Shown here: positions 1 to 64,000 of the stretch, in pieces | Layout: each line of letters begins with the position of its first letter | How positions within the stretch are numbered: position 1 is the stretch's first letter | The notes under the pieces: model-generated | Told to the model about the DNA's origin: nothing | The model's input: the letters and a program-made list of their open reading frames with translations, nothing else | The model's database searches: none | Source of the DNA: Gammaproteobacteria bacterium | Lineage (GTDB): Bacteria; Pseudomonadota; Gammaproteobacteria; Enterobacterales; Permianibacteraceae | DNA: 64,000 bases | Reading direction: 5' to 3' | Assembly (NCBI GenBank): GCA_016182845.1 | Contig: JACPFT010000013.1 | Location: 124,001 to 188,000, forward strand | Translations under genes and position numbers: made by a program

Positions 1-1
1 T

Positions 2-151
2 TACCAGCGGCCGGTGCTGCGCTTGTTCGCGACCTACGCCGACTGGAGCGACGAGTTCCGGGGCCTGGTCGGCGCCGGCCCCGGCGATGCGCCCTATGGC
101 GACGAGACCTCGGGGTGGACGGCGGGGCTGCAGGTGGAAGCCTGGTGGTGA
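2..151 (+). CDS. lamB: Maltoporin (LamB family), C-terminal end only
   Basis: An open frame enters from the left edge and stops at 149-151, giving 49 residues. It contains RPVLRLFATYADW and ends in GLQVEAWW. A penultimate beta-strand of the RPxLRxxATYAxW kind and a terminal aromatic after an alternating strand are what the last strands of LamB maltoporins look like; the terminal aromatic is the outer-membrane assembly signal. Maltoporin is a trimeric outer-membrane channel for maltose and maltodextrins, which fits the glucan locus further right. Only the tail is visible, so start, length and substrate are unknown. A sucrose or other LamB-like porin is possible. Confidence 0.7.
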   Translation, partial: YQRPVLRLFATYADWSDEFRGLVGAGPGDAPYGDETSGWTAGLQVEAWW

Positions 152-229
152 GTTTCCCCCTTGTGGGGGAAGGGTCCGGCGGGAGAGGAGCAGGCATGAA
201 CACAAGCGGCGCGACGCCGAGGAGAGGGC

Positions 230-1183
230 ATGAACAAGATCTTGGGAATTAGCACGGCCTTGGCCGCGAGCCTCTCCGCCGCCCCGGCCCAGGCCGCCGA
301 GCCCGGCGCGCTGGCCGCCCTGATCCGGGACAGCGAGCTGGTGGATCTCACGGTCACGGTCAGCGAGAACTACCCGGCCCATTGGCCCACCCACAACCAG
401 TTCCAGCGCTGGACCTTCACCTGGTTCGAGCCCCGCCCCGGCCCTTACAGCGAGAACCCGGCCGTTGGCGAGGGCCACCGCTCGGTGGATCCGGCCGTAC
501 CCAGCGCCGGCCCCTATTACGGCCAGCGTTTCGTCATCGACGAGCACACGGGCACCCAGGCCGATTTCCCCGCCCATTTCATCCCGCCGCCCACGAGCAA
601 GATGCCCTTCGCCAGCGCGACCGGCTGGCTGACCGGCGACAAATATCCCTTGCGCGATCAGATGGGACCGGCCGTGGTCATCGACCTGCGCGCCATCCGG
701 GACAAGGCCAAGAACGGCTTCAGCCCGGCGGTGACCGTGGACATGATCAAGGCCGACGAGGCCAAGCACGGCGCCATCCAGGCCGGCGACGTCGTGATCC
801 TCTACAGCGGCTACAGCGACGCCTACTACCGGCCCTTCCCCGAGGGCAACCGCCTGGCCTTCGACCCGCTGATCGCGAAATCCGCGCCGGGCTGGCCGGC
901 GCCGACCGTGGAGGCCGTGGAATACCTGGCGGGCAAGGGCGTCAGGCACATGGCCACCGACGGCCCCAGCATGGGCCCGGTGGAAGGCGGTCAGGCGGTG
1001 CACGTGGCCTTCCTGAAGACCGGCGGCAGCTGGACCGAGTTCACCACGAACCTGGGCAAGCTGCCGGCGCGCGGCGCCTATTTCATCAGCCTGTCCGCGA
1101 AGATCGTGGACGGCAGCGGCGGCCTGACCCGAGCCATCGCCATCAAGCCCAAGGGGGCGGCCGGTCTTATGGAAAAACCCTAG
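230..1183 (+). CDS. Exported cyclase-family (kynurenine formamidase-like) protein
   Basis: A 317-residue protein with a Sec signal peptide (residues 1-23, cleavage near AQAAEP). The start follows GGAGAG at 221-226. Residues 106-116 read HTGTQADFPAH, which matches the metal-binding motif HxGTHxDxPxH of the cyclase superfamily (Pfam Cyclase; kynurenine formamidase KynB, isatin hydrolase). The usual second His is Gln110 here. The family hydrolyses amide or lactam bonds using a metal ion. The signal peptide puts this one in the periplasm, so tryptophan catabolism is unlikely. The next gene begins 15 nt downstream and may be co-transcribed. The substrate cannot be told from the sequence. Confidence 0.7.
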   Translation: MNKILGISTALAASLSAAPAQAAEPGALAALIRDSELVDLTVTVSENYPAHWPTHNQFQRWTFTWFEPRPGPYSENPAVGEGHRSVDPAVPSAGPYYGQRFVIDEHTGTQADFPAHFIPPPTSKMPFASATGWLTGDKYPLRDQMGPAVVIDLRAIRDKAKNGFSPAVTVDMIKADEAKHGAIQAGDVVILYSGYSDAYYRPFPEGNRLAFDPLIAKSAPGWPAPTVEAVEYLAGKGVRHMATDGPSMGPVEGGQAVHVAFLKTGGSWTEFTTNLGKLPARGAYFISLSAKIVDGSGGLTRAIAIKPKGAAGLMEKP

Positions 1184-1198
1184 CAGGGAGAGATGGTC

Positions 1199-2182
1199 AT
1201 GCGTAGTTGGCGGAGCCGCGTGCTGCCCCTGATGCTCCTGGCCTGGGCGGGGGCTGTCCAGGCCCTGCCCAAATGCCTGTTCCTGTCCTCCTACCACCCC
1301 GAATACGAGTGGAACAAGGGCATAGAGCGTGGCGTGGAAACCGTCCTCGCGGGCAAGTGCGAGATCAAGAAGTTCTACATGGACACCCAGCGCAACCCCC
1401 AGGTCGAGTTCGGCCAGGCGGTGGCGCTCAAGGCCAAGGCCTGGATCGAGGCGGAGAAGCCGGACGTGGTCATCGCCTCGGACGATGCCGCCTCCCGCTA
1501 CGTGGTCGCGCCCTATTACAAGAACGCCACATTGCCCTTCGTGTTCTGCGGCATCAACTGGACCGTGGAGGAATACGGTTACCCCTTCGACAACGCCACC
1601 GGCATGATCGAGGTCACTCCGGCCCAGCAGGTAATCGTGGTCCTGCAGCAAGTCGTGGGCAGCCTGCGCCGGGGCCTGTTCCTGTCCGGCGACAATTATT
1701 CCGACCGCAAGGACTTCAAGGGTTTCAGCCTGGAATTCAAGGCCCGCAACATCGCCCTGGAGAGCGCCTTCGTCAGCGACATGGAGCAATGGGAGCAGGC
1801 CTTCGTCGCCGGCCAGGACTATGACTTCCTCATCGTCCACAACAACACCAATATCAAGGGCTGGAACGACGAGCGCGCCGTCGCCTTCCAGGCCGAGCGG
1901 GGCCGGCGCTTCGCCCTGACCCTGAACCGCTGGATGATGCCCTTCAGTATGTTCGGCGTGTTCAAGATCCCCGAGGAACAGGGCGAGTGGGCCGCTCAAA
2001 TCGCCCTAGCCATCATCGCCGGCGCCAAGCCCCGCGACATCCCCATCACTCCGAACCGGCGCTGGGACATGATGGCCAACGAGGCCACCCTGGAGCGCGC
2101 GGGGGTCGCGCCCCCCTTGAATCTCCTGCACGAGGCGGCCAGCTTCCATTGCGAGTCCGTGCGCCTATGCCCCTCGCCCTGA
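1199..2182 (+). CDS. Periplasmic ABC-type substrate-binding protein, probable sensor partner
   Basis: A 327-residue protein with signal peptide (about 1-23, ending GAVQA). The mature part starts LPKCLFLSSYHPEYEW and carries a two-lobed Rossmann-like pattern (KPDVVIASDDAASRYV, LPFVFCGIN). This resembles the ABC_sub_bind (TrpX/BMP-like) family. ATG at 1199 is preferred over ATG at 1193 because AGGGAG (1185-1190) lies 8 nt before 1199 and only 2 nt before 1193. No permease or ATPase gene is adjacent. Instead the last 16 nt overlap the hybrid kinase gene. In known cases such orphan binding proteins present ligand to a membrane kinase, so a sensory role is inferred. The ligand is unknown. Confidence 0.7.
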   Translation: MRSWRSRVLPLMLLAWAGAVQALPKCLFLSSYHPEYEWNKGIERGVETVLAGKCEIKKFYMDTQRNPQVEFGQAVALKAKAWIEAEKPDVVIASDDAASRYVVAPYYKNATLPFVFCGINWTVEEYGYPFDNATGMIEVTPAQQVIVVLQQVVGSLRRGLFLSGDNYSDRKDFKGFSLEFKARNIALESAFVSDMEQWEQAFVAGQDYDFLIVHNNTNIKGWNDERAVAFQAERGRRFALTLNRWMMPFSMFGVFKIPEEQGEWAAQIALAIIAGAKPRDIPITPNRRWDMMANEATLERAGVAPPLNLLHEAASFHCESVRLCPSP

Positions 2183-5100
2183 AGCCCAAGCCGCGCGCCT
2201 CGCCGCTGCCCTGGCGCTACTACCGCTGGACGTTGCTGGCCGGCATCGCCCTGCTCGCCGCCCTCCTGGCCCTGACCTGGCGCTACCTGGCCGGCCAGGC
2301 CCTGGCGGATTTCACCGCCGCGAGCCGGCACGAACAGGAGCTCATCACCCAGCGCCTCATCGCCGCCGACGAGTTCCTGGGCGGCACGGCCTCCTACCTG
2401 GACCAGGTCAACACCCCGGACGCCGCCCTGTTCCGCAATTACCTTGCCGAGGCCATGGCGCGCCAGGTCTATATCGAGACCGTCTATTACCTGCCCAAGG
2501 TCCAGGACAAACACCGGGAGCGCTTCGAGCGCGAGCTCCGGGCCAGCGGCTATTACACCTTCCAAATTGGTGAGCGCGCCGGCGATGCGCTTGTCGCGGC
2601 CGGGCGCCGCCGTGTCTACTACCCCATCCAGCTCCTGGAGCCCTTCGCGCCGCAGTACGCGCGCCAGATCGGCTTCGACGTCCTGTCCGACCCGGCCTTC
2701 CAGGGCGCCATCCAGGAGAGCATCAGCACGGCGCGGGTCACGGCCTCGCCCCTGGTGCGCTCGCCCCAGGGCGGCGAAGCCCTGTGGCTGTTCAAGGCCA
2801 TCTACGGCGGACGCGACATCCCCGGCGACGTGGAGACCCGCAATATCTACGTCAACGGCCTGACGGCGCTGCGCATCGACCTGAGCAAGCTGCTGCCGCC
2901 CCGGGGCGACACGGCCCTGGACATCGCCGTGCTGGATCCGGGGGCCAAGCATCTGCCCGACAGCCGCTTGACCGATCTCCTGCCAGGCGCCGCCAACCGT
3001 CTCAGCCTCAGCCTGCCCATCCAGCGCCCCGGCTACCGCTTCGAGCTGCAATTCAGCGAGTCTACCTCCTGGTGGCAGCTGGGCGGCTGGCCGCTCTTGG
3101 CGGCGGGCGTGCTGGGCCTGGTGTTCAATGCCCTGCTGCTGGCCAATGCCCGCAACCGCCTGCGCCAGCGCGAGGGGCACCTGGCCTTGCGCGAGAGCGA
3201 GCAGCGCCTGCAGGCCATCCTCGACAACAGCCCGGCAGCCATCTACCTGAAGGATTTGCAAGGCCGCTTCCTCCTGGTCAACCGCGAGTTCGAGAGCCTG
3301 TTCCAGCAGCGGCGCGAGGTGGTGATCGGCAAGACCGATGCCCTTGCGCCGGCCTTGGCCGCGCAGTTCCGGGAGCGGGAGCGGGCCGTCCTGACCTCGG
3401 GCCAGGCCCTGGAATTCGAGGAGCTCATCGCCCGGGAAGACGGCGAGCACGTCTATCTCGCGGTGAAATTCCCCTTGCGCAACAGCGGCGGCGAGCTGGT
3501 GGGCGTCTGCGGCATCGCCACCGACATCTCCGAGCGCAAGCGCGCCGAGCTGGCCATCCGCGACGTCAACCAGGAGCTGGAGAAGCGCGTCGCGGCGCGC
3601 ACCGCCGAGCTGGGCACGGCGAACCGGGAGCTGCAAGCGGCCAAGGAGGCCGCCGAGTCCGCCAACCGTTCCAAGAGCGCCTTCCTGGCCACCATGAGCC
3701 ACGAGATCCGTACGCCCATGAACGGCGTGATCGGCATGATCGACCTGCTCTGCGAGACCGCCCTGAACCCCGATCAACGCACCATGATGACCACGGTGCG
3801 CGACTCGTCCTTCGCCCTCTTGCGCATCATCGACGACATCCTGGACTTCTCCAAGATCGAGGCCGGCAAGCTGGAACTGGAAGCGATCCCGGTGCATGTG
3901 CAGGAGCTGGTCGAGGGCGTCGCCGAGACCCTGGCCGGCAACGTGGCGAAGAAACACCTGGATTTCCTCTGCTACGTCGATCCGGCCCTGCCGGCCGTGG
4001 TCCTGGGCGACCAGGTGCGCCTGCGCCAGATCCTGTTCAACCTCTGCGGCAATGCCATCAAGTTCACCGAGCGGCCCGAGGGCCGGGTCGTGCTGCGCGC
4101 GGAGTCCGCCGGCCCGGAGCGCTTGCGCGTCCGGGTCATCGACAATGGCATAGGCATGAGCGAGGAGGCCCAGACCCGGCTGTTCCAGCCCTTCACCCAG
4201 GCCCATAGCGAAACGACCCGGCGCTTCGGCGGCAGCGGCCTGGGCCTGTCCATCTGCCGGCGCCTCATCGAGCTCATGAACGGCAGGCTGGAGCTGAGCA
4301 GCGCGCCGGGCCAGGGCAGCGAGCTCGTCGTCGAGCTGCCCCTGTCCTGCCCGCCGGCCCAGCAGCCAAGCGCGGCCAACCTGCAGCCCAGCCTGGAAGG
4401 CCTGCGCATCTTGGTCCTGGTCCGCGACGAGACCCTGCGCGCCATCGTCGTCGACTACCTGCGCCATGGCCGCGCCGAGGTGCACGACACCGGCGACGTG
4501 ACGGCGGCCAAGGACTTCACCGTGTCCCGGCTCGCCACCCGCAACCAGCCGGGCATCGTGGTCACCGGCCCGGAATTCAGCGACGCGGGCCGCGCCGAGC
4601 TCTGCACCTGGTTCGCCGCCCTGCCCGTGCTCTGGGGCACGCGCTTCGTCCTACTCAGCCATCGCCATGAGCGCAACCCGGTCGGCGCCTGCCGCGACAG
4701 CGTGCGCGTGCGCGTCAATCCCATGCGCCAGGCCGATCTGGTCCTGGCCGTGGCCGTGACCGCCGGCCGGGAAAGCCCGGAAATCACCCAGCTCGCCGAG
4801 GCCCCCCAGGTCCGGAAACGCCTGCCACCCAGCGCGGAGGCCGCCGAGACGGCCGGCCAACTCATCCTGGTGGCGGAGGACAATCCCACCAACCAGGAGG
4901 TGATCCTGCGCCAGCTCAACCTGCTGGGCTACCAGGCCCTGGTGGCGGACAACGGCCGGGCCGCCCTGGAACTGTACCAGGCCCATCGCTTCCGCCTCGT
5001 GCTCAGCGATTGCCATATGCCGGAAATGGACGGTTTCCAGTTCACCGCGCGGGTGCGCGAGCTGGAGCAAGGCGGGCGGCGCACGCCCATCGTCGCCCTG

Positions 5101-5595
5101 ACGGCCAATGCCCTCCTGGGCGAGAGCGAGCGCTGCCTGGCGGCGGGGATGGATGATTACATGGCCAAGCCGGTGGAGCTGTCCGTGCTGCAGCGCTGCC
5201 TGCACAAATGGCTGCCCCTGGACGAGGCGCCGCCCGAGGCGGCAGCCGCCGAGCCGGTGCTGGACCTGGCCGTCCTGGAGCGCCTGGTCGGCCCCGACAA
5301 GGCGGCCCATGCCAAGATCCTGGGCGGTTTCCACGGGGCCCTGCCCGAACGCCTGGCCATATTCATGGCCGCCTTCGCGCAGCGGGACCTGCGCGCCCTG
5401 GCGATGGAGTGTCACAAGCTGAAGTCGGCGGCGAAGTCGGTGGGCGCACTGGCCCTCGCCGAGCTGTGCGCCAACCTGGAACGGGCGGCGCGGGCCGAGG
5501 ACGGGGAGCGTGCCGTGGGCCTCGCGGCGCGCTTCGAGAAGCTGGCCCGGCAGACCCAGGCGGCGGCCGCCGAGGCCCTGGCGGGGCTGGGCTAA
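2167..5595 (+). CDS. Hybrid sensor histidine kinase (CHASE-PAS-HisKA-HATPase-REC-Hpt)
   Basis: A 1142-residue membrane kinase. Segments in order: TM1 about 21-43; periplasmic CHASE-like domain (YYPIQLLEPFAPQYARQIGF and following); TM2 about 308-330; PAS about 343-460; a short coiled coil; HisKA with MSHEIRTPMNG and phospho-acceptor His512; HATPase with GNAIKF, DNGIGM and GGSGLGLSI; a degenerate receiver-like stretch about 745-870; a receiver with acceptor Asp948 (LVLSDCHMPEMDG) and conserved Lys in MAKPVE; and an Hpt domain with His1083 (HKLKSAAKSVGA). This is the BvgS/EvgS phosphorelay layout. ATG 2167 lies inside the end of the binding-protein gene, suggesting translational coupling. No output response regulator gene is adjacent, so the relay target lies elsewhere. 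Confidence 0.88.
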   Translation: MPLALKPKPRASPLPWRYYRWTLLAGIALLAALLALTWRYLAGQALADFTAASRHEQELITQRLIAADEFLGGTASYLDQVNTPDAALFRNYLAEAMARQVYIETVYYLPKVQDKHRERFERELRASGYYTFQIGERAGDALVAAGRRRVYYPIQLLEPFAPQYARQIGFDVLSDPAFQGAIQESISTARVTASPLVRSPQGGEALWLFKAIYGGRDIPGDVETRNIYVNGLTALRIDLSKLLPPRGDTALDIAVLDPGAKHLPDSRLTDLLPGAANRLSLSLPIQRPGYRFELQFSESTSWWQLGGWPLLAAGVLGLVFNALLLANARNRLRQREGHLALRESEQRLQAILDNSPAAIYLKDLQGRFLLVNREFESLFQQRREVVIGKTDALAPALAAQFRERERAVLTSGQALEFEELIAREDGEHVYLAVKFPLRNSGGELVGVCGIATDISERKRAELAIRDVNQELEKRVAARTAELGTANRELQAAKEAAESANRSKSAFLATMSHEIRTPMNGVIGMIDLLCETALNPDQRTMMTTVRDSSFALLRIIDDILDFSKIEAGKLELEAIPVHVQELVEGVAETLAGNVAKKHLDFLCYVDPALPAVVLGDQVRLRQILFNLCGNAIKFTERPEGRVVLRAESAGPERLRVRVIDNGIGMSEEAQTRLFQPFTQAHSETTRRFGGSGLGLSICRRLIELMNGRLELSSAPGQGSELVVELPLSCPPAQQPSAANLQPSLEGLRILVLVRDETLRAIVVDYLRHGRAEVHDTGDVTAAKDFTVSRLATRNQPGIVVTGPEFSDAGRAELCTWFAALPVLWGTRFVLLSHRHERNPVGACRDSVRVRVNPMRQADLVLAVAVTAGRESPEITQLAEAPQVRKRLPPSAEAAETAGQLILVAEDNPTNQEVILRQLNLLGYQALVADNGRAALELYQAHRFRLVLSDCHMPEMDGFQFTARVRELEQGGRRTPIVALTANALLGESERCLAAGMDDYMAKPVELSVLQRCLHKWLPLDEAPPEAAAAEPVLDLAVLERLVGPDKAAHAKILGGFHGALPERLAIFMAAFAQRDLRALAMECHKLKSAAKSVGALALAELCANLERAARAEDGERAVGLAARFEKLARQTQAAAAEALAGLG

Positions 5596-5602
5596 GCGGC
5601 CC

Positions 5603-6451
5603 TCACTCGGCCAGGATCGCCCGTTCCTGGCGTTCCATCTCCTCGCGCCGCGCATGCTCGATGATCTGCATCAGCTCATCGACGTCGGCGGCCTGGGTGG
5701 AATGCTGGAAGCGGCCGCTGAGCGGGCTGTCGGGCAGCAAGAGGCCACTCTCGAACAGGGCCCACATCTCATGGCCGTAGTCGGTGCTCAATAATTCCGG
5801 CGCGAAGCGGCCGAAATAGGCGCGCATGTTCTCCACGTCGCGCAGCAGCATGGCCTTGGCGCTGTTGTTGCCGGCGGCATTGACCGCCTGGGGCAGATCG
5901 ATGATCACCGGGCCGTCGGCGGCCAGGAGCACATTGAACTCCGAGAGATCGCCGTGCACCAGGCCGCAGCAGAGCATGCGCACCACGTCGCGGATGACCT
6001 TGTCGTGATAGGCCAGGGCCAGCTCGGGGCTTAAGGCAACGTCGTCCAGGCGCGGCGCCACCTCGCCCTCGGCATCGACCACCAGTTCCATGAGCAGGAC
6101 GCCGTGCTCGAAATCATAGGGCGTGGGCACGCGCACGCCGGCATCGGCCAGGCGGTACAGGGCATCGACCTCGGCGCGCAGCCATTCCTCTTCCCGCTCC
6201 TGCTGGCCGAAGCGTGTGCCCTTGGCCATGGCGCGGGCGCGCCGGCTGTTGCGCACGGAGCGGCCCTCCTGGTACTGGACGGCCTGCTTGAAACTGCGCT
6301 GATTGGCTTCCTTGTAGACCTTGGCGGCGCGGATGGTCCCGGCGCAGCGCACCACATAGACCTGGGCTTCCTTGCCGCTCATCAGCTGGGCAATGACTTC
6401 ATCCACCGACCCGTCTTCGACGAGGGGCAGTAATCGTTTGGGCGTTTTCAT
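5603..6451 (-). CDS. RIO-family serine/threonine protein kinase
   Basis: A 282-residue cytoplasmic protein. It shows a glycine-poor P-loop GKEAQVY (26-32), the ATP-binding Lys44 in AAKVYK, catalytic loop HGDLSEFN (166-173, Asp168) and metal-binding IIDLPQAV (183-190, Asp185). These are the hallmarks of RIO1-type kinases. In archaea and eukaryotes RIO kinases act in ribosome maturation; bacterial members are poorly characterised. It is convergent with the hybrid kinase, with 7 nt between stops. The composite inverted-repeat element begins 4 nt upstream of the ATG, so its own promoter must lie inside or beyond that element. Confidence 0.85.
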   Translation of the reverse strand: MKTPKRLLPLVEDGSVDEVIAQLMSGKEAQVYVVRCAGTIRAAKVYKEANQRSFKQAVQYQEGRSVRNSRRARAMAKGTRFGQQEREEEWLRAEVDALYRLADAGVRVPTPYDFEHGVLLMELVVDAEGEVAPRLDDVALSPELALAYHDKVIRDVVRMLCCGLVHGDLSEFNVLLAADGPVIIDLPQAVNAAGNNSAKAMLLRDVENMRAYFGRFAPELLSTDYGHEMWALFESGLLLPDSPLSGRFQHSTQAADVDELMQIIEHARREEMERQERAILAE

Positions 6452-6455
6452 GGCT

Positions 6456-6723
6456 AGAGTTTATCCGCCAATAGAACACCGCAGCGACGGGTGCCAGAGG
6501 GGGGCAGTGCAAGGAACGAGGAGTGTAGTGTGCTCATTGCACATGAGCGACGAGAGACGCCGCAATGCCCCCCTCTGGCGCCCGTCCCTCCGGGTTGCGC
6601 CCCAAATGGCGCCATGCTGTGTTGCTCGTCGTTCATTTAGTACAACTAAACCTCTCTCCTCGCGCCTTGCCTGGCGCCATTTGGGGCGGCAACGCAGCGG
6701 TGTTCTATTGGCGGATAAACTCT
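6456..6723. mobile_element. Composite inverted-repeat element, MITE-like, with two related hairpins
   Basis: This 268-nt stretch fills the gap between two minus-strand genes. Its ends (6456-6482 and 6697-6723) are 27-nt perfect inverted repeats containing GAGTTTATCCGCC. Inside are two long hairpins: 6486-6510 pairs with 6562-6586 (23 of 25 match), and 6595-6617 pairs with 6669-6692 around GCCCCAAATGGCGCCA. The hairpin loops are related to each other in inverted orientation: the left loop (plus strand) and right loop (minus strand) both carry CGAGGAG, a small inner hairpin, then ATGARCGACGAG. No convincing ORF and no clear target-site duplication was found. It may be a non-autonomous transposable element or a paired structured RNA; the family is not recognised. 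Confidence 0.6.
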
Positions 6724-6768
6724 TATACACGGCTTGCGCCGGTCTGGGTATGGTCCTGAAGGCCAGGC

Positions 6769-7506
6769 TTAGAACCGTTGTTCCGGCGCCAGGAAGCGCC
6801 ACTCGCCCACGGCCATCTTGGCCAGGCCGACCCGGCCCAGGCGCAGGCGGCGCAGGCCGAGCACTTCCAGGTCCACGGCTGCGCACAGGGCATGGATCTG
6901 CCCGGGCAGGGCGCCCTTGAGGGCGAAGCGCAGCCGGATCTCGTTCTGCCAGCTGACCTTGGCAGGCGGCAGGCGCCGGCCCTCCACCGTCAGGCCCCGG
7001 GCCAGGCGTTCCAGGCCGTTGGCGGCCAGCTCGCCGGCCACCTCGACGACGAATTCCTGCTCCAGCAGATAGCCGTCTTCCTCGGCCCGGCGCTGCACCC
7101 GTGCGTCCTGGCTCAGGACCATCAGGCCGCTGGCCGAGCGCTCCAGGGGATAGAGGGGCAGCAGGTTTTTGAAATGGCGCTGCACCGGTCGGATTCCGCT
7201 GTCGTCCAGGGCGCTGCGCGCCTCGGGCCTGAGCACCGCCAGGGCCTCGGCTTCGCTCATGCCGGCCGGCTTGTGCAGCAGGATCGTGGCCGGCAGGCTG
7301 GGGGCGAGGCGGGCCTCGGGATCGACCTCGATGGCCTGGCTCCCCACCTTGAACTGCGGAGCCTCCACCACCTGGCCGTCCACCCGGACCCAGCCGCCCT
7401 CGACCAGTAACTGGGCATCGCCGCGCGAACAGCCCAGCAACTCCATCAGGCGCTTGTCCAGACGCAGGCCCTCGCCGGGCCCGCCGGCGGGATTCTTGTC
7501 GCTCAT
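6769..7506 (-). CDS. RsuA/RluB/RluF-type pseudouridine synthase, altered catalytic motif
   Basis: A 245-residue protein with an N-terminal S4 RNA-binding domain (about 14-60: RLDKRLMELLGCSRGDAQ, GWVRVDG) followed by an RsuA-like catalytic domain (LLHKPAGM at 77-83). Family members isomerise uridine to pseudouridine in rRNA using an invariant Asp in a (G/P)RLDxxTxGL motif. Here residues 120-128 read PLERSASGL, so Glu122 stands in the Asp position. The rest of the fold signature is present, including VLSQD and the C-terminal RLRLGRVGLAKM. It may be a divergent enzyme or an RNA-binding paralogue without activity. The composite repeat ends 45 nt downstream of its stop. Confidence 0.75.
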   Translation of the reverse strand: MSDKNPAGGPGEGLRLDKRLMELLGCSRGDAQLLVEGGWVRVDGQVVEAPQFKVGSQAIEVDPEARLAPSLPATILLHKPAGMSEAEALAVLRPEARSALDDSGIRPVQRHFKNLLPLYPLERSASGLMVLSQDARVQRRAEEDGYLLEQEFVVEVAGELAANGLERLARGLTVEGRRLPPAKVSWQNEIRLRFALKGALPGQIHALCAAVDLEVLGLRRLRLGRVGLAKMAVGEWRFLAPEQRF

Positions 7507-7608
7507 CTCTCAGTCCTCTGAAGGCGGGTGCTATTTACAACGAAAGGCCGACCGACCACTGACTGGCATCAAGGCACGCAGCCCCGGCTCGTATTCTACA
7601 CCGCCCGC

Positions 7609-8304
7609 TCAAGCCGCCCGGCGCAGGACTGCATTTTCCAGGCGCACGACCATCTGCTCCGAGGGTTCGAAGATCTCCAGGCAGATCTGACCCTGGAGTT
7701 CCCGGTAGAAATAATGGAAGTGGGTACAGGCCAGGATCAGGATCTCCACGCCGCTCATGCGCAGGGAGGCGCCCAGCTCCACCAGGGCGTGATCGCGCAG
7801 GATCGCCGCCGGGGCATAGCCCTTCTCGATGTCCTCGACGATCTGCAGATTGCCGACGCCGATGACCTTGGCCTGGCTGTCCCGCTCCAGCAGGAGGCGC
7901 TCGATATTGGCGCAGCTCTGGCAATTGGCGGCCAGGAGGCCGAACTTGCGGTAGCGGCCGGCCAGCTCGGCATAGACATCCAGGGGCGTGATCAGGGGCA
8001 CGGCCAGGCGAGCGCGCAGGGCCTCCAGATCCAGGGCGCCGCTCAGGGAATTGCAGTAGATCATCAGGGCATTGACCCCAGCGGCCAGGAGTTCGCCGAT
8101 GCGCAGCAACACCAACTCGGTCAAGGCCTCGCGGTTCAGAGCCTGCATACCGGTCTGTTCCTGGGGCGTGTCGGAGATGGACAGGCCGTAGGCGCGGATC
8201 TGCTTGCCTTCCAGGAAGCTGACGCCGAAGCGCGTGTCGATGGGCGTGCCGGCGATGACGCCGACCACCAGTTCCGAGGCGGCGATGCGATTGCGGATCA
8301 ACAT
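7609..8304 (-). CDS. Aspartate/glutamate racemase family protein
   Basis: A 231-residue protein with two cysteines in the right context for a cofactor-independent two-base racemase: Cys84 in MIYCNSLSG and Cys193 in LILACTHFHY. These correspond to the CN and CTH motifs of glutamate and aspartate racemases. The N-terminus VVGVIAGTPIDTRFG fits the first strand and loop. The start ATG at 8304 is 3 nt after the alaE stop, with GGAG inside the end of alaE, so the two are co-transcribed. It is either a MurI-like glutamate racemase or a broader Asp/Glu or hydantoin racemase; which one is not decidable by eye. Confidence 0.75.
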   Translation of the reverse strand: MLIRNRIAASELVVGVIAGTPIDTRFGVSFLEGKQIRAYGLSISDTPQEQTGMQALNREALTELVLLRIGELLAAGVNALMIYCNSLSGALDLEALRARLAVPLITPLDVYAELAGRYRKFGLLAANCQSCANIERLLLERDSQAKVIGVGNLQIVEDIEKGYAPAAILRDHALVELGASLRMSGVEILILACTHFHYFYRELQGQICLEIFEPSEQMVVRLENAVLRRAA

Positions 8305-8307
8305 GGC

Positions 8308-8781
8308 TCAGGCTCCAGCGACAAGAGGAAAGCGGCGTGCGACTAAATTCTTGAACCATTCCAGGTACAGGCCATAGGGCCGGCCCAGGAAACCGGACAA
8401 CAGGGTGGCGGTGGCGGCGGCCTTGAGGATGCCGTCCAGCTGGGCGCCGCCCAGCAGCATATTGCTGACGTAGAGCGGCAACTGGAAGGACAGGAAGATC
8501 AGGGTGTCGACCCAGTAGCGCCGCCAGGCGGAGCTGGCCGGGCCGGTGGCGCTGCGGCCCAGGACCCAGTCGCGCCACAGGCCGTAGGGCCGACCGATCA
8601 AGGTGTTGAGCACCAGGGCCACGGCACGCACCTGCAGATGCTCAGCGAAGGACAGGCCGGCGACGAGCAGCTCGATGGGCGCCGCCACCGCATAGGAGAA
8701 GCTGTTCATCACGAACACGTCGACCAGGAAGTCATGGGCGCGCTTCCGCCAGTCAGGGGAAGCGGGCATGGGATCCGACAT
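8308..8781 (-). CDS. alaE: L-alanine exporter AlaE
   Basis: A 157-residue inner-membrane protein with four hydrophobic segments. It carries the paired RPYGLWRD and RPYGLYLEW motifs found in AlaE, plus the characteristic central stretch WVDTLIFLSFQLPLYVSNML. Length is close to E. coli AlaE (149). AlaE exports L-alanine to stop toxic build-up, for example from dipeptide breakdown; in E. coli it is induced by alanine through Lrp. The start ATG at 8781 lacks a strong Shine-Dalgarno; ATG 8769 is an alternative. The racemase gene follows after 3 nt. The 172-nt gap upstream is shared with a divergent protease gene. Confidence 0.85.
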   Translation of the reverse strand: MSDPMPASPDWRKRAHDFLVDVFVMNSFSYAVAAPIELLVAGLSFAEHLQVRAVALVLNTLIGRPYGLWRDWVLGRSATGPASSAWRRYWVDTLIFLSFQLPLYVSNMLLGGAQLDGILKAAATATLLSGFLGRPYGLYLEWFKNLVARRFPLVAGA

Positions 8782-8953
8782 GGGGGTGTACCGCTGAGGT
8801 TCGGTGGATACCGCGAAGATGCGAATTGTGTTCGCCACAAGACTCGCATCACCGAATAAGCATATTCTATGTGGTTGCATGCTGCAGCGCAATAACCGGC
8901 AGGGGCGCGCTTGGGTTATGGTAGGCTCCCGCCTCCCGGAACAGCGCCTGCCC

Positions 8954-9694
8954 ATGCCCATCGCCCCCCCGAAAAACGACTCCCCGAGCCATGCCAGCTC
9001 CCACTGGCCGGCCCTGCTCCTGGCGGCGGGCCTGTCCCTGGCACTGCTGCTCCTGCCCCGCTACCTGCCGGCGGCCGGGCTCCTGGCCCTGCCCCTGCGC
9101 TGGCTGGCCACCCTGTTCCACGAACTGGGGCATGGCCTCGCCGCCCTGGCCCTGGGCGGGCAGTTCGAGCAGCTGGCCCTGCATGCCAATGGTTCCGGCG
9201 TGGCCTGGCACCGGGGCGCCTACGGCAGTGGGGCCCTGGCCTTGATCGCCGCCGCCGGCCCCCTGGGTCCGCCCCTGGGCGCCCTGGCCCTGTTCCGGGC
9301 GGCACGCGGTCCGCGCACCGCCCCTGCCGCGCTCTGGTGCCTCGCCCTGCTGATGGTCGCGGCCTTGCTGCTCTGGGTGCGCACGGCCTTCGGCCTGGTT
9401 TTCGTGGCCAGCCTGAGCGCCCTGTTCCTGGCCCTGGCCTGGCGCGGCTCGGCCCGCCTGGCCCAGGTGGTCCTGGCCTTCCTGGCCATCCAGATGAGCC
9501 TGGCCAGCTTCGCCAATGCCGACTATCTGTTCACCGAGAGCGCCGCCACCGGCAGCGGGCCCATGCCCTCGGACACCGCCCAGATCGCCCTGGCCCTGGG
9601 CTTCAGCGCCGGCTTCTGGGGCCTGGTCCTGGCCGGGGTCTCCCTGCTGATCCTGGGCCTGGGCCTGCGCTGGGTGGCCGCTCCCCGGCGCTGA
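8954..9694 (+). CDS. M50-like membrane metalloprotease
   Basis: A 246-residue polytopic protein. HELGH at 56-60 lies in a hydrophobic segment, as in site-2 protease-type (M50B) intramembrane zinc peptidases. The rest forms about five further hydrophobic helices with a GPLGPPLG loop. No PDZ domain is present, so it is not RseP. ATG 8954 (MPIAPPKND) is chosen because the first TM helix follows directly; an in-frame ATG at 8918 is possible. Substrates are unknown. It is divergent from alaE. Confidence 0.6.
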   Translation: MPIAPPKNDSPSHASSHWPALLLAAGLSLALLLLPRYLPAAGLLALPLRWLATLFHELGHGLAALALGGQFEQLALHANGSGVAWHRGAYGSGALALIAAAGPLGPPLGALALFRAARGPRTAPAALWCLALLMVAALLLWVRTAFGLVFVASLSALFLALAWRGSARLAQVVLAFLAIQMSLASFANADYLFTESAATGSGPMPSDTAQIALALGFSAGFWGLVLAGVSLLILGLGLRWVAAPRR

Positions 9695-9788
9695 GCCGAG
9701 CGGCCCCCGCCCGTTGCGCGTAAACTGTCGGCCACGCCTCCCCCGCCGCAGCACGCGGCACCAACCCGAGCCCGAACCGAGTCCCCCC

Positions 9789-11183
9789 ATGTCAGAGTCC
9801 GAACACGCTTTCTCCGCCCTGCCCCTACTGCCCGCCCTCTTGGACAACCTAGAAAGCCTGGGCTTCGAGCGGATGACCCCCATCCAGGCCCAGAGCCTGC
9901 CAGGGGTCCTGGCCGGCCGGGACCTGATCGCCAAGGCCAAGACCGGCAGCGGAAAGACCGCCGCCTTCGGCCTCGGCATCCTGCAGAAGCTCAATATCGC
10001 CTTCTTCGGCGCCCAGGCCCTGGTGCTCTGCCCGACCCGCGAGCTGGCCGACCAGGTCACCAAGGAAATCCGCCGCCTGGCGCGCAGCTTGCCCCATGTG
10101 AAGGTGGTCACCCTCACCGGCGGCAGCCCCATCGGCCCGCAGGTCGGCAGCCTGGAGCATGGCGGCCATATCATCGTCGGCACGCCCGGCCGCGTGCTCG
10201 ATCACCTCAATCGCCAGAGCCTGGACCTGCGCCAGATCCACACCCTGGTCCTGGACGAGGCGGATCGCATGCTGGACATGGGCTTCATGGCCGAGGTGGA
10301 GGAAATCCTCGGCTTCTGCCCGCGTACTCGCCAGACCCTGCTGTTCTCCGCCACCTACCCGGAAGGCATCGCCGAGCTGTCCGCCGCCATCCAGCGCGAG
10401 CCCCTGGAGATCAGCGTCGAAGCCACCCACGACCAGGCCGCCATCGAACAACTGGCCTTCCCCGTCGAGGACGAGGGCGACAAGCCCGCCGCCCTGAAGA
10501 AGCTCTTGGGCCATTACCGGCCGGAATCGGTGGTGATCTTCTGCAATACCAAGGTCGATTGCCAGAAAGTCACCGCCGATCTCCAGGGCAGCGGCTACGA
10601 GGCCATGGCCTTGAACGGCGATCTGGAACAGCGCGACCGCGAGCTCGTGCTCCTGCGCTTCACCAACCGCAGCGTGCCCATCCTGGTGGCCACCGATGTC
10701 GCCGCCCGCGGCCTGGACATCAAGGAGCTGGCCTGCGTCATCAATTACGAGCTGGCCCATGATCCGGAAGTCTATGTGCACCGCATAGGCCGCACCGGCC
10801 GCGCCGGCGCCAAGGGCCTGGCCCTGTCCCTGGTGAGCCCGGCCCAGCACGCCCGCCTCGTGCACCTCCAAGCCTATCTGGAGCTAGACCTCCCCAAGGG
10901 CAGGCTGGACGCGCTGAAGGCCGATGCCCAGCACAAGATGGCCTCGACCATGGTGACCTTAGGGATCGAGGCCGGACGCAAACAAAAAATCCGCCCCGGC
11001 GACATCCTGGGCGCGCTCACCGGCGGCGAGATCGGCCTGCCGGCCGTGCTGATCGGCAAGATCGACATCGGCGACAACCAGAGCTTCGTGGCCGTGGACA
11101 AGAGCATCGTCGACAAGGCCTTCAAGCGCCTGCAGAACGGCAAGATCAAGGGCAAGTCCTGGCGCATCCGGTGGGTGAAATAA
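9789..11183 (+). CDS. dbpA: ATP-dependent RNA helicase DbpA
   Basis: A 464-residue DEAD-box helicase. Motifs in order: Q motif (FERMTPIQ, 26-33), motif I KTGSGKT (51-57), PTREL, TGG, TPGR, VLDEAD (II), SAT (III), then ATDVAARGLD and HRIGRTGRAG in the second RecA domain. The tail after about residue 385 (KIRPGDILGAL, IGKIDIGDNQSFVAV) is the DbpA RNA-binding domain. DbpA unwinds helix 92 region of 23S rRNA during 50S assembly. The stop codon overlaps the ATG of the next helicase gene (TAATG), indicating coupled translation. Confidence 0.93.
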   Translation: MSESEHAFSALPLLPALLDNLESLGFERMTPIQAQSLPGVLAGRDLIAKAKTGSGKTAAFGLGILQKLNIAFFGAQALVLCPTRELADQVTKEIRRLARSLPHVKVVTLTGGSPIGPQVGSLEHGGHIIVGTPGRVLDHLNRQSLDLRQIHTLVLDEADRMLDMGFMAEVEEILGFCPRTRQTLLFSATYPEGIAELSAAIQREPLEISVEATHDQAAIEQLAFPVEDEGDKPAALKKLLGHYRPESVVIFCNTKVDCQKVTADLQGSGYEAMALNGDLEQRDRELVLLRFTNRSVPILVATDVAARGLDIKELACVINYELAHDPEVYVHRIGRTGRAGAKGLALSLVSPAQHARLVHLQAYLELDLPKGRLDALKADAQHKMASTMVTLGIEAGRKQKIRPGDILGALTGGEIGLPAVLIGKIDIGDNQSFVAVDKSIVDKAFKRLQNGKIKGKSWRIRWVK

Positions 11184-12349
11184 TGGCCGGTGCGAGCTTC
11201 GCCGAGCTAGGCCTGAGCCCGGCCCTGTGCACGCCCCTGGGCGAGCTGGGCTATAGGGCGCCCACGGCGATCCAAGAGGCCGCCATTCCCCTCGTCCTGG
11301 CCGGCAAGGATCTCCTGGCCGGTGCCCAGACCGGCTCGGGCAAGACCGCCGCCTTCGCCCTGCCGCTGTTGCAGCGTCTCAGCGAGAGCGAGGCACAGCC
11401 GGGCAAGGGCAATGGCCTGCGCGCCTTGGTCCTGGCACCGACCCGCGAGCTGGCCCAGCAACTGGGCCAGGCCTTCAAGACCTATGGCCGGGCCCTGCCC
11501 CGGCCCCTGAAGATCCTCAGCGTCTACGGCGGTCCCTCCATCAACCCGCAGATGCTGGCCCTGCGCGGCGGCGCCGATGTCCTGGTGGCCACGCCCGGTC
11601 GCCTGCTGGATTTGGTGGAACAGAATGCCGTCGTCTTAAGCCGCGTCGAGGCCCTGGTCCTGGACGAGGCCGATAAATTGCTCAACCTGGGCTTCAGCGA
11701 GGAACTGGCCAAGGTCTTCGCCCTGCTGCCGAAACGCCGGCAGAGCCTGTTGTTCTCCGCCACCTTCCCCGAGGCGGTCCAGGTCCTGGCGGAGAATCTT
11801 CTGCACCAGGCCGAGCGCATCGAGGTCGCCGCCGAGGACAAGCCGGTCATCAGCCAGCGGGTGTTCACGGTCGATAAAGAACGAAAAAACGCCCTGCTGA
11901 TCCATCTGCTCAAGAACGAGGCCTGGTCCCGGGTCCTGGTCTTCGCCAGCGCGAAACACACCTGCAACCGCCTGATAGAAAAACTCGCCAAGGCCAAGAT
12001 CCGCGCGGCGGCCCTGCACAGCGACCTGAGTCAAGGCGCCCGCGACACCGCCCTGCGCGAGTTCAAGTCCGGAAAATTACGCATCCTCATCGCCACCGAC
12101 GTGGCGGCGCGCGGCATCGACATCGAGTCCCTGCCCTGCGTCATCAACTTCGAGCTGCCGCGCTCACCCAACGACTATATCCACCGCATAGGCCGCACCG
12201 GCCGCGCCGGCCAGGCGGGCACGGCTCTGGCCCTGATCTGCCCCGAGGAATACGCCCATTTCGCCGTGATCGAGAAGCGCATGAAACAGCGCCTGGAACG
12301 GGAGAGCGTGGCGGGATTCGAGGTGAAGGAAGCGCAAGCGGACCGGTAG
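11183..12349 (+). CDS. rhlE: DEAD-box RNA helicase, RhlE-like
   Basis: A 388-residue helicase with Q motif (GYRAPTAIQ), AQTGSGKT, PTRELAQQ, TPGRLLD, VLDEAD, SATFPE, ATDVAARGIDIESL and HRIGRTGRAG. There is a short basic tail without an extra RNA-binding domain. FAELGL at the N-terminus is typical of RhlE. RhlE-type helicases remodel rRNA and act in RNA turnover. The start ATG overlaps the dbpA stop by 1 nt; a GTG at 11171 is the alternative. A repeat pair directly overlaps and follows the stop codon. Confidence 0.85.
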   Translation: MAGASFAELGLSPALCTPLGELGYRAPTAIQEAAIPLVLAGKDLLAGAQTGSGKTAAFALPLLQRLSESEAQPGKGNGLRALVLAPTRELAQQLGQAFKTYGRALPRPLKILSVYGGPSINPQMLALRGGADVLVATPGRLLDLVEQNAVVLSRVEALVLDEADKLLNLGFSEELAKVFALLPKRRQSLLFSATFPEAVQVLAENLLHQAERIEVAAEDKPVISQRVFTVDKERKNALLIHLLKNEAWSRVLVFASAKHTCNRLIEKLAKAKIRAAALHSDLSQGARDTALREFKSGKLRILIATDVAARGIDIESLPCVINFELPRSPNDYIHRIGRTGRAGQAGTALALICPEEYAHFAVIEKRMKQRLERESVAGFEVKEAQADR

Positions 12350-12406
12350 GTCCCGCTTCAGCGGGACTGGCGACCGCTCGGATTGTCCGGCTGAAGCCGG
12401 ACCTAC
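12346..12406. repeat. GTAGGTCC-type palindromic repeat pair
   Basis: Two hairpin units: 12346-12367 (GTAGGTCCCGCTTCAGCGG, ending GAC) and 12385-12406 (GTCCGG, CTGAAG, CCGGACCTAC) in opposite orientation. Close relatives occur at 49601-49691, 55645-55707 and, degenerate, at 58845-58866, always at gene ends. They form the whole gap between rhlE and modA and could act as a weak bidirectional terminator. Confidence 0.75.
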
Positions 12407-12408
12407 GG

Positions 12409-13152
12409 CTATGGCAGACCGTAACCGAAGCCGGCGATCAGCTTCCGCGCCGCCGCGCTACGCAAATACGCCAGAAACGCCCGGCCCGCCGGGCCGTCCT
12501 TGAGCAGGACCGCATCCTGGCGCAGGGGCGCGTGCTGGTCCTCCGGGATCACCCAGGCCGAACCGCCCGTGAGCCGGCCGTCCCGCTCGATCTGCGCCAG
12601 GGCCACGAAGCCCAGCTCGGCATTGCCGGTCAGGACGAACTGGTGAGCCTGGGCGATGTTCTCGCCCATGACCAGTTTCGCCTGCAAGCCCTGCCACAGC
12701 CCCCGCTTCTCCAGCACCGCCCGTGCGGCGGCACCATAGGGCGCGAGTTTGGGGTTGGCCAGGGCCAGGTGCTGGAATATCCCGCCCTCCAGAATCCGTC
12801 CCTCCCCGTCCACATAGCCGGGCTTGGCGCTCCACAGGGCCAGGCGGCCCAGGGCATAGGTCTGGCGCGTGCCGGGCACGGCCTTGCCGCCCTGCTCCAG
12901 CTTCTCGGGCGTGGCGCTGTCCGCCGCCAGCAAGAGCTCGAAGGGCGCGCCGTGGAGGATCTGGGCGTAGAACTTTCCCGTGGCGCCCGTGGACAGCTCC
13001 AGGCGGTGTCCGCTGGCGCGCTGGAAATCCGCCGCCAAGGCCTTCATGGGCGCGGCGAAATTGGCCGCCACGGCAACGCGCAGGGTGTCGGCGCGGCAGG
13101 CGAGGGGAAGGCTGAGCAGGCTCAAGGCCAGCAGACAGGACCAGGGAGACAT
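12409..13152 (-). CDS. modA: Molybdate ABC transporter substrate-binding protein
   Basis: A 247-residue protein with a Sec signal peptide (about 1-21, ending ACRA). The mature N-terminus LRVAVAANFAAPMKAL, LSTGATGKFYAQILHGAPF and LLAADSATPEKLEQGG are standard ModA segments, and GENIAQAHQFV is the conserved hinge-side loop. ModA binds molybdate or tungstate in the periplasm and delivers it to ModBC. No modB or modC is adjacent; pgl lies 69 nt upstream on the same strand. Partner genes must be elsewhere. Confidence 0.88.
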   Translation of the reverse strand: MSPWSCLLALSLLSLPLACRADTLRVAVAANFAAPMKALAADFQRASGHRLELSTGATGKFYAQILHGAPFELLLAADSATPEKLEQGGKAVPGTRQTYALGRLALWSAKPGYVDGEGRILEGGIFQHLALANPKLAPYGAAARAVLEKRGLWQGLQAKLVMGENIAQAHQFVLTGNAELGFVALAQIERDGRLTGGSAWVIPEDQHAPLRQDAVLLKDGPAGRAFLAYLRSAAARKLIAGFGYGLP

Positions 13153-13221
13153 TGCGGTACCGGGAAAGGCATCAGGAATGCGCCATGATAGGCCATGCCC
13201 GGCGGCCCCGCTTGCGCACCG

Positions 13222-13911
13222 TCAAGCCGGCGCCCAGGCCACCCGCAGTTCCGGGTTCGACAGCACGAGGCGCACCGGCATCTCGCGTACCGCCTCGGGC
13301 CGCAGCAGGGCCTGTTGGTAAACCAGCCATTTGCCGGTCCCGGAAAGCACGAGCCAGCTGGCGCGGGCGGCGCGGAGCGTGGCCGGGGTCAGACTGATGC
13401 GGCCATGGGGGGCGGCCGCCGGGGTAAGGGCGGCGGCAGGCAATGCGCTCGCCAGGGCCTGGGGGAGCTCCGGCGCGTCCGGGAACAGCGAGGCCGTGTG
13501 CCCGTCCTCGCCCATGCCCAACACCAGGGCGTCGATGGGCCAGGGCAGGTCCGCCAGGCGCCCATTCACCTCCGCCAGGCCCAGCTCCGGAGTCGTCGCA
13601 GCCGTCTTCAGGCCGACCAGGCGCGCGGCAGAGGCCGGGCCTTGCAGCAGCGTGCGCCGCACCAGGTTCTCGTTGCTCTCCGGGTCCTCCGGATGCAGCC
13701 AGCGTTCGTCGGCCAGGCTCACCACGACCCGCTCCCAGGGCAGGTCCCGACAGCTCAGGGCCCGGTACAGCGCCTCGGGCGTGCGTCCCCCGGACAGCAC
13801 CAGCAGGGCCTGGCCTCGCCGGTCTATGGCCGCGCGCAAGACCTCGGCGATCTCCCCGGCCAGGGCTTGCGCCAGCTCAGCACCATCGGCGTAGCGGGTC
13901 TCGGTCCTCAC
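13222..13911 (-). CDS. pgl: 6-phosphogluconolactonase
   Basis: A 229-residue enzyme of the DevB/SOL type. LVLSGGRTPEALYRAL, VSLADERWL, ESNENLVRRTLL and LGMGEDGHTASLFP are the conserved phosphosugar-binding and catalytic motifs. It hydrolyses 6-phosphoglucono-lactone to 6-phosphogluconate. The start is GTG at 13911, which overlaps the zwf stop (GTGA), so it is translated with zwf. It supplies the substrate for Edd. Confidence 0.93.
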   Translation of the reverse strand: MRTETRYADGAELAQALAGEIAEVLRAAIDRRGQALLVLSGGRTPEALYRALSCRDLPWERVVVSLADERWLHPEDPESNENLVRRTLLQGPASAARLVGLKTAATTPELGLAEVNGRLADLPWPIDALVLGMGEDGHTASLFPDAPELPQALASALPAAALTPAAAPHGRISLTPATLRAARASWLVLSGTGKWLVYQQALLRPEAVREMPVRLVLSNPELRVAWAPA

Positions 13912-15362
13912 AGGGCGTCTCCGTGCCACAGCCGGCCGTCCCGGGCTAGCAGCAGGTCCGCCGCCAGGGGCCCCCAGGAGCCGGCCAGATAGGGCTCGGG
14001 CCGGCCGCTCTGCCAGGCCGCCAGGATCGGCTCCACCCAACACCAGGCCGCCTCCAGCTCGTCGCGGCGCATGAACAGGGTGGAGCGGCCGACGATGGCG
14101 TCCACCAGGAGGCGCTCGTAGGCGTCGGGCATGGGCTCGGCGCCGCAGGCGGTCAGGTTCAGCTCCACGTCGCGGACATTGACCCCCGAGCCGGGCTTCT
14201 TGCCGCAAAGCTGCAGGCGGATGTCCTCCTCGGGCTGGATGTGGATCACAAGCCTATTGGGCGCAAGCTCGGTGCCGAACAGGGAGTGGGGCACGGCCTT
14301 GAGCTGCACCACGATCTCCGAGCTGCGCCGCGCCAGGCGCTTGCCGGTGCGCAGGTAGAACGGGGTCTTGCCCCAGCGCCAGTTGGCGATCTCCGCCTTC
14401 AAGGCCACGAAGGTCTCGGTGGCCGAGCCCTCCGCCACGCCCGGCTCGTCCCGGTAGGCCGGCACCGCCGCGCCGGCGATGGCCCCGGCGGCATACTGGC
14501 CGCGCACGACCTGGGCCGCCACGTCGGCGGCGGACAGGGGCTTGAGGGAGCGCAGGACCTTCAGCTTCTCGTCGCGCACGGCGTCGGCGTCAAGCGAAGC
14601 CGGCGGCTCCATGGCCACGAAGCAGAGCAGCTGCAGCAAATGGTTCTGCACCATGTCGCGCAGGGCCCCGGCCTGGTCGTAGAACCCGGCGCGGCTCTCC
14701 ACGCCTATGCTCTCGGCCACGGTGATCTGGATATGGTCGATGTGCTTCTCGTTCCACAGGGACTCGAACAGGGCATTGCCGAAGCGCAGCACCAGGAGGT
14801 TCTGCACGGTCTCCTTGCCCAGGTAATGGTCGATTCGGTAGATCCGGCTCTCGGCGAAATGCCGGGCCACCCGGTCGTTGATCACGCGGGAGCTGGCCAG
14901 ATCGTGGCCCAGGGGCTTTTCCAGGACGACCCGCGCCCGCTCGGTGATGAGCTCGGCCTCGTCCAGGTTTTCGCAAATATCCCCGAACAGGTCCGGCGCC
15001 GTGGCCAGGTAGAACACGCGCACCCGCGCCGTCTCCCCGGCCAGCAGGGCTTTCAGGGCGCCGAAAGCCCCCGGCTCGCGCACGTCCAGATCGACATAAT
15101 GCAGGCGCTGCAAGAAGCTCCGCCAGGCCGGCGTGTCGCGATGGGCGGCCGGAATAAAGCCCGCCACCTGGCTGTCCACCCAGGCCAGGAACTGGCCCGG
15201 CTCATAACCGTTGCGCCCGGTGGCGACGATCCGCCCCTCCGGATGCAGGGCCCCGGCCTGGTGACGCAGGAACAGCGCCGGCAGCAGCTTGCGCATGGCC
15301 AGATCGCCGGTGCCGCCGAAGATCACCATGTCGAAGAGAATGTCTTGGGTCGGAGAACTCAT
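13908..15362 (-). CDS. zwf: Glucose-6-phosphate 1-dehydrogenase
   Basis: A 484-residue enzyme. It has the NAD(P)-binding N-terminus FGGTGDLAMRKLLPAL, the active-site signature RIDHYLGKE, and conserved segments VLEKPLGHD, FGNALFE and GKRL. It oxidises glucose-6-phosphate to 6-phosphogluconolactone, producing NAD(P)H. ATG 15362 (MSSPTQ) is taken as start; ATG 15371 is an alternative. It is followed by pgl with a 4-nt overlap. Upstream is a repeat-filled gap, then the GH13 glucosidase gene on the same strand. Confidence 0.95.
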   Translation of the reverse strand: MSSPTQDILFDMVIFGGTGDLAMRKLLPALFLRHQAGALHPEGRIVATGRNGYEPGQFLAWVDSQVAGFIPAAHRDTPAWRSFLQRLHYVDLDVREPGAFGALKALLAGETARVRVFYLATAPDLFGDICENLDEAELITERARVVLEKPLGHDLASSRVINDRVARHFAESRIYRIDHYLGKETVQNLLVLRFGNALFESLWNEKHIDHIQITVAESIGVESRAGFYDQAGALRDMVQNHLLQLLCFVAMEPPASLDADAVRDEKLKVLRSLKPLSAADVAAQVVRGQYAAGAIAGAAVPAYRDEPGVAEGSATETFVALKAEIANWRWGKTPFYLRTGKRLARRSSEIVVQLKAVPHSLFGTELAPNRLVIHIQPEEDIRLQLCGKKPGSGVNVRDVELNLTACGAEPMPDAYERLLVDAIVGRSTLFMRRDELEAAWCWVEPILAAWQSGRPEPYLAGSWGPLAADLLLARDGRLWHGDAL

Positions 15363-15401
15363 GCAAACCATCCGTTAATGGCGCGTATCGGATAAAGGAT
15401 T

Positions 15402-15497
15402 CCGTTCGTCCTGAGTAGCCCGCTACGCGGGCGTATCGAAGGACCTCTCAAGCCGTGCTTCGATACGCGCCCAGGGGGCGCTACTCAGCACGAACGG
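15402..15497. repeat. Paired TTCGTCCTGAG-type palindromic repeats
   Basis: Two inverted copies: 15402-15445 (CCGTTCGTCCTGAGTAGCC ... GTATCGAAGGACC) and 15453-15497 in the opposite orientation (CCGTGCTTCGATACGCG ... CACGAACGG). Each unit folds on itself around GTAGC/GCTAC. Shorter members of the family are at 21223-21253, 36843-36933, 39260-39292 and 41190-41289. Confidence 0.75.
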
Positions 15498-15529
15498 CTA
15501 TTTATCGGACGAGGCAAAGGTCCCTACTC

Positions 15530-17146
15530 TCAGCTTAGCCGCGCAAACAAGACCCCGTGGCCCGGCAGCCGCAGCCGACCTCCGCTGAAGGCACCGCCGG
15601 CCAGGCCATGGCCTTCCAACACCTGCGCCTCGCCGGCCAGCGCCAGGCTCAAATCTACAGCTTCCGCGCCCAGATTGAAGGCGCAGAGCAGGGACTGGCC
15701 CTCGTGCTCGCGCAGGAAGGCGAGCACCGGCTCCGGGGTGTCCAGCATCTGCACCGCGCCCCAGCGCAGGGCGGGCTGGCCGCGCCGCCAGGCCAGGAAG
15801 CGGCGGAAATGCTGGAGACAGGAATCGGCCTGAGCCTCCTGAACGGACACCGCGAGGGCGCGGTGGTCTTCGCTCACGGGCAGCCAGGGCTTGCCACTGG
15901 TGAAGCCGGCGTCGGGGCTCGGGTCCCAGGGCATGGGCGTGCGGCAGCCATCGCGGCCCTTGAAGCTGGGCCAGAAGGCGATGCCATAGGGGTCTTGCAG
16001 GGCCTCGAAGGGCAGCTCGGCCTCGGTCAGGCCCAGTTCCTCGCCCTGGTAGACGCAGACCGAGCCGCGCAGGGACGAGACCAGGGCGCTCAGCATCGGC
16101 GCCAGGGTCGGCGGCGGATTCGCCCCGCCCCAGCGGCTGGCGACGCGGACGACGTCGTGGTTGGAAATGGCCCAGCAGGGCCAGCCCTCACTGAGCTGGG
16201 CCTCCAGTTCGGTCACCGTCCGGCGAATATGGCCGGCGGAAAAATCCGCGGTCAGGAGCTCGAAGCTATAGCCCATGTGCAGCCGCCCGGCGGCCGTGTA
16301 TTCGGCCGTGGTGGCCAGGGAATCCTCGGAGGAAATCTCCCCCAGGGCGGCCACATCCGGAAACTCATCCAGGAGGGCGCGCAGCTCCTGCAGGAATTCC
16401 AGGTTTCCCGGCTGGGTGTTGTTGTACCAGTGGTACTGGAAGGCATAGGGATTGTCGGCGGAAAAGCCGCGCCCGGTGCGCAGCGCCTCGGGCTTAGGCG
16501 GATTGTCGCGCAGCAGGCGATCGTGGAAACAGAAATTAATGGCATCCAGGCGCAGGCCGTCGACGCCGCGCGCGAGCCAGAAACGCAGATTGTCCAGGGC
16601 GGCGGCGCGCACTTCCGGGTTGTGGAAATTCAGGTCCGGCTGGGAGCTCAGGAAATTGTGCAGATAATACTGGCCCCGGCGCGGCTCCCAGGTCCAGGCC
16701 ACGCCGCCGAAGATGGACAGCCAGTTATTGGGCGGCGAGCCGTCGGCCTTGGCATCGGCCCAGACATACCAATCGGCCTTGGGATTGTCCCGGCTCTCGC
16801 GGCTCTCCTTGAACCAGGCGTGCTCCGCCGAGGTATGGCTCAGGACCTGGTCGATCATGAGCTTCAGGCCCAGCCCGTGGGCGCGTTCGACGATGCGGTC
16901 GAAATCCTCCAGGCTGCCGAACAGCGGGTCCACCGCCCGGTAATCGGCGATGTCGTAGCCGAAATCCGCCATGGGCGATTTGAAGAAGGGCGAGATCCAG
17001 ATGGCATCCACGCCCAGACCGGCGATGTAGTCCAGGCGCGAGTAAATGCCCGGCAGATCGCCCACGCCGTCGCCGTCGCTGTCGAGGAAGCTGCGCGGGT
17101 AGATCTGGTAGGTGACGGCTCCGCGCCACCAGGGGGTAAGGCTCAT
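15530..17146 (-). CDS. Cytoplasmic alpha-glucosidase, GH13 (oligo-1,6-glucosidase/maltase type)
   Basis: A 538-residue (beta/alpha)8 glycosidase without a signal peptide. WWRGAVTYQIYPRSF opens the barrel. The catalytic triad is Asp201 (GLRLDAINF), Glu270 (AALGEISSE) and Asp331 (ISNHD). Conserved DQVLSHTS is region I. The length and RSFLDSDGDGVGDLPGI resemble GH13 subfamily 23/17 alpha-glucosidases, which release glucose from maltose and short maltodextrins. It probably acts on maltose delivered by the MFS or symporter genes. A predicted LacI-type operator lies 95 nt upstream of the start. Confidence 0.9.
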   Translation of the reverse strand: MSLTPWWRGAVTYQIYPRSFLDSDGDGVGDLPGIYSRLDYIAGLGVDAIWISPFFKSPMADFGYDIADYRAVDPLFGSLEDFDRIVERAHGLGLKLMIDQVLSHTSAEHAWFKESRESRDNPKADWYVWADAKADGSPPNNWLSIFGGVAWTWEPRRGQYYLHNFLSSQPDLNFHNPEVRAAALDNLRFWLARGVDGLRLDAINFCFHDRLLRDNPPKPEALRTGRGFSADNPYAFQYHWYNNTQPGNLEFLQELRALLDEFPDVAALGEISSEDSLATTAEYTAAGRLHMGYSFELLTADFSAGHIRRTVTELEAQLSEGWPCWAISNHDVVRVASRWGGANPPPTLAPMLSALVSSLRGSVCVYQGEELGLTEAELPFEALQDPYGIAFWPSFKGRDGCRTPMPWDPSPDAGFTSGKPWLPVSEDHRALAVSVQEAQADSCLQHFRRFLAWRRGQPALRWGAVQMLDTPEPVLAFLREHEGQSLLCAFNLGAEAVDLSLALAGEAQVLEGHGLAGGAFSGGRLRLPGHGVLFARLS

Positions 17147-17240
17147 GTGGGGTCCCGATGGGTGAAATCCTGGCGCCCGGTCCGGCCGGGCGAGTTCATG
17201 CCGCGCAGCTTAGCGCGGGGGCCGGCCGCCACGTCGCGCG

Positions 17241-17254
17241 TGCATACGTATTCA
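17241..17254. promoter_or_regulatory. Predicted LacI-family (MalR-type) operator, site 1
   Basis: TGCATACGTATTCA, a 14-nt palindrome with a central CG as in LacI-family operators. It lies in the divergent gap between the GH13 glucosidase (-) and the symporter (+). Near-identical sites are at 30571-30584 and 39164-39177. Confidence 0.65.
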
Positions 17255-17345
17255 GCGAAAAACCGGGCAATTCGCGCGTCCAGGGAGGTAGGGTTAGGGG
17301 CTGAAAAACCGGCCGCAGAGCCGGTAAAACCCGAGGAAAGCCATC

Positions 17346-18767
17346 ATGCACCCCAGCTGGATCCAAGCCGCCGTCTTCGTCGCGCTCACCGCCCTCGTCG
17401 CCGTCCTCACCTGGCGGAAATGCCGGTCCATGGGGCCGGTCGCCAATGCCTCCAAGGCGTATTTCCTGGCCGGCGGCCAGCTCAGCTGGCCCTTCGTGGC
17501 CGGCTCGCTCCTGCTCACCAATATCAGCGCCGAGCAAATCGTGGGCATGAACGGCGCCCAGGCCCTGCTCGTCGCCTGGTGGGAGCTGGGCGCCGCCCTG
17601 GCCCTGGTGCTCATCGCGAAAGTGCTGATCCCGCGCTATTTCCGCTACGGCTGCACGACCACGACCGAGTTTCTGGAGCACCGCCTGGGCGACGCGGGCA
17701 TCCGTAGTATCGTCTCCGCCCTGTTCCTGCTCGGCTATCTCGCCATCCTCCTGCCCATGGTGCTCTACACCGGCGCCCTGTTCATGAAATCCATGTTCGC
17801 CCTGGAGCTCTCCATCCTGACGATTTCCGCCGTCTTCGCCCTGGCCGGCCTGCTCTACGCGGCCTTCGGTGGCCTGCGCGCCATCGCGGTATCCGACACC
17901 TTCAACGGCGTCGGCCTCCTGATCATGGGCCTGGCGGTGACGCTCTGCGCCCTCGCCGCCGTGCACTGGGATCTCTCGGGCATTCCCGCCGAGCGCCTGA
18001 GCCTGTTCGGCGGCCCCGCCTCGGATATTCCCTGGCCCACCCTGTTCACCGGCATGCTGCTCGCGCATTTTTTCTACTGGGGCACGAACATGGTGATCGC
18101 CCAGCGCGCCCTGGCCGCGAAATCCCTCGCCGAGGCCCAGAAGGGCCTGTACGCCGCGGCCGGTTTCAAGCTGCTCACCCCGCTCATCGTCGTCCTGCCC
18201 GGCCTCATCGCCTACAAGCTCTACGGCCCGGTGGGCGATCTGGCCTATGGCCGGCTCGTCGCCGACGTGCTGCCGCCCTGGGCCTCGGGCGCCTTCGCCG
18301 CCGTGATCTTCGGCGCCGTGCTGTCCAGCTACAATTCCTGCCTGAATTCCGCCGCTGCGCTCTACACCTGCGATTTCCACCAGAAATACGTCAATCCCCG
18401 CGCCGACGTGAAAGCCGTGGGCCAGCGCGTGGCCCTGCTGTTCACCCTGGGCTCGCTGGCCCTGGTGCCGCTCTACGAGCAGGCCCGCTCCATCATCGAC
18501 ACCCTGCAGCGCCTGAACGGCCTGTATTCCATGCCGGTCCTGGCCGCCTTTATCGCCGCCGTGCTGTTCAAGCGCATCGCCGCCCGCGCCGTGAAGGCCG
18601 GCCTGCTGTTGGGCGTGATCCTTTACGCCGTATTTACCTTCCTCTGGTCGCCCCTGCACTACCTGCATCTGATGGCCATCACCCTGGCCAGCTCCCTGGC
18701 CTTCATGCTGCTGATGGACCGAGTATTCCAGGCCGAGACGCCGCTGGCGGTGCCGGTCGCCGAGTGA
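17346..18767 (+). CDS. Sodium/solute symporter (SSS family), probable sugar transporter
   Basis: A 473-residue polytopic inner-membrane protein with about 13 hydrophobic segments. ASKAYFLAGGQLSWPFVAGS and LTNISAEQIVGMNG match the first helices of SGLT-type symporters. GLRAIAVSDTFNG and FGAVLSSYNSCLNSAAALYT match the helix 5 and helix 8 regions that carry the Na+ site. Family members move glucose, galactose, proline or other small solutes with Na+. The context of a secreted debranching enzyme (1-nt or 4-nt overlap) and GH31 glucosidase favours glucose or a maltooligosaccharide. Confidence 0.82.
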   Translation: MHPSWIQAAVFVALTALVAVLTWRKCRSMGPVANASKAYFLAGGQLSWPFVAGSLLLTNISAEQIVGMNGAQALLVAWWELGAALALVLIAKVLIPRYFRYGCTTTTEFLEHRLGDAGIRSIVSALFLLGYLAILLPMVLYTGALFMKSMFALELSILTISAVFALAGLLYAAFGGLRAIAVSDTFNGVGLLIMGLAVTLCALAAVHWDLSGIPAERLSLFGGPASDIPWPTLFTGMLLAHFFYWGTNMVIAQRALAAKSLAEAQKGLYAAAGFKLLTPLIVVLPGLIAYKLYGPVGDLAYGRLVADVLPPWASGAFAAVIFGAVLSSYNSCLNSAAALYTCDFHQKYVNPRADVKAVGQRVALLFTLGSLALVPLYEQARSIIDTLQRLNGLYSMPVLAAFIAAVLFKRIAARAVKAGLLLGVILYAVFTFLWSPLHYLHLMAITLASSLAFMLLMDRVFQAETPLAVPVAE

Positions 18768-21220
18768 TGTTCGGGCCTGCACTGCGCGCCGCCCTGCTGA
18801 GCGGCCTGCTGCTGAGCCTGCCGGCGCCGGCGGAAATCCTGCGCGGCACGCCCGCCGCTGTCACGTCTCTGCCCGGCCCCGACGGCCTGCTGCCCGGCGC
18901 CGCCGCGCTCTATGAAACAATGGCGATCCCGGCCGCGCGGGGCGAGGCGGCTCATTTCGTGATCGGCGACAATATCGCCGGCTATTACGAGGGACGCAGC
19001 GGGCTGATGCGCGGCGATGCCGGCTACCGGCTCAAGCAGGAAACCCTGTTGGCAGGTTTCGCCGGTTTTCGCGACGGCCAATTGTTGCGCCGAGAAACGG
19101 CCGAGGCACAGATCCTGCCCTGGGGCCTGCGCGCCGAGTACCCGGGCTTGCGCGAGGAACTCCTGGTGCACACCGGCCGCCAGGCCCTGTCCCTGCGCCT
19201 GAGCGGCGAGAGCCCGGCCCATCTGGCGCTTCAACCCCTGTGGAATCTCGCCGCGCAAGACTACCTCCAGGAAATCCTCGGCAAGATCCTGCTGCTCAGC
19301 CCGAAAACCCCGGCAACCGATGGCATCCCCCGTTTCATCGCCCTCTTCGCCGAACAGGATCTCGCCGTCGAAAATCCGGCGAAGGACAAGGCCCTGGGCA
19401 TGACGCCGGGCGTGCTGGGCTTTCGACTGGCGAGCACCAAACCGCTGCGCCAGCTGACCCTGCACATCGTCTTCGCGCCCAGCCGCGCAGCGGCCTTGAG
19501 CGAGGCCCGGGCTCTGGCGGGACGCGATACCTGGAACGAGGTCCTGGCCACGCGCTACCGCCAGCTGACCCGCAGCCATCTGTGGACCCCGGACGCGACA
19601 TACAACCGCGCCCTGCTCTGGGCCAAGGCCAGCGCCATGGGTTTCTTGAGCGAGGAATACGGTCCCGGGCTCTGGGCCGGCCTGCCCTGGTTTCGCGACA
19701 ACTGGGGCCGGGATACCTTCATCGCCCTGCCCGGCACCCTGCTGATCAGCGGGCGCTTCCGCGAGGCGAGAGCCGTGCTGGAAAACTTCGCCCGCCGGCA
19801 GAAGCTGCAAAATCCCGCCGATCCGGAATACGGCCGCATTCCCAATCGCGTCGCCGACGGCCAGGAAACCCTGTACAACACCGTGGACGGTACGCCCTGG
19901 CTGCTGCGCGAGGCCCTGGAATATCTGCGCTACAGCGGCGACGATGCCTTCGCCGAAAAACTCCTGCCCCTGGCGCGCGAATACCTGCGCGGCGTGCAGG
20001 CCCATTGGCTGGATAAACAGGGCTTCCTGCGCCACGAGGATGCCGACACCTGGATGGACGCGCGCATCGCCGGGAAAGAAGCCTGGTCGCCGCGCGGCGA
20101 CCGCGTCGTGGAAATCCAGGCCCTCTGGCACACGGCCCTGGCCGCCGCCGCCGAACTGGCGATGCGCGCCGGACAGAAAACCGAGGCCGAAAACTATCGA
20201 CGCCTCGCCGACCGCGTGCAGGCAAATTTCCTGCCCCAGTTCTGGGATGGCCAAACCATGGCCGACCACCTGCGCGCCGACGGCTCCCGCGACACCCGGC
20301 TGCGTCCCAATGGCCTGATGCTGATTTCCGTGCCCTTCTCGCCCTTCGTGCCGGAAACCGTCGAGGCGCGCGTCCTGAAGCGCAGCGTCGGCCGCCTGCT
20401 CTATCCCGAAGGCATCCTGTCCCTGGACCCGGCCGATCCGGCCTTCCATCCCCGCCACGAGAATCCGGCCTTCCACCACAAGGACGCCGCCTACCACAAC
20501 GGCACGATCTGGGGCTGGAACGCCGGCTTCACCGTCACCGCCCTGAACAAATACGGCCAGCAGGATCTGGCCTGGAAACTGAGCCGGAACCTGGCCGGAC
20601 AAATCCTGAACATCGGCACACGCGGCGCCATGAGCGAGCTCGTCGACGCCCTGCCGGATGCCAAAGGCAAACCGAAACCCAGCGGCACCTATGCCCAGGC
20701 CTGGAGCGTCGCGGAATTCGCTCGCAATGCCTACCAGGATTACCTGGGCTTCCGGCCTAATATCCTGGAAGGCCGGCTGCATTTCGTTCCCGCCCTGCCG
20801 GGCGACTGGAACGAAGTGCAGGCCCGCCTGCCCTATGGCGAAGCGCATGCCCTGGATCTGTATCTGGAACACCGGGGCGATACCTGGCGCTGGCGATTCA
20901 TTCCCGACGACAAGACGAGCCGGATGCTAAGCCTGGATTTATTGACCGATGGGCTAAGCCGGGTGCGCGTCGAATTCCCCTTGCAAGGCCGGCCGCGCGA
21001 GCTGCGCTGGAATGGCCGCGAGGCATTCCTGGACGGCGAGCCCTTGCCCGCACGGCTGGTCATGCCCAGCCAGGCCGGGCTCCTGGGCCTCCTGGAATTC
21101 GCCAGGCCGCCGGCCTATCGGCCCCAGGATTTCCCGGTATTGCGCGGCCAGGATGTGCTGAAGAGAGCCATTATTGAGGACTCGCGCCTCCCGGCCGCCC
21201 CACGTTCGCATAAGCCATAA
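18767..21220 (+). CDS. Exported glycogen-debranching-enzyme-like amylo-alpha-1,6-glucosidase
   Basis: An 817-residue protein. The first 22 residues form a signal peptide (ALLSGLLLSLPAPAEI). The N-terminal part (about 30-270) is a beta-rich GDE_N-like domain. The C-terminal (alpha/alpha)6 domain shows GLPWFRDNWGRDTFIALPG (about 305-323), NRVADGQETLYNTVDGTPW, HEDADTWMDAR, NGTIWGWNAG and GTYAQAWSVAEF, all typical of amylo-1,6-glucosidases (GH133-like). It should remove single alpha-1,6 glucose stubs from limit dextrins. ATG 18767 gives TGATG overlap with the symporter stop; GTG 18764 is also possible. An exported location is unusual, since glycogen debranching is cytoplasmic; it suggests action on imported starch fragments in the periplasm. 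Confidence 0.8.
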   Translation: MFGPALRAALLSGLLLSLPAPAEILRGTPAAVTSLPGPDGLLPGAAALYETMAIPAARGEAAHFVIGDNIAGYYEGRSGLMRGDAGYRLKQETLLAGFAGFRDGQLLRRETAEAQILPWGLRAEYPGLREELLVHTGRQALSLRLSGESPAHLALQPLWNLAAQDYLQEILGKILLLSPKTPATDGIPRFIALFAEQDLAVENPAKDKALGMTPGVLGFRLASTKPLRQLTLHIVFAPSRAAALSEARALAGRDTWNEVLATRYRQLTRSHLWTPDATYNRALLWAKASAMGFLSEEYGPGLWAGLPWFRDNWGRDTFIALPGTLLISGRFREARAVLENFARRQKLQNPADPEYGRIPNRVADGQETLYNTVDGTPWLLREALEYLRYSGDDAFAEKLLPLAREYLRGVQAHWLDKQGFLRHEDADTWMDARIAGKEAWSPRGDRVVEIQALWHTALAAAAELAMRAGQKTEAENYRRLADRVQANFLPQFWDGQTMADHLRADGSRDTRLRPNGLMLISVPFSPFVPETVEARVLKRSVGRLLYPEGILSLDPADPAFHPRHENPAFHHKDAAYHNGTIWGWNAGFTVTALNKYGQQDLAWKLSRNLAGQILNIGTRGAMSELVDALPDAKGKPKPSGTYAQAWSVAEFARNAYQDYLGFRPNILEGRLHFVPALPGDWNEVQARLPYGEAHALDLYLEHRGDTWRWRFIPDDKTSRMLSLDLLTDGLSRVRVEFPLQGRPRELRWNGREAFLDGEPLPARLVMPSQAGLLGLLEFARPPAYRPQDFPVLRGQDVLKRAIIEDSRLPAAPRSHKP

Positions 21221-21222
21221 CC

Positions 21223-21253
21223 CCGTTCGTCCTGAGCCTGTCGAAGGACGAAA
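21223..21253. repeat. TTCGTCCTGAG-type palindromic repeat
   Basis: A single unit (CCGTTCGTCCTGAGCCTGTC followed by GAAGGACGAAA), able to form a hairpin. It fills most of the 67-nt gap between the debranching enzyme and the GH31 gene. Confidence 0.75.
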
Positions 21254-21287
21254 CCTTCATCCCGATTCGCTAATTCAGAAAAAAAAC

Positions 21288-23759
21288 ATGCGCCTGACTT
21301 CACTCCTGTTATTCACCTTGACCTTCACCTCGTCCGTCCAAGCCGACTGGCAGCCCCTGCTGGAAAAGCCGGAATATGAAGTCCTGGAGCGCGGTATTCT
21401 GTTGCGCGATCGGGACCATGCCCTGAGCATCACCGCCCTGTCGCCGGAAATCCTACGCATCCGCTACACGCCCAAGGCGGCGCCGGACGAGGACCCATCC
21501 TTCGCGGTGATCCAACGGGATTTTCCCGGTCCCGGACCGGAAATCGTCCGCAAGACGCGGTACAGCGAGCTGCGCACCAGCGCCCTGCGCCTGCGCGTCA
21601 GCCACGAGCCCCTGCGCCTGGAATTCTTCGACGCCGCCGGAAACTCCCTGGACGCCGACGACGGCGAGCAGGGCATGGCCCGCGCCGGCGAGTCCTTCCG
21701 CGTCGCCAAGCGCCTGCGCGACGACGAACAGGTCTACGGCTTCGGGGAGAAGACCGGCCGGCTCAACAAGCGCGGCATGGGCCTAGGCGGCTACCAGTAC
21801 ACCATGTGGAATACCGACACCTATGGCTACGACTCGTCCGTCGACCCCATCTATGTCTCGGTGCCGTTTTACCTGGTGCTGCGCGGCGGCCGTGCCCATG
21901 GCCTGTTCCTGGACAATACCCACCGCAGCCACTTCGATATCGGCCGCGAAAGCCGGTCGCGCCTGTCCTTCGGCGCCGAAGGCGGCGAACTGGATTATTA
22001 CTTCATCGCCGGCCCCGACCCCAAGGACGTGCTGCGCCGCTACGCCGACCTGACCGGGCGCATGCCCCTGCCGCCGCGCTGGGCCTTAGGGTATCACCAG
22101 AGCCGCTGGAGTTATTACCCGGAATCCCGTGTGAGAAAACTGGCCGAGGATTTTCGCGCCAAGAAAATCCCCGCCGACACGCTCTGGCTGGATATCGATT
22201 ACCAGGACGGCTTCAAGCCCTTCACCTGGGACCACGAGCAATTTCCCGCCCCTAAAAAACTCATCGCCGATCTGAAGGCCCTGGGTTTCCATCTGGTCAC
22301 CATCGTCGACCCCCATCCAAAAAAGGAGCTAGGCTATCCCGTCTACGATCAGGGGCTCGCCGGAAACCACTTCGTGAGAAATCCCGACGGCTCGCTGTTC
22401 GAAGGCCCGGTCTGGCCCTCCGGCGCCAAGAAAAATCCGGGTAACAGTGTGTTTCCTGACTTCACTCGCAGCGCGACGCGAGAATGGTGGGGGGCGTTGC
22501 ACAAGGAATTTCTCGAGCTCGGCGTCGCCGGCATCTGGAACGACATGAACGAGCCGGCGGTATGGATCCCGCCCGCCAACACCATGCCCATGGACCTGCG
22601 CCACGACAACGACGGCCGGCCCACGGATCAGCGGGAAATCCACAATGTCTATGGCATGCTGCATAGCCGGGCCACCTACGAGGGCCTGGCACGCCTGCTG
22701 CCGAATGCCCGGCCCTTCGTCCTTACCCGCGCCAGCTTCGCCGGCGGCCAGCGCTATGCCGCGGTCTGGCCCGGCGACAACACCGCAGACTGGTCCTCCC
22801 TGCGCCAGTCCCTGCCGATGCTCATGGGCTTGGGGCTGTCCGGCATGCCCTTCGTCGGCGCCGATATCGGCGGTTTCTCCGGCTATCCCTCCGCCGAGCT
22901 GTACACGCGCTGGCTGCAGGCCGCCGTGTTCTCGCCCTTTATGCGCAGCCACACCGAGCAAGCCACGCCGGACCAGGATCCCATGGCCTTCGGCCCGGAA
23001 CACGAGGCCGTCAATCGCCGCGCCATCGAGCTGCGCTACCGCCTCCTGCCCCAGATCTACAAGGAAATGGAGGCGGCCAGCCGCAGCGGCGTGCCGGCAC
23101 TGCGCCCGCTGTTCCTGGAGTTTCCGGCCGACAAGGAAACCTGGTCGCGAGACGATCAATACCTGTTCGGCAGCGATCTGCTGGTGGCGCCGGTGTTGCG
23201 CGAGGCCGTCACGGAGCGCGAGGTCTATCTGCCGCCCGGGACCTGGTACGACTATGCCAGCGGCGAGCGCCTGGAAGGCGGCCACCACAAGCGCCGGGTC
23301 ACGCTGGATTCCCTGCCGATCTTCGCACGGGCCGGCGCCTTCGTCTTCGAGCAGCCGGTGGTTCAGCACGTGGGGGAAATGCCCGGCAAGGCGCTGGAAG
23401 TACGCATTTTTCCAGCGGAACGCTCGGAAGGCGAATTCTACGAGGACGATGGCGAGAGCCTGGCCTACCGGCGCGGCGAGTATGCCCGGCGCGTATTCCG
23501 CCAGGAACGCTCGGCCGGGGGCCTGCGCCTCCACATCGGCATGACGGCCGGAAGCTACCCCGCCACGGCTCGGCCGCTGGTTCTGAAACTCATGGCTCAA
23601 CCCCCTGCCGCCCAGGTTTTGCTCGATGGTAAGCGGCTTCCGTCCTTGCGCGAAGGGCAATGGCAGGCCGCCGACCGCGGCTGGATGCTAAGGGCAGGGG
23701 AATTGTGGATAAAATTCCCGGATGGCGCCAATGTGGCCAAGCTCGTGGTGGAGCCTTGA
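21288..23759 (+). CDS. Exported GH31 alpha-glucosidase
   Basis: An 823-residue protein with a signal peptide (1-19, ending SVQA). The catalytic nucleophile is Asp419 in GIWNDMNEP, the GH31 signature, and the acid/base is Asp526 in VGADIGGF. Also seen are WALGYHQSRWSYYPE, DIDYQDGFKPF and MRSHTE. It releases glucose from the non-reducing end of alpha-1,4 (or alpha-1,6) glucans, here in the periplasm or outside. ATG 21288 is chosen because the signal peptide begins there; the Shine-Dalgarno is weak. It lies in line with the symporter and debranching genes. Confidence 0.92.
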   Translation: MRLTSLLLFTLTFTSSVQADWQPLLEKPEYEVLERGILLRDRDHALSITALSPEILRIRYTPKAAPDEDPSFAVIQRDFPGPGPEIVRKTRYSELRTSALRLRVSHEPLRLEFFDAAGNSLDADDGEQGMARAGESFRVAKRLRDDEQVYGFGEKTGRLNKRGMGLGGYQYTMWNTDTYGYDSSVDPIYVSVPFYLVLRGGRAHGLFLDNTHRSHFDIGRESRSRLSFGAEGGELDYYFIAGPDPKDVLRRYADLTGRMPLPPRWALGYHQSRWSYYPESRVRKLAEDFRAKKIPADTLWLDIDYQDGFKPFTWDHEQFPAPKKLIADLKALGFHLVTIVDPHPKKELGYPVYDQGLAGNHFVRNPDGSLFEGPVWPSGAKKNPGNSVFPDFTRSATREWWGALHKEFLELGVAGIWNDMNEPAVWIPPANTMPMDLRHDNDGRPTDQREIHNVYGMLHSRATYEGLARLLPNARPFVLTRASFAGGQRYAAVWPGDNTADWSSLRQSLPMLMGLGLSGMPFVGADIGGFSGYPSAELYTRWLQAAVFSPFMRSHTEQATPDQDPMAFGPEHEAVNRRAIELRYRLLPQIYKEMEAASRSGVPALRPLFLEFPADKETWSRDDQYLFGSDLLVAPVLREAVTEREVYLPPGTWYDYASGERLEGGHHKRRVTLDSLPIFARAGAFVFEQPVVQHVGEMPGKALEVRIFPAERSEGEFYEDDGESLAYRRGEYARRVFRQERSAGGLRLHIGMTAGSYPATARPLVLKLMAQPPAAQVLLDGKRLPSLREGQWQAADRGWMLRAGELWIKFPDGANVAKLVVEP

Positions 23760-23914
23760 ATCCGAGTTAGCCACGTACGCGACGGACTAATGCGAAACTC
23801 AATATAAATCATGAATACTGTTATTTTTCTGTAATCAACCCCCTCGAAACTGGTTTCAGCGCCGGCCGGGAAGTACGCGCGTCGGCGCCAACCCATCATC
23901 AAGGAGTGTTGACC

Positions 23915-24295
23915 ATGACCCATTTGCGCACGTTTTTCCTGCTCGCGGCCCTGACCACCGCAGCCATTCCCGCCGCCCAGGCGGCCAGCCAGGAGCATAT
24001 GGAGGTCACGACCGAAGCCGCCGTCGCCACCGACACCCGCGCGGCGCGGCTGCTGCGCGCCTTCAAGCGCGACGGTTACCAAGAGATTTCCCGAACCTAC
24101 AGCCAGATCTATTACCTGGTCGCCCCCACCGAGGACTACCGCTGGGGCGAGGCTCAGATCGTCCTGAGAAAATCCTCCGATAATTATTCCCTGACCACTT
24201 ATTACGCCACCGTCCATGTCGACATCATGGCCGATATCGAAACCGGCCGTTACTATGCCGGTCGCGTCTGGTCGGAAGAAAGCGTCGTGCGCTAA
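23915..24295 (+). CDS. Small exported protein of unknown function
   Basis: A 126-residue protein with a clear signal peptide (about 1-23, ending AAQAAS) and a good AAGGAG ribosome site at 23901-23906. The mature part is acidic, rich in Tyr and strand-like (ISRTYSQIYYLVAPTED, YSLTTYYATVHVDI). No motif or family is recognised. It has its own AT-rich upstream region (23760-23890) and a strong terminator directly after the stop, so it is likely a single-gene unit with high expression. Confidence 0.65.
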   Translation: MTHLRTFFLLAALTTAAIPAAQAASQEHMEVTTEAAVATDTRAARLLRAFKRDGYQEISRTYSQIYYLVAPTEDYRWGEAQIVLRKSSDNYSLTTYYATVHVDIMADIETGRYYAGRVWSEESVVR

Positions 24296-24297
24296 GC

Positions 24298-24329
24298 AAA
24301 AAGGGGAGCGGTTCAACGCTCCCCTTTTT
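24298..24329. terminator. Strong bidirectional intrinsic terminator
   Basis: A 13-bp perfect stem, AAAAAGGGGAGCG pairing with CGCTCCCCTTTTT, with a 6-nt loop. A/T runs on both sides let it serve the small exported gene (+) and the acyltransferase gene (-). A run of 11 C follows at 24331-24341. Confidence 0.9.
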
Positions 24330-24342
24330 GCCCCCCCCCCCT

Positions 24343-25401
24343 TCAAGGGGCAATCTTTCCGAGCACGGGAATACGCTGCAGCAGACTCACCACGGCCAGG
24401 CTGAGCAGGAACACCACCGTTGCGGTGAGCGGAATGCCCAGCAGCGGATGAATGAACAGGCCATCGAGTCGCAAGCCCAGGATGCCTGAGGAAAGTACCT
24501 CCAGAATCAGCACATGGGCGAGGTAGATCCCGAAGCTGGCCTGGGCGCATCGACCGATCAGCTGGCTGCCGGACAGGCGAGCGCCGAATGCCCTCAGCAG
24601 ATAAAACCCGCCGGCCGCCATCGCCGCCACATTGGGCGTCAAATACTCGTAGTACCGGCCATCGAATCGGCCGCTTTCCATCGTGGCCAGCCAGGGCAGA
24701 ACCAGGGTGGCGAGATAACCGCCGGCAAATAGCAGGCCCGCGTACCGCAAGCCGCGCCGCGTCAATTCCAGGCTGGCGAGCCTATAGCCCAAGAGCAGGT
24801 AACCGGCATAGCCGGCGAAGGTATCCAGACCGAGCAGGCTGATGCGAAAACCGGTTTCATGGCGAAAGGCCGGATAGACCAGGGCGGCCAGGCACCACAG
24901 CAGCAGAAAATAATCCAGCTCGCTGGATTTCGCGTGTCTGACGAAGACGCGCAACACCGGAACGAACAGATACAGCCTCAGGATTTCGTATAAGAACCAC
25001 AGGTGATAGTGCACAGCGCCGTGCAGCGGCGCGGCCAGATACTCCCACCAGGGGCGCGGCTCGGCGAGGAAGCGCGCGTCCCAGGCCAGGTAGATGGCCG
25101 ACCAGGCGACCAGAGGCGGCAGGAGCTTGCCGAGGCGCTTGCGAAAAAATACCGGCAGGTCTTCTTGACGGCCCAGCAGCAAGGCGCCGCTCAACATGAA
25201 GAACAGCGGCACCGAAGCCCGCGCCATGCAGTCCAAGGCATGGCCTGTCCACCAAGCGGAAGCGGACAGCCGAGGAAATGCGCCCACCACGGGCCCGCTT
25301 ACATGCAGAAGCACCACCGCCATGATGGCGACGGCGCGCAGGCTGTCGGCCCAGGCCAGGGGATGGGCCGCAATGCGCCGCTCGCAGGCGGGATCGTTCA
25401 C
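24343..25401 (-). CDS. Acyltransferase 3 family membrane protein
   Basis: A 352-residue protein with about ten TM helices. It starts WADSLRAVAIMAVVLLHVSGP, with the conserved R and H of acyltransferase-3 enzymes (OatA, WecH, NolL). ASVPLFFMLSGALLL, FRKRLGKLLPPLVAWS and YHLWFLYEILRLYL are also family segments. These enzymes O-acetylate peptidoglycan or glycans, or modify small molecules. The start is GTG 25401 with GAGG 6 nt before it. An upstream extension would be out of keeping with the family's N-terminus. The substrate is unknown. Confidence 0.82.
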   Translation of the reverse strand: MNDPACERRIAAHPLAWADSLRAVAIMAVVLLHVSGPVVGAFPRLSASAWWTGHALDCMARASVPLFFMLSGALLLGRQEDLPVFFRKRLGKLLPPLVAWSAIYLAWDARFLAEPRPWWEYLAAPLHGAVHYHLWFLYEILRLYLFVPVLRVFVRHAKSSELDYFLLLWCLAALVYPAFRHETGFRISLLGLDTFAGYAGYLLLGYRLASLELTRRGLRYAGLLFAGGYLATLVLPWLATMESGRFDGRYYEYLTPNVAAMAAGGFYLLRAFGARLSGSQLIGRCAQASFGIYLAHVLILEVLSSGILGLRLDGLFIHPLLGIPLTATVVFLLSLAVVSLLQRIPVLGKIAP

Positions 25402-25480
25402 GCGGGCCTCGCCACAGAGTTGATGGCGCTGATATCGACTAAGTGACACTCCGCACAAACCACGAGGCGCGGATTTTCGC

Positions 25481-25849
25481 TCACACCGGCTCCCACAGCT
25501 CCACCTTGTTCCCATCCGGGTCCAGGAACCAGCCAAATCGGCCATAGTCATAGGACGCAACATCGCCGGCCAAGGTCGCGCCTCCCTCCACGACCTGGGA
25601 CAAAACCTCATCGAGATTGTCCACCACCAAGTTGAACATGAACGACTGGCTTGAGGGGGCGAAGTATCCGGTATCCGCGCTGAACGGACTCCAGACCGAG
25701 CAGCCATTCTTCGGCATGGTCTCAGGCTTAAACGCCACATACTCGGCGGAGTCGCCAGGAACGCCCAACCAACGCTGATACCACGCCAACAATGCCTTGG
25801 GATCTTTCGACTTAAAGAAAACGCCGCCCAAGCCAAGAACCTTACCCAT
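25481..25849 (-). CDS. VOC-superfamily (glyoxalase/bleomycin-resistance-like) protein
   Basis: A 122-residue single-domain protein. It has the VOC pattern: GGVFFKSKDPKALLAWYQRW at the start, a central FNLVVDNLDEVLSQVVEGGA and GWFLDPDGNKVELWEP at the end, where Glu is the usual metal ligand. The superfamily covers glyoxalases, dioxygenases and antibiotic-binding proteins. Nothing in the context fixes the function. It sits 79 nt upstream of the acyltransferase on the same strand. Confidence 0.8.
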   Translation of the reverse strand: MGKVLGLGGVFFKSKDPKALLAWYQRWLGVPGDSAEYVAFKPETMPKNGCSVWSPFSADTGYFAPSSQSFMFNLVVDNLDEVLSQVVEGGATLAGDVASYDYGRFGWFLDPDGNKVELWEPV

Positions 25850-26272
25850 ATCGCCCCCTTAATTAGCGAACCAAAACCTCATTAGCCACTATCACGAATT
25901 ACTCACAAACTCGATTTCGGCCAAGTCCAACAACGTAGAATGGCCATCCTATGTGGCCAGCTGAAGATCAACGGAGAATGTTACTGACTTTGGATTCCTT
26001 GGCGTCTTTGAAAAACGTACCCGGCTCCTTGGCCATCTCAACACAAAAGATCGCTCTTCTCAACATACCCCTCGTCTCGACCCGCGCGGCGCCCACTCTG
26101 GCCGCAAGTTAGCGGCAGGCTTCACCCGCGAGCCCGGCAAGGCGCGCAGTATTCGGCGATTAATCAGCCCTGGACAACTGCCCGTCGTCCAATGTCGGTC
26201 AACTGATCGAAATCACTGAGTCGAGGTACGAATGCGCCCTGCCGCATTGGACTCACCGAGCCATTTGCCCGC
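25850..26272. other. 423-nt non-coding gap, lower GC
   Basis: No supportable gene, RNA or long palindrome is seen. The first 230 nt are visibly richer in A/T than the surroundings. A 32-codon minus-strand frame (25968-26066, MLRRAIFCVEMAKEPG...) has no ribosome site and no recognised match; it may be a gene remnant. TGGCCA occurs twice at 25941-25958. Confidence 0.4.
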
Positions 26273-27232
26273 TCAACGCCTGGAAGCCGGGCGCGGCGCC
26301 TGGACCTCGGCCAGGGTCTGGCGATACGCGGCCAGGCGCGGTCCGCCCGCGCGCACGGCGCGCTGCGCCGCCGCCTTGGCCTCGGCGCGGCGGTCCCGTT
26401 CGTACAGGAGTTGTGCCAGGTTGTTCCAGGCATCGCCCGCTCGGGGGTGATCGCGGGCGGCGCGGCGGTAGGCCGCCTCGGCGCCGACCCAATCGCCCAG
26501 GGCGTAGGCGCTGTTGCCCAGGCCCAGGCGGGCCGCCAGATTGGCTGGCCAGCGTTTCAAGGCCGTGGCATAGGCGCGGCGCGCCGCCGCCGGCCGGTTG
26601 CGCTCCAGGGCCACCACGGCCTCCACATAGGGGATTTCTTCGGCCGTGGCCGGCAGGCGCCCGGGCGGCGCCACCACCATGGCCCAACGCCCGGCACGCG
26701 CCCAGCTGGCATCGAAAGCGCGCAGGCCCAGGCGCAGCGCGGGCTGCGTGCCGGAATGCAGCAGCAGCTCGTCACGGCCCTGCTCGTCGCGGACCAGCTC
26801 GTAGCCTATCGCCAGGGCATAGTGCCAGCGCGGCAGCAGGGGCAGCCCCAGATCCTGGAGCACGACCACTGGCGTGCCGGCCGCCACCTCCCGCAGCACG
26901 GCGGCTAGCGCCGGACGTAGGGGATAGGCCACGAAACCGCGCCGGCGCGTGGCGCTCAGGATCTCGGCCTGCAGGGAACCCTGGCGCGCAGGCAGGTAGA
27001 TTTCGTCCGCCAGGCGCTCGGCGGGCACGGGCCGACCCGCCTTGGCCAGGGCCATGGCCAGGGTGGCCGGGCCGCATTGGTAGAGCTCCTGGGGAATGAA
27101 GCGCAGGCCGCCGACCCGCGCCTGGGCCGGGACCTCCGGACCCAGGCTCAGGGGCGGCAGGCGGTGAAAGGGCGCGAAGCTGGCACAGGCGCTCAGCACC
27201 AACGCCGCCGCCAACACCAGCCAGGGCCGCAT
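26273..27232 (-). CDS. PA2778-family lipoprotein: C39-like cysteine peptidase with TPR tail
   Basis: A 319-residue protein. The lipobox LSAC near residues 13-16 marks a lipoprotein. The next part has the papain-like C39 pattern: FIPQELYQCGPATLAMAL (catalytic Cys), then PVVVLQDLG and RWHYALAIGYE (catalytic His) followed by LLLHSG. The C-terminal 120 residues hold TPR-like helices (ARLGLGNSAYALGDWVGAEA, GDAWNNLAQLLYERDRR). The pair with the PA2779-type gene 107 nt upstream is a conserved arrangement in Pseudomonas and relatives. Its substrate is unknown. ATG 27232 is chosen to place the lipobox correctly. Confidence 0.8.
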   Translation of the reverse strand: MRPWLVLAAALVLSACASFAPFHRLPPLSLGPEVPAQARVGGLRFIPQELYQCGPATLAMALAKAGRPVPAERLADEIYLPARQGSLQAEILSATRRRGFVAYPLRPALAAVLREVAAGTPVVVLQDLGLPLLPRWHYALAIGYELVRDEQGRDELLLHSGTQPALRLGLRAFDASWARAGRWAMVVAPPGRLPATAEEIPYVEAVVALERNRPAAARRAYATALKRWPANLAARLGLGNSAYALGDWVGAEAAYRRAARDHPRAGDAWNNLAQLLYERDRRAEAKAAAQRAVRAGGPRLAAYRQTLAEVQAPRPASRR

Positions 27233-27339
27233 GCTCCGCCGCCAGAACGACGCAGCCGCCCCTACGGGACCCAGCCCGGAGGGGACGGCGAGCGAAATGC
27301 CGGCCATGGCGCGGCAGTCAATGAGCCGGGCCTAGGCGT

Positions 27340-27693
27340 TCAGATGACGACGGCCGCCAGGATGGCGATCACGCCCACCAGGATCCATTCGGTGGTGCTC
27401 AGATTGCCGCCCGCCGGCAGCGAGTCTATGCGCTGGGCCAATAGCCGGGCTTCCTGATCGGTGAGGGCTTGCGCGCGGACCTGTGCCCAGGGCGCGCTCA
27501 CGCCCATGGCGAGCAGACGCTCCTGCACGCTGGCGCGGTTGAGGAAGTCGGAAACCTTGGCTCTATCGACCTGGGCCTGGGTGGCCGCGGCCTCCTGAGT
27601 GCCAATCATGACGGCTTGGGCGCTAGGCAGGGACAGGCCGAGGGCGACGGCCAAGCCCATGATTCCACAGTACTTTGCTAGGCGAGCTTTCAT
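27340..27693 (-). CDS. PA2779-family exported protein
   Basis: A 117-residue protein with a signal peptide (1-28, ending SAQAV). The mature part has DFLNRASVQERLLAMGV and ALTDQEARLLAQRIDSLPAG, then a C-terminal TM helix (TEWILVGVIAILAAVVI). This is the PA2779 layout. GGAGGA lies 7 nt before ATG 27693. It precedes the C39-like lipoprotein gene on the same strand and may be its substrate or anchor; that is inference from the pairing only. Confidence 0.8.
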   Translation of the reverse strand: MKARLAKYCGIMGLAVALGLSLPSAQAVMIGTQEAAATQAQVDRAKVSDFLNRASVQERLLAMGVSAPWAQVRAQALTDQEARLLAQRIDSLPAGGNLSTTEWILVGVIAILAAVVI

Positions 27694-27841
27694 GCAGCGT
27701 TCCTCCGCTTGGGTCCCTCGCGGGACGTGGGCTCGTTGAACGACTGGATGCGCCGGCACGGGGTACACAGGCATCGGCCTGCCGGCGATCCGCCCCCGCC
27801 CGGACGCGGCGAGCACAAACCGGGGGCTTTATTCTGTGACC

Positions 27842-27880
27842 GGCAAAGGGCCGCCGGGTTCCGCCGGGCGGCCTTTTGCC
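27842..27880. terminator. Hairpin terminator after the large alpha-amylase gene
   Basis: GGCAAAGGGCCGCC pairs with GGGCGGCCTTTTGCC around a short loop. It begins 5 nt downstream of the amylase stop (minus strand). The internal A/T run is within the stem, so efficiency is uncertain. Confidence 0.6.
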
Positions 27881-27885
27881 GAGCC

Positions 27886-30498
27886 TCAGGGCAGGGTGAG
27901 CACGGCCGATGCGTCCATCGCCAGGGCATCGCCCTCGCCGCTACGCCCGCCGAAGCCATGGGCCGTGGCCCGGGCATTCAAGGGCTTGTAACCGCCATCG
28001 TAATCCCAGGTATTGAGGTGGATTTTCCATCCCGTCAGGGTCTTGGGATTGCCCAGGGAGGCGGCGGGGATCAGCAGGCTGAGGGTATTGCTGGCCCTAT
28101 CGACGGCGAGCTCCGCGCCGGGGCTCAGCGGCCGGCCTTCGCTGAGCGCCGAGGCGCCCTCGTGGGAGAACCAGGCATTGCTCCAGCCGTGCAGGCGCAG
28201 CCGGTAATGCCAGCGCATGGCCTCCGGCAGCTCGCCTCCTTGCTGGGGCATGAGCCTCGCGCCGCCGCCCAGCTTCGGATTCTGGAAGAACACCGTGAGC
28301 GCCAGGTGATCGAAGCCCTGGGGCGGATTCCAGATGGCGGCGGTCTCGGCCAGGCGCACATCCAGCTTCAAGGCGCCGCCCGAGCTCGAGACGCGCAGTC
28401 CCCGAATATCCAGGGTGTGCCGGCCCTGCCAGCTGGCATCGCTGGGATAGCGGTAATCGCCCCGGGGGCCGCGATCGTCGCCGGCCGGATCGGAGAGCTC
28501 CGCCAGCGGCGTCCATGGCCAGCGCACCTGGAATCGCCGGGTTTCCGAAAGTCCGCCGGCCTCGCTCCAGGCGACGAGGCGGTGCTCCCGGCGGGGATCC
28601 ACCATGGCGCGGGTATCGACCGTCGCCCGCCAGCGGCCTTGGGCATCGGCGCGCAGGTCCTGCGCACTCGCCAGATCGCCGTCCACCACGAGCTTGAGGG
28701 CGGCGCCGGCCGGCGCGCGGCCCGCCGCCGTGAAATCACCGACTTGCTCGCCGGCGTCCAGGGGCTCAAGCAATAATGCCGGCGCGGCGGACTGATGTGC
28801 CGCCTTGGCCGCCCCCACGCGCCACACCCAGCCGCTGCGCGGCGGCAGGGCCAGGCTGAGCCGGCCTTGGGCATCCACGCGCTGCGCCTCGGGTTGGGCG
28901 TCGATGCCGAACAGCGGCTCCAGCCGCGCCCCGGCCGGCAGCCCCCCCGCTTCGGTGGCCAAGAGCGCCTCCGCCGCGCCGGTATTGAAGGCCACCAGGA
29001 GCGATTGCCCGGCATGGTCCATGCGCCAAGCCAGTGCCCCGGGCGCAGCGGGATTGTCTGCCAGCACGCTCGGCCGACCGTGGGAAAACACCCGGTTTTC
29101 CCGGCGCAGGGCCGTGGCGCGCTGGACATAGCGGTAGAGCGGCGCCTTCGTGTCGAAGCGATCCCGGCCGCCGGCGAACATGGCGGCACGGGGTTCGCGG
29201 AAGCCCTGTTCCGTGCCGTAATACAGCGTCGGTATGCCCGGCAGGGTCATGATGGCCAATAGGGCCTGCTTCAAACCGGCCTCGTCGCCGCCGGCCAGGA
29301 AGCGGTCCACGTCGTGGTTGTCGATGAAACTGGGCATCAGCCAGGGATTCTCGTGCAGGCGCATCATGCTGGCGATGCGCGCCGCCAACACGGCGCTGGG
29401 CTGGCCGCGCGCGAAGACATCGCCCAGGCTGCCGTACAGCGGGAAATTGAGCATGCCCGGAAGCAATTTTTGCCCCTTGCCATCGCGCATATAGGCATCG
29501 ATCTTGCGCGCGCCAGTTTCGCCGAAGGCCGGATCGATGGCGAAGCCCTCGCCGAAGACATGGAAGCCCTTGCGGCCCGTGCTCTCGGCCACGCGCAGGA
29601 TGCCCGGCGCCTTGACGTCATCCGAATAGAGGAAATCCCGGAAAAAATCCGGCGGCACATAGAACGCGGTATCGACGCGGAAGGCGTCGACGCCGACCTC
29701 GCGTATCCAATAGCCATGACTGTCGCGCAGGGCCCGGCGCACGGCGGGATTCTCGGTATTCAGGTCATCCAGATCGCCGAGCTGCCAGCCCTGTTCCTGC
29801 TCGATTTTCGAGTGATCGGCGATGGCCGGCGTCCAGTGATAAATACCCGCCTTGGCCTCGGTAGGAACGCGCGGATCGTTCAGGGAAAAAGGCCATTGCC
29901 GGGGCTTGTGGTCGGGGCGTGAGTCCGTATTTTCCATATAGCCATGAGCGGGATTTTTCGGCGCGTTTTGCGACGCATATGCGAAGAAATTCCCCATGTG
30001 ATTGACGACGATATCCTGCACCAAATACAGGCCACGGCCGTGAAGATCCCGGGCTAGCCCCTGGTAATCCTTCAGGGTTCCGGCATGGGCGTCCACGGCC
30101 TTGAAATCCGTGGCCCAATAGCCGTGATAGCCGCCGTAGCCATGGCTGCCGTCCCACCATTGATTGGCCACCGGCGGGGTCAGCCACAGCGCCGTGGCGC
30201 CTAGACCCTGGATATAATCGAGGCGGCGGCGTACGCCGGAAATATCGCCACCGTGGTATTTCGCGGGATTTTCCGGGTCGTATTCGCCCGCTCCCTGATC
30301 GTTGTTTTCCGGTTCGCCGTCCTCGAAGCGATCGGTCATCAGAAAATAGATGATTTGCTCGCGCCAATCCGGCGAAGGTAGGTGGCGCGGACCCTCCCCG
30401 GCCTGGGCTGCGGATGTTGCAATGCACCACAAACTTATGAGATAACACCCGCCACGGCGCAGTGCCCTGGCATTCAAACCCTTGATTTCGCTGCGCAT
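27886..30498 (-). CDS. Exported GH13 alpha-amylase with glucodextranase-like C-terminal domain
   Basis: An 870-residue protein with a signal peptide (1-33, ending AAQAG). The barrel carries DIVVNH (region I), Asp276 in DAFRVDTAF, Glu317 in HVFGEGF and Asp396 in FIDNHD. About residues 690-870 resemble the C-terminal domain of glucodextranase and related amylases (LSDPAGDDRGP, NPPQGFDHLALTVFF), possibly glycan-binding or cell-surface attached. It would cut starch or pullulan outside the inner membrane. GGAGG precedes ATG 30498. It is divergent from the TonB-dependent receptor and shares an operator-bearing gap with it. Confidence 0.9.
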   Translation of the reverse strand: MRSEIKGLNARALRRGGCYLISLWCIATSAAQAGEGPRHLPSPDWREQIIYFLMTDRFEDGEPENNDQGAGEYDPENPAKYHGGDISGVRRRLDYIQGLGATALWLTPPVANQWWDGSHGYGGYHGYWATDFKAVDAHAGTLKDYQGLARDLHGRGLYLVQDIVVNHMGNFFAYASQNAPKNPAHGYMENTDSRPDHKPRQWPFSLNDPRVPTEAKAGIYHWTPAIADHSKIEQEQGWQLGDLDDLNTENPAVRRALRDSHGYWIREVGVDAFRVDTAFYVPPDFFRDFLYSDDVKAPGILRVAESTGRKGFHVFGEGFAIDPAFGETGARKIDAYMRDGKGQKLLPGMLNFPLYGSLGDVFARGQPSAVLAARIASMMRLHENPWLMPSFIDNHDVDRFLAGGDEAGLKQALLAIMTLPGIPTLYYGTEQGFREPRAAMFAGGRDRFDTKAPLYRYVQRATALRRENRVFSHGRPSVLADNPAAPGALAWRMDHAGQSLLVAFNTGAAEALLATEAGGLPAGARLEPLFGIDAQPEAQRVDAQGRLSLALPPRSGWVWRVGAAKAAHQSAAPALLLEPLDAGEQVGDFTAAGRAPAGAALKLVVDGDLASAQDLRADAQGRWRATVDTRAMVDPRREHRLVAWSEAGGLSETRRFQVRWPWTPLAELSDPAGDDRGPRGDYRYPSDASWQGRHTLDIRGLRVSSSGGALKLDVRLAETAAIWNPPQGFDHLALTVFFQNPKLGGGARLMPQQGGELPEAMRWHYRLRLHGWSNAWFSHEGASALSEGRPLSPGAELAVDRASNTLSLLIPAASLGNPKTLTGWKIHLNTWDYDGGYKPLNARATAHGFGGRSGEGDALAMDASAVLTLP

Positions 30499-30570
30499 CC
30501 TATTTTTCCTCCGAGTCGCACCGGGCTTATTACACCTCTCCGAATCCCGAAATCCTCGCACGCCTTGCGC

Positions 30571-30584
30571 TGAATACGTATGCA
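30571..30584. promoter_or_regulatory. Predicted LacI-family (MalR-type) operator, site 2
   Basis: TGAATACGTATGCA, the reverse complement of site 1 exactly. It lies in the 210-nt gap between the alpha-amylase (-) and the TonB-dependent receptor (+), so one site could control both. Confidence 0.65.
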
Positions 30585-30708
30585 CAGCCGCCACCTTCCG
30601 ACGCCGTGGGGCTACCATCAACCGGCCATAAGTGGGGCCAATATAGCCTCCCGACGACACGCCGAATTCCAAAAAAATAGCGAACCATTCCGATTGGGGG
30701 AGAGGGAC

Positions 30709-33465
30709 ATGTTGCATTTCAAGCGAAGCATGCTGAGCCTGGCCCTGGCCTCGGCCTTGCAGACCGTCTCGGCCGGCGCCCAGGCCGTGACCGAAGCCGA
30801 AGCTCAACAGCCGACTTCGGCCCAGGCCGAGGATGACAAGGCCAAGCAGGATAGGCCCAAGAGCAGCGCCGCCGAGAAAGCCGAGGCCGAAGAAGCCGAA
30901 GCCATCGAGACCATGACCGTGACCGGCATCCGCGCCGGCATCGAACGCGCCATCGACACCAAGCGCCAGTCCACGGCCATCGTCGAAGCGATTTCCGCCG
31001 AAGACATCGGCAAGCTGCCCGACACCTCCATCGCCGAATCCATCGCCCGCCTGCCCGGCCTGACCATGCAGCGCGTGGCCGGCCGTGCCTCCACGGTGAG
31101 CATACGCGGCCTGGCCGACGATTTCGGCACCACCCTCCTGAACGGCCGCGAGCAGGTCAGCGTCGGCAATAACCGCGGCGTGGAATTCGACCAATATCCC
31201 TCGGAGTTGATGAGCGGCGTCGTGGTCTACAAGACCCCCACCGCCAATCTCGTCGGCCAGGGGCTGTCGGGCACGGTGGACCTGAAGACGGTGCGCCCCC
31301 TGGCCTATTCCGAGCGCGTCACGTCGATCAACGGCCGTCTGGAGAAGAATTCCAATGGCGAACTCAATCCGGGCTATGACGATACCGGGAACCGCTTCAG
31401 TTTCTCCTATATCGATCAATTCCTCGACAATACGCTGGGCCTGGCCGTCGGCTATGCCCACCTGGATACCCCCGGCCAGGCCAACCGCTGGGAAGCCTGG
31501 GGTTATCCCCAGATCACGGTGAACGGCCAGAACGCCTATCTCCTGGGCGGCAGCAAATCCCAGGCCTCGTCCTCGGACAATGTCCGCGACGGCCTCATGG
31601 CGGTCCTGGAGTACAAACCCAACGAGAATTATTCCAGCATCGTCGATGCCTATGTCTCCCGCTTCGACCAGGAAGAGACCGTGCGCTTCGTGGAGACGGG
31701 CCTGGGCTGGTCCGGCGCCAGCTTAAGCAATGCCGTTGTGGAAAACGGCCAAGTCGTGTCCGGCACCTTCACCGGCGTGCGCCCGGTGTTGCGCAACGAT
31801 CTGAATACCCGCGACGACGAGATCTCCGCCTTCGGCTGGAAAAACGAGTTCCGCTTCGGCGACAACTGGACAGCCCTGGCCGACATCAGCCATTCGGAAG
31901 CCGAACGCGACGAGATGCTGCTGGAAACCTATTCCGGTCTCGGTCACCACAGCGATCCCAATGCCACCGCCGTAGTGCAATTCACCCAGGGCGGTGGCCG
32001 CCCGCAGTTCAGCTATAACCGCGGCTTCACCGATGCCAACCAGATCGTGCTCACCGATCCGGCCGGCTGGGGTCAGGCGGGCTTCGTGAAATACCCCCAT
32101 GTAGAGGACGAGCTAACCTCCTTGCGCGCCAGCGCCGAGCGGATGTTCGACGAGGGCATGTTCAAGAGCGTGGAATTCGGTCTGAACCATGCCGACCGCG
32201 AGAAGTCCCGCGCCAGCGGTTTCGAGGGCTTTTTGCGCATCAAGGGCGCCAATACCGCGGTCATTCCCAGCGACGCCTTGGAAGGCCCGGCGGACCTGGG
32301 TTACACCGGTATCGCCGGCACCATCGCCTACGACGTGCGCGACGTGCTGGGCATGTACAATTTCGACGAGCTGGTGCACGCCGATGTGCGCAACAAGAAC
32401 TGGACGGTGAACGAAAAGGTCACCACCCTGTACAGCCAGCTCAATATCGACACCGACCTGGGCAGCATGCCCCTCAAGGGCGCCTTCGGCGTCCAGGCCG
32501 TGCGCACCGACCAGAGCTCGGACGGCATGATCGTGCCCTTCGGCACGGCCAGCGCGCCCGTGGCCATTTCCGGCGGCGACACCTATACCGATATCCTGCC
32601 GACCCTGAACCTGAGCCTCGGCCTGACCGACGAGCAGATTATTCGCCTAGGCCTCGGCAAGCAGCTGGCCCGCGCCCGCATGGACGACATGCGCGCCAAC
32701 CAGAATGTCGATATCCCCAGCACGGGTCAGAATGCCTTCCGTTGGGTCGCCGACGGCGGCAATCCCGAGCTCAAGCCCTGGGAAGCCTATGCCGCCGACC
32801 TGTCCTACGAATGGTATTTCGGCGAGGGCGGTTACCTGAGCGTCGCCGGCTTCTACAAGGATCTGCGCACCTATATCTACAGCCAGACCCTGGCCTATGA
32901 TTTCACCGGCTACGATCCGCGCGACAAGACGCCAGTCTCCAATATCGGCATCTTCACCTCGCCCACCAATGGCGAGGGCGGCAAGCTGCACGGCTACGAA
33001 GTGGCGGCCTCCCTGCCCCTCAGCCTGGTGAGCCAGGCGCTGGATGGTTTCGGCCTGGTGGCGAGTTACTCGAACACCAAGAGCTCCATCGAGCCTCTGG
33101 GCCCGGACCACCCGGACGAGCCCATCCCCGGCCTGTCGGAAGTGGTGTCCAATATCACCGCCTATTACGAGAAGAACGGTTTCTCGGCCCGTATCAGCCA
33201 GCGCCATCGCGACGACTTCCTGGGCGAAGTCCAGGGCTTCGGCGGCGACCGCTCCAAGCGCTACATCCAGGCCGAGGACATCGTCGATGCGCAAATCGGC
33301 TATAGCTTCGGCGAAGGTTCTGCGGTGGAAGGCTTGTCCCTGCTCGTGCAGGCCAATAACCTGACCAACGAAAAGTACCGGGAATACTTCCAGGAATCCG
33401 GCCTGCCGCGCATCGAGAACGAGTTCGGCCGCGTCATCCTGGCGGGCGCAACCTACAAGTTCTGA
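30709..33465 (+). CDS. TonB-dependent receptor, probable maltodextrin transporter
   Basis: A 918-residue outer-membrane protein with signal peptide (about 1-27). After an acidic, Ala/Glu-rich stretch comes a TonB-box-like segment (ETMTVTG) and the plug: STAIVEAISAEDIGKLPDTS, ESIARLPGLTMQR, STVSIRGL. This start is typical of the carbohydrate receptors of the TIGR01782 group. The barrel ends in ILAGATYKF with a terminal Phe. GGGGGAGAGG precedes ATG 30709. The position among amylases and the predicted operator suggest maltodextrin uptake. Two terminators follow. Confidence 0.9.
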   Translation: MLHFKRSMLSLALASALQTVSAGAQAVTEAEAQQPTSAQAEDDKAKQDRPKSSAAEKAEAEEAEAIETMTVTGIRAGIERAIDTKRQSTAIVEAISAEDIGKLPDTSIAESIARLPGLTMQRVAGRASTVSIRGLADDFGTTLLNGREQVSVGNNRGVEFDQYPSELMSGVVVYKTPTANLVGQGLSGTVDLKTVRPLAYSERVTSINGRLEKNSNGELNPGYDDTGNRFSFSYIDQFLDNTLGLAVGYAHLDTPGQANRWEAWGYPQITVNGQNAYLLGGSKSQASSSDNVRDGLMAVLEYKPNENYSSIVDAYVSRFDQEETVRFVETGLGWSGASLSNAVVENGQVVSGTFTGVRPVLRNDLNTRDDEISAFGWKNEFRFGDNWTALADISHSEAERDEMLLETYSGLGHHSDPNATAVVQFTQGGGRPQFSYNRGFTDANQIVLTDPAGWGQAGFVKYPHVEDELTSLRASAERMFDEGMFKSVEFGLNHADREKSRASGFEGFLRIKGANTAVIPSDALEGPADLGYTGIAGTIAYDVRDVLGMYNFDELVHADVRNKNWTVNEKVTTLYSQLNIDTDLGSMPLKGAFGVQAVRTDQSSDGMIVPFGTASAPVAISGGDTYTDILPTLNLSLGLTDEQIIRLGLGKQLARARMDDMRANQNVDIPSTGQNAFRWVADGGNPELKPWEAYAADLSYEWYFGEGGYLSVAGFYKDLRTYIYSQTLAYDFTGYDPRDKTPVSNIGIFTSPTNGEGGKLHGYEVAASLPLSLVSQALDGFGLVASYSNTKSSIEPLGPDHPDEPIPGLSEVVSNITAYYEKNGFSARISQRHRDDFLGEVQGFGGDRSKRYIQAEDIVDAQIGYSFGEGSAVEGLSLLVQANNLTNEKYREYFQESGLPRIENEFGRVILAGATYKF

Positions 33466-33472
33466 TGACCGA

Positions 33473-33496
33473 GGCGCGGGCTTCCCGGCCCGCGCC
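33473..33496 (+). terminator. GC hairpin after the TonB-dependent receptor gene
   Basis: GGCGCGGG pairs with CCCGCGCC around an 8-nt loop, beginning 8 nt after the stop. The following T-run is weak; the stronger terminator is 40 nt further on. Confidence 0.5.
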
Positions 33497-33535
33497 GGTT
33501 TCTCCTGTGTGGCCTGCGTTTTGCTGCTCCCTGGC

Positions 33536-33569
33536 AACCCCTGTCGACTTCGTGCCGTCAGGGGTTTTT
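33536..33569 (+). terminator. Intrinsic terminator
   Basis: AACCCCTG pairs with CAGGGGTT around a 15-nt loop, followed by TTT. It separates the receptor gene from the MFS gene, which must have its own promoter. Confidence 0.75.
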
Positions 33570-33657
33570 AATTGGAGCCAAAATGCAGCCTAGCCAGGTC
33601 GGCACACCAGTGGTGGCGATACCGCCCACTGTCTCGCATTGATTCCCCGGAGGGGGC

Positions 33658-35157
33658 ATGAACAAAAAACCGGATTTATCCTTCTGGCAGATCTGGAACA
33701 TGTGTTTCGGATTCTTGGGGATCCAGTTCGGCTTCGCGCTGCAGAATGCCAATGTCAGCCGTATCTTCCAGACCCTGGGCGCCGAGCTGGACAGCATTCC
33801 CGCGCTCTGGGTCGCAGCGCCGCTCACCGGCCTCATCGTCCAGCCCATCGTCGGCTATTGCTCGGACAGGACCTGGACCCGCCTGGGCCGGCGCCGGCCC
33901 TATTTCCTCTACGGCGCCCTGGCGACTACGCTCGCGCTCCTGGCCATGCCCAACTCGCCCAGCCTGTGGATCGCCGCCGGCCTGCTTTGGCTGATGGACG
34001 CCTCCATCAATGTCTCCATGGAACCCTTCCGCGCCTTCGTCGGCGATCAGCTGCCGGCGCGCCAGCGGGCGCGGGGCTATGCCCTGCAAAGCTTCTTCAT
34101 CGGCGTCGGCGCCGTGGTGGCCAGCCTGCTGCCCTGGCTACTGGCCAAGCTGGGCGTCGCCAACACCGCCGCGCCGGGAGAGATCCCGGACACGGTGAAA
34201 TACGCCTTTTATTTCGGCGGCCTGGTCCTCATCGGCGCCGTGGGCTGGACCGTGCTCAGCACCCGCGAGTATCCGCCGGAAACCCTGGCGGCCTTCGACG
34301 AGGCGGGGACGATGCATACGCCTCGCCTGGATGCGGGGAAAACCCGCAAGGCCGCCGGACTCTGGCTCGCCGCCGGCCTCGCGGGTGCATCGGGCGTCTA
34401 CGCCCTGGGCCTGGATCGCCAGCTCTACCTCTTGACCTTCGGCCTGGCGAGCTACGGCCTCTTGCTCGCCATCGCCGCCCGTCCCCAGGCGCCCGCCATG
34501 CTACGCACGGTCCTGAGCGACATGCAGGCCATGCCCCAGGCCATGCGCCAGCTGGCGGTCGTGCAGTTCTTCTCCTGGTTCGCCCTGTTCGCCATGTGGA
34601 TCTACACCACCGCCGCCGTGACCAGCCTGCATTTCGGCAGCAGCGACCCGGCCTCGGCCGCCTATAACGAGGGCGCCAACTGGGTGGGCGTGTTGTTCGG
34701 CGCCTACAACGGCTTCGCGGCGCTGGCGGCGCTGCTCATTCCCGCCGCCACCCGCGCCCTGGGGCTGCGCCTGTCCCACCTGGCCAATCTCTGGCTGGGC
34801 GCGGCGGGTCTCGTGTCCCTGACCCTGATCCGCGATCCGGACTGGCTCTTGCTGTCCATGGTCGGCGTCGGCTTCGCCTGGGCCTCCATCCTGTCCCTGC
34901 CCTATGCCATGCTCGCCAATCATCTGCCGGCGGCGAAAATGGGCCTGTACATGGGCATCTTCAATTTCTTCATCGTGATCCCGCAGCTGCTGGCGGCCAG
35001 CGTGCTGGGCTTTTTGCTCAAGCAGTTTTTCCACAACCAGCCGGGCCAGGCCCTGGTGATCGGTGCGGCGAGCCTGTTCGTCGCCGGGTTATGCGTCTTG
35101 CGCGTCCGGGAAGCCGGGATGGATTCGGGCATGGCGGCGCAGGGAGTCCGGACATGA
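33658..35157 (+). CDS. MFS sugar carrier, SLC45-like (probable maltose/H+ symporter)
   Basis: A 499-residue protein with about 12 TM helices. LSFWQIWNMCFGFLGIQFGF, LTGLIVQPIVGYCSDRTW, LGRRRPYFLYG and SMEPFRAFVGDQLP are segments typical of the glycoside-pentoside-like SLC45 group, whose bacterial members include maltose permeases in TonB-receptor loci. GGAGGGGG precedes the ATG. The stop overlaps the next amylase gene by 4 nt, so the two are co-translated. It likely carries maltose or short maltodextrins through the inner membrane. Confidence 0.85.
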   Translation: MNKKPDLSFWQIWNMCFGFLGIQFGFALQNANVSRIFQTLGAELDSIPALWVAAPLTGLIVQPIVGYCSDRTWTRLGRRRPYFLYGALATTLALLAMPNSPSLWIAAGLLWLMDASINVSMEPFRAFVGDQLPARQRARGYALQSFFIGVGAVVASLLPWLLAKLGVANTAAPGEIPDTVKYAFYFGGLVLIGAVGWTVLSTREYPPETLAAFDEAGTMHTPRLDAGKTRKAAGLWLAAGLAGASGVYALGLDRQLYLLTFGLASYGLLLAIAARPQAPAMLRTVLSDMQAMPQAMRQLAVVQFFSWFALFAMWIYTTAAVTSLHFGSSDPASAAYNEGANWVGVLFGAYNGFAALAALLIPAATRALGLRLSHLANLWLGAAGLVSLTLIRDPDWLLLSMVGVGFAWASILSLPYAMLANHLPAAKMGLYMGIFNFFIVIPQLLAASVLGFLLKQFFHNQPGQALVIGAASLFVAGLCVLRVREAGMDSGMAAQGVRT

Positions 35158-36830
35158 AGCCTCACCCGGCCATGAAGCTTCACCTACCCCTGGCGCTCGC
35201 CGCCCTGCCCTTTTGCGCCGGGGCCGCCGACTACTACGGCACCCTGGAGCCCTTCGCCGCCGAGTCGGTGTATTTCGTGGTCACCGACCGCTTCGTCAAC
35301 GGCGATCCGGCCAACGACCACCGGGACCAGGGCGGGAATTACCCCACGTTCGACCGGCCCGTTCCCGGGGCGCCGGCCGGCGAGAGCGACAATATCGGTT
35401 ATCTGGGTGGGGATTTTCGCGGCCTCGTCAACCATGCGGCCTATATCCGCGGCCTGGGTTTTACCGCCGTCTGGGTGACGCCCATCGTCGACAACCCGGA
35501 CGCGGCCTTCGCCGGCGGCAAGCCCGCCAGCTGGGGCGGTTTCTGGACCGACGGCGGCAAGACCGGCTACCACGGCTACTGGGGGGGGAATTTCTACAAA
35601 CTGGACGAGCACCTGGGGAGCCCTGGCCTAGATTTCGCCGGCTTCACGAAAGCCATGCACGGGCGGAAACTGAAAGTCGTGCTCGATATCGTCGGCAACC
35701 ACGGCGCTCCCTCCTACACCATGCCCCAGCCCCAGGCGGAATTCGGCAAGGTCTATGGCAAGGACGGCCGACTGCTGGCGGATCACCAGAACCTGCCCCC
35801 GGAAAGACTCGATCCGAAAAATCCGCTGCACCAATTTTTCAATCGCCAGAAGGGTATCGCCGAGCTCTCGGATTTCAATGAGCAGAATCCGGCGGTGATG
35901 GAATATCTGGCCGGTGCCCACGGCCACTGGCTGGGCCAGGGCGCCGACGCCCTGCGCATCGACACCATAGGCTGGATGCCCCATGGCTTCTGGAAAGAAT
36001 TCGCATCGCGCATGCGCGCCCTGAAACCCGGCTTGTTCATCTTCGGGGAGGACTTCGAGTACGACGCCCGGAAAATCGCCCCCCACACCTGGCCGGAAAA
36101 CGGCGGGATCTCGGTCCTGGATTTTCCCCTGAAGGCCCGCCTCGCCAAGGTCTTCGAAAACCCCGCCAGCGATTTTGCCGAGCTGGAACCGGCCCTGTTC
36201 CTGGAGCGCGGGCCCTATGCCAATCCCTATGAGCTGATGAGCTTTTACGACAACCACGACATGCCCAGACTCAATGCCCGGGACGAGGGCTTCATCGACG
36301 CCCATAATTGGCTGTTCACGGCGCGCGGCATTCCGGTCGTGTATTACGGCTCGGAGGTTGGCTTCATGCGCGGCCGCGCCGAGCATGCCGGCAACCGCAA
36401 TTATTTCGGTCCCGAGCGCATCGCCGCCGCGCCCGAGAGTCCCATTTACCGGAATTTGCAACGCATCGCCAAGCTGCGAACCCAGTCCCCGGCCCTGCAG
36501 CGCGGCCTGCAGCTGAACCTGGAACTCAAGGGCGAGCGGGCTGCGTTTTACCGGGTATTCCAGCACGGCGACCGCGCCCAGACCGCCCTGGTGCTGCTCA
36601 ACAAGGGCGCGGCGCCGGCGGAATTTGTCGTTGATAGCTACCTGGAAGCCGGAAATTGGCGACCTGCATTCGGCGGGGAAACGCGGGCCATCACGGCCGG
36701 GGGCGTGCTGAAGACCCGGGTGCCGGCCCATGGCGTCCAGGTGTTTTTCCGCGAGGGCGAGATCCGCGACGAAAAATTGCAGGCGCGCCTGGCGGAGCTG
36801 ATGCGCGATAAATCGAAGATCAGTCGATAG
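35154..36830 (+). CDS. Exported GH13 alpha-amylase/cyclomaltodextrinase-like enzyme
   Basis: A 558-residue protein with a signal peptide (1-24, ending CAGA). Catalytic residues are Asp270 (DALRIDTIG), Glu299 (FIFGEDF) and Asp369 (FYDNHDM). YFVVTDRFVNGDPANDH, GYHGYWGGNFYKLDEHLG and DIVGNHG are typical of the periplasmic GH13 enzymes that accompany MFS carriers and of CGTase-like amylases. ATG 35154 has GGGAG 7 nt before it and overlaps the MFS stop; ATG 35172 is possible. It probably trims maltodextrins or opens cyclodextrins before uptake. Confidence 0.9.
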   Translation: MKPHPAMKLHLPLALAALPFCAGAADYYGTLEPFAAESVYFVVTDRFVNGDPANDHRDQGGNYPTFDRPVPGAPAGESDNIGYLGGDFRGLVNHAAYIRGLGFTAVWVTPIVDNPDAAFAGGKPASWGGFWTDGGKTGYHGYWGGNFYKLDEHLGSPGLDFAGFTKAMHGRKLKVVLDIVGNHGAPSYTMPQPQAEFGKVYGKDGRLLADHQNLPPERLDPKNPLHQFFNRQKGIAELSDFNEQNPAVMEYLAGAHGHWLGQGADALRIDTIGWMPHGFWKEFASRMRALKPGLFIFGEDFEYDARKIAPHTWPENGGISVLDFPLKARLAKVFENPASDFAELEPALFLERGPYANPYELMSFYDNHDMPRLNARDEGFIDAHNWLFTARGIPVVYYGSEVGFMRGRAEHAGNRNYFGPERIAAAPESPIYRNLQRIAKLRTQSPALQRGLQLNLELKGERAAFYRVFQHGDRAQTALVLLNKGAAPAEFVVDSYLEAGNWRPAFGGETRAITAGGVLKTRVPAHGVQVFFREGEIRDEKLQARLAELMRDKSKISR

Positions 36831-36842
36831 ACCCCCGCAAGC

Positions 36843-36933
36843 CCGCTCGCCCTGAGCCAGTCGAAGTGCGAGCGGAAATGCATGCTCACAATAATGCCCA
36901 TTCATCCTTCGACAAGCTCAGGACGAACGGGCA
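36843..36933. repeat. Two TTCGTCCTGAG-type palindromic repeats
   Basis: Unit 36843-36875 (CCGCTCGCCCTGAGCCAGTC...GAGCGG) and unit 36898-36933 in inverse orientation (TCCTTCGACAAGCTCAGG...). They fill the space between the convergent amylase and LacI-type regulator genes and may terminate both. Confidence 0.75.
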
Positions 36934-36947
36934 TTTTTCACAACATC

Positions 36948-37985
36948 CTATACCGATCCCGCCCCGCAGGACTTGCGAATCTTCAGGCTGGCGGGGAATT
37001 TCACGCTGGCCGCCGCCTCGCCGCGGATCTGCTGGATCAAGACGTCCACCAGCAGCTCCCCGGCTTTCTGGGTGTCCTGCAGCACCGTGGTCAGGGGCGG
37101 GTTGGTGAAGCTCGCCAGGGGAATGTCGTCGAAGCCGGCCAGGGCCACGTCCTCGGGCACGCGGTAGCCCCGGTCGCCCAGGGCGCGCAGGGCGCCGATG
37201 GCGATGAGATCGCTGGCGGCGAACAGGCCGTCGAAGGCCACGCCCCGCGCCAGCAGCGTGCACAAGGCCTCGTAGCCGTCTTGCTCGGTGGTGATGGCGT
37301 CCACCTGCAGCTCGGGCAGGACCGCCAGGCCGGCCGCCTCCAGGGCCTCGGTATAGCCCCGGTAGCGATCGAAGAATTCCGGGCAGCCGGGGCCGGCGCC
37401 ACCTAAAAAGGCGATGCGCTTTCGGCCCTGGGCCAGCAGATGGGCGGTGATGTCGCGCCCTCCCTGGACATTGTCGCAGCCTATGGACAGGCCGGGCTGC
37501 TCGTCGAGCACGGCGCCCCAGCGCACGAAGTGGGTGCCCTGGGCCAGGAGCTGCTCCAGCTTGCCCCGGTATTCCCGGTAATCCCCATAGCCCAACAGGA
37601 TCAGGCCGTCGGCCTTGCGGCTGTCCTCGTAATCGGCGTGCCAGTCCTCGGAGAGCTGCTGGAAGGACACCAGCAGATCGTAGCCGCGCCGGGCCGAGGC
37701 GCGGGTGATGGCGCCCAACATGGACAGGAAGAAGGGATTGATATGGGAGTCGTCGGGGGTGGGGTCTTCGAACAGCAGCAAGGCCAGGGTGCCGGACTGC
37801 TGGGAGCGCAGGCTGGAGGCGTTCTTGTCCACCTTGTAATTGAGCTGGCGGGCGATGGCGAGCACGCGCTCGCGCGTCTCCTCGCTGACCAGGGGCGAGC
37901 CGCGCAGGGCGCGGGACACCGTGGGCTGGGACACGCCGGCCAGGTAGGCGATATCGAAGGAGGTAGCTTTACCTTTGGCGCGCAT
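36948..37985 (-). CDS. LacI-family transcriptional regulator (MalR-like)
   Basis: A 345-residue regulator. The helix-turn-helix is at about 8-27 (SFDIAYLAGVSQPTVSRAL), followed by a hinge helix (KNASSLRSQQSG) and a periplasmic-binding-protein-like effector domain ending with PLTTVLQDTQKAGELLVD. Conserved VALAGFDDIPLA is present. Its place between the amylase/MFS pair and glucokinase makes it the best candidate for the protein that binds the three TGNATACGTATNCA sites. By analogy with MalR-type repressors the effector would be maltose or glucose; that is inference. No such site was seen before its own gene. Confidence 0.88.
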   Translation of the reverse strand: MRAKGKATSFDIAYLAGVSQPTVSRALRGSPLVSEETRERVLAIARQLNYKVDKNASSLRSQQSGTLALLLFEDPTPDDSHINPFFLSMLGAITRASARRGYDLLVSFQQLSEDWHADYEDSRKADGLILLGYGDYREYRGKLEQLLAQGTHFVRWGAVLDEQPGLSIGCDNVQGGRDITAHLLAQGRKRIAFLGGAGPGCPEFFDRYRGYTEALEAAGLAVLPELQVDAITTEQDGYEALCTLLARGVAFDGLFAASDLIAIGALRALGDRGYRVPEDVALAGFDDIPLASFTNPPLTTVLQDTQKAGELLVDVLIQQIRGEAAASVKFPASLKIRKSCGAGSV

Positions 37986-38037
37986 GGTTTGGGCGGCGTG
38001 TGGGAGGAAAAGGCGACTATAGCAGATCGGGCTGGCT

Positions 38038-38062
38038 CCCCTCTCCCCTTGCGGGAGAGGGG
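38038..38062. repeat. CCCTCTCCC hairpin repeat
   Basis: CCCCTCTCCC pairs with GGGAGAGGGG around CTTGC, between glucokinase and the LacI-type gene. The related hairpin is at 52867-52889. Such units are common gene-end repeats in high-GC proteobacteria. Confidence 0.6.
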
Positions 38063-38079
38063 CTGGGGGAGAGGGGGAA

Positions 38080-39066
38080 CTAGCCCGCCAGCGCCGCCGC
38101 CGCGCCTATCAGGGCCGGGTGCCGGGCATGGATGACCCAGGCCGGAATGGGCGCCAGGTAGTCCCGGAAGCGGCCCTTGGCCTCGAAGCATTCGCGGAAG
38201 GGCGAGCGTTCGAAGGCCTCGCCCCAGCGCGGCACGATGCCGCCGCCGATGTAGACGCCGCCGCGCGCCCCCAGGGTCAGGGCCAGGTTGCCGGCGGCGC
38301 AGCCGAGCGCCGCGCAGAAGCTGTCGAAGACCTCGGCGAAGCGGGCATCGGCGCGGGCCAGGGCCAGCTCGCCCACCTGGGCCGGGCTCAGGACCTCCGG
38401 CTCGATGCCGTCCAGGACGCAATAGGCCTCGTAAAGCGCCGACAGGCCCGGCCCGGACACCACGCGCTCCACGGACAGATAGCCGCCGTAGCGCTTGCGC
38501 AGGATCTCGCTCATGGCCCATTCCCGGGCATTGCGCGGCGCATAGCCCACATGGCCGCCCTCGCTGGCCAGGGCGGTCCAGCGGCTGCCGGACCAGACCA
38601 GGCCGGAGACGCCCAAGCCCGTGCCCGGGCCGATCAGGGCGATGGCGGCCTCGGGCACCGCCTCGCCGCCGCCCAGCTGCTTGAGCTCGGCGGGGTCGAG
38701 ATGGGGAATGCTCAGGGCCAGGGCGGTGAAGTCGTTAAGCACCAGCAGGCGTTCCAGGCCCAGCTCCGCGCGCGCGGCCTCGATGGAGAAGGCCCAGTGA
38801 TGGTTGGTCATGCGCACGGCATCGCCGCAGACCGGGTTGGCGATGGCCACCGCCGCCGCGCCCACCGCCTCGCCGCAGTCCGCCAAATAGGCCGCCACCG
38901 CGTCCTCGAAGCGGGCGAAGCTCGTGCAGGCATAGGTCTTGTGGGCCAGGAACTCTCCCCCCATGGCGCCCACTCCCGCGCCGGCGCCGCCGCGCCGGTA
39001 TAGGGCGAAGCGGGCATTGGTGCCGCCGATGTCGGCGACCAGATCGAATTCCTTGTCCAAACTCAT
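38080..39066 (-). CDS. glk: Glucokinase
   Basis: A 328-residue enzyme of the bacterial Glk family. LVADIGGTNARFALY is phosphate loop 1. VLNDFTALALSIP, IGPGTGLGVSGLVW and ASEGGHVGYAPR carry the catalytic Asp and glucose-binding residues. VYIGGGIVPRW is the adenosine motif. It phosphorylates glucose to glucose-6-phosphate with ATP. GGAGT precedes ATG 39066. The edd gene is divergent, with a predicted operator between them. The LacI-type regulator follows 94 nt downstream on the same strand. Confidence 0.94.
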   Translation of the reverse strand: MSLDKEFDLVADIGGTNARFALYRRGGAGAGVGAMGGEFLAHKTYACTSFARFEDAVAAYLADCGEAVGAAAVAIANPVCGDAVRMTNHHWAFSIEAARAELGLERLLVLNDFTALALSIPHLDPAELKQLGGGEAVPEAAIALIGPGTGLGVSGLVWSGSRWTALASEGGHVGYAPRNAREWAMSEILRKRYGGYLSVERVVSGPGLSALYEAYCVLDGIEPEVLSPAQVGELALARADARFAEVFDSFCAALGCAAGNLALTLGARGGVYIGGGIVPRWGEAFERSPFRECFEAKGRFRDYLAPIPAWVIHARHPALIGAAAALAG

Positions 39067-39163
39067 GGAAGACTCCTGCCCGGCGACTTGCCCGGCGCCC
39101 GGCGCGGGGCCACTGTAGTAGATGCGCCTATGGTAACCGCGCCCCCGGCCCCAGCCTGCCGGC

Positions 39164-39177
39164 AGCATACGTATTCA
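39164..39177. promoter_or_regulatory. Predicted LacI-family (MalR-type) operator, site 3
   Basis: AGCATACGTATTCA, one base different from site 1. It lies in the 265-nt divergent gap between glk and edd. Confidence 0.6.
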
Positions 39178-39259
39178 GCTGTGCGCCGAGGCGAAAAGCC
39201 GGCATGGTGAAACGGAGCAGCCCATCCACCGTACGGACATTTTCAGCGTGGCGGGCATG

Positions 39260-39292
39260 CCGTTCATGGTTCGACAGGCTCACCACGAACGG
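39260..39292. repeat. TTCGTCCTGAG-type palindromic repeat
   Basis: CCGTTCATGGTTCGACAGGC...CACGAACGG, a single unit 39 nt before edd. It could sit in the edd leader transcript. Confidence 0.7.
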
Positions 39293-39331
39293 CTTAACTG
39301 AGCACGTCACGCGCTGAATGATCGAGACCTT

Positions 39332-41155
39332 ATGACCACCCCACTGCACCCCATCCTCCTCACCGTCACCGAGCGCATCCGCGCCCGCTCGGCCGAGTCC
39401 CGCGCCGCCTACCTGGCGCGCCTGGACCAGGCCAGGGCACGCGGTCCGCGCCGGGGGCATCAGGCCTGCGCCAACCTGGCCCATGGCTTCGCCGCCATGC
39501 CCGAGGCCGACAAGCTGATCCTGCGCGAGATGAAGCCCATCCCCAATATCGGCATCGTCTCCGCCTATAACGACATGCTCTCGGCCCACCAGCCGCTGGC
39601 CGACTACCCGGCCTGGCTGAAGGCGGCGGTCCGCGAGGCCGGGGCCGTGGCCCAGTTCGCCGGCGGCGTACCGGCCATGTGCGACGGCGTGACCCAGGGC
39701 ACGCCGTCCATGGAGCTGTCCCTGTTCTCCCGCGACGTGATCGCCCAGGCCACGGCCATCGCCCTGTCCCATAACATGTTCGACGGCGCGCTGCTCCTGG
39801 GCGTCTGTGACAAGATCGTGCCCGGCCTGGTCATGGGCGGCCTGTCCTTCGGCCATCTGCCGGTGATCCTGGTCCCGGCCGGCCCCATGACCTCGGGCCT
39901 GTCCAATACCGACAAGGCGAAAGTGCGCCAGCTCTATGTCGAGGGCAAGGTGGACCGCGCGACCCTGCTGGAAGCCGAGGCCAAGGCCTATCACGGCCCG
40001 GGCACCTGTACCTTCTACGGCACGGCCAATTCCAACCAGATGCTCATGGAAGTAATGGGCCTGCATCTGCCGGGCACGGCCTTCGTCAATCCGGGCACGC
40101 CGCTGCGCGAAGCCCTGACCCGGGCCGCCGGCGGGCGCATCGCCGCCATCACGGCTCTGGGGCAAGAACCCGTGGCCATGGGGCGCATGCTAACCGAGCG
40201 CAGCTTCGTCAATGCCATCGTCGGCCTGCTGGCCACCGGCGGCTCCACCAACCACACGATCCACCTCGTGGCCATGGCCGCCTGCGCCGGCATCCGGCTC
40301 GACTGGGACGATTTCCAGGAGCTGTCGGCCATCGTGCCGCTCTTGGCGCGCATCTACCCGAACGGCCAGGCCGACGTGAACCATTTCCACGCCGCCGGGG
40401 GCATGGGCTTTTTGATCCGCGAACTGCTGGGCGCCGGGTTGCTGCACGCCGACGTGCAGACCGTCATGGGAGCCGGGCTCGCCGCCTACACCCGCGAGCC
40501 CTGGCTGGAGGACGGCCGGCTCATTTGGCGCGAGGCGCCGCAAGCCTCCCTGGACGAGGCCGTCCTGCGCCCGGCGTCCCGGCCCTTCTCGGCCGACGGC
40601 GGCCTGCGCCTGCTGACCGGCCGCCTGGGCCGTGCCGTGATCAAGGTCTCGGCCGTGCCCGAGGAGCGCTGGCTCGTCGAAGCCCCGGCCCGGATCTTCG
40701 AGTCCCAGGCCGCCGTGGAGGCCGCTTTCAAGGCCGGGGAACTGGAACGGGATGTCGTCGTCGTGGTGCGCGGCCAGGGCCCGCGCGCCAATGGCATGCC
40801 CGAGCTGCACAAGCTCACACCGACCCTGGCCCTCTTGCAGGACCGGGGCTTCCAGGTGGCCCTGGTTACCGACGGGCGCATGTCCGGCGCCTCGGGCAAG
40901 GTGCCCGCCGCCATCCATCTCAGCCCCGAGGCCGCCGCCGGCGGCCCGCTGACCAAGCTCCGCGACGGCGACGTCCTGCGCCTGGACGCGCGGGCGGGGG
41001 TGCTTGACGCGCTGGTGCCCGAGGCCGAATGGGCGGCGCGGGAAGCGGTGCTCCCCGACCTGTCCGGCAACGAGGCCGGCGACGGCCGCGAGCTCTTCGG
41101 CCTGTTCCGCCGCCACGCCCGGGGTGCGGAGGAAGGCGGCACGGCCCTGTGGTAG
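39332..41155 (+). CDS. edd: Phosphogluconate dehydratase
   Basis: A 607-residue enzyme of the IlvD/Edd family. It has the iron-sulphur and active-site segments [44 protein letters not shown] and [12 protein letters not shown]. It dehydrates 6-phosphogluconate to 2-keto-3-deoxy-6-phosphogluconate, the first committed step of the Entner-Doudoroff pathway. Length agrees with the E. coli enzyme (603). It is divergent from glk and followed by eda after a repeat-filled 159-nt gap. Confidence 0.95.
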
Positions 41156-41189
41156 AAGCCGCAGCGCACACGAAAGCCAGGCACAACAA

Positions 41190-41289
41190 GAGGAAAAATC
41201 CCCGTTCGTCCTGAGCCTGTCGAAGGACGAACGGGGATTTTTCCTCGCCACCGACGCCGTTCATGCTTCGACAGGCTCAGCACGAACGG
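41190..41289. repeat. Long perfect hairpin plus inverted repeat unit between edd and eda
   Basis: Arms 41190-41212 and 41224-41246 are a 23-bp perfect inverted repeat with an 11-nt loop. The inner part is the TTCGTCCTGAG unit and the outer part (GAGGAAAAATCC) extends it. A second unit in reverse orientation is at 41257-41289. The structure could weaken transcription into eda or stabilise the edd message end. Confidence 0.8.
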
Positions 41290-41314
41290 ACCCTTAGCTG
41301 AAGGAAACAAGAGC

Positions 41315-41956
41315 ATGACCCTAGACGAAATCCTCGCCCTGGCCCGCCCGGTCATGCCGGTTCTGGTCATAGCCAAGCTGGAACAGGCCATGCCGCTCGC
41401 CGAGGCCCTGGCCGGCGGCGGCGTGCATGTCCTGGAGATCACCCTGCGCAGCGACGCGGCCCTGGATGCCATACGCCTCCTGTCCCGGGCCCTGCCGAAC
41501 GCCGTCATCGGCGCCGGCACCGTGCTCAGCGAGGCCCAGATGGACGAGGCCCTGGACGCCGGGGCGCGCTTCCTGGTCAGCCCGGGGGCCACGCCCCGCC
41601 TCCTTGAGGCCGCCGCCAAGCGCAAGGCACCGCTGCTACCCGGCGTGGCCACGGCCTCGGAAGTCCAGCAGGCCCTGGAATACGGCTACGAGCGCCTGAA
41701 ATGCTTCCCGGCCGCCGCCGCCGGCGGGCCGGCCCTGCTCAAGGCCCTGGCCGGGCCCTTCCCCGGCGTCCGCTTTTGCCCCACGGGCGGCATAACCGAA
41801 GCCACGGCACCCGACTACCTGGCGCTGCCCAATGTCGTTTGCGTGGGCGGCTCCTGGCTGGCCACGCCCGAGCAGCTGGAACGGGGCGACTGGGCCGGGA
41901 TCACCGCCGCCGCGTCACGCAGTCGTCAATTGGGCAGCCGCCGCTTGGCCGGCTAG
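41315..41956 (+). CDS. eda: 2-dehydro-3-deoxy-phosphogluconate aldolase (KDPG aldolase)
   Basis: A 213-residue class I aldolase. Glu41 and Arg45 (LEITLRS) and Schiff-base Lys129 (LKCFPA) are in place, as are GAGTVL and CPTGGI phosphate-binding loops. The family's usual KFFPA is KCFPA here. It splits KDPG into pyruvate and glyceraldehyde-3-phosphate. AAGGAAACAAGAGC precedes the ATG. The pgi gene starts 10 nt after its stop. Confidence 0.94.
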   Translation: MTLDEILALARPVMPVLVIAKLEQAMPLAEALAGGGVHVLEITLRSDAALDAIRLLSRALPNAVIGAGTVLSEAQMDEALDAGARFLVSPGATPRLLEAAAKRKAPLLPGVATASEVQQALEYGYERLKCFPAAAAGGPALLKALAGPFPGVRFCPTGGITEATAPDYLALPNVVCVGGSWLATPEQLERGDWAGITAAASRSRQLGSRRLAG

Positions 41957-41966
41957 GAGAAAACCC

Positions 41967-43523
41967 ATGCACCCGTCCGCCGCGCTCGCCTGGCAGCGCC
42001 TACAGGCCCGCGCCGAGGCCGAGCAAGACCGGCCCATTGCCGAGCTGTTCGCCGAGCATCACGACCGTTTCGAGGATTTTTCCGCCCAGTTCGGCGAGGT
42101 TTTCCTGGACTACTCCAAGAACGCCATGAGTCCGGCGGCGCGGGCCGAGCTGCTGGACCTGCTGGAGGCCCGGGACTTCCGCCGCCGGCGTGTCGCCCTG
42201 TTGTCCGGCGAGGCGGTGAACGGCAGCGAGAACCGCCCGGCCCTGCATACCGCCCTGCGCGATGCCCGCCGCGCCCCGGAAACCGTCGCCGCCGACGTGC
42301 AAGCCGAGCTGGAGCGCCTGGGCGAATTCGTCGAGGCCGTGCGCAGCGGGACCCTGACCGGCACCAGCGGCAAACCCTATACCGACGTGGTCAATATCGG
42401 CATCGGCGGCTCCCTGCTGGGTCCCCAGCTAGCCACCCGGGCCCTGGCCCGCCACGCCCAGGCCGGCCTCGCCTGCCATTTCGTCTCCGACCCGGACGGC
42501 TGCAAGCTGCGCGATCTCCTGCCCAGGCTGGATCCGGAAACCACCCTGTTCATCCTCGCCTCCAAGACCTTCACCACCGCCGAGACCCTGGCCAATGCCC
42601 GGATCGCCCGCTCCTGGCTGGCCGAGGTCCTGGGAGAAGGCGCCAGGGAGCATTTCGTCGGCGTCTCCGCCCGCCCGGAGCGCATGGATGCCCTGGGGAT
42701 AGCCCCGGACCGCCAGTTCCGCCTCTGGGACTGGGTGGGCGGGCGCTATTCCCTGTGGTCGGCCATCGGCCTCAGTCTGGCCTTGAGCCTGGGCATGGAG
42801 GGCTTCCGCGCCTTCCTGGCCGGGGCGGCGGCCATGGACGCCCATTTCGAGACCGCCGAACCGGCGGCGAACCTGCCCGTGCTCCTGGCCCTGTCCCATG
42901 TCTGGCATGCCAGCTTCCTGGGCGCCCGCAGCCTCGTCAACCTGCCCTACCAGCAGCGCCTGAAGTTCCTGCCGGCCTATCTACAGCAGCTGGAGATGGA
43001 ATCCTTGGGCAAGCGTTGTGACGCCGCCGGCCGGCCCTTGCTCCATGCCAGCTGCCCCATGGTCTTCGGCCAGGTCGGCAACAACGCCCAACACTCCTTC
43101 ATGCAGTTGCTGCACCAGGGCACCGAGCGTTTCCTGGTGGATTTCATCGCCGTGGCCTCAGATCCGGACGCCCCGGAACGCCTGGGGCTGGCCAACTGCC
43201 TTGCCCAGAGCCGCGCCCTGATGCTGGGCACGGGCGATGCTCACGAGGCCGAGCCCCACCGGCGCTGCCCCGGCAACCGGCCCAGCAACACCCTGCTGCT
43301 CACGACCCTGACCCCGGCCAGTCTGGGCCAGCTCCTGGCCCTCTACGAGCACAAGGTCTTCGTCCAGGGCCTGCTCTGGGACGTCAATGCCTATGACCAA
43401 TGGGGCGTGGAACTGGGCAAGCGCATCGCCGACGAGCTGCACGGTCGGCTGCGTGAGGGCGTGGGCGGGGAGGATCTGGATGCCTCGACGGCGGGGCTGC
43501 TCAAACGCCTGCGCCAGGCTTGA
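41967..43523 (+). CDS. pgi: Glucose-6-phosphate isomerase
   Basis: A 518-residue enzyme. NIGIGGSLLGPQL and ILASKTFTTAETL are sugar-phosphate-binding segments. DWVGGRYSLWSAIGL and GQVGNNAQHSFMQLLHQG are the two PROSITE-type signatures with catalytic Glu/His/Lys region at the end (LYEHKVFVQG). It interconverts glucose-6-phosphate and fructose-6-phosphate and so lets fructose-6-phosphate return to Zwf. It is slightly shorter than E. coli Pgi (549). ATG 41967 is chosen to match the family N-terminus. Confidence 0.95.
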   Translation: MHPSAALAWQRLQARAEAEQDRPIAELFAEHHDRFEDFSAQFGEVFLDYSKNAMSPAARAELLDLLEARDFRRRRVALLSGEAVNGSENRPALHTALRDARRAPETVAADVQAELERLGEFVEAVRSGTLTGTSGKPYTDVVNIGIGGSLLGPQLATRALARHAQAGLACHFVSDPDGCKLRDLLPRLDPETTLFILASKTFTTAETLANARIARSWLAEVLGEGAREHFVGVSARPERMDALGIAPDRQFRLWDWVGGRYSLWSAIGLSLALSLGMEGFRAFLAGAAAMDAHFETAEPAANLPVLLALSHVWHASFLGARSLVNLPYQQRLKFLPAYLQQLEMESLGKRCDAAGRPLLHASCPMVFGQVGNNAQHSFMQLLHQGTERFLVDFIAVASDPDAPERLGLANCLAQSRALMLGTGDAHEAEPHRRCPGNRPSNTLLLTTLTPASLGQLLALYEHKVFVQGLLWDVNAYDQWGVELGKRIADELHGRLREGVGGEDLDASTAGLLKRLRQA

Positions 43524-43530
43524 GCCCCGG

Positions 43531-44262
43531 CTACTCCCCGGCCCGCGCCCAGCTGCCATCGGCCTGCATGGCCGCCAGGGCCTGTTCCAGGCGGCTGCGC
43601 AGGACCGGATCCAGACGTCGGTTGGCGGCCAGGTAGAGGCGGGCGAAGTCGTTCAGGCGCAGGGCCGGCGCGTAGCTCGCCGGCTTGATGGCCAAGTTGC
43701 GTGCGCTGTTGTCTAGGGCCGTCGCCTGGGCGGCGATCAGATCCACGCGCCCGGCCACCAGCTTGCGCAGGTTCTGATCCAGGTCAGTCACGCCCTCGAT
43801 GCGCGACTGCGGCACGCCCAGCTTGTGCAGGAATTCCTGGCTGGAGGAATTGCGGATCACGCTGATCCGGTAATGCGCCACGTCCTCCAGTTTCAGCGCC
43901 TTGAGATCCTCCCGCGTGGCCAGGCGGAACAGATAATTCGGCTCGGCGGACAGCTCGGCCAGCCACAGCCAGTCCTGTTCGCGCTCCGGCGTACGATGCA
44001 TGGAAAACACCAGGGCATCGTCCTGCAGGACCGCCTGCCGGTAGGCCCGGGCCCAGGGCTGGAACTCGATGGCCGCCACCAGCCCGGCGCGCTTGAGCAG
44101 GGCCTGCACGCGCTTGGCATTGGGCCCCGCCGGACCCGCCGCACTGGGGTAATTGTAAGGCGGATAATCCTCGGCATAGACCTTGAGCACCGGCTCGGCG
44201 CCCGCGCCGACGCTAAGCCCCAGGGCCAGCATCAGCAGCGCGCCGGCCAGCCAGCGGCTCAC
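43531..44262 (-). CDS. Periplasmic solute-binding protein, SBP_bac_3-like
   Basis: A 243-residue protein with signal peptide (1-22, ending GAGAE). LKVYAEDYPPYNY is the usual opening of the amino-acid-binding-like family 3 proteins. FQPWARAYRQAVLQDDALVF and LVAGRVDLIAAQ are also typical. No permease genes are near. Such lone secreted members are frequent in gammaproteobacteria and their ligands are mostly unknown. The start overlaps the yrfG stop by 4 nt, so it is the second gene of that unit. It converges on pgi with 7 nt between stops. Confidence 0.72.
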   Translation of the reverse strand: MSRWLAGALLMLALGLSVGAGAEPVLKVYAEDYPPYNYPSAAGPAGPNAKRVQALLKRAGLVAAIEFQPWARAYRQAVLQDDALVFSMHRTPEREQDWLWLAELSAEPNYLFRLATREDLKALKLEDVAHYRISVIRNSSSQEFLHKLGVPQSRIEGVTDLDQNLRKLVAGRVDLIAAQATALDNSARNLAIKPASYAPALRLNDFARLYLAANRRLDPVLRSRLEQALAAMQADGSWARAGE

Positions 44263-44951
44263 GGCCGGCGCTCCGCCGCCAAGAGGCCCGGCAGCAGGGC
44301 GGAGAAATCGGCGATGGCCGGGAAGCCCTCCACGGGGCGCGGCGGCTTCTGGCTATCCGGCCAGGCGATGGCCAGGACCTCGGCGATGCCATAGGCACGG
44401 GCCGCCTGCAGGACGGCCAGGGAATCGTCGCAGAACAGCGTGCGCGCCGGCTCGAAATCCAGGCGGGCCCGCAGATCCGGCCAGAAGGCCGGGTCCTCCT
44501 TGGGCCGCCCCAGGCTGTGGGCGGAGAGCACACCGTCCAGATGCCGATCCAGGCCGGTGCGTTCCAATTTCAGGGCCAGGCTCTTATGATGGGCGTTGGT
44601 GACCAGATAGGCCTTGCGCCCGCTGCCGCGCACCGCGTCCAGGAAGTCCAGGGCATGGGGCAGGACGGCGATGCGCGCCATGGTCTCGCGCTTGAGCGCG
44701 GCGATGTCCAGCCCCAGGTCCCGGCTCCAGTAATCGACGCAGTACCAATCGAGCGTGCCCTGTTTGGCCGCGAAGCGCGACACCAGCGCGTCGCGCGCCT
44801 CCTCGTGGGGCAGGCCGTGGATCTCGGCATAGCGCGCCGGCAGGTGCTCCAGCCAGAAGTGGTTGTCGAAATGCAAGTCCAGCAGGGTGCCGTCCATGTC
44901 CAGCAGGACGGTATCCAAGGCGGACCAGTTGAGCGCGTGGGTCGGTTTCAA
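44259..44951 (-). CDS. yrfG: GMP/IMP nucleotidase (HAD superfamily)
   Basis: A 230-residue HAD hydrolase. LLDMDGTLLDLHFDNHFW (DMDGT at 18-22) is almost the E. coli YrfG opening. LDWYCVDYWSRDLGLDI, LVTNAHHKSLALKLERTGL, SLGRPKEDPAFW and LFCDDSLAVL complete HAD motifs II-IV. It dephosphorylates GMP and IMP. No ATG lies at the right place, so TTG 44951 is proposed as start; the preceding sequence is unlike the family. It is divergent from nudE by 49 nt, the usual neighbourhood in gammaproteobacteria. Confidence 0.88.
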   Translation of the reverse strand: MKPTHALNWSALDTVLLDMDGTLLDLHFDNHFWLEHLPARYAEIHGLPHEEARDALVSRFAAKQGTLDWYCVDYWSRDLGLDIAALKRETMARIAVLPHALDFLDAVRGSGRKAYLVTNAHHKSLALKLERTGLDRHLDGVLSAHSLGRPKEDPAFWPDLRARLDFEPARTLFCDDSLAVLQAARAYGIAEVLAIAWPDSQKPPRPVEGFPAIADFSALLPGLLAAERRP

Positions 44952-45000
44952 TTCTATCGAACGGGCTGGTGACAGGTTCTCCAGTCTAACAGGACCCCGA

Positions 45001-45567
45001 GTGAACGAAGAACGCCAACTCCCGGAAATCCTAAAGCAAGAAACCATCGCCGAGACGCGGCTGTTCCGGGTCGAGGCCCTGCATCTGCGCTTCGGCAATG
45101 GCGTGGAACGCCATTACGAGCGCCTGAAACCGGGCCGGCGCGGCGCCGTGCTGGTGGTGCCCATCGTCGATGATCAACACTTCCTCCTGATCCGCGAATA
45201 CGCCGCCGGCACCGAGCGCTACGAACTGGGCTTCCCCAAGGGCTTGTGCGAGCCCGGGGAAAATGAGCTGCATGCCGCCAATCGCGAGCTCATGGAAGAG
45301 GCCGGCCATGGTGCCCGCCAGCTGGTCGAGCTCAAGCAGGTGACCCTGGCGCCCGGCTATCTCGGCCACCGCATGAGCCTGGTCCTGGCCCGGGACCTCT
45401 ACCCCGCCAGCCTGCCCGGCGACGAGCCCGAACCCCTGGAGGTCCTGCCCTGGCGCTTCGACGCCATTCCCGAACTCCTGGCGCGGCCCGATTTCACCGA
45501 GGCCCGCTCCATCGCCGCCCTGTTCCTGGCCCGGGACTGGCTGGCCGCTCAAAAGGAGGCTTGTTGA
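45001..45567 (+). CDS. nudE: ADP compounds hydrolase NudE
   Basis: A 188-residue Nudix hydrolase with GTG start at 45001. The Nudix box is GLCEPGENELHAANRELMEE plus AGHG. LFRVEALHLRFGNGV, REYAAGTERYELGFPKG and GDEPEPLEVLPW follow E. coli NudE closely. It hydrolyses ADP-ribose, NADH and Ap3A. The stop overlaps the cysQ ATG (TGATG), so the two are translationally coupled. Confidence 0.92.
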   Translation: MNEERQLPEILKQETIAETRLFRVEALHLRFGNGVERHYERLKPGRRGAVLVVPIVDDQHFLLIREYAAGTERYELGFPKGLCEPGENELHAANRELMEEAGHGARQLVELKQVTLAPGYLGHRMSLVLARDLYPASLPGDEPEPLEVLPWRFDAIPELLARPDFTEARSIAALFLARDWLAAQKEAC

Positions 45568-46379
45568 TGGAAGCCCTGGGACTGATGAACGCGGCGCGCA
45601 CCATTGCCCGCCAGGCCGGCAAACTGATCCTGGAGGTCTACCAGCGCGCCGATCTCGGCATCGTCGAGAAGGCCGACACCTCGCCGCTCACCGAGGCCGA
45701 CCTGGCCGCCCACCGCCATATCTGCCAGGCCCTGGCCCGGCTGGCGCCGGAGCTGCCGGTGCTCTCCGAGGAAAGCGCCGCCCTGCCCCGCGAGACCCGC
45801 GCGGCCTGGCGCCGCTACTGGCTGGTGGATCCCCTGGACGGCACCAAGGAATTCATCGAGCGCAACGGCGAATTCACCGTCAACATCGCCCTGATCGAGG
45901 ACGGCGTGGCCCGCATCGGCGTGGTCTATGCCCCGGCCCTGGACGTCATGTACAGCGCCGCCCTGGGCCTGGGCGCCTTCATGCAGGACGGCGAGGATGC
46001 CTGCCGGCGCATCGCCGTGCGTCCCGTGCCCCTGGCCGGCGGCCTGCCCCGGTACACGGTGGTGGCCAGCCGCCGCAGCGGCCTGGACAAGCTGGAACCG
46101 CTGCTCGCCAAGCTAGGCCAGTACGAACTGACCAATATCGGCAGCGCCTTGAAGATCTGCCTGGTGGCCGAAGGCAAGGCCGATCTCTACCCACGCCTGG
46201 GGCTCACCTCCGAGTGGGACACGGCGGCGGCGCAATGCGTCCTGGAGGAAGCCGGCGGCACGCTCTGCGACGAGAGCTACCACCCCCTGCGCTACAACGG
46301 CAAGGACTCCCTGCTCAACCCGTATTTCCTGGCCTTCGGCGGCAGCGCCGAGGACCTGGCGCGGCTGCTGGGCCCGTAA
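45567..46379 (+). CDS. cysQ: 3'(2'),5'-bisphosphate nucleotidase CysQ
   Basis: A 270-residue enzyme of the inositol-phosphatase fold. VLSEES (metal Glu68/69), WLVDPLDGTKEF (85-96) and SEWDTAAAQCVLEEAGG are the lithium-sensitive metal-site motifs. It removes the 3'-phosphate from PAP made during sulphate assimilation. AAAAGGAGG (45551-45559) precedes ATG 45567. Confidence 0.93.
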   Translation: MEALGLMNAARTIARQAGKLILEVYQRADLGIVEKADTSPLTEADLAAHRHICQALARLAPELPVLSEESAALPRETRAAWRRYWLVDPLDGTKEFIERNGEFTVNIALIEDGVARIGVVYAPALDVMYSAALGLGAFMQDGEDACRRIAVRPVPLAGGLPRYTVVASRRSGLDKLEPLLAKLGQYELTNIGSALKICLVAEGKADLYPRLGLTSEWDTAAAQCVLEEAGGTLCDESYHPLRYNGKDSLLNPYFLAFGGSAEDLARLLGP

Positions 46380-46473
46380 GGCAGATTCGTCGCGCAGCGG
46401 CAATCCGCCTTCAAGGTGGCTGGAAGTGCGTTTCGGTGGATTGCGCCTGCGGCGCGAACCCCCACCACCCCAC

Positions 46474-46532
46474 CCCTCAAGCGCAAGCTTGGCGGCACCT
46501 GGATCGTGGGCCAGCGGGCGGCTGGCTCGGCC
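46474..46532. repeat. Degenerate copy of the cyclase gene's 3' region
   Basis: 46498-46532 matches 47410-47444 at 33 of 35 positions, and 46474-46496 matches 47031-47053 at about 20 of 23. Both are in the same orientation and order as in the cyclase gene, but with the intervening 356 nt missing and the reading frame changed. The rest of the gap (46380-46625) also holds a GTAGCCCGCAATAAGCGC-type repeat-like stretch. It may be a decayed partial duplication. Confidence 0.5.
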
Positions 46533-46625
46533 CAGCCCTCGTAGCCCGCAATAAGCGCGGTGAATCGCGCCATCAGGGTTCCAGCCATCACGGACCAATG
46601 TAGACCCAAAATTGAGGAGAACCTG

Positions 46626-46937
46626 GTGAAAGAAGAAGCGCTCAACATCGTCATCGGCACCGTCCGCTCGATGGAAAAAGTAGAAGGAACGGACACGCTT
46701 TTCCTGGTGAAGATAGACGCCGGGGACACGGTTTATCAGATCGCGACCAGCTTGGCTTCTTTTTATTCGGAACCCGAATTGATCGGGAAGCAAGTGCCCA
46801 TCAAGATCGATGTTGAACCAAGGAAGATAAGAGGCGTTTTGAGCAATGCGCGGTTTATCGCCGTCATGGGGAGCAATAAAGAGCCGGTGTTGCTCGTGCC
46901 GCAAAGCCGGGTGGATGACGGTTCTCTTGTCATGTGA
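46626..46937 (+). CDS. Stand-alone tRNA-binding-domain (CsaA/EMAPII-like) protein
   Basis: A 103-residue OB-fold protein starting at GTG 46626, with GAGGAG at 46614-46619. IVIGTVRSMEKVEGTDTLFL, YQIATSLASFY, ELIGKQVPIKIDVEP and KIRGVLSNARFIAV follow the tRNA_bind domain found in CsaA, YgjH and the C-terminus of methionyl-tRNA synthetase. Codon use is visibly less GC-rich than in all neighbours, suggesting recent transfer. Role unknown: tRNA or structured nucleic acid binding, or a chaperone as claimed for CsaA. Confidence 0.7.
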   Translation: MKEEALNIVIGTVRSMEKVEGTDTLFLVKIDAGDTVYQIATSLASFYSEPELIGKQVPIKIDVEPRKIRGVLSNARFIAVMGSNKEPVLLVPQSRVDDGSLVM

Positions 46938-47023
46938 CCGGCGCCGGAATAGCTGTTCCGAAATGAACGACACCTAAGCCGTTCGCCCCTGAGATTCTAT
47001 GTTTCAGGGCTCGTAGCGCCCCC

Positions 47024-48364
47024 CTAGCCCCCCTTGAGCGCCAGCTTGGCGGCGCGCACCCGCTCGCCGTATTCGAACCGGCTGATCCTCCCCGCCCGGT
47101 AGTCGAGCTTGAGCATTCGGATCTTCTCCTCGTAATCGGCCTCCAGGCGCTGGATCACCTGGCGGAATTCCGGCTTGCTCAGGCGTCCGGCGCGGTAGGC
47201 CTGCTTGGCACTGGTCACGGTCCAGCCGGCGAACGGCAGGGCGCTGGCCACGGTGGGCGGCGGCGCGGCCGGCGTGCCCGCGGGCCCGCTCCCGGCCGGC
47301 CAGGCGGGCGGTTCCGCCGCCGGCTTGACGGCTTCGGGCTTAGCCACCGGCTTGGGTGCGGGGCGCACCGCGCTGGCGGTTTTGTCCGGGGCCGGCTTGG
47401 GCGGCGGCGCCTGGACCGTGGGCCAGCGGGCGGCGGGCTCGGCCGGCGACTTGGCAGCCTCCGCCTTGAGGCTGACGGGCTCGGGCTTGAGCGCGGTGAG
47501 GGGTGCATCGGTCTTGGCGATAACCGGGGTGGCGGCGGGTTTGGCCGCCACCGGCGTCGGCACAGCCATGGCAGGCGCGGGCGCCGTGGCCAGGGGTTTG
47601 ATGGCCGGGGGCTTGAGCGCGGCCGGCTCGGGCGAGGGGCCGCCGCTCAAGCCCCACCAGGCCAGGGGCAGCCCTAAGGCCAGGAGCGCGATGCCGCCGG
47701 CCACGAAGCGGGGAATGGGTTGACGCCAGGCCTCGGACAGGCCGTGGGGCGGCAGGGCGATGCGCTGGTGCATGCCGCCGTAAGGGTAGAGGATGGGGCT
47801 GCCGGTCTCCTCGCCGGGGGGCTTCTCCGAGACCAGGCGGCGTGTCGCGAAGCGGGGAATGCTGTACAGGCGTATGGCCTGGGGGATGCCCGACAGCTCC
47901 TTGAAGCCCACTTCCTCGGCCGGCACTTCCGCCTTGTTCATGGCCAGGTATACGGCCTCGCTGAGCCAGATCTCGTCGGCCGGGGTCACGCCCTCGATGC
48001 GCGCCGAGACGTTCACCGGCTCGCCGAAGATGTCCTTGTTGGCGACGCGCACCTCGCCCAGGCTGGCGGCGACGCGGATATGGATTCGGTTCTCCTCGGC
48101 CTGCTCCAGGTTGTGGCCGTGCATGGCGTCCTGAAGGGCCATGGCGCAGAGCATGGCGTCGGTGGGCGAGCGGAAGGTCAGCAAGAGGGCATCGCCGATG
48201 CTCTTCACCAATGTGCCCTTGTAGGCCTTGACCAGGGGATGCAGGGTGCGCTCGAAGGTCTGTAGCAGATGGGCATTCTCCACCCGCGACTGGCGGCTCG
48301 TGGTGGCCGTGAAGCCGGCGATATCGACGAAGAGGATGGTCAGGTTCTCGGTACGGATGTCCAT
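47024..48364 (-). CDS. Class III adenylate cyclase with TM helix and duplicated SHOCT-like tail
   Basis: A 446-residue protein. The N-terminal cyclase domain has metal Asp14 (FVDIAGFT) and Asp58 (KSIGDALLLTF), base-selecting Lys54 and Asp111 (ATP-type), and Asn118/Arg122 (EPVNVSARIEG). One TM helix follows at about 220-240, then a long Ala/Pro/Lys linker (about 243-375). The last 60 residues hold two similar units, YRAGRLSKPEF and YRAGRISRFEY, each like a SHOCT/short C-terminal oligomerisation motif. It probably makes cAMP at the membrane, with the linker crossing the periplasm. No cAMP effector is adjacent. Confidence 0.85.
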   Translation of the reverse strand: MDIRTENLTILFVDIAGFTATTSRQSRVENAHLLQTFERTLHPLVKAYKGTLVKSIGDALLLTFRSPTDAMLCAMALQDAMHGHNLEQAEENRIHIRVAASLGEVRVANKDIFGEPVNVSARIEGVTPADEIWLSEAVYLAMNKAEVPAEEVGFKELSGIPQAIRLYSIPRFATRRLVSEKPPGEETGSPILYPYGGMHQRIALPPHGLSEAWRQPIPRFVAGGIALLALGLPLAWWGLSGGPSPEPAALKPPAIKPLATAPAPAMAVPTPVAAKPAATPVIAKTDAPLTALKPEPVSLKAEAAKSPAEPAARWPTVQAPPPKPAPDKTASAVRPAPKPVAKPEAVKPAAEPPAWPAGSGPAGTPAAPPPTVASALPFAGWTVTSAKQAYRAGRLSKPEFRQVIQRLEADYEEKIRMLKLDYRAGRISRFEYGERVRAAKLALKGG

Positions 48365-48419
48365 CGCGGCGTCCGGAGCGGTTTTTCCTGAGTATAGGCG
48401 CGGCTTGGCCGGCCGCCGG

Positions 48420-48447
48420 TTGACAGAAGCCGACGATTTTTTATACT
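48420..48447 (+). promoter_or_regulatory. Sigma-70-type promoter
   Basis: TTGACA (48420-48425), 16-nt spacer, TATACT (48442-48447). It lies 82 nt upstream of the exported-protein gene and is the clearest -35/-10 pair seen in the window. Confidence 0.75.
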
Positions 48448-48528
48448 GCCGGGCATTCATCCGGAACCGGGGACGACCCCGGCATTCCCAGACCAACGGG
48501 GACGGCCCCTGCGACGCGAGACGACGTC

Positions 48529-49197
48529 ATGGCACTCCGTTCACTGTTCCCCCTGATCTCCGCCCTGTTCCTGGGCACCCCGCCCGCCCAGGCGGAATCC
48601 CCGGCCTATCTCGGCCTGCACGGCATGGCCTTGTTCGGCGGCGCCGAGCATGTCTTCGCCTCCCATCTACCCATGTTCCACGCCCCCCACGACATCCAGG
48701 CGGTCGTGGAGCTGCGCCTGGCCGATGCCCGCCGGGATCGGGAGCTGCGCGCCGAGCTGGCGGCCAGCAGCGGGCTGTGGACCCTGGTGCCCGAGCCCTT
48801 CGTGCTCACCCGCCTGGCCCCCGGCGCGACCGAACCCTTGGCGAGCCTACGCGCCGATCTCTACGAGGGACATTTCGAACGGGGCGGACGCTTGCGCCGG
48901 CGCGGCGTTCTGGTGCGGATCCTGGCCGTGCCTATGTACCGGCCCCTGAAACCGGGCGACCGGGGAACGCTGCATTACCTGCGCCTGGGCAAGGGCCGGG
49001 ACTCGTTTCTGGTGGCGGAAATCGGCGGCCGGCCCGGCTTCGATCAGATCCTGCACGCCCCCGGGCTCGCGCCGGAACGGACCGGCCTGGAGCTGGGGCC
49101 GGCGCGGGCCTCATGCCCGGAACTCGCCGAGCTGCGCAAGGCCCTGGGCGACCAGGCATTGGGGGAAATCTATTGTGAAACCGGCGATCTGCGCTGA
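48529..49197 (+). CDS. Exported protein of unknown function
   Basis: A 222-residue protein with signal peptide (1-22, ending AQAE). The mature part starts SPAYLGLHGMALFGGAEHVFASHLPMFHAPHD, split here as LHGMALFGG and FASHLPMFHAPHDIQ, a pattern recalled from uncharacterised gammaproteobacterial exported proteins. His residues in this stretch could bind metal. No catalytic motif is recognised. It has a good promoter 82 nt upstream and the ACT-domain gene follows after 15 nt. Confidence 0.65.
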   Translation: MALRSLFPLISALFLGTPPAQAESPAYLGLHGMALFGGAEHVFASHLPMFHAPHDIQAVVELRLADARRDRELRAELAASSGLWTLVPEPFVLTRLAPGATEPLASLRADLYEGHFERGGRLRRRGVLVRILAVPMYRPLKPGDRGTLHYLRLGKGRDSFLVAEIGGRPGFDQILHAPGLAPERTGLELGPARASCPELAELRKALGDQALGEIYCETGDLR

Positions 49198-49212
49198 GGG
49201 AGGACCGAGACC

Positions 49213-49611
49213 ATGAGCGGCATCGTCGAACTGGAGCGCCTCCTGGCCGGCCTGGAGCCGGAGCTGGCCGCGCCCGAGTACCTGTTCTGCGCCCTGGCAT
49301 CCCCGCCAGCGGACCTGTCCCGGGTCTTCGCCCTGGTGCGGGAGGAGGAAGCCTGGACCGTGGTGGCGGAGCGGGAGCGGGCCGAAGCCGAAGGCTGGGT
49401 GCATTCGGGGCGCTTCCGGCGCATAGTCCTGCGCGTCCACTCCAGCCTCGAAGCCGTGGGCCTGACCGCCGCCGTGGCCGGCGCCCTGGCCCGGCTCGGC
49501 ATCAGCGCCAATGTCGTCGCCGCCTATTATCACGATCACGTGTTCGTGCCGGCGGAGCGGGCCGAGGAGGCGCTGGCGGCGCTGCGGGAACTGAGCCATG
49601 GGTCCCGCTGA
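49213..49611 (+). CDS. ACT-domain protein
   Basis: A 132-residue protein. The C-terminal half, RIVLRVHSSLEAVGLTAAVA, GISANVVAAYYHDHVFVP and AEEALAALREL, forms the strand-helix pattern of ACT domains, usually small-ligand sensors for amino acids. Similar free-standing two-ACT proteins are common and uncharacterised. The stop codon lies within a GTAGGTCC-type repeat unit (49601-49620), so the final residues SHGSR are repeat-encoded. Confidence 0.75.
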   Translation: MSGIVELERLLAGLEPELAAPEYLFCALASPPADLSRVFALVREEEAWTVVAERERAEAEGWVHSGRFRRIVLRVHSSLEAVGLTAAVAGALARLGISANVVAAYYHDHVFVPAERAEEALAALRELSHGSR

Positions 49612-49691
49612 AGCGGAACCGGCGCCCACCTCGCCCCGTAGGTCCGGCTTCAGCCGGACAAGCCGTAGGTCCCGCTGAAGCGGGACCTACG
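49601..49691. repeat. Three GTAGGTCC-type palindromic repeats
   Basis: Units at 49601-49620 (overlapping the ACT gene end), 49637-49659 (GTAGGTCCGGCTTCAGCCGG) and 49664-49691 (a complete hairpin GTAGGTCCCGCTGAAGCGGG plus ACCTACG). They fill the gap to the convergent RND gene and may terminate both. Confidence 0.78.
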
Positions 49692-49701
49692 ACAGGAAGG
49701 G

Positions 49702-52700
49702 CTACCCCTTCTCCCCCAGCTGCTTCTCCAGCTCCCGCGCCACCGCCTCCGGCGAGCCGCTGCGCCGGGCCGCCAGCTCATAGGCCACGGGCACGACATA
49801 GAGCGTGAACAGGGTCGCCACCAGGACGCCGGCGAAGACCACCACGCCCAGGGTCACTCGGCTCTCGGCGCCTGGGCCGGAGGCGAAGATCAGGGGCAGG
49901 GCGCCCACGACGGCGGTGAAGGAGGTCATCAGGATGGGCCGTAGGCGCTGGGTCGCGGCGCGGCGCAGTGCCTCCAGGAAGGGCAGGCCGCCGTCGCGCA
50001 GCTGGTTGGCGAACTCGACGATCAGAATGCCGTTCTTGGCCGCCAGGCCGAGCAGCATGACGATGCCGATCTGGCTGTAGATGTTCAACGTTTGCCCGCC
50101 CACCCACAGGCCCAGGAGCGCACCGGCCAGGGCCAGGGGCACGGTGAGCAGGATCACGAAGGGGTGCACCAGGTTCTCGAACTGGGCGGCCAGGACCAGG
50201 TAGACGATGAGCAGGGCCATGCCGAACAAAAAGCCCATGGAGCCGCTGGAGCGCTTGTACTCCAGGGACTGGCCCTTGAAGTCGATGCGCGCCTCGGGCG
50301 GCAGCTCCGCCGCCACCAGGTCCTGCAGGTCGTCCAGGGCCTGGCCCAGGCTGTAACCATCCGCCAGGCCGGCCGAAAAGGTGATGGCGCGCAGGCGGTT
50401 GTAGCGGTTCAGGCTGGCGACGCCGCCGCCCTCCGTCCAGCTCACCAGGTTGGCCAGGGGGATCAGCGCCTTGGAGGTCTCGGAGCGCACATAAACATTG
50501 CCCAGGTCGGCCGGCTCGCGCTTGCCCGAGGGCTCGCCTTCCAGAACCACGTCGTATTCCTCGCCCCGGTCGGCGAAGGTCGTGACCCGGCGCGAACCCA
50601 GCAGGGTCTCCAGGGTGCGGCCGATGACGTCCAGGGGCACCCCCAGGTCGGCGGCGCGGTTCTTGTCGATGACCAGCTTGAGCTCGGGCTTGGTCTCCTT
50701 GTAGTCATCATCCAGACCCACCAGGCCGGGCAGGGCCTCGGTCTTGGCCTTGACGATGTCGCGCCAGGCGCTCAGCTCCTCGTAGGTCGCGCCCTGGAGG
50801 ACGAACTGCACCGGCTGGCCGCCGCCGCGCCCGCCTCCCAGGCCCTGGCGCACCACGGCGTTGGCGCGGATGCCGGGGATGGCATTGAGCTTGTCGTTGA
50901 GCTCCCGGACCAGCTCCCAGATCGGCCGGCGCTGTTCCCAGGGCTTGAGCATGACCGACATGCTGCCGGTGTTGTACGCCTCGCCGCCGCCGAAGCCGCG
51001 CGGAATGCGCGTATTGACCCGGGTCAGTTCGCCGTCGGGGTTCTGCACCGACTGGGCATAGGGCAGGACCACCGCCTCGACTTGGCGCATCTTGGCACGC
51101 ATCTCGGCATAGCTCGTGCCCTCCGGCGCGTCGATATTGATGAACAGGGACCCCCGGTCCTCGCGCGGCGCCAACTCGGCCGGCACGGCGCGGAACAGGC
51201 CGGCGATCAGGGCGCAGACCCCGGCCAGGGCCAGGACCATCAGGAGGGGATGCTTGAGGGCATGGTCCAGGCTGCGGCCGAAGCCGCGCTCCAGGCGGGC
51301 AAAGCTGCGCTCGGACCAAGCGGCCAGGCCCTTATGGCCGCCGTGGGCCTTGAGCAGCTTGCTGCACATCATGGGCGAGAGTGTCAGAGCCACGATCAAG
51401 GACAGGCCCACGGCGGCGGCCAGGCCTAGGGCGAACTCGGTGAACAGCCGCCCGGTATTACCCTCGAGGAAGGCGATGGGCACGAACACGGCCATGAGCA
51501 CGAGCGTCGTGGCCAGGACCGCGAAGCCCACCTCGCGGGTGCCGCGCCAGGCAGCCACCAGGGGCGTCTCGCCGCGCTCGATATGGCGGTGCACGTTCTC
51601 CAGGACCACGATGGCGTCGTCCACCACCAGGCCTATGGCCAGGATCAAGGCCAGCAGGGTCAGCAGGTTGATGGAGAAGCCGGCCAGCCAGAGCACGGTG
51701 CAGGCGCCGATCAGGGACACCGGGACGGTCAGCGCCGGGATCAGGGTGGCGCGCGCCGAGCCCAGGAACAGGTAGATGATGCCGATCACCAGGGCGATGG
51801 TGAGCCCCAGGGTCCGGTAGACCTCGTGCACCGCGCCCTCGATGAACACCGAGGAATCGAAGGACAGGATCAGCTGGGTGCCGTCGGGCAGGTTGCCGCC
51901 GATGCGCGCCGCCTCGGCCTTGACCCGGCGCGCCACCTCCAGGGTATTGGCCGTGGAGGTCTTGACGATGCCCAGGCCGATCATGGGCTGGCCGTTGCCG
52001 CGCAGCTCGTTGCGCTCGTCCCGCGCCCCCAGCTCCACCCGCGCCACGTCGGCCAGACGCACCAGATAGCCGTCCTCGCCGCGCTTCACCACCAGGCGGG
52101 CGAAGTCTTCGGCCTTGTTGTAGGCACGGGGCACGCGCACCGAGAACACCCGCTTCTCCGATTCCACGCGCCCGGCCGGCAGCTCCACGTTCTCCCGGCG
52201 CAGGGCGGTCTCCACGTCGGCCACGGTCAACTGGCGCGCCGCCAGCGCCGCCCTGTCCAACCAGATGCGCATGGCGTACTCGCGGGCGCCGCCGACGCGC
52301 ACGAAGGCCACGCCGTCGATGGCGCCCAGGCGGTCCACCAGGTAGCGGTTGGCGTAATCGGTCAGGCCTAAGGAGTCCAGGCTGTCGCTGGCCAGGTTCA
52401 GCCAGAGGATGGGATCGGAGTTGGAGTCCACCTTGGAGATTTCCGGTGGCGTTGCCTCCTCCGGCAGATTGTCCAGGGCGCGGCTGATGCGGTCGCGGAC
52501 ATCGTTGGCGGCGGCGTCGATGCTCCGGCCCGTATCGAATTCGATGGTCAGGCGCGAACGTCCGTCGCTGCTCGCGGACTCCAGGCTCACCACGCCCTCC
52601 AGGCCAGACACCTGGTCTTCCAGCAACTGGGTGATCTTGCTCTCGACGATGGCCGCCGAGGCCCCGGGGTAGTTGGTGTCCACCGAGACCACCGGCGGAT

Positions 52701-52821
52701 TGATGTCCGGGTACTCGCGCAGGGGCAGCTTGGTGAAGGCGATGACGCCGAACACCACGATAAGCAGGTTCAGGACCCCGGCGAATACCGGGCGTTTGAC
52801 GGAGAGATCGGAAAGAAACAC
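49702..52821 (-). CDS. RND-family efflux permease (HAE1 type)
   Basis: A 1039-residue inner-membrane transporter. MFLSDLSVKRPVFAGVLNLL is the first TM. The internal repeat gives two six-helix bundles with large periplasmic loops. GLVVDDAIVVLENVHRHIE carries the paired Asp of the proton relay, and FLEGNTGRLFTEFA and ILMTSFTAVVGALPL are conserved. It exports drugs or other amphiphiles with H+ and needs an adaptor and an outer-membrane channel. The adaptor gene lies 96 nt upstream on the same strand. No channel gene is present, so a shared TolC/OprM is expected. Confidence 0.93.
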   Translation of the reverse strand: MFLSDLSVKRPVFAGVLNLLIVVFGVIAFTKLPLREYPDINPPVVSVDTNYPGASAAIVESKITQLLEDQVSGLEGVVSLESASSDGRSRLTIEFDTGRSIDAAANDVRDRISRALDNLPEEATPPEISKVDSNSDPILWLNLASDSLDSLGLTDYANRYLVDRLGAIDGVAFVRVGGAREYAMRIWLDRAALAARQLTVADVETALRRENVELPAGRVESEKRVFSVRVPRAYNKAEDFARLVVKRGEDGYLVRLADVARVELGARDERNELRGNGQPMIGLGIVKTSTANTLEVARRVKAEAARIGGNLPDGTQLILSFDSSVFIEGAVHEVYRTLGLTIALVIGIIYLFLGSARATLIPALTVPVSLIGACTVLWLAGFSINLLTLLALILAIGLVVDDAIVVLENVHRHIERGETPLVAAWRGTREVGFAVLATTLVLMAVFVPIAFLEGNTGRLFTEFALGLAAAVGLSLIVALTLSPMMCSKLLKAHGGHKGLAAWSERSFARLERGFGRSLDHALKHPLLMVLALAGVCALIAGLFRAVPAELAPREDRGSLFINIDAPEGTSYAEMRAKMRQVEAVVLPYAQSVQNPDGELTRVNTRIPRGFGGGEAYNTGSMSVMLKPWEQRRPIWELVRELNDKLNAIPGIRANAVVRQGLGGGRGGGQPVQFVLQGATYEELSAWRDIVKAKTEALPGLVGLDDDYKETKPELKLVIDKNRAADLGVPLDVIGRTLETLLGSRRVTTFADRGEEYDVVLEGEPSGKREPADLGNVYVRSETSKALIPLANLVSWTEGGGVASLNRYNRLRAITFSAGLADGYSLGQALDDLQDLVAAELPPEARIDFKGQSLEYKRSSGSMGFLFGMALLIVYLVLAAQFENLVHPFVILLTVPLALAGALLGLWVGGQTLNIYSQIGIVMLLGLAAKNGILIVEFANQLRDGGLPFLEALRRAATQRLRPILMTSFTAVVGALPLIFASGPGAESRVTLGVVVFAGVLVATLFTLYVVPVAYELAARRSGSPEAVARELEKQLGEKG

Positions 52822-52866
52822 GGAATGCCTCGCGCTTTGCCGCTATGTTCTAACTCCCTTCTTACC

Positions 52867-52889
52867 CCCTCTCCCTTGACGGGAGAGGG
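52867..52889. repeat. CCCTCTCCC hairpin repeat
   Basis: CCCTCTCCC pairs with GGGAGAGGG around TTGAC, in the 96-nt gap between the adaptor and permease genes. It may reduce transcription from adaptor to permease. Confidence 0.6.
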
Positions 52890-52917
52890 TCGGGGAGAGG
52901 GTGTAGGCCGGAAACGC

Positions 52918-53955
52918 TTACTGCCCCGCCTGGGTCCGGATCTCCGCCCCGTCGCGCAGGCGCAGCGTGCCCTCGCGCACCACCTCCTGCCCCTCGGCGA
53001 GGCCCTCAAGGACCTCCACCCGGCCGTCCTGGCGGCGCCCGATCTTGACCGCCACGCGCCTGGCCTTGCCGGCCTCGGCGACATAGACGAACTGCTGGTC
53101 CTTGAGCGGCACCAGGGCGGTTTCCGGTACGGCCAAGTTCATGCTCCGGGCGCGGATCAGGCGGATGGACAGGAGCTGGCCCGGTTTCAGCCGCGCTTGG
53201 GGATTGGGCAAGGCAGCGCGCAGGGACACGGCGCGGGTGATGGGGTCGACGCGCGGGTTGATGGCGGTGACCGTGCCCGGGAAGCCCTCGCCCGGATAGG
53301 CCTCGCTGCTCGCCTCCAGGCTCATGCCGGGCTTGAGGCTGGCCAAATAGGTCTCGGGCACGGAGAAATCCGCCTTGAGCACGGACAGATCGTCCAGCGT
53401 GGTGATCAGAAGACCCGGAGACACCAGGTCGCCCGGGCTGATCTGGCGCAGGCCCACGATGCCGGCGAAGGGCGCGACGATGCGCCGGTCCTCGACCCGG
53501 GCGCGGGCCACGGCCAGCAGGGCCTCGGCGGCACGCACCCGCGAGTGGGCCTCCTCGATGAGCGTGCGCGCCGTGGCCTTGGGCGTGTCGGTCAGGCGCT
53601 TGAGCTTGCGCTGCTCCTCCGCCAGGTTGACCTCGGCCTCGACGTGGGCGGCGCGCTGCTCGTCGTCCGACAACTCCACGAGGAGGGCGCCGGCCTTGAC
53701 CGACTCGCCCTCGCGGAAGTGGATACCCCGCACCCGCTCCGCCACCTTGGCGGAAATATCCACGGATTCATTGGCTTGGGCCGTGCCCAGTGCCTCCACC
53801 CGGTCGACGAACTCGGCGACAGCCACCGTCGCGGTCAGGACCGGCACCGGCCCCTGGCCGCGCCCGGCGCCTCGCCCGGATTCGGCGCTATGTGCCGGCC
53901 ACAGGCCCCAGGCCGCAACCGCCAGCACCGGGACCGCCAGCAACCATTTGTTCAT
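52918..53955 (-). CDS. RND efflux periplasmic adaptor (membrane fusion protein)
   Basis: A 345-residue protein. The N-terminal signal anchor (MNKWLLAVPVLAVAAWGLW) is followed by a barrel-sandwich half-motif (GTAQANESVDISAKVAERV and GIHFREGESVKAGALLVELS), a helical hairpin (about 105-160), the second half-motif (IVAPFAGIVGLRQISPGDLV) and a beta-barrel. This is the HlyD/MexH-like order. It joins the permease to an outer-membrane channel. The start ATG 53955 is divergent from the amino acid permease gene by 225 nt, which includes a TTGTAA direct repeat. Confidence 0.9.
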   Translation of the reverse strand: MNKWLLAVPVLAVAAWGLWPAHSAESGRGAGRGQGPVPVLTATVAVAEFVDRVEALGTAQANESVDISAKVAERVRGIHFREGESVKAGALLVELSDDEQRAAHVEAEVNLAEEQRKLKRLTDTPKATARTLIEEAHSRVRAAEALLAVARARVEDRRIVAPFAGIVGLRQISPGDLVSPGLLITTLDDLSVLKADFSVPETYLASLKPGMSLEASSEAYPGEGFPGTVTAINPRVDPITRAVSLRAALPNPQARLKPGQLLSIRLIRARSMNLAVPETALVPLKDQQFVYVAEAGKARRVAVKIGRRQDGRVEVLEGLAEGQEVVREGTLRLRDGAEIRTQAGQ

Positions 53956-54030
53956 GCCCACTCCGCCCACCTCGCTCGGCGCATCAAGCCGGGCATTAGA
54001 ACCGGCCCATGTATCCGCCGTATGCACAAA

Positions 54031-54046
54031 TTGTAAGCGATTGTAA
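54031..54046. promoter_or_regulatory. TTGTAA direct repeat, possible response-regulator site
   Basis: TTGTAAGCGATTGTAA: two identical hexamers exactly 10 nt apart, the spacing used by OmpR/PhoB-type regulators. It lies 75 nt before the RND adaptor start and 135 nt before the amino acid permease start. The binder is unknown. Confidence 0.35.
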
Positions 54047-54180
54047 TGAAAATGGTTTTTATCGAGGCATCGCCCAAGCGCGCGACTGCCCTGCCGCAAG
54101 CCGCGCCGGCAGTGTAGACTAGCCGCTTCCTCCGGCCCCCCTGCCGGGCGGCCACGACAATAAAGACAACGGACAACACC

Positions 54181-55629
54181 ATGCTCCTGACTCGCCTGAT
54201 GCGCACCAAGTCGCTGTCCCAGCTCGCGCGCGAAGCCGAAAACCACGGCGACCAAGGCCTGAAGCGCGCCCTGGACCTGCGCGCCCTCATCGCCATCGGC
54301 GTCGGCTCCACCGTGGGCGCCGGCATCTTCGCCATGACCGGCACGGCCGCCGCCGACTATGCCGGCCCGGCCATCATCATCTCCCTGCTGATCTCGGCCT
54401 TCGGTTGCGCGCTCGCCGCCCTGTGCTACGCCGAGTTCGCCGCCATGATCCCCATCTCCGGCTCCTCCTATACCTATGCCTACGCCACCATGGGCGAATT
54501 CCTGGCCTGGATCGTCGGCTGGAACATGGTCCTGGAGTACATGGTCTCGGCATCGACGGTGGCGGTCAGTTTCACCGACTATTTGCAACATCTCTTGGGA
54601 GGCTTGGGCCTGCATGTCCCCCACTTCCTGGCCTCGGCGCCGGTCACCTACGACGCCGGCTGGCAGCTGACCGGCTCCTTGCTCAACTTCCCGGCCGTGG
54701 CCATCGTCCTGCTCTGCACCTGGATCGCGGTCATCGGCATCCGCGAATCGGCCACGGTCAACAACCTCATCGTACTGCTGAAGGTCGTGGTCATCCTGCT
54801 CTTCGTCGGCTTCGGCCTGTCCTATGTGCAGCCGGAAAACTGGCAGCCCTTCATCCCCGCCAACACCGGAGAAGTCGGCGCCTACGGCTGGAGCGGCATC
54901 ATGCGCGCCGCCGCCTATATGTTCTTCGCCTATATCGGTTTCGAGGCGGTGTCCACCGCCGCCCAGGAAGCCGTCAACCCCCAGCGCGACATGCCGCGCG
55001 GCATCCTGATCTCGCTGCTCATCTGCACCGCCCTGTACATCGCCCTGGCCCTGGTGCTCACCGGCATGGTCAAGTACACCGACATCAGCCACGAGGCGCC
55101 CATCGCCAATGCCCTGCATGTCGCCAACGGCGCCCTGGCCTGGTTGTCCTGGGTCATCGACATCGGCGCCCTGGTGGGCTTCAGCTCGGTGATCCTGGTG
55201 ATGATGGTGGCCCAGCCGCGCATCTTCTATTCCATGGCCCGCGACGGCCTCCTGCCGCCGGTCTTCGCCAAGGTCCATCCGGTGCACAAGACCCCTCATA
55301 TCAACACCTGGCTGACCGGCATCGTCACCGCCGCCATCGCCGGCATCTTCCCCCTGCGTCTGCTGGGCGAGCTGGTGTCCATAGGCACGCTGCTGGCCTT
55401 CAGCTTCGTGTGCATAGGCGTCGTCTGGCTGCGCAAAACCCACCCCGAGCTGCCGCGCCCCTTCCGCACGCCCCTCGTGCCCTTCGTGCCCCTCGCCGGC
55501 GCCGGCCTGTGCGTGGCCCAGATGCTGTCCCTGCCCCCGGACACCTGGTGGCGTCTGGCCATCTGGCTGGCCATCGGCTGCGCCATCTACTTCGGCTACA
55601 GCTTCAAGAACAGCAAGCTCGCGGCCTGA
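54181..55629 (+). CDS. APC-family amino acid permease
   Basis: A 482-residue protein with about 12-13 TM helices. ALIAIGVGSTVGAGIFAMTG is the conserved TM1 loop that binds substrate. CYAEFAAMIPISGSSYTYAY and AYIGFEAVSTAAQEAVNPQR are characteristic of the cationic amino acid transporter (CAT/YfnA) branch. It probably imports a basic or other amino acid with H+. It stands alone, with repeats downstream. Confidence 0.88.
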   Translation: MLLTRLMRTKSLSQLAREAENHGDQGLKRALDLRALIAIGVGSTVGAGIFAMTGTAAADYAGPAIIISLLISAFGCALAALCYAEFAAMIPISGSSYTYAYATMGEFLAWIVGWNMVLEYMVSASTVAVSFTDYLQHLLGGLGLHVPHFLASAPVTYDAGWQLTGSLLNFPAVAIVLLCTWIAVIGIRESATVNNLIVLLKVVVILLFVGFGLSYVQPENWQPFIPANTGEVGAYGWSGIMRAAAYMFFAYIGFEAVSTAAQEAVNPQRDMPRGILISLLICTALYIALALVLTGMVKYTDISHEAPIANALHVANGALAWLSWVIDIGALVGFSSVILVMMVAQPRIFYSMARDGLLPPVFAKVHPVHKTPHINTWLTGIVTAAIAGIFPLRLLGELVSIGTLLAFSFVCIGVVWLRKTHPELPRPFRTPLVPFVPLAGAGLCVAQMLSLPPDTWWRLAIWLAIGCAIYFGYSFKNSKLAA

Positions 55630-55644
55630 GCCGGAAACAGCCCG

Positions 55645-55707
55645 CGTCCGGCTGAAGCCGGACCTACGCAGCGCGCCGGGTTGTCCGACTTCAGTCGGAC
55701 AACCCGG
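55645..55707. repeat. Two GTAGGTCC-type palindromic repeats
   Basis: Unit 55645-55666 (GTCCGGCTGAAGCCGGACC, TAC) and unit 55676-55707, a near-perfect hairpin with 14-nt arms (CCGGGTTGTCCGAC). The second lacks a T-run but could slow RNA polymerase after the permease gene. Confidence 0.75.
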
Positions 55708-55776
55708 CCCCCCTTGCCTTTCCTTGATCCCGCCCCAGATCCCGAGTAAATCCCTCAGTTATCCTCGCCCCTCGGA

Positions 55777-55782
55777 TATAAT
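55777..55782 (+). promoter_or_regulatory. -10 element before nfuA
   Basis: A consensus TATAAT 28 nt before the nfuA start codon. No good -35 hexamer is seen at 16-18 nt spacing, so an activator may be needed. Confidence 0.5.
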
Positions 55783-55809
55783 GCCGGTATAGATTTCCCC
55801 GGAGGTTCC

Positions 55810-56385
55810 ATGATCACCATCACCGAATCGGCCCAGGCCCATTTCCGCAAGCTGCTGGAAACCCAGGATCCCGACACCCATATCCGCGTCTTCGTGGTCA
55901 ACCCGGGCACGGCCTCGGCGGAATGCGGCGTGTCCTACTGCCCGCGCGACTCCGTGGAGAGCACCGACACCGAGCTACCCTTCTCCGGCTTCTCCGCCTT
56001 CGTCGACGCCGAGAGCGCGCCCTTCCTGGACGAGGCCCTGATCGACTACGCCGTGGAGAACCTGGGCGGCCAGCTGACCCTCAAGGCGCCCAACGCCCGG
56101 GGCCGTAAACTCCCCGAGGACGCCCCGCTCAACGAGCGCGTGCAATACACCATCGACACCGAGATCAACCCCCAGCTGGCCTCCCACAAGGGCCATGTGG
56201 GCCTCATCGAGATCACCGCCGACAACTACGCCGTCCTGCAGTTCGGCGGCGGCTGCCACGGCTGCGGCATGGTCGACGTCACCCTCAAGGGCGGCGTGGA
56301 AAAAACCCTTTTGGAAAAATTCCCGGAACTCGCCGGCGTCAAGGATGTCACAGACCACAGTACGGGCGAAAACCCGTACTACTGA
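55810..56385 (+). CDS. nfuA: Fe-S biogenesis protein NfuA
   Basis: A 191-residue protein, the same length as E. coli NfuA. The N-terminal half is a degenerate A-type carrier domain ([33 protein letters not shown]). The C-terminal Nfu domain has Cys149 and Cys152 in GGCHGCGM, which hold a [4Fe-4S] cluster between two subunits. It delivers clusters to target enzymes, important under oxidative stress; likely clients include Edd in this window. A terminator follows. Confidence 0.95.
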
Positions 56386-56435
56386 GTAGTAGTGTTCTGT
56401 CGACGTGGTTTAGCTCCTCCTTGTTGTTGATTTCG

Positions 56436-56461
56436 AACCGGCCCTCGTGGCCGGTTTTTTT
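56436..56461 (+). terminator. Intrinsic terminator after nfuA
   Basis: AACCGGCC pairs with GGCCGGTT around a CCTCGT-type loop, followed by a T-run to 56461. Confidence 0.88.
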
Positions 56462-56565
56462 ATGGCTCATCCCGCGACAAACCCGCTTACATTCTCCTCG
56501 CCTCGTTGGACCCGACCCGTGTTAGCCTTCGGGCTTTGCCCGTTTGGACTTCCGAGGTCTTCACC

Positions 56566-58755
56566 ATGCACAACCCCCTCCCCGCCCTGGGCCTGGTCCT
56601 GATGAGCGGCATCGCCCTGGCGGCCCAGGCCGAACCGAACATGGCGCCCGCCCAGAGCGGCAAGCTGAGCTATCCCGCCGCCCGCACCGTCGAGCAGATG
56701 GACGACTATCACGGCGTGAAGATCGCCGATCCCTACCGCTGGCTAGAGGACGACAACAGCGCCGAGACCAAGGCCTGGGTCAAGGAGCAGCAGGCCCTGA
56801 CCTCGGGCTACCTGGCCGCCATCCCCGAGCGCGAGGCCATCGCCAAGCGCCTGTCCGCGCTGTGGAACTACGAGAAATTCCATGTCCAGGTGGCCGGCGG
56901 CAACGGCTTCCCGGCGGTGACCATCCGCAAGGGCCGCTATTTCTTCTGGAAGAACGACGGCCTGCAGAACCAGTGGGTGCTCTACGTCAGCCAGGGCGTG
57001 AAGGGCGAGCCCAAGATGGTGCTGGACCCCAATACTTTCTCCGCCGACGGCACGGCCTCGGTGGGCGCCCTGTCCATCAGCCCGGACGGCAAGCGCGTCG
57101 CCTATGCCATCTCCAAGGCCGGCTCCGACTGGCAGACCTGGAAGGTCCGCGACGTGGACTCGGGCAAGGATCTCGCCGATACCCTGGAATGGGTGAAGTT
57201 CTCCGGTGCCGGTTGGACCGCCGACTCCAAGGGCTTCTATTACAGCCGCTATGACAAGCCGGCGGAGGGCAAGGCCCTGACCGAGGCCAATTACCATCAG
57301 AAGCTGTTCTTCCACCAGCTGGGCGATGCCCAGGACCAGGACGTGCTCACCTATGCCCGCCCGGACCAGAAGGAATGGGGCTTCGGCGGCGAGGTCACCG
57401 ACGACGGCCGCTACCTGGTGGTCTATGTCAGCCATGGCACGGACACGCGCAACCGGATCTATTACCGGGATCTGAAGACCAAGGACGCGCAGGTCTTGCC
57501 CCTGCTTGACGACTTCGATGCCTCCTACGGCCTCATCGGCAACGACGGACCGGTGTTCTATTTCAACACCGACAAGGACGCGCCCAAGGGCCGCATCATC
57601 GCCGTCGACATCCGCAAGCCGGAGAAGGCCAACTGGAAGGAGCTGGTGAAGGAGGGCGAGGACGCCATTCACAGCGTCAGCCTGGTGCACAACCGCTTCG
57701 CCATCGAATACCTGCACGACGCCTTCAGCCGGGTGAAGCTGTTCACCAAGGCCGGGGTCTTCGAGCACGAAGTCCAGCTCCCGGGCCTCGGGGTGGCCAA
57801 TGACTTCGGCGGCGAGACCAAGGGCGACGAGGCCTTCTACGCCTTCACGACCTATACCAGCGCCCCGGTCCTCTACCGCTACGATTTCGCCAAGAAATCC
57901 TCGGCAGTCTTCAAGGCGCCCAAGCTGGCCTATGACCCGGCCGACTACACCACCGAACAGGCCTTCTTCACCAGCAAGGACGGCACGCGCGTGCCCATCG
58001 CCCTGTCCTACAAGAAGGGCCTGAAGAAGGACAGGGCTAACCCCACCCTGCTGTTCGGCTACGGCGGCTTCAATATCGCCATCTCGCCCAATTCCCGCTA
58101 TTCCGGCGCGCTCATGGCCTGGATGGAGATGGGCGGCGTGTTCGCCGTGGCCAATATCCGCGGCGGCTCGGAATACGGCGAGGCCTGGCACCAAGCCGGC
58201 ATGCTCAAGAACAAGCAGAACGTCTTCGACGATTTCATCGCCGCGGGTGAATGGTTGATCGCCGAGAAGTGGACCAGCACGCCCAAGCTCGCCGCCTGGG
58301 GCCGCAGCAACGGCGGCCTCCTGGCCGGCGCCATGCTGACCCAGCGCCCGGACCTGTTCGGCGCCGTGCTGCCGGAAGTGGGCGTGCTGGACATGCTGCG
58401 CTACCACAAGTTCACCATCGGCTGGGCCTGGGCCCCGGAATACGGCTCGGCCGACAACAAGGACCTGTTCCCGGTGCTCAAGGCCTATTCGCCCCTGCAC
58501 AACATCAAGCCGGGCACGCGCTATCCCGCGACCCTGGTCCTCACCGCCGACCACGACGACCGCGTCGTCCCGGCCCATAGCTTCAAGTTCGCGGCGGCGC
58601 TGCAGAAGGCCCAGGCCGGCGAGGCGCCGATCCTGGCGCGCATCGAGAGCAATGCCGGCCACGGCGCCGGCAAGCCCACGGCCATGCAGATCGCCCATGC
58701 GGCGGACTACCTGAGCTTCCTGGTCAAGGAACTGGGCGTGAAGCTGCCGCAGTAA
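56566..58755 (+). CDS. Exported prolyl oligopeptidase family serine peptidase (S9A)
   Basis: A 729-residue protein with signal peptide (1-22, ending AAQAE). The N-terminal seven-bladed propeller starts YHGVKIADPYRWLEDDNS, as in prolyl oligopeptidases. The hydrolase domain has Ser581 (GRSNGGLLAGA), Asp at 664/665 (TADHDDRVVP) and His699 (NAGHGAGK). It cleaves short peptides after proline, here in the periplasm. It has its own leader region after the nfuA terminator and a terminator downstream. Confidence 0.93.
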   Translation: MHNPLPALGLVLMSGIALAAQAEPNMAPAQSGKLSYPAARTVEQMDDYHGVKIADPYRWLEDDNSAETKAWVKEQQALTSGYLAAIPEREAIAKRLSALWNYEKFHVQVAGGNGFPAVTIRKGRYFFWKNDGLQNQWVLYVSQGVKGEPKMVLDPNTFSADGTASVGALSISPDGKRVAYAISKAGSDWQTWKVRDVDSGKDLADTLEWVKFSGAGWTADSKGFYYSRYDKPAEGKALTEANYHQKLFFHQLGDAQDQDVLTYARPDQKEWGFGGEVTDDGRYLVVYVSHGTDTRNRIYYRDLKTKDAQVLPLLDDFDASYGLIGNDGPVFYFNTDKDAPKGRIIAVDIRKPEKANWKELVKEGEDAIHSVSLVHNRFAIEYLHDAFSRVKLFTKAGVFEHEVQLPGLGVANDFGGETKGDEAFYAFTTYTSAPVLYRYDFAKKSSAVFKAPKLAYDPADYTTEQAFFTSKDGTRVPIALSYKKGLKKDRANPTLLFGYGGFNIAISPNSRYSGALMAWMEMGGVFAVANIRGGSEYGEAWHQAGMLKNKQNVFDDFIAAGEWLIAEKWTSTPKLAAWGRSNGGLLAGAMLTQRPDLFGAVLPEVGVLDMLRYHKFTIGWAWAPEYGSADNKDLFPVLKAYSPLHNIKPGTRYPATLVLTADHDDRVVPAHSFKFAAALQKAQAGEAPILARIESNAGHGAGKPTAMQIAHAADYLSFLVKELGVKLPQ

Positions 58756-58772
58756 GTAGTCAACGCGCAGCA

Positions 58773-58797
58773 AGAAGGGCGGAATTCCCGCCCTTCT
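58773..58797. terminator. Hairpin terminator after the prolyl oligopeptidase gene
   Basis: AGAAGGGCGG pairs with CCGCCCTTCT around AATTC, 18 nt after the stop. The downstream T content is modest (GCTTATT). Confidence 0.65.
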
Positions 58798-58857
58798 GCT
58801 TATTAACCACCGCGAGGTTTACCGCGCGCCTTGTGTCGACCATCGGTAGGTCCGGAT

Positions 58858-60033
58858 TCAGCCTGATGCTTCCCCCGCTTCACCGACACAAGCCTCGGCC
58901 GGGGCATAATAGCCATTCAGCAAATTCGGCTGTTCGCGCAGCATCGCCGCGATCAGCCGCCGCCCCCGCTCCAGGCTGGGCCGGTCGGTCGTGAAGACGC
59001 GCTGATTCAGGCAGTTGGCGAGGTTAAGTTGGGCCAGGTACTGGCTACCAATCGCCATGCTGATGCTCTCGTCGCCCGAGCCGTAGCCGGCGGCAAAACT
59101 CCTGAGGAAATCCTCGGGGTAGCGGCGGAAATAGCGATCATCCTTGTTGCCCAGGACCGTGGTGAAATCCACCGAACCCAGTCTCAGCTCGGAAAACAGC
59201 GGCTCCCGGCCATCCCGTGTATAAGCGGACAGATGGTGGCGCATCCACAAGCCCAGGGTATGGGCCTGGACCTCGTCATTGAAGGCGAAGCGTCGCGCGG
59301 CCTCGGCCTCGCCGAAGCGCGGCGCGGGCCAGCGCCGGACGACATGGCTCCATTCATGGGCCAGGTTGCCCAGCTTCTCGCTCCATTCCAAGAACCGCCG
59401 GGAATTCAGCACCATGTTCTCGGCATCCAGGGTCTCCTTGTGCTGCCGATTGACATTCCGCAGCTGAGCGATGGCCTTAGCGTACTCCGCCACTACCGGC
59501 GCCCTGCGCGTGATCGGCATCAGGAAACGCAGCCGGACCAGCACCCCGGCCGGCTCCTCGCTGATCATGGCCAATGGAACGGCCTCGTCCACGGCATAGA
59601 GGTGGAACTCGGCCGCCGGCGCCCCCGGAAAGAAACCGCTCAGCGCCCGTTCCCATTCGGGCCAGAGCGCGGCGCCCAGCCGGGCGAAGTCCCGGCCCAG
59701 TTCGTCGGCCATGCCTTCTTCGGCATGGATCACCAGCCGGTAAGAGCCAGCCTGGGCCGTGGCCAGTTCGCGGAACCCCAGCCGCTCGAACGCCTCGGCC
59801 TCGCAGCGGGGTTGGCATTTCCACTCGGAGCCGCTCCAGGCCGAGCGTCCCGAGAAGGAATTGGTCACATTGACGAAATCATTGCCCTTGACCGACTCGG
59901 AAGGATAGTCATGGCCAAACTCCGCATCGGCACCGCGCAGGCCGGCGCAGGCCGCCAGAGCCGCGGCCCCGCCCAGAACTAGCCCGACCTTTAGGCGTCG
60001 TACCAGCCCGGCCTTCATTTTCCCGTATCCCAT
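58858..60033 (-). CDS. Lipoprotein with HEWSH zinc-metalloprotease-like motif
   Basis: A 391-residue protein. The lipobox LAAC at 26-29 marks Cys29 as the lipidated residue; AAAGGAG is 7 nt before ATG 60033. Residues 226-230 read HEWSH inside NLAHEWSHVVRRW, an HExxH zinc motif. FNDEVQAH follows at 251-258; Glu254 could be the third ligand, 24 residues after His230, as in gluzincins. No family is recognised. A degenerate GTAGGTCC repeat overlaps the 3' end. A second lipoprotein gene lies 93 nt upstream on the same strand, so they probably form an operon. Function unknown; zinc peptidase activity is inferred. Confidence 0.6.
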   Translation of the reverse strand: MGYGKMKAGLVRRLKVGLVLGGAAALAACAGLRGADAEFGHDYPSESVKGNDFVNVTNSFSGRSAWSGSEWKCQPRCEAEAFERLGFRELATAQAGSYRLVIHAEEGMADELGRDFARLGAALWPEWERALSGFFPGAPAAEFHLYAVDEAVPLAMISEEPAGVLVRLRFLMPITRRAPVVAEYAKAIAQLRNVNRQHKETLDAENMVLNSRRFLEWSEKLGNLAHEWSHVVRRWPAPRFGEAEAARRFAFNDEVQAHTLGLWMRHHLSAYTRDGREPLFSELRLGSVDFTTVLGNKDDRYFRRYPEDFLRSFAAGYGSGDESISMAIGSQYLAQLNLANCLNQRVFTTDRPSLERGRRLIAAMLREQPNLLNGYYAPAEACVGEAGEASG

Positions 60034-60126
60034 AGTCGACTCCTTTCCCTGCAACAAGGTATCCCCCGGCGAGCGGGGGGTGCTAGGCGATCCCGGGACC
60101 GGTTTCAAGGCACGGCCCCGCCGCCC

Positions 60127-60933
60127 TCAGCGGGCGTGACAGCGGTATTCGCCGCAATCGGGCACGGCCTCGATGACCACCGCGTCGGATCCGGCCAGAA
60201 GCGCCGTGCCATTGGCGCTCAACGCCAGCGTCGGCGTGAACATCTGGCCGCCCCGGGGATCCACCACCTGGGCGGCGATATTCGGCAATTCCACCTCCAG
60301 ACGCGCGGGCTTGACGGTATCCATCGCCATATACACCTGGGCCGCCAGCCACGGGGAATTCTGTACCGTCAGCTCGCCGCTGCGGACCTCATAACCGAGG
60401 GGGATCTCCTGGTGCAAGCGCCCATCATGATAGACGCGGATCCGGCCCGAGCCGGCCCCGTCCTTGTAGGTGATATTGCCGCCGCCTAGCTTGGCGTAAA
60501 GCCCGCGCCCCGTGGATTGCGAGGACTTGAACAGGCTGGTCTGGATTTCAAGCACGCCAAACCCGGAGCCGGAACCAGCCCCACCGGCAAATCCGGCAAT
60601 CAGCCGCGATTGAATCCAGAAGGAATTGAGTTCAATGATCGGGCTCGTATTCTCAGGGCTATGGGGCGAAACCGGCTGAGGCTGCGCCTGCCATTTACAC
60701 TCGATGCCGAGCCGAGCCACTACTTTCCCGCCATTGGTTTGGTCGTAAGCCCCTTCAACTTCGGCCTTCTCGTTGCACACTTTCACCCAGATCTTACCTT
60801 GTCCTGGCGAAGCGCTTGGCATCGAACTGCATCCGGCCAGACCCAGGCTGAACCCAGCGGCAAGCGCCATGATCGACGCCGGCTTGGCGAATTTGCCAGC
60901 CTGCGGCATCTTGCCTTCCATAAAATTCTTCAT
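60127..60933 (-). CDS. Lipoprotein of unknown function
   Basis: A 268-residue protein with lipobox LAGC at 32-35. AAGGA lies 9 nt before ATG 60933. The mature part is Gly- and Ser-rich and strand-like (GKIWVKVCNEKAEVEGAY, GRIRVYHDGRLHQEIPLGYE, LEVELPNIAAQVVDP), ending with CGEYRCHAR. No family is recognised. It is the first gene of the probable two-lipoprotein operon. Its leader contains a run of 26 G on the coding strand 53 nt before the start, with four phased GATAC repeats beyond. Confidence 0.55.
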   Translation of the reverse strand: MKNFMEGKMPQAGKFAKPASIMALAAGFSLGLAGCSSMPSASPGQGKIWVKVCNEKAEVEGAYDQTNGGKVVARLGIECKWQAQPQPVSPHSPENTSPIIELNSFWIQSRLIAGFAGGAGSGSGFGVLEIQTSLFKSSQSTGRGLYAKLGGGNITYKDGAGSGRIRVYHDGRLHQEIPLGYEVRSGELTVQNSPWLAAQVYMAMDTVKPARLEVELPNIAAQVVDPRGGQMFTPTLALSANGTALLAGSDAVVIEAVPDCGEYRCHAR

Positions 60934-60986
60934 GCGATATCGTCCTTAGCTCTTGAATTGCCGGCCTTTCCGGCGCGCAGAAGCTA

Positions 60987-61012
60987 CCCCCCCCCCCCCC
61001 CCCCCCCCCCCC
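60987..61012. repeat. Homopolymer run of 26 C (26 G on the minus strand)
   Basis: 26 consecutive C. Runs of this length are prone to slipped-strand change. On the minus strand the run lies between the likely promoter/operator region and the start of the lipoprotein gene 60127-60933. It is outside the coding part of the phospholipase-D gene, which starts at 61139. The exact length could also be an assembly uncertainty. Confidence 0.85.
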
Positions 61013-61021
61013 AAATATTGT

Positions 61022-61056
61022 GTATCGTTCAGTATCCGACTGTATCGCCGCGTATC
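61022..61056. promoter_or_regulatory. Four GTATC pentamers at exact 10-nt spacing
   Basis: GTATC at 61022, 61032, 61042 and 61052 (GATAC on the minus strand), each followed by 5 variable bases. A one-turn-per-repeat array suggests cooperative binding of a protein on one DNA face. It lies about 90-120 nt before the lipoprotein gene start and 83-117 nt before the phospholipase-D gene start, so it could control either or both. Confidence 0.55.
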
Positions 61057-61138
61057 ACGCCACCCCCCGGAGCAGTCCATCTCCCTGACCGCCGGTGTTT
61101 CCGTTAAGCTGAGGCCTGGCTCCCGACTGGCACAGCTT

Positions 61139-62629
61139 ATGTCCCTGACCGGCAAACTCCGGCTCCGGCTACGCCTAAACCAGAGCCCCCGCGCCCCGGC
61201 GGGACCGGCCCTAAACCCGGTCAGCCCATCACTGCTCCAGCTCCTGGCCCCACCGTCCGACACGCCACCGGCGTTTAGCGGCTGCCGCCTATTGGCCACC
61301 AGCCAGGACGCCTATCTGGCGCGCCTGGGCCTCGCCGATCGGGCCATGCACAGCCTGGACATCCAGTACTTCCGCTGGGACGACGACAGCGTAGGGCGCG
61401 TGCTCTTGGAGAGGCTGATGGCCGCCGCCGAGCGCGGCGTGCGCGTGCGCCTGCTCATCGACGATATCCATACCGCCGGCCGCGATCGGCATTTGGTACG
61501 CCTCGATGCCCTGCCCGGCGTGGAAGTGCGCGTGTTCAATCCCTTCGGCAGCCGCGACTGGCCCGTCCTGCGCGCCCTGGATCTGCTCCGGGATTTCCGC
61601 CGCCTAAACCATCGCATGCACAACAAGGCCTGGCTCGCCGACAACGCCGCCGCCATCGTCGGTGGGCGCAATATCGCCGAGCATTATTTCGGCCTGAACC
61701 AGGACAGCAATTTCCGCGATCTGGACGTGCTGCTGGCCGGGCCCGCCGTACAGGAGCTGTCCACGGCCTTCGACGCCTATTGGAACAGCGCCTGGGCACG
61801 CCCCATCGCCGCGCTGAGCCTGCTGCGCTCCAGCCCGCGCCGCGCCCGGCGCTACCACCGGCGCCTGAAGCGGCGCATCGCGCGCATGCGCGGTTTCCCC
61901 TATCCCAGCCGCTGGCTCGAGGCCTTCGACGCCGAGCTCTGCCGCGACCTGGTCTGGGCGCCGGTGCGCGTGGTGCACGATACGCCCGACAAGGTGGGCA
62001 GCCCGGCCGGGCAGAGCGCCGTGTGGACGGCCTTGCAGGAACTCTTCGGGGCCGTGCGGCGCGAATGCCTCTTAGAAAGCGCCTATTTCGTGCCCAGCCC
62101 CGAGAGCCTGGCGGCCTTCGCCGCCATGCGGACGCGCGGCGTCGGCTTGCGCGCCCTGACCAATTCCTTAGGCTCCACCGACGTCATCGCTGCCCATGCC
62201 GGCTACGCCCGCTGGCGGCTGCGCATCCTAGACGCCGGCATCGAGCTCCACGAGCTGCGACCCCTGCGTCCGCGCCGGCGCTTGAGCCTGCCGCGCCGGC
62301 GCAACCGCTCGCGCTCGGCCCTGCATGCCAAGGCCGCCCTGCTGGACGGCTCACGGGTCTTGATCGGCTCCTTCAACCTGGACAGCCGCTCCGAGGCCAT
62401 CAACACCGAGTTGATGCTCATCATCGACAGCGACAAACTGGGGCAGAGCCTGCGCGCCGTGCTCGACGCCGGCGTCGCGCCGGAACACGCCTGGCGCGTG
62501 CGGCGGGAGGCTGCGGGGCTGGTGTGGGAAAGCGGCGCGGAATCCGAACGCGGCGAACCGCAGGCGGGCTGGTGGCGGCGGCTGGCGGCGAAAATCCTGG
62601 GCTGGCTGCCCATGGACAGCCAGCTCTGA
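61139..62629 (+). CDS. Phospholipase D-like cardiolipin synthase (ClsC type)
   Basis: A 496-residue protein with two HKD motifs: HNKAWLAD with following GGRNIAEHYF, and HAKAALLD with following GSFNLDSRSEAINTE. FRWDDDSVGRVLLERLMAAA before the first motif is typical of ClsC/YmdC. It would join phospholipids to make cardiolipin. The start ATG 61139 (MSLTGKL) has no strong ribosome site; a longer frame that runs through the C-run (poly-Pro) is judged non-coding. It is convergent with ppx (7 nt between stops). Confidence 0.85.
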   Translation: MSLTGKLRLRLRLNQSPRAPAGPALNPVSPSLLQLLAPPSDTPPAFSGCRLLATSQDAYLARLGLADRAMHSLDIQYFRWDDDSVGRVLLERLMAAAERGVRVRLLIDDIHTAGRDRHLVRLDALPGVEVRVFNPFGSRDWPVLRALDLLRDFRRLNHRMHNKAWLADNAAAIVGGRNIAEHYFGLNQDSNFRDLDVLLAGPAVQELSTAFDAYWNSAWARPIAALSLLRSSPRRARRYHRRLKRRIARMRGFPYPSRWLEAFDAELCRDLVWAPVRVVHDTPDKVGSPAGQSAVWTALQELFGAVRRECLLESAYFVPSPESLAAFAAMRTRGVGLRALTNSLGSTDVIAAHAGYARWRLRILDAGIELHELRPLRPRRRLSLPRRRNRSRSALHAKAALLDGSRVLIGSFNLDSRSEAINTELMLIIDSDKLGQSLRAVLDAGVAPEHAWRVRREAAGLVWESGAESERGEPQAGWWRRLAAKILGWLPMDSQL

Positions 62630-62636
62630 ACCGGCC

Positions 62637-64000
62637 TTAGGCGAAGCTGAGCCTCAACCCCGCCGCCGCGCAGAACGCCGCTTCCTGCTCCAGGTCTGCT
62701 TCCACCAGGCTGTGCTCGGCCAGCCAGCCGTCCGGGAAGCTCAAGGACAGGGACTTGTCGGCGGCGCGCAGTTCCAGGGCCGGCAGGGACTCGTCGATGC
62801 GCCGATGGTGCAGGAGCGCCGCTAGGCGCAGGAGGCGGGTCAGGCGCAGGGCCGGTTCGCGGGCCTCGGCGGGCAGGACCTCGAAGCGTGCCGGCGAGAG
62901 CTTGCGCCGGTGGTTGCGCACCAGGGCGGCGAGCAGTTCCTGCTGGCTGCGGGTGAAGCCGGGCATGTCGGCATGGGTCAGGATGTAGTCGCCGTGCTTC
63001 TGATACTGGCTGTAGCTGATGGACAGGCCGACTTCGTGCAGATTAGCGGCCCAGCTGAGCATGATCTCCTGCTCTTCCCCGGCCAGGTCCCAGTCCTCGG
63101 CCACCTGGGTCAGGAAATCCAGGGCCGTGGCCCGCACGCGCGCGGCCTGGGCCTGGTCCACGTGGTAACGGGCGGCCATGGCCTGGGCGGTGCGCTCGCG
63201 GACGTCCTGATGCTGGAAGCGGCCGGCCAGCTCGTAAAGCACGCCCTCGCGCAGGGCGGCGTCGGAAGTGCTCATGGTGGCGATGGGCAGACTCTTGAAG
63301 ATGGCATAGAGCACGGCGAGGCCGGCCGGCAGGATGGAGCGGCGCTCCTCCTTGAGGCCGGGCAGATTGAGCCGGCTCTCGTGGCCGGCATCCTCCACCC
63401 GCTCGCGCAGCGCGTTGAGCCGATCCAGGGTGATCAAGCCGTCGTGATGCCCCTGGGCGATAAGGATTTCCTGGATGGACTGGATGGTGCCGGAGGAACC
63501 GACGCAGTGCTGCCAGCCCAAGGCCGGGTAGCTGTCCTGGATGGACATGAGCTCCAGGCGCGCGGCGGTCACCGCCGCCTTGAAGCCCTTGCGCTCGATG
63601 CGGCCTTCCGGGAAGAAGCGCTCGTAGCTGACGCAGCCCATGTGCAAGCTATCGAGCAACAAGGGCTCATAGCCCTTTCCGATAATGAACTCGGTGGAGC
63701 CGCCGCCGATGTCGATGACCAGGCGCTGGCCGCCGGCATCCGGCAGGGTATGGGCCACGCCGGAATAGATGAGACGGGCCTCCTCGCGGCCGGCGATGAT
63801 GTCGATGGGATGGCCCAGGACCTCGCTGGCCTGGGCCAGGAAGGCGCGGCCGTTGCGGGCCATGCGCAGGGTGTTGGTGCCCACGGCGCGGACCGAGCCG
63901 GGCGCCATGCCCTTCAGGCGCTGGCCGAAACGCTTCAGGCATTCCAGGGCGCGGGCCATGGCCTCGGCGGTCAACAAATGGTGTTGATCCAGGCCGGCGG
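62637..64000 (-). CDS. ppx: Exopolyphosphatase (Ppx/GppA family), 5' end beyond the window
   Basis: The frame is open from the right edge (first visible residues AGLDQHHLLTAEAMARALE) to the stop at 62637, giving about 454 residues. AVGTNTLRMARN, IAGREEARLIYSGV, VIDIGGGSTEFIIG, DSLHMGCVSYERFF and VGSSGTIQSIQEI are the Ppx/GppA actin-like ATPase-fold motifs. The C-terminal HD-like domain has LHEVGLSISYSQYQKHGDYI. It cuts terminal phosphates from polyphosphate, or hydrolyses pppGpp. About 50-60 N-terminal residues are missing here. Confidence 0.92.
   Translation of the reverse strand, partial: AGLDQHHLLTAEAMARALECLKRFGQRLKGMAPGSVRAVGTNTLRMARNGRAFLAQASEVLGHPIDIIAGREEARLIYSGVAHTLPDAGGQRLVIDIGGGSTEFIIGKGYEPLLLDSLHMGCVSYERFFPEGRIERKGFKAAVTAARLELMSIQDSYPALGWQHCVGSSGTIQSIQEILIAQGHHDGLITLDRLNALRERVEDAGHESRLNLPGLKEERRSILPAGLAVLYAIFKSLPIATMSTSDAALREGVLYELAGRFQHQDVRERTAQAMAARYHVDQAQAARVRATALDFLTQVAEDWDLAGEEQEIMLSWAANLHEVGLSISYSQYQKHGDYILTHADMPGFTRSQQELLAALVRNHRRKLSPARFEVLPAEAREPALRLTRLLRLAALLHHRRIDESLPALELRAADKSLSLSFPDGWLAEHSLVEADLEQEAAFCAAAGLRLSFA

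Follow-up and report, generated by a model that had tools for sequence, protein, structure and literature searches.

A predicted operator of one-turn GTATC repeats recurs before a lipoprotein operon and secreted peptidase genes

The CpxR box, GTAAA-N5-GTAAA, serves an envelope regulon, and the regulator RstA is widespread. The promoters of porA and opc in Neisseria are phase-variable and carry a homopolymer in or near the spacer. Regulators of the OmpR/PhoB family typically have one-turn direct repeats as their sites, with a copy number that varies, as described in the available portions of two papers (PMC3050692, PMC4117788). The RstA box is given in the latter excerpt as TACATNTNGTTACA or TACANNNNNNTACA, i.e., TACA-N6-TACA, which equals TGTA-N6-TGTA on the opposite strand, and it tolerates imperfect TACA repeats (PMC4117788). 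OmpR sites consist of 20 bp with two 10-bp sub-elements in tandem and occur in sets of two or three (PMC3050692, in part); excerpts of two further papers give GXXAC/TGTAAC as critical for OmpR (PMC7867234) and TGTWACAW as its motif (PMC3586657). BldC assembles cooperatively into multimers on direct repeats in DNA (excerpt of PMC5859096). In the available text on Photobacterium damselae, RstAB controls secreted toxins, and the proteases found there are RstAB-independent (PMC6491958). The promoter of Neisseria nspA has a phase-variable poly-A tract (excerpt of PMC6389960).

The locus compared here with these systems lies in a window of 64,000 nucleotides, the whole stretch of DNA that was analysed. 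Recounting in the window confirmed the original prediction that GTATC starts at 61022, 61032, 61042, and 61052 with exact 10-nt phasing and that the array is flanked by two divergent genes, one for a lipoprotein (minus strand) and one of the phospholipase D family (plus strand). The features are as follows.

58858..60033, minus strand: second lipoprotein gene, 391 aa, with an HEWSH motif (open reading frame, Pfam, PDB)
60127..60933, minus strand: lipoprotein gene, 268 aa, first gene of the likely target operon (open reading frame, Pfam)
60981..60986, minus strand: TAGCTT, a -10-like hexamer directly after (G)26 (comparison with TAGATT of the paralogue)
60987..61012, no strand assigned: homopolymer (C)26, read as (G)26 along the lipoprotein operon, a candidate slippage tract between operator and start codon
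61022..61056, plus strand: predicted tandem operator array of four GTATC half-sites in 10-bp steps (sequence, shuffles)
61139..62629, plus strand: phospholipase-D-family gene, cardiolipin-synthase-like, with scores below the NCBIfam cut-offs

The array is separated by 88 bp from the ATG of the lipoprotein gene, in whose sense its copies read GATAC, and by 82 bp from the phospholipase-D-family gene. The bases 5' of copies 1 to 4 are T, A, T, and C. Three GTATC-N5-GTATC pairs were found in the window, all from the array, compared with a mean of 0.03 and a maximum of 1 in 100 dinucleotide shuffles; lone GTATC is at background level (43 in the window versus a shuffle mean of 42). The array and its counterparts elsewhere have the general attributes of OmpR/PhoB direct repeats, namely, head-to-tail half-sites, spacing by one helical turn, and an intergenic position. 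Judged from its sequence, the array looks like a real, functional-looking predicted operator.

Comparison with the described boxes revealed likenesses and differences. The geometry is that of the CpxR box (pentamer, 5-bp spacer, direct repeat), but all four window copies read GTATC and not GTAAA. The best match of Escherichia coli CpxR among 14 regulators of the genome was OmpR (41%), so no clear CpxR orthologue was seen. As in the RstA box of the RstAB system of E. coli and Klebsiella, the genome-wide consensus of the arrays has tandem TACA half-sites set 10 bp apart and the predicted reader belongs to the OmpR/PhoB family, whereas the half-site here is the longer and stricter GATACAA and arrays reach four units. 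The genes concerned are secreted peptidases, barrel proteins, and lipoproteins, unlike asr and csgD, which are discussed for RstA (excerpt of PMC4117788). The OmpR boxes of ompF and ompC likewise place tandem 10-bp sub-elements upstream of envelope genes (excerpt of PMC3050692), but GTATC lacks the AC doublet, and the genes differ except for outer-membrane barrels (L014 in G000, L149 in G002).

To describe recurrence, the genome holding the window (G000, 3.82 Mb) and two genomes from another genus of the same family (G001 and G002) were searched. The exact triple gave five matches at four places in G000 and none with the reversed control; a sample of 39 other genomes, 2 from the family and 37 from the order, did not contain it. 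GTATC-N5-GTATC gave 15 pairs at 10 places in G000, all 10 of them intergenic by our own gene calls, which were made with a simple ad hoc script. Loosening the spacing to N4 to N6 yielded 21 matches (N4, 0; N5, 15; N6, 6) versus 10 for the reversed control; single loose pairs are therefore not individually secure. The spacers, which had been described as unrelated, are indeed so within the window array, but the other arrays of the genome roughly share the consensus [C/G]NNTT, so that the repeat unit is about TTGTATCNNN. A T stands 5' of GTATC in 19 of 25 array copies versus 3 of 39 isolated window copies (Fisher P, 2e-8). With up to two mismatches, TTGTATCNNNTTGTATC was matched 17 times in G000 versus 0 for the reversed control, 29 versus 7 times in G001, and 15 versus 2 times in G002. 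The array had also been described as outside any repeat family seen elsewhere in the window; it is indeed alone there, but the exact triple and the pairs recur elsewhere in the genome. What had been taken as a stand-alone feature instead resembles one site of a regulon, in which secreted peptidases are the commonest recognisable members.

The 10 exact N5 places of G000 stand before the following genes.

L001, L002, and L019: S8 subtilases
L156 and L026: M4 thermolysins
L010: M36 fungalysin
L014: outer-membrane beta-barrel protein
L006: exported-looking protein without a Pfam match
L005: TetR/PALP-enzyme gene pair
Tenth place: the lipoprotein operon of the window

Six of these 10 places thus precede peptidase genes with signal-peptide-like starts (S8, three; M4, two; M36, one). 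The distance from array to start codon ranges from about 90 to 470 bp, and the orientation of the array relative to the gene is mixed. G000 has 10 S8 loci, three of which stand behind the 10 arrays, which corresponds to P of about 5e-6 to 7e-6 on the assumption of 3400 genes, 13 or 14 of which face the arrays. The array at L002 is accompanied at 1489-1506 by a perfect inverted repeat, TGTATCG-CCGT-CGATACA, beside the direct repeats and before the S8 gene. The TetR-type protein encoded beside the L005 array was considered as a reader and rejected; in a tblastn search, none of the 66 array loci described below encoded a clear relative (best E, 0.24). TetR proteins normally bind inverted repeats.

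Two sets of sites intended as controls turned out to contain peptidase genes. Among five separate places with N6 spacing, two precede peptidases (L017, S9; L018, M16), and the others, without a peptidase, are L011 (inside a gene), L012, and L013. This result indicates that 11-bp spacing is probably allowed. The 6-nt-spaced pairs themselves lie at 1491-1516 in L017 and 1501-1516 in L018 and are likely 11-bp variants of the operator. Family f6, meant as the negative control, had 35 sites in 7 genomes, of which 30 were obtained as loci (21 intergenic and 9 intragenic). Among the matches listed, at least 3 of 23 facing genes match Peptidase_S8, so f6 is no clean negative control.

Analysis of the relatives extended the association with peptidases. 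With up to one mismatch, peptidases follow four of seven places in G001 (S8, M35, S9, and M16) and one of three in G002 (S1). Allowing two mismatches in these two genomes added further M4, S41, M35, and S9 genes, a gene for an M4/M36-type propeptide, and the barrel gene L149, together with many unrelated genes (e.g., prmA, pseudouridine synthase, and a TonB receptor) and intragenic sites. In family f8, peptidases (seven S8 and two S1) stand behind 9 of 20 stretches, which represent 21 of at least 53 f8/g9 places and were picked before the genes were seen; several of the peptidase stretches are mutually orthologous and hence not independent, and 2 of the 20 sites lie inside called genes. Pfam was applied to 42 of the 52 genes that face a site in G001, G002, or f8. 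Overall, families S8, S1, S9, M4, M16, M35, M36, and S41 were found behind the operator. At L194 and L198, from two f8 genomes, the element precedes a gene for a 129-aa XRE-type regulator. Family f8 may be Kangiella-like, a guess based on S8 clusters and genome size.

In the order, 295 genomes were searched with up to one mismatch and 204 carry at least one refined match; taken by itself, the pattern is therefore common. Motif and reversed-control sums, tallied by eye for six families, showed a clear excess in f1 (19 versus 0, 3 genomes), f8/g9 (60 versus 9, 17 genomes), and f6/g7 (63 versus 11, 20 genomes), a weak excess in f27 (30 versus 13, 21 genomes), and no excess in f25 (9 versus 7, 22 genomes) and f2 (21 versus 22, 11 genomes).

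In two families, the refined unit, repeated every 10 or occasionally 11 bp, stands ahead of genes for secreted peptidases, some of which are orthologous. Between G000 and G001, it was found before both members of an M16 pair with 71% identity (L018, with N6 spacing, and L139) and of an S8 pair with 66% identity (L002 and L124). It likewise precedes M4 peptidases with 49% identity (L026 in G000; L161 and L140 in G001 and G002). The lipoprotein operon has a paralogue in G000, L155, with TTGTATCGCTTTGTAGC upstream, a lipoprotein 47% identical to that of the window, and, by eye, a duplicate of the second lipoprotein gene as well. The orthologous operon of G001, L267, encodes a lipoprotein with 23-24% identity followed by an HExxH lipoprotein. 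Its upstream element, TGTATC-N4-TGTAGT, ends 83 bp before the ATG taken as start and is weaker evidence because it is four mismatches from the refined pattern. A search of G002 gave no lipoprotein match at E 0.01. Absence of the array before orthologues had been named as the observation that would speak against an operator; an element was present at the paralogue L155 and, in degenerate form, at L267 of the other genus, but the exact triple was found in none of the 39 other genomes. The array is best read, as originally proposed, as an OmpR/PhoB-class operator made of tandem direct repeats one turn apart, and the element recurs before the paralogous and, in degenerate form, the orthologous lipoprotein operon.

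The phospholipase-D-family gene is a possible alternative or second target of the array. As sole target it is less likely: the element is retained at both the L155 and the L267 lipoprotein operon, and the open reading frame lists there contain no such divergent neighbour. The paralogue and the orthologue favour the lipoprotein operon, which would be the responding side of the divergent pair.

Triples in other bacteria support the class of the reader. A search of the genome contig collection gave 66 stretches with a triple. Twelve of these are from Rhodobacterales, with the GTATCRRATTGTATCRRTTTGTATC-like triple in a divergent region (L029, L033, L045, L046, L050, L051, L052, L054, L056, L068, L072, and L086); 19 loci from other groups had no common context by eye. 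Visual inspection revealed, directly behind the triple, an open reading frame for an OmpR-family regulator in 10 of the 12 Rhodobacterales loci and a Crp/Fnr-type gene opposite in 10 of 12; in the remaining loci, the slice was too short, the reading frame was not seen, or the opposite strand had been picked. The array was the sole place with exact GTATCNNNTTGTATC in all six Rhodobacterales genomes searched. The four regulators tested from these loci were OmpR-like and not RstA-like. The Rhodobacterales triple is probably an autoregulatory operator, and its position beside an OmpR-family gene gives independent support for an OmpR/PhoB-class reader. A PAS-kinase-like reading frame was often seen, by eye, to face the regulator gene at these triples.

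We suggest that an OmpR/PhoB-family response regulator, most probably RstA (L097, G000:C2:51440-52075), uses the array as its operator, an assignment made with slightly better than even confidence. In a reciprocal comparison of 8 E. coli regulators with 14 G000 regulators, L097 was the reciprocal best hit of E. coli RstA (45%), followed among E. coli proteins by OmpR (40%). Its best NCBIfam model is RstA, yet below the cut-off (248 versus 330 bits), and its PDB matches include RstA chains, with regX3 as the top hit. Regulators of the L097 type, with 51-65% identity, were found in G001, in G002, and in four of five f8 genomes (G096, G166, G210, and G078); L301 (G001) and L314 (G210) match E. 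coli rstA best within the E. coli panel. In the fifth f8 genome, G153, four of five matches (L283 and L310-L312) included no RstA-type regulator. Since T precedes 19 of the 25 GTATC copies, the opposite strand reads TACA-N6-TACA, the RstA box.

Several findings speak against RstA. The motif is clearly above the control in some families only, although RstA is widespread. The OmpR-like character of the four Rhodobacterales regulators tested and the RstAB-independence of the proteases found in P. damselae also count against it. GATAC is better conserved than TACA, with T missing before 6 of 25 copies, two of the four window copies included, although this comparison is partly built in by the selection of copies as GTATC. 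The window array has TACA at copies 1 and 3 alone, 20 bp apart, and its adjacent half-sites are imperfect. No element within three mismatches was found in the 2.3-3.6 kb around 30 regulator or receiver genes of G000, RstA included, so there is no sign of autoregulation.

If RstA is the reader, the phosphorylated regulator would bind head to tail, each 10-bp unit (TTGTATCNNN, or GATACAANNN on the opposite strand) taking up a single DNA-binding domain, and would act near the -35 region. RstA binding, the direction of control, the inducing signal, and the responding divergent gene are what we infer here, and activation by the regulator is a guess from the operator position. The common operator would tie the secreted peptidase genes, the outer-membrane barrel genes, and the lipoprotein operon into one RstA-type exoprotease/envelope regulon, which is proposed here from the sequence data. 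The literature search found no account of this motif or of such a regulon, and the available main text of a Kangiella genome paper contains no words beginning with "regulat" (PMC6000758). Co-ordination of the many secreted peptidases of Kangiella-type proteolytic bacteria appears little studied, and a defined operator offers an entry point to their control through one regulator and one DNA motif. RstA would, if the assignment is true, gain a coherent regulon in these bacteria.

OmpR itself is an unlikely reader of the arrays. OmpR and EnvZ are present in the genome, L093 being an OmpR with 76% identity to that of E. coli, and one genome of the order has an OmpR identical to that of E. coli K-12, which makes Enterobacterales, broadly defined, the probable order. 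The window array has the two tandem 10-bp sub-elements of an OmpR box, some half-sites elsewhere read TTGTAAC (e.g., L196), and the regulators encoded next to the Rhodobacterales arrays resemble OmpR. The AC doublet is missing, however, with TC in its place in four of four window copies; the window array is the only fair test of this doublet, as the genome-wide copies were selected as GTATC. OmpR was demoted for this reason. All OmpR proteins compared from f1, f8, f7, f6, and f15 have the recognition helix of the E. coli protein with no more than conservative substitutions, and because of this uniformity OmpR leaves the GTATC preference of some families unexplained.

Another regulator of the OmpR/PhoB family (e.g., the BaeR-like L095, L099, L102, or one that was not sampled) is an improbable reader as well. 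Thirteen matches in G000 span a receiver and a DNA-binding domain, the recognition helices are too alike to discriminate among regulators, and L102 lies about 1.5 kb from a large S8 protease gene. Against this, no element within three mismatches occurs near L095, L099, or L102, and the 6 kb holding L102 and the S8 start are free of it. The type represented by L094 has its closest relatives (57%) in f25, where the motif about equals the control. L094 was rejected: its DNA-binding domain is nearest to a Yoonia one (44 of 102), but its best relatives are those of f25, and in G001, G002, and five f8 genomes it matches the OmpR of each genome best (46-50%).

A protein other than a response regulator that polymerises on direct repeats, such as a BldC-like protein or the f8 XRE-type protein, is a very unlikely reader: BldC provides the precedent and the XRE-type gene follows the element at L194 and L198, but that gene was met in f8 only and could be a mere target, and the half-site fits a known response-regulator box. 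That the array is a chance or non-regulatory repeat (a simple tandem repeat or a mobile element remnant) is highly improbable, since its spacers differ between the window copies, the refined motif gave no reversed-control match in G000, and the element recurs before similar peptidase genes in another genus, even though plain tandem repeats of 10 bp, their spacers all identical, account for many of the 66 stretches from other genomes and the loose pair pattern matched the reversed control 10 times.

The lipoprotein operons show a further feature, overlooked in the original description, between operator and start codon. The window has two runs of at least nine G or C, of 11 and 26 nucleotides. 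In the sense of the lipoprotein operon, (G)26 is followed by TAGCTT and by a GCGCGCC stretch like that of the paralogue; no full promoter match was found in the window. The L155 promoter has (G)14 in the corresponding place and consists of TTGCCA, a 16-bp spacer (GC plus G14), and TAGATT, a pattern with 1 match versus a shuffle mean of 0.1; its GATACAA unit ends 7 bp before TTGCCA. In L267 of G001, (A)10 occupies the corresponding place and falls inside the gene if a TTG is the start. G000 has 15 G runs of at least nine, seven of which reach 13 or more, and two of these seven are the window and L155 promoters; the lengths depend on the assembly and come from one genome of the species.

Slippage-driven phase variation at the (C)26 and (G)14 promoters is plausible. 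A tentative and rather doubtful extension is a promoter with two keys, in which the RstA-type operator would provide regulated recruitment and the hypermutable homopolymer would alter the spacing between operator and -10 region. Within an exoprotease regulon that otherwise acts coherently, slippage would then switch a single member in or out in each cell, and the paralogous operons (G26 and G14) would be independent switches. Like the phase-variable promoters of Neisseria, those considered here have a homopolymer that lies within or beside the candidate core elements upstream of a gene for a surface protein; unlike them, the homopolymer is joined to a predicted response-regulator operator and is known from one genome. 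If the homopolymer acts as proposed, regulated and random control would be joined on one promoter.

Neither of the two lipoproteins of the window matched a Pfam family up to E 10, and the 391-aa protein matched nothing in the PDB up to E 1. The HExxH motif of the latter is retained as HEWTH in the orthologue from the other genus (L267 306-1430). The lipoproteins with HEWSH or HEWTH and NDEV (window 58858-60033 and L267 306-1430) form a family without a Pfam or PDB match and may represent an undescribed family of metallopeptidases.

A second candidate for homopolymer variation was noticed in L262 (G000:C24:227310 region), where a run of 50 C at 1460-1509 lies just after two ATGs and before the signal-peptide-like stretch LSVSLVALGLLLA. 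The ATG at 1438 is in frame with this stretch and the ATG at 1451 is not; provided that the assembly is correct, L262 is therefore a candidate for translational phase variation.
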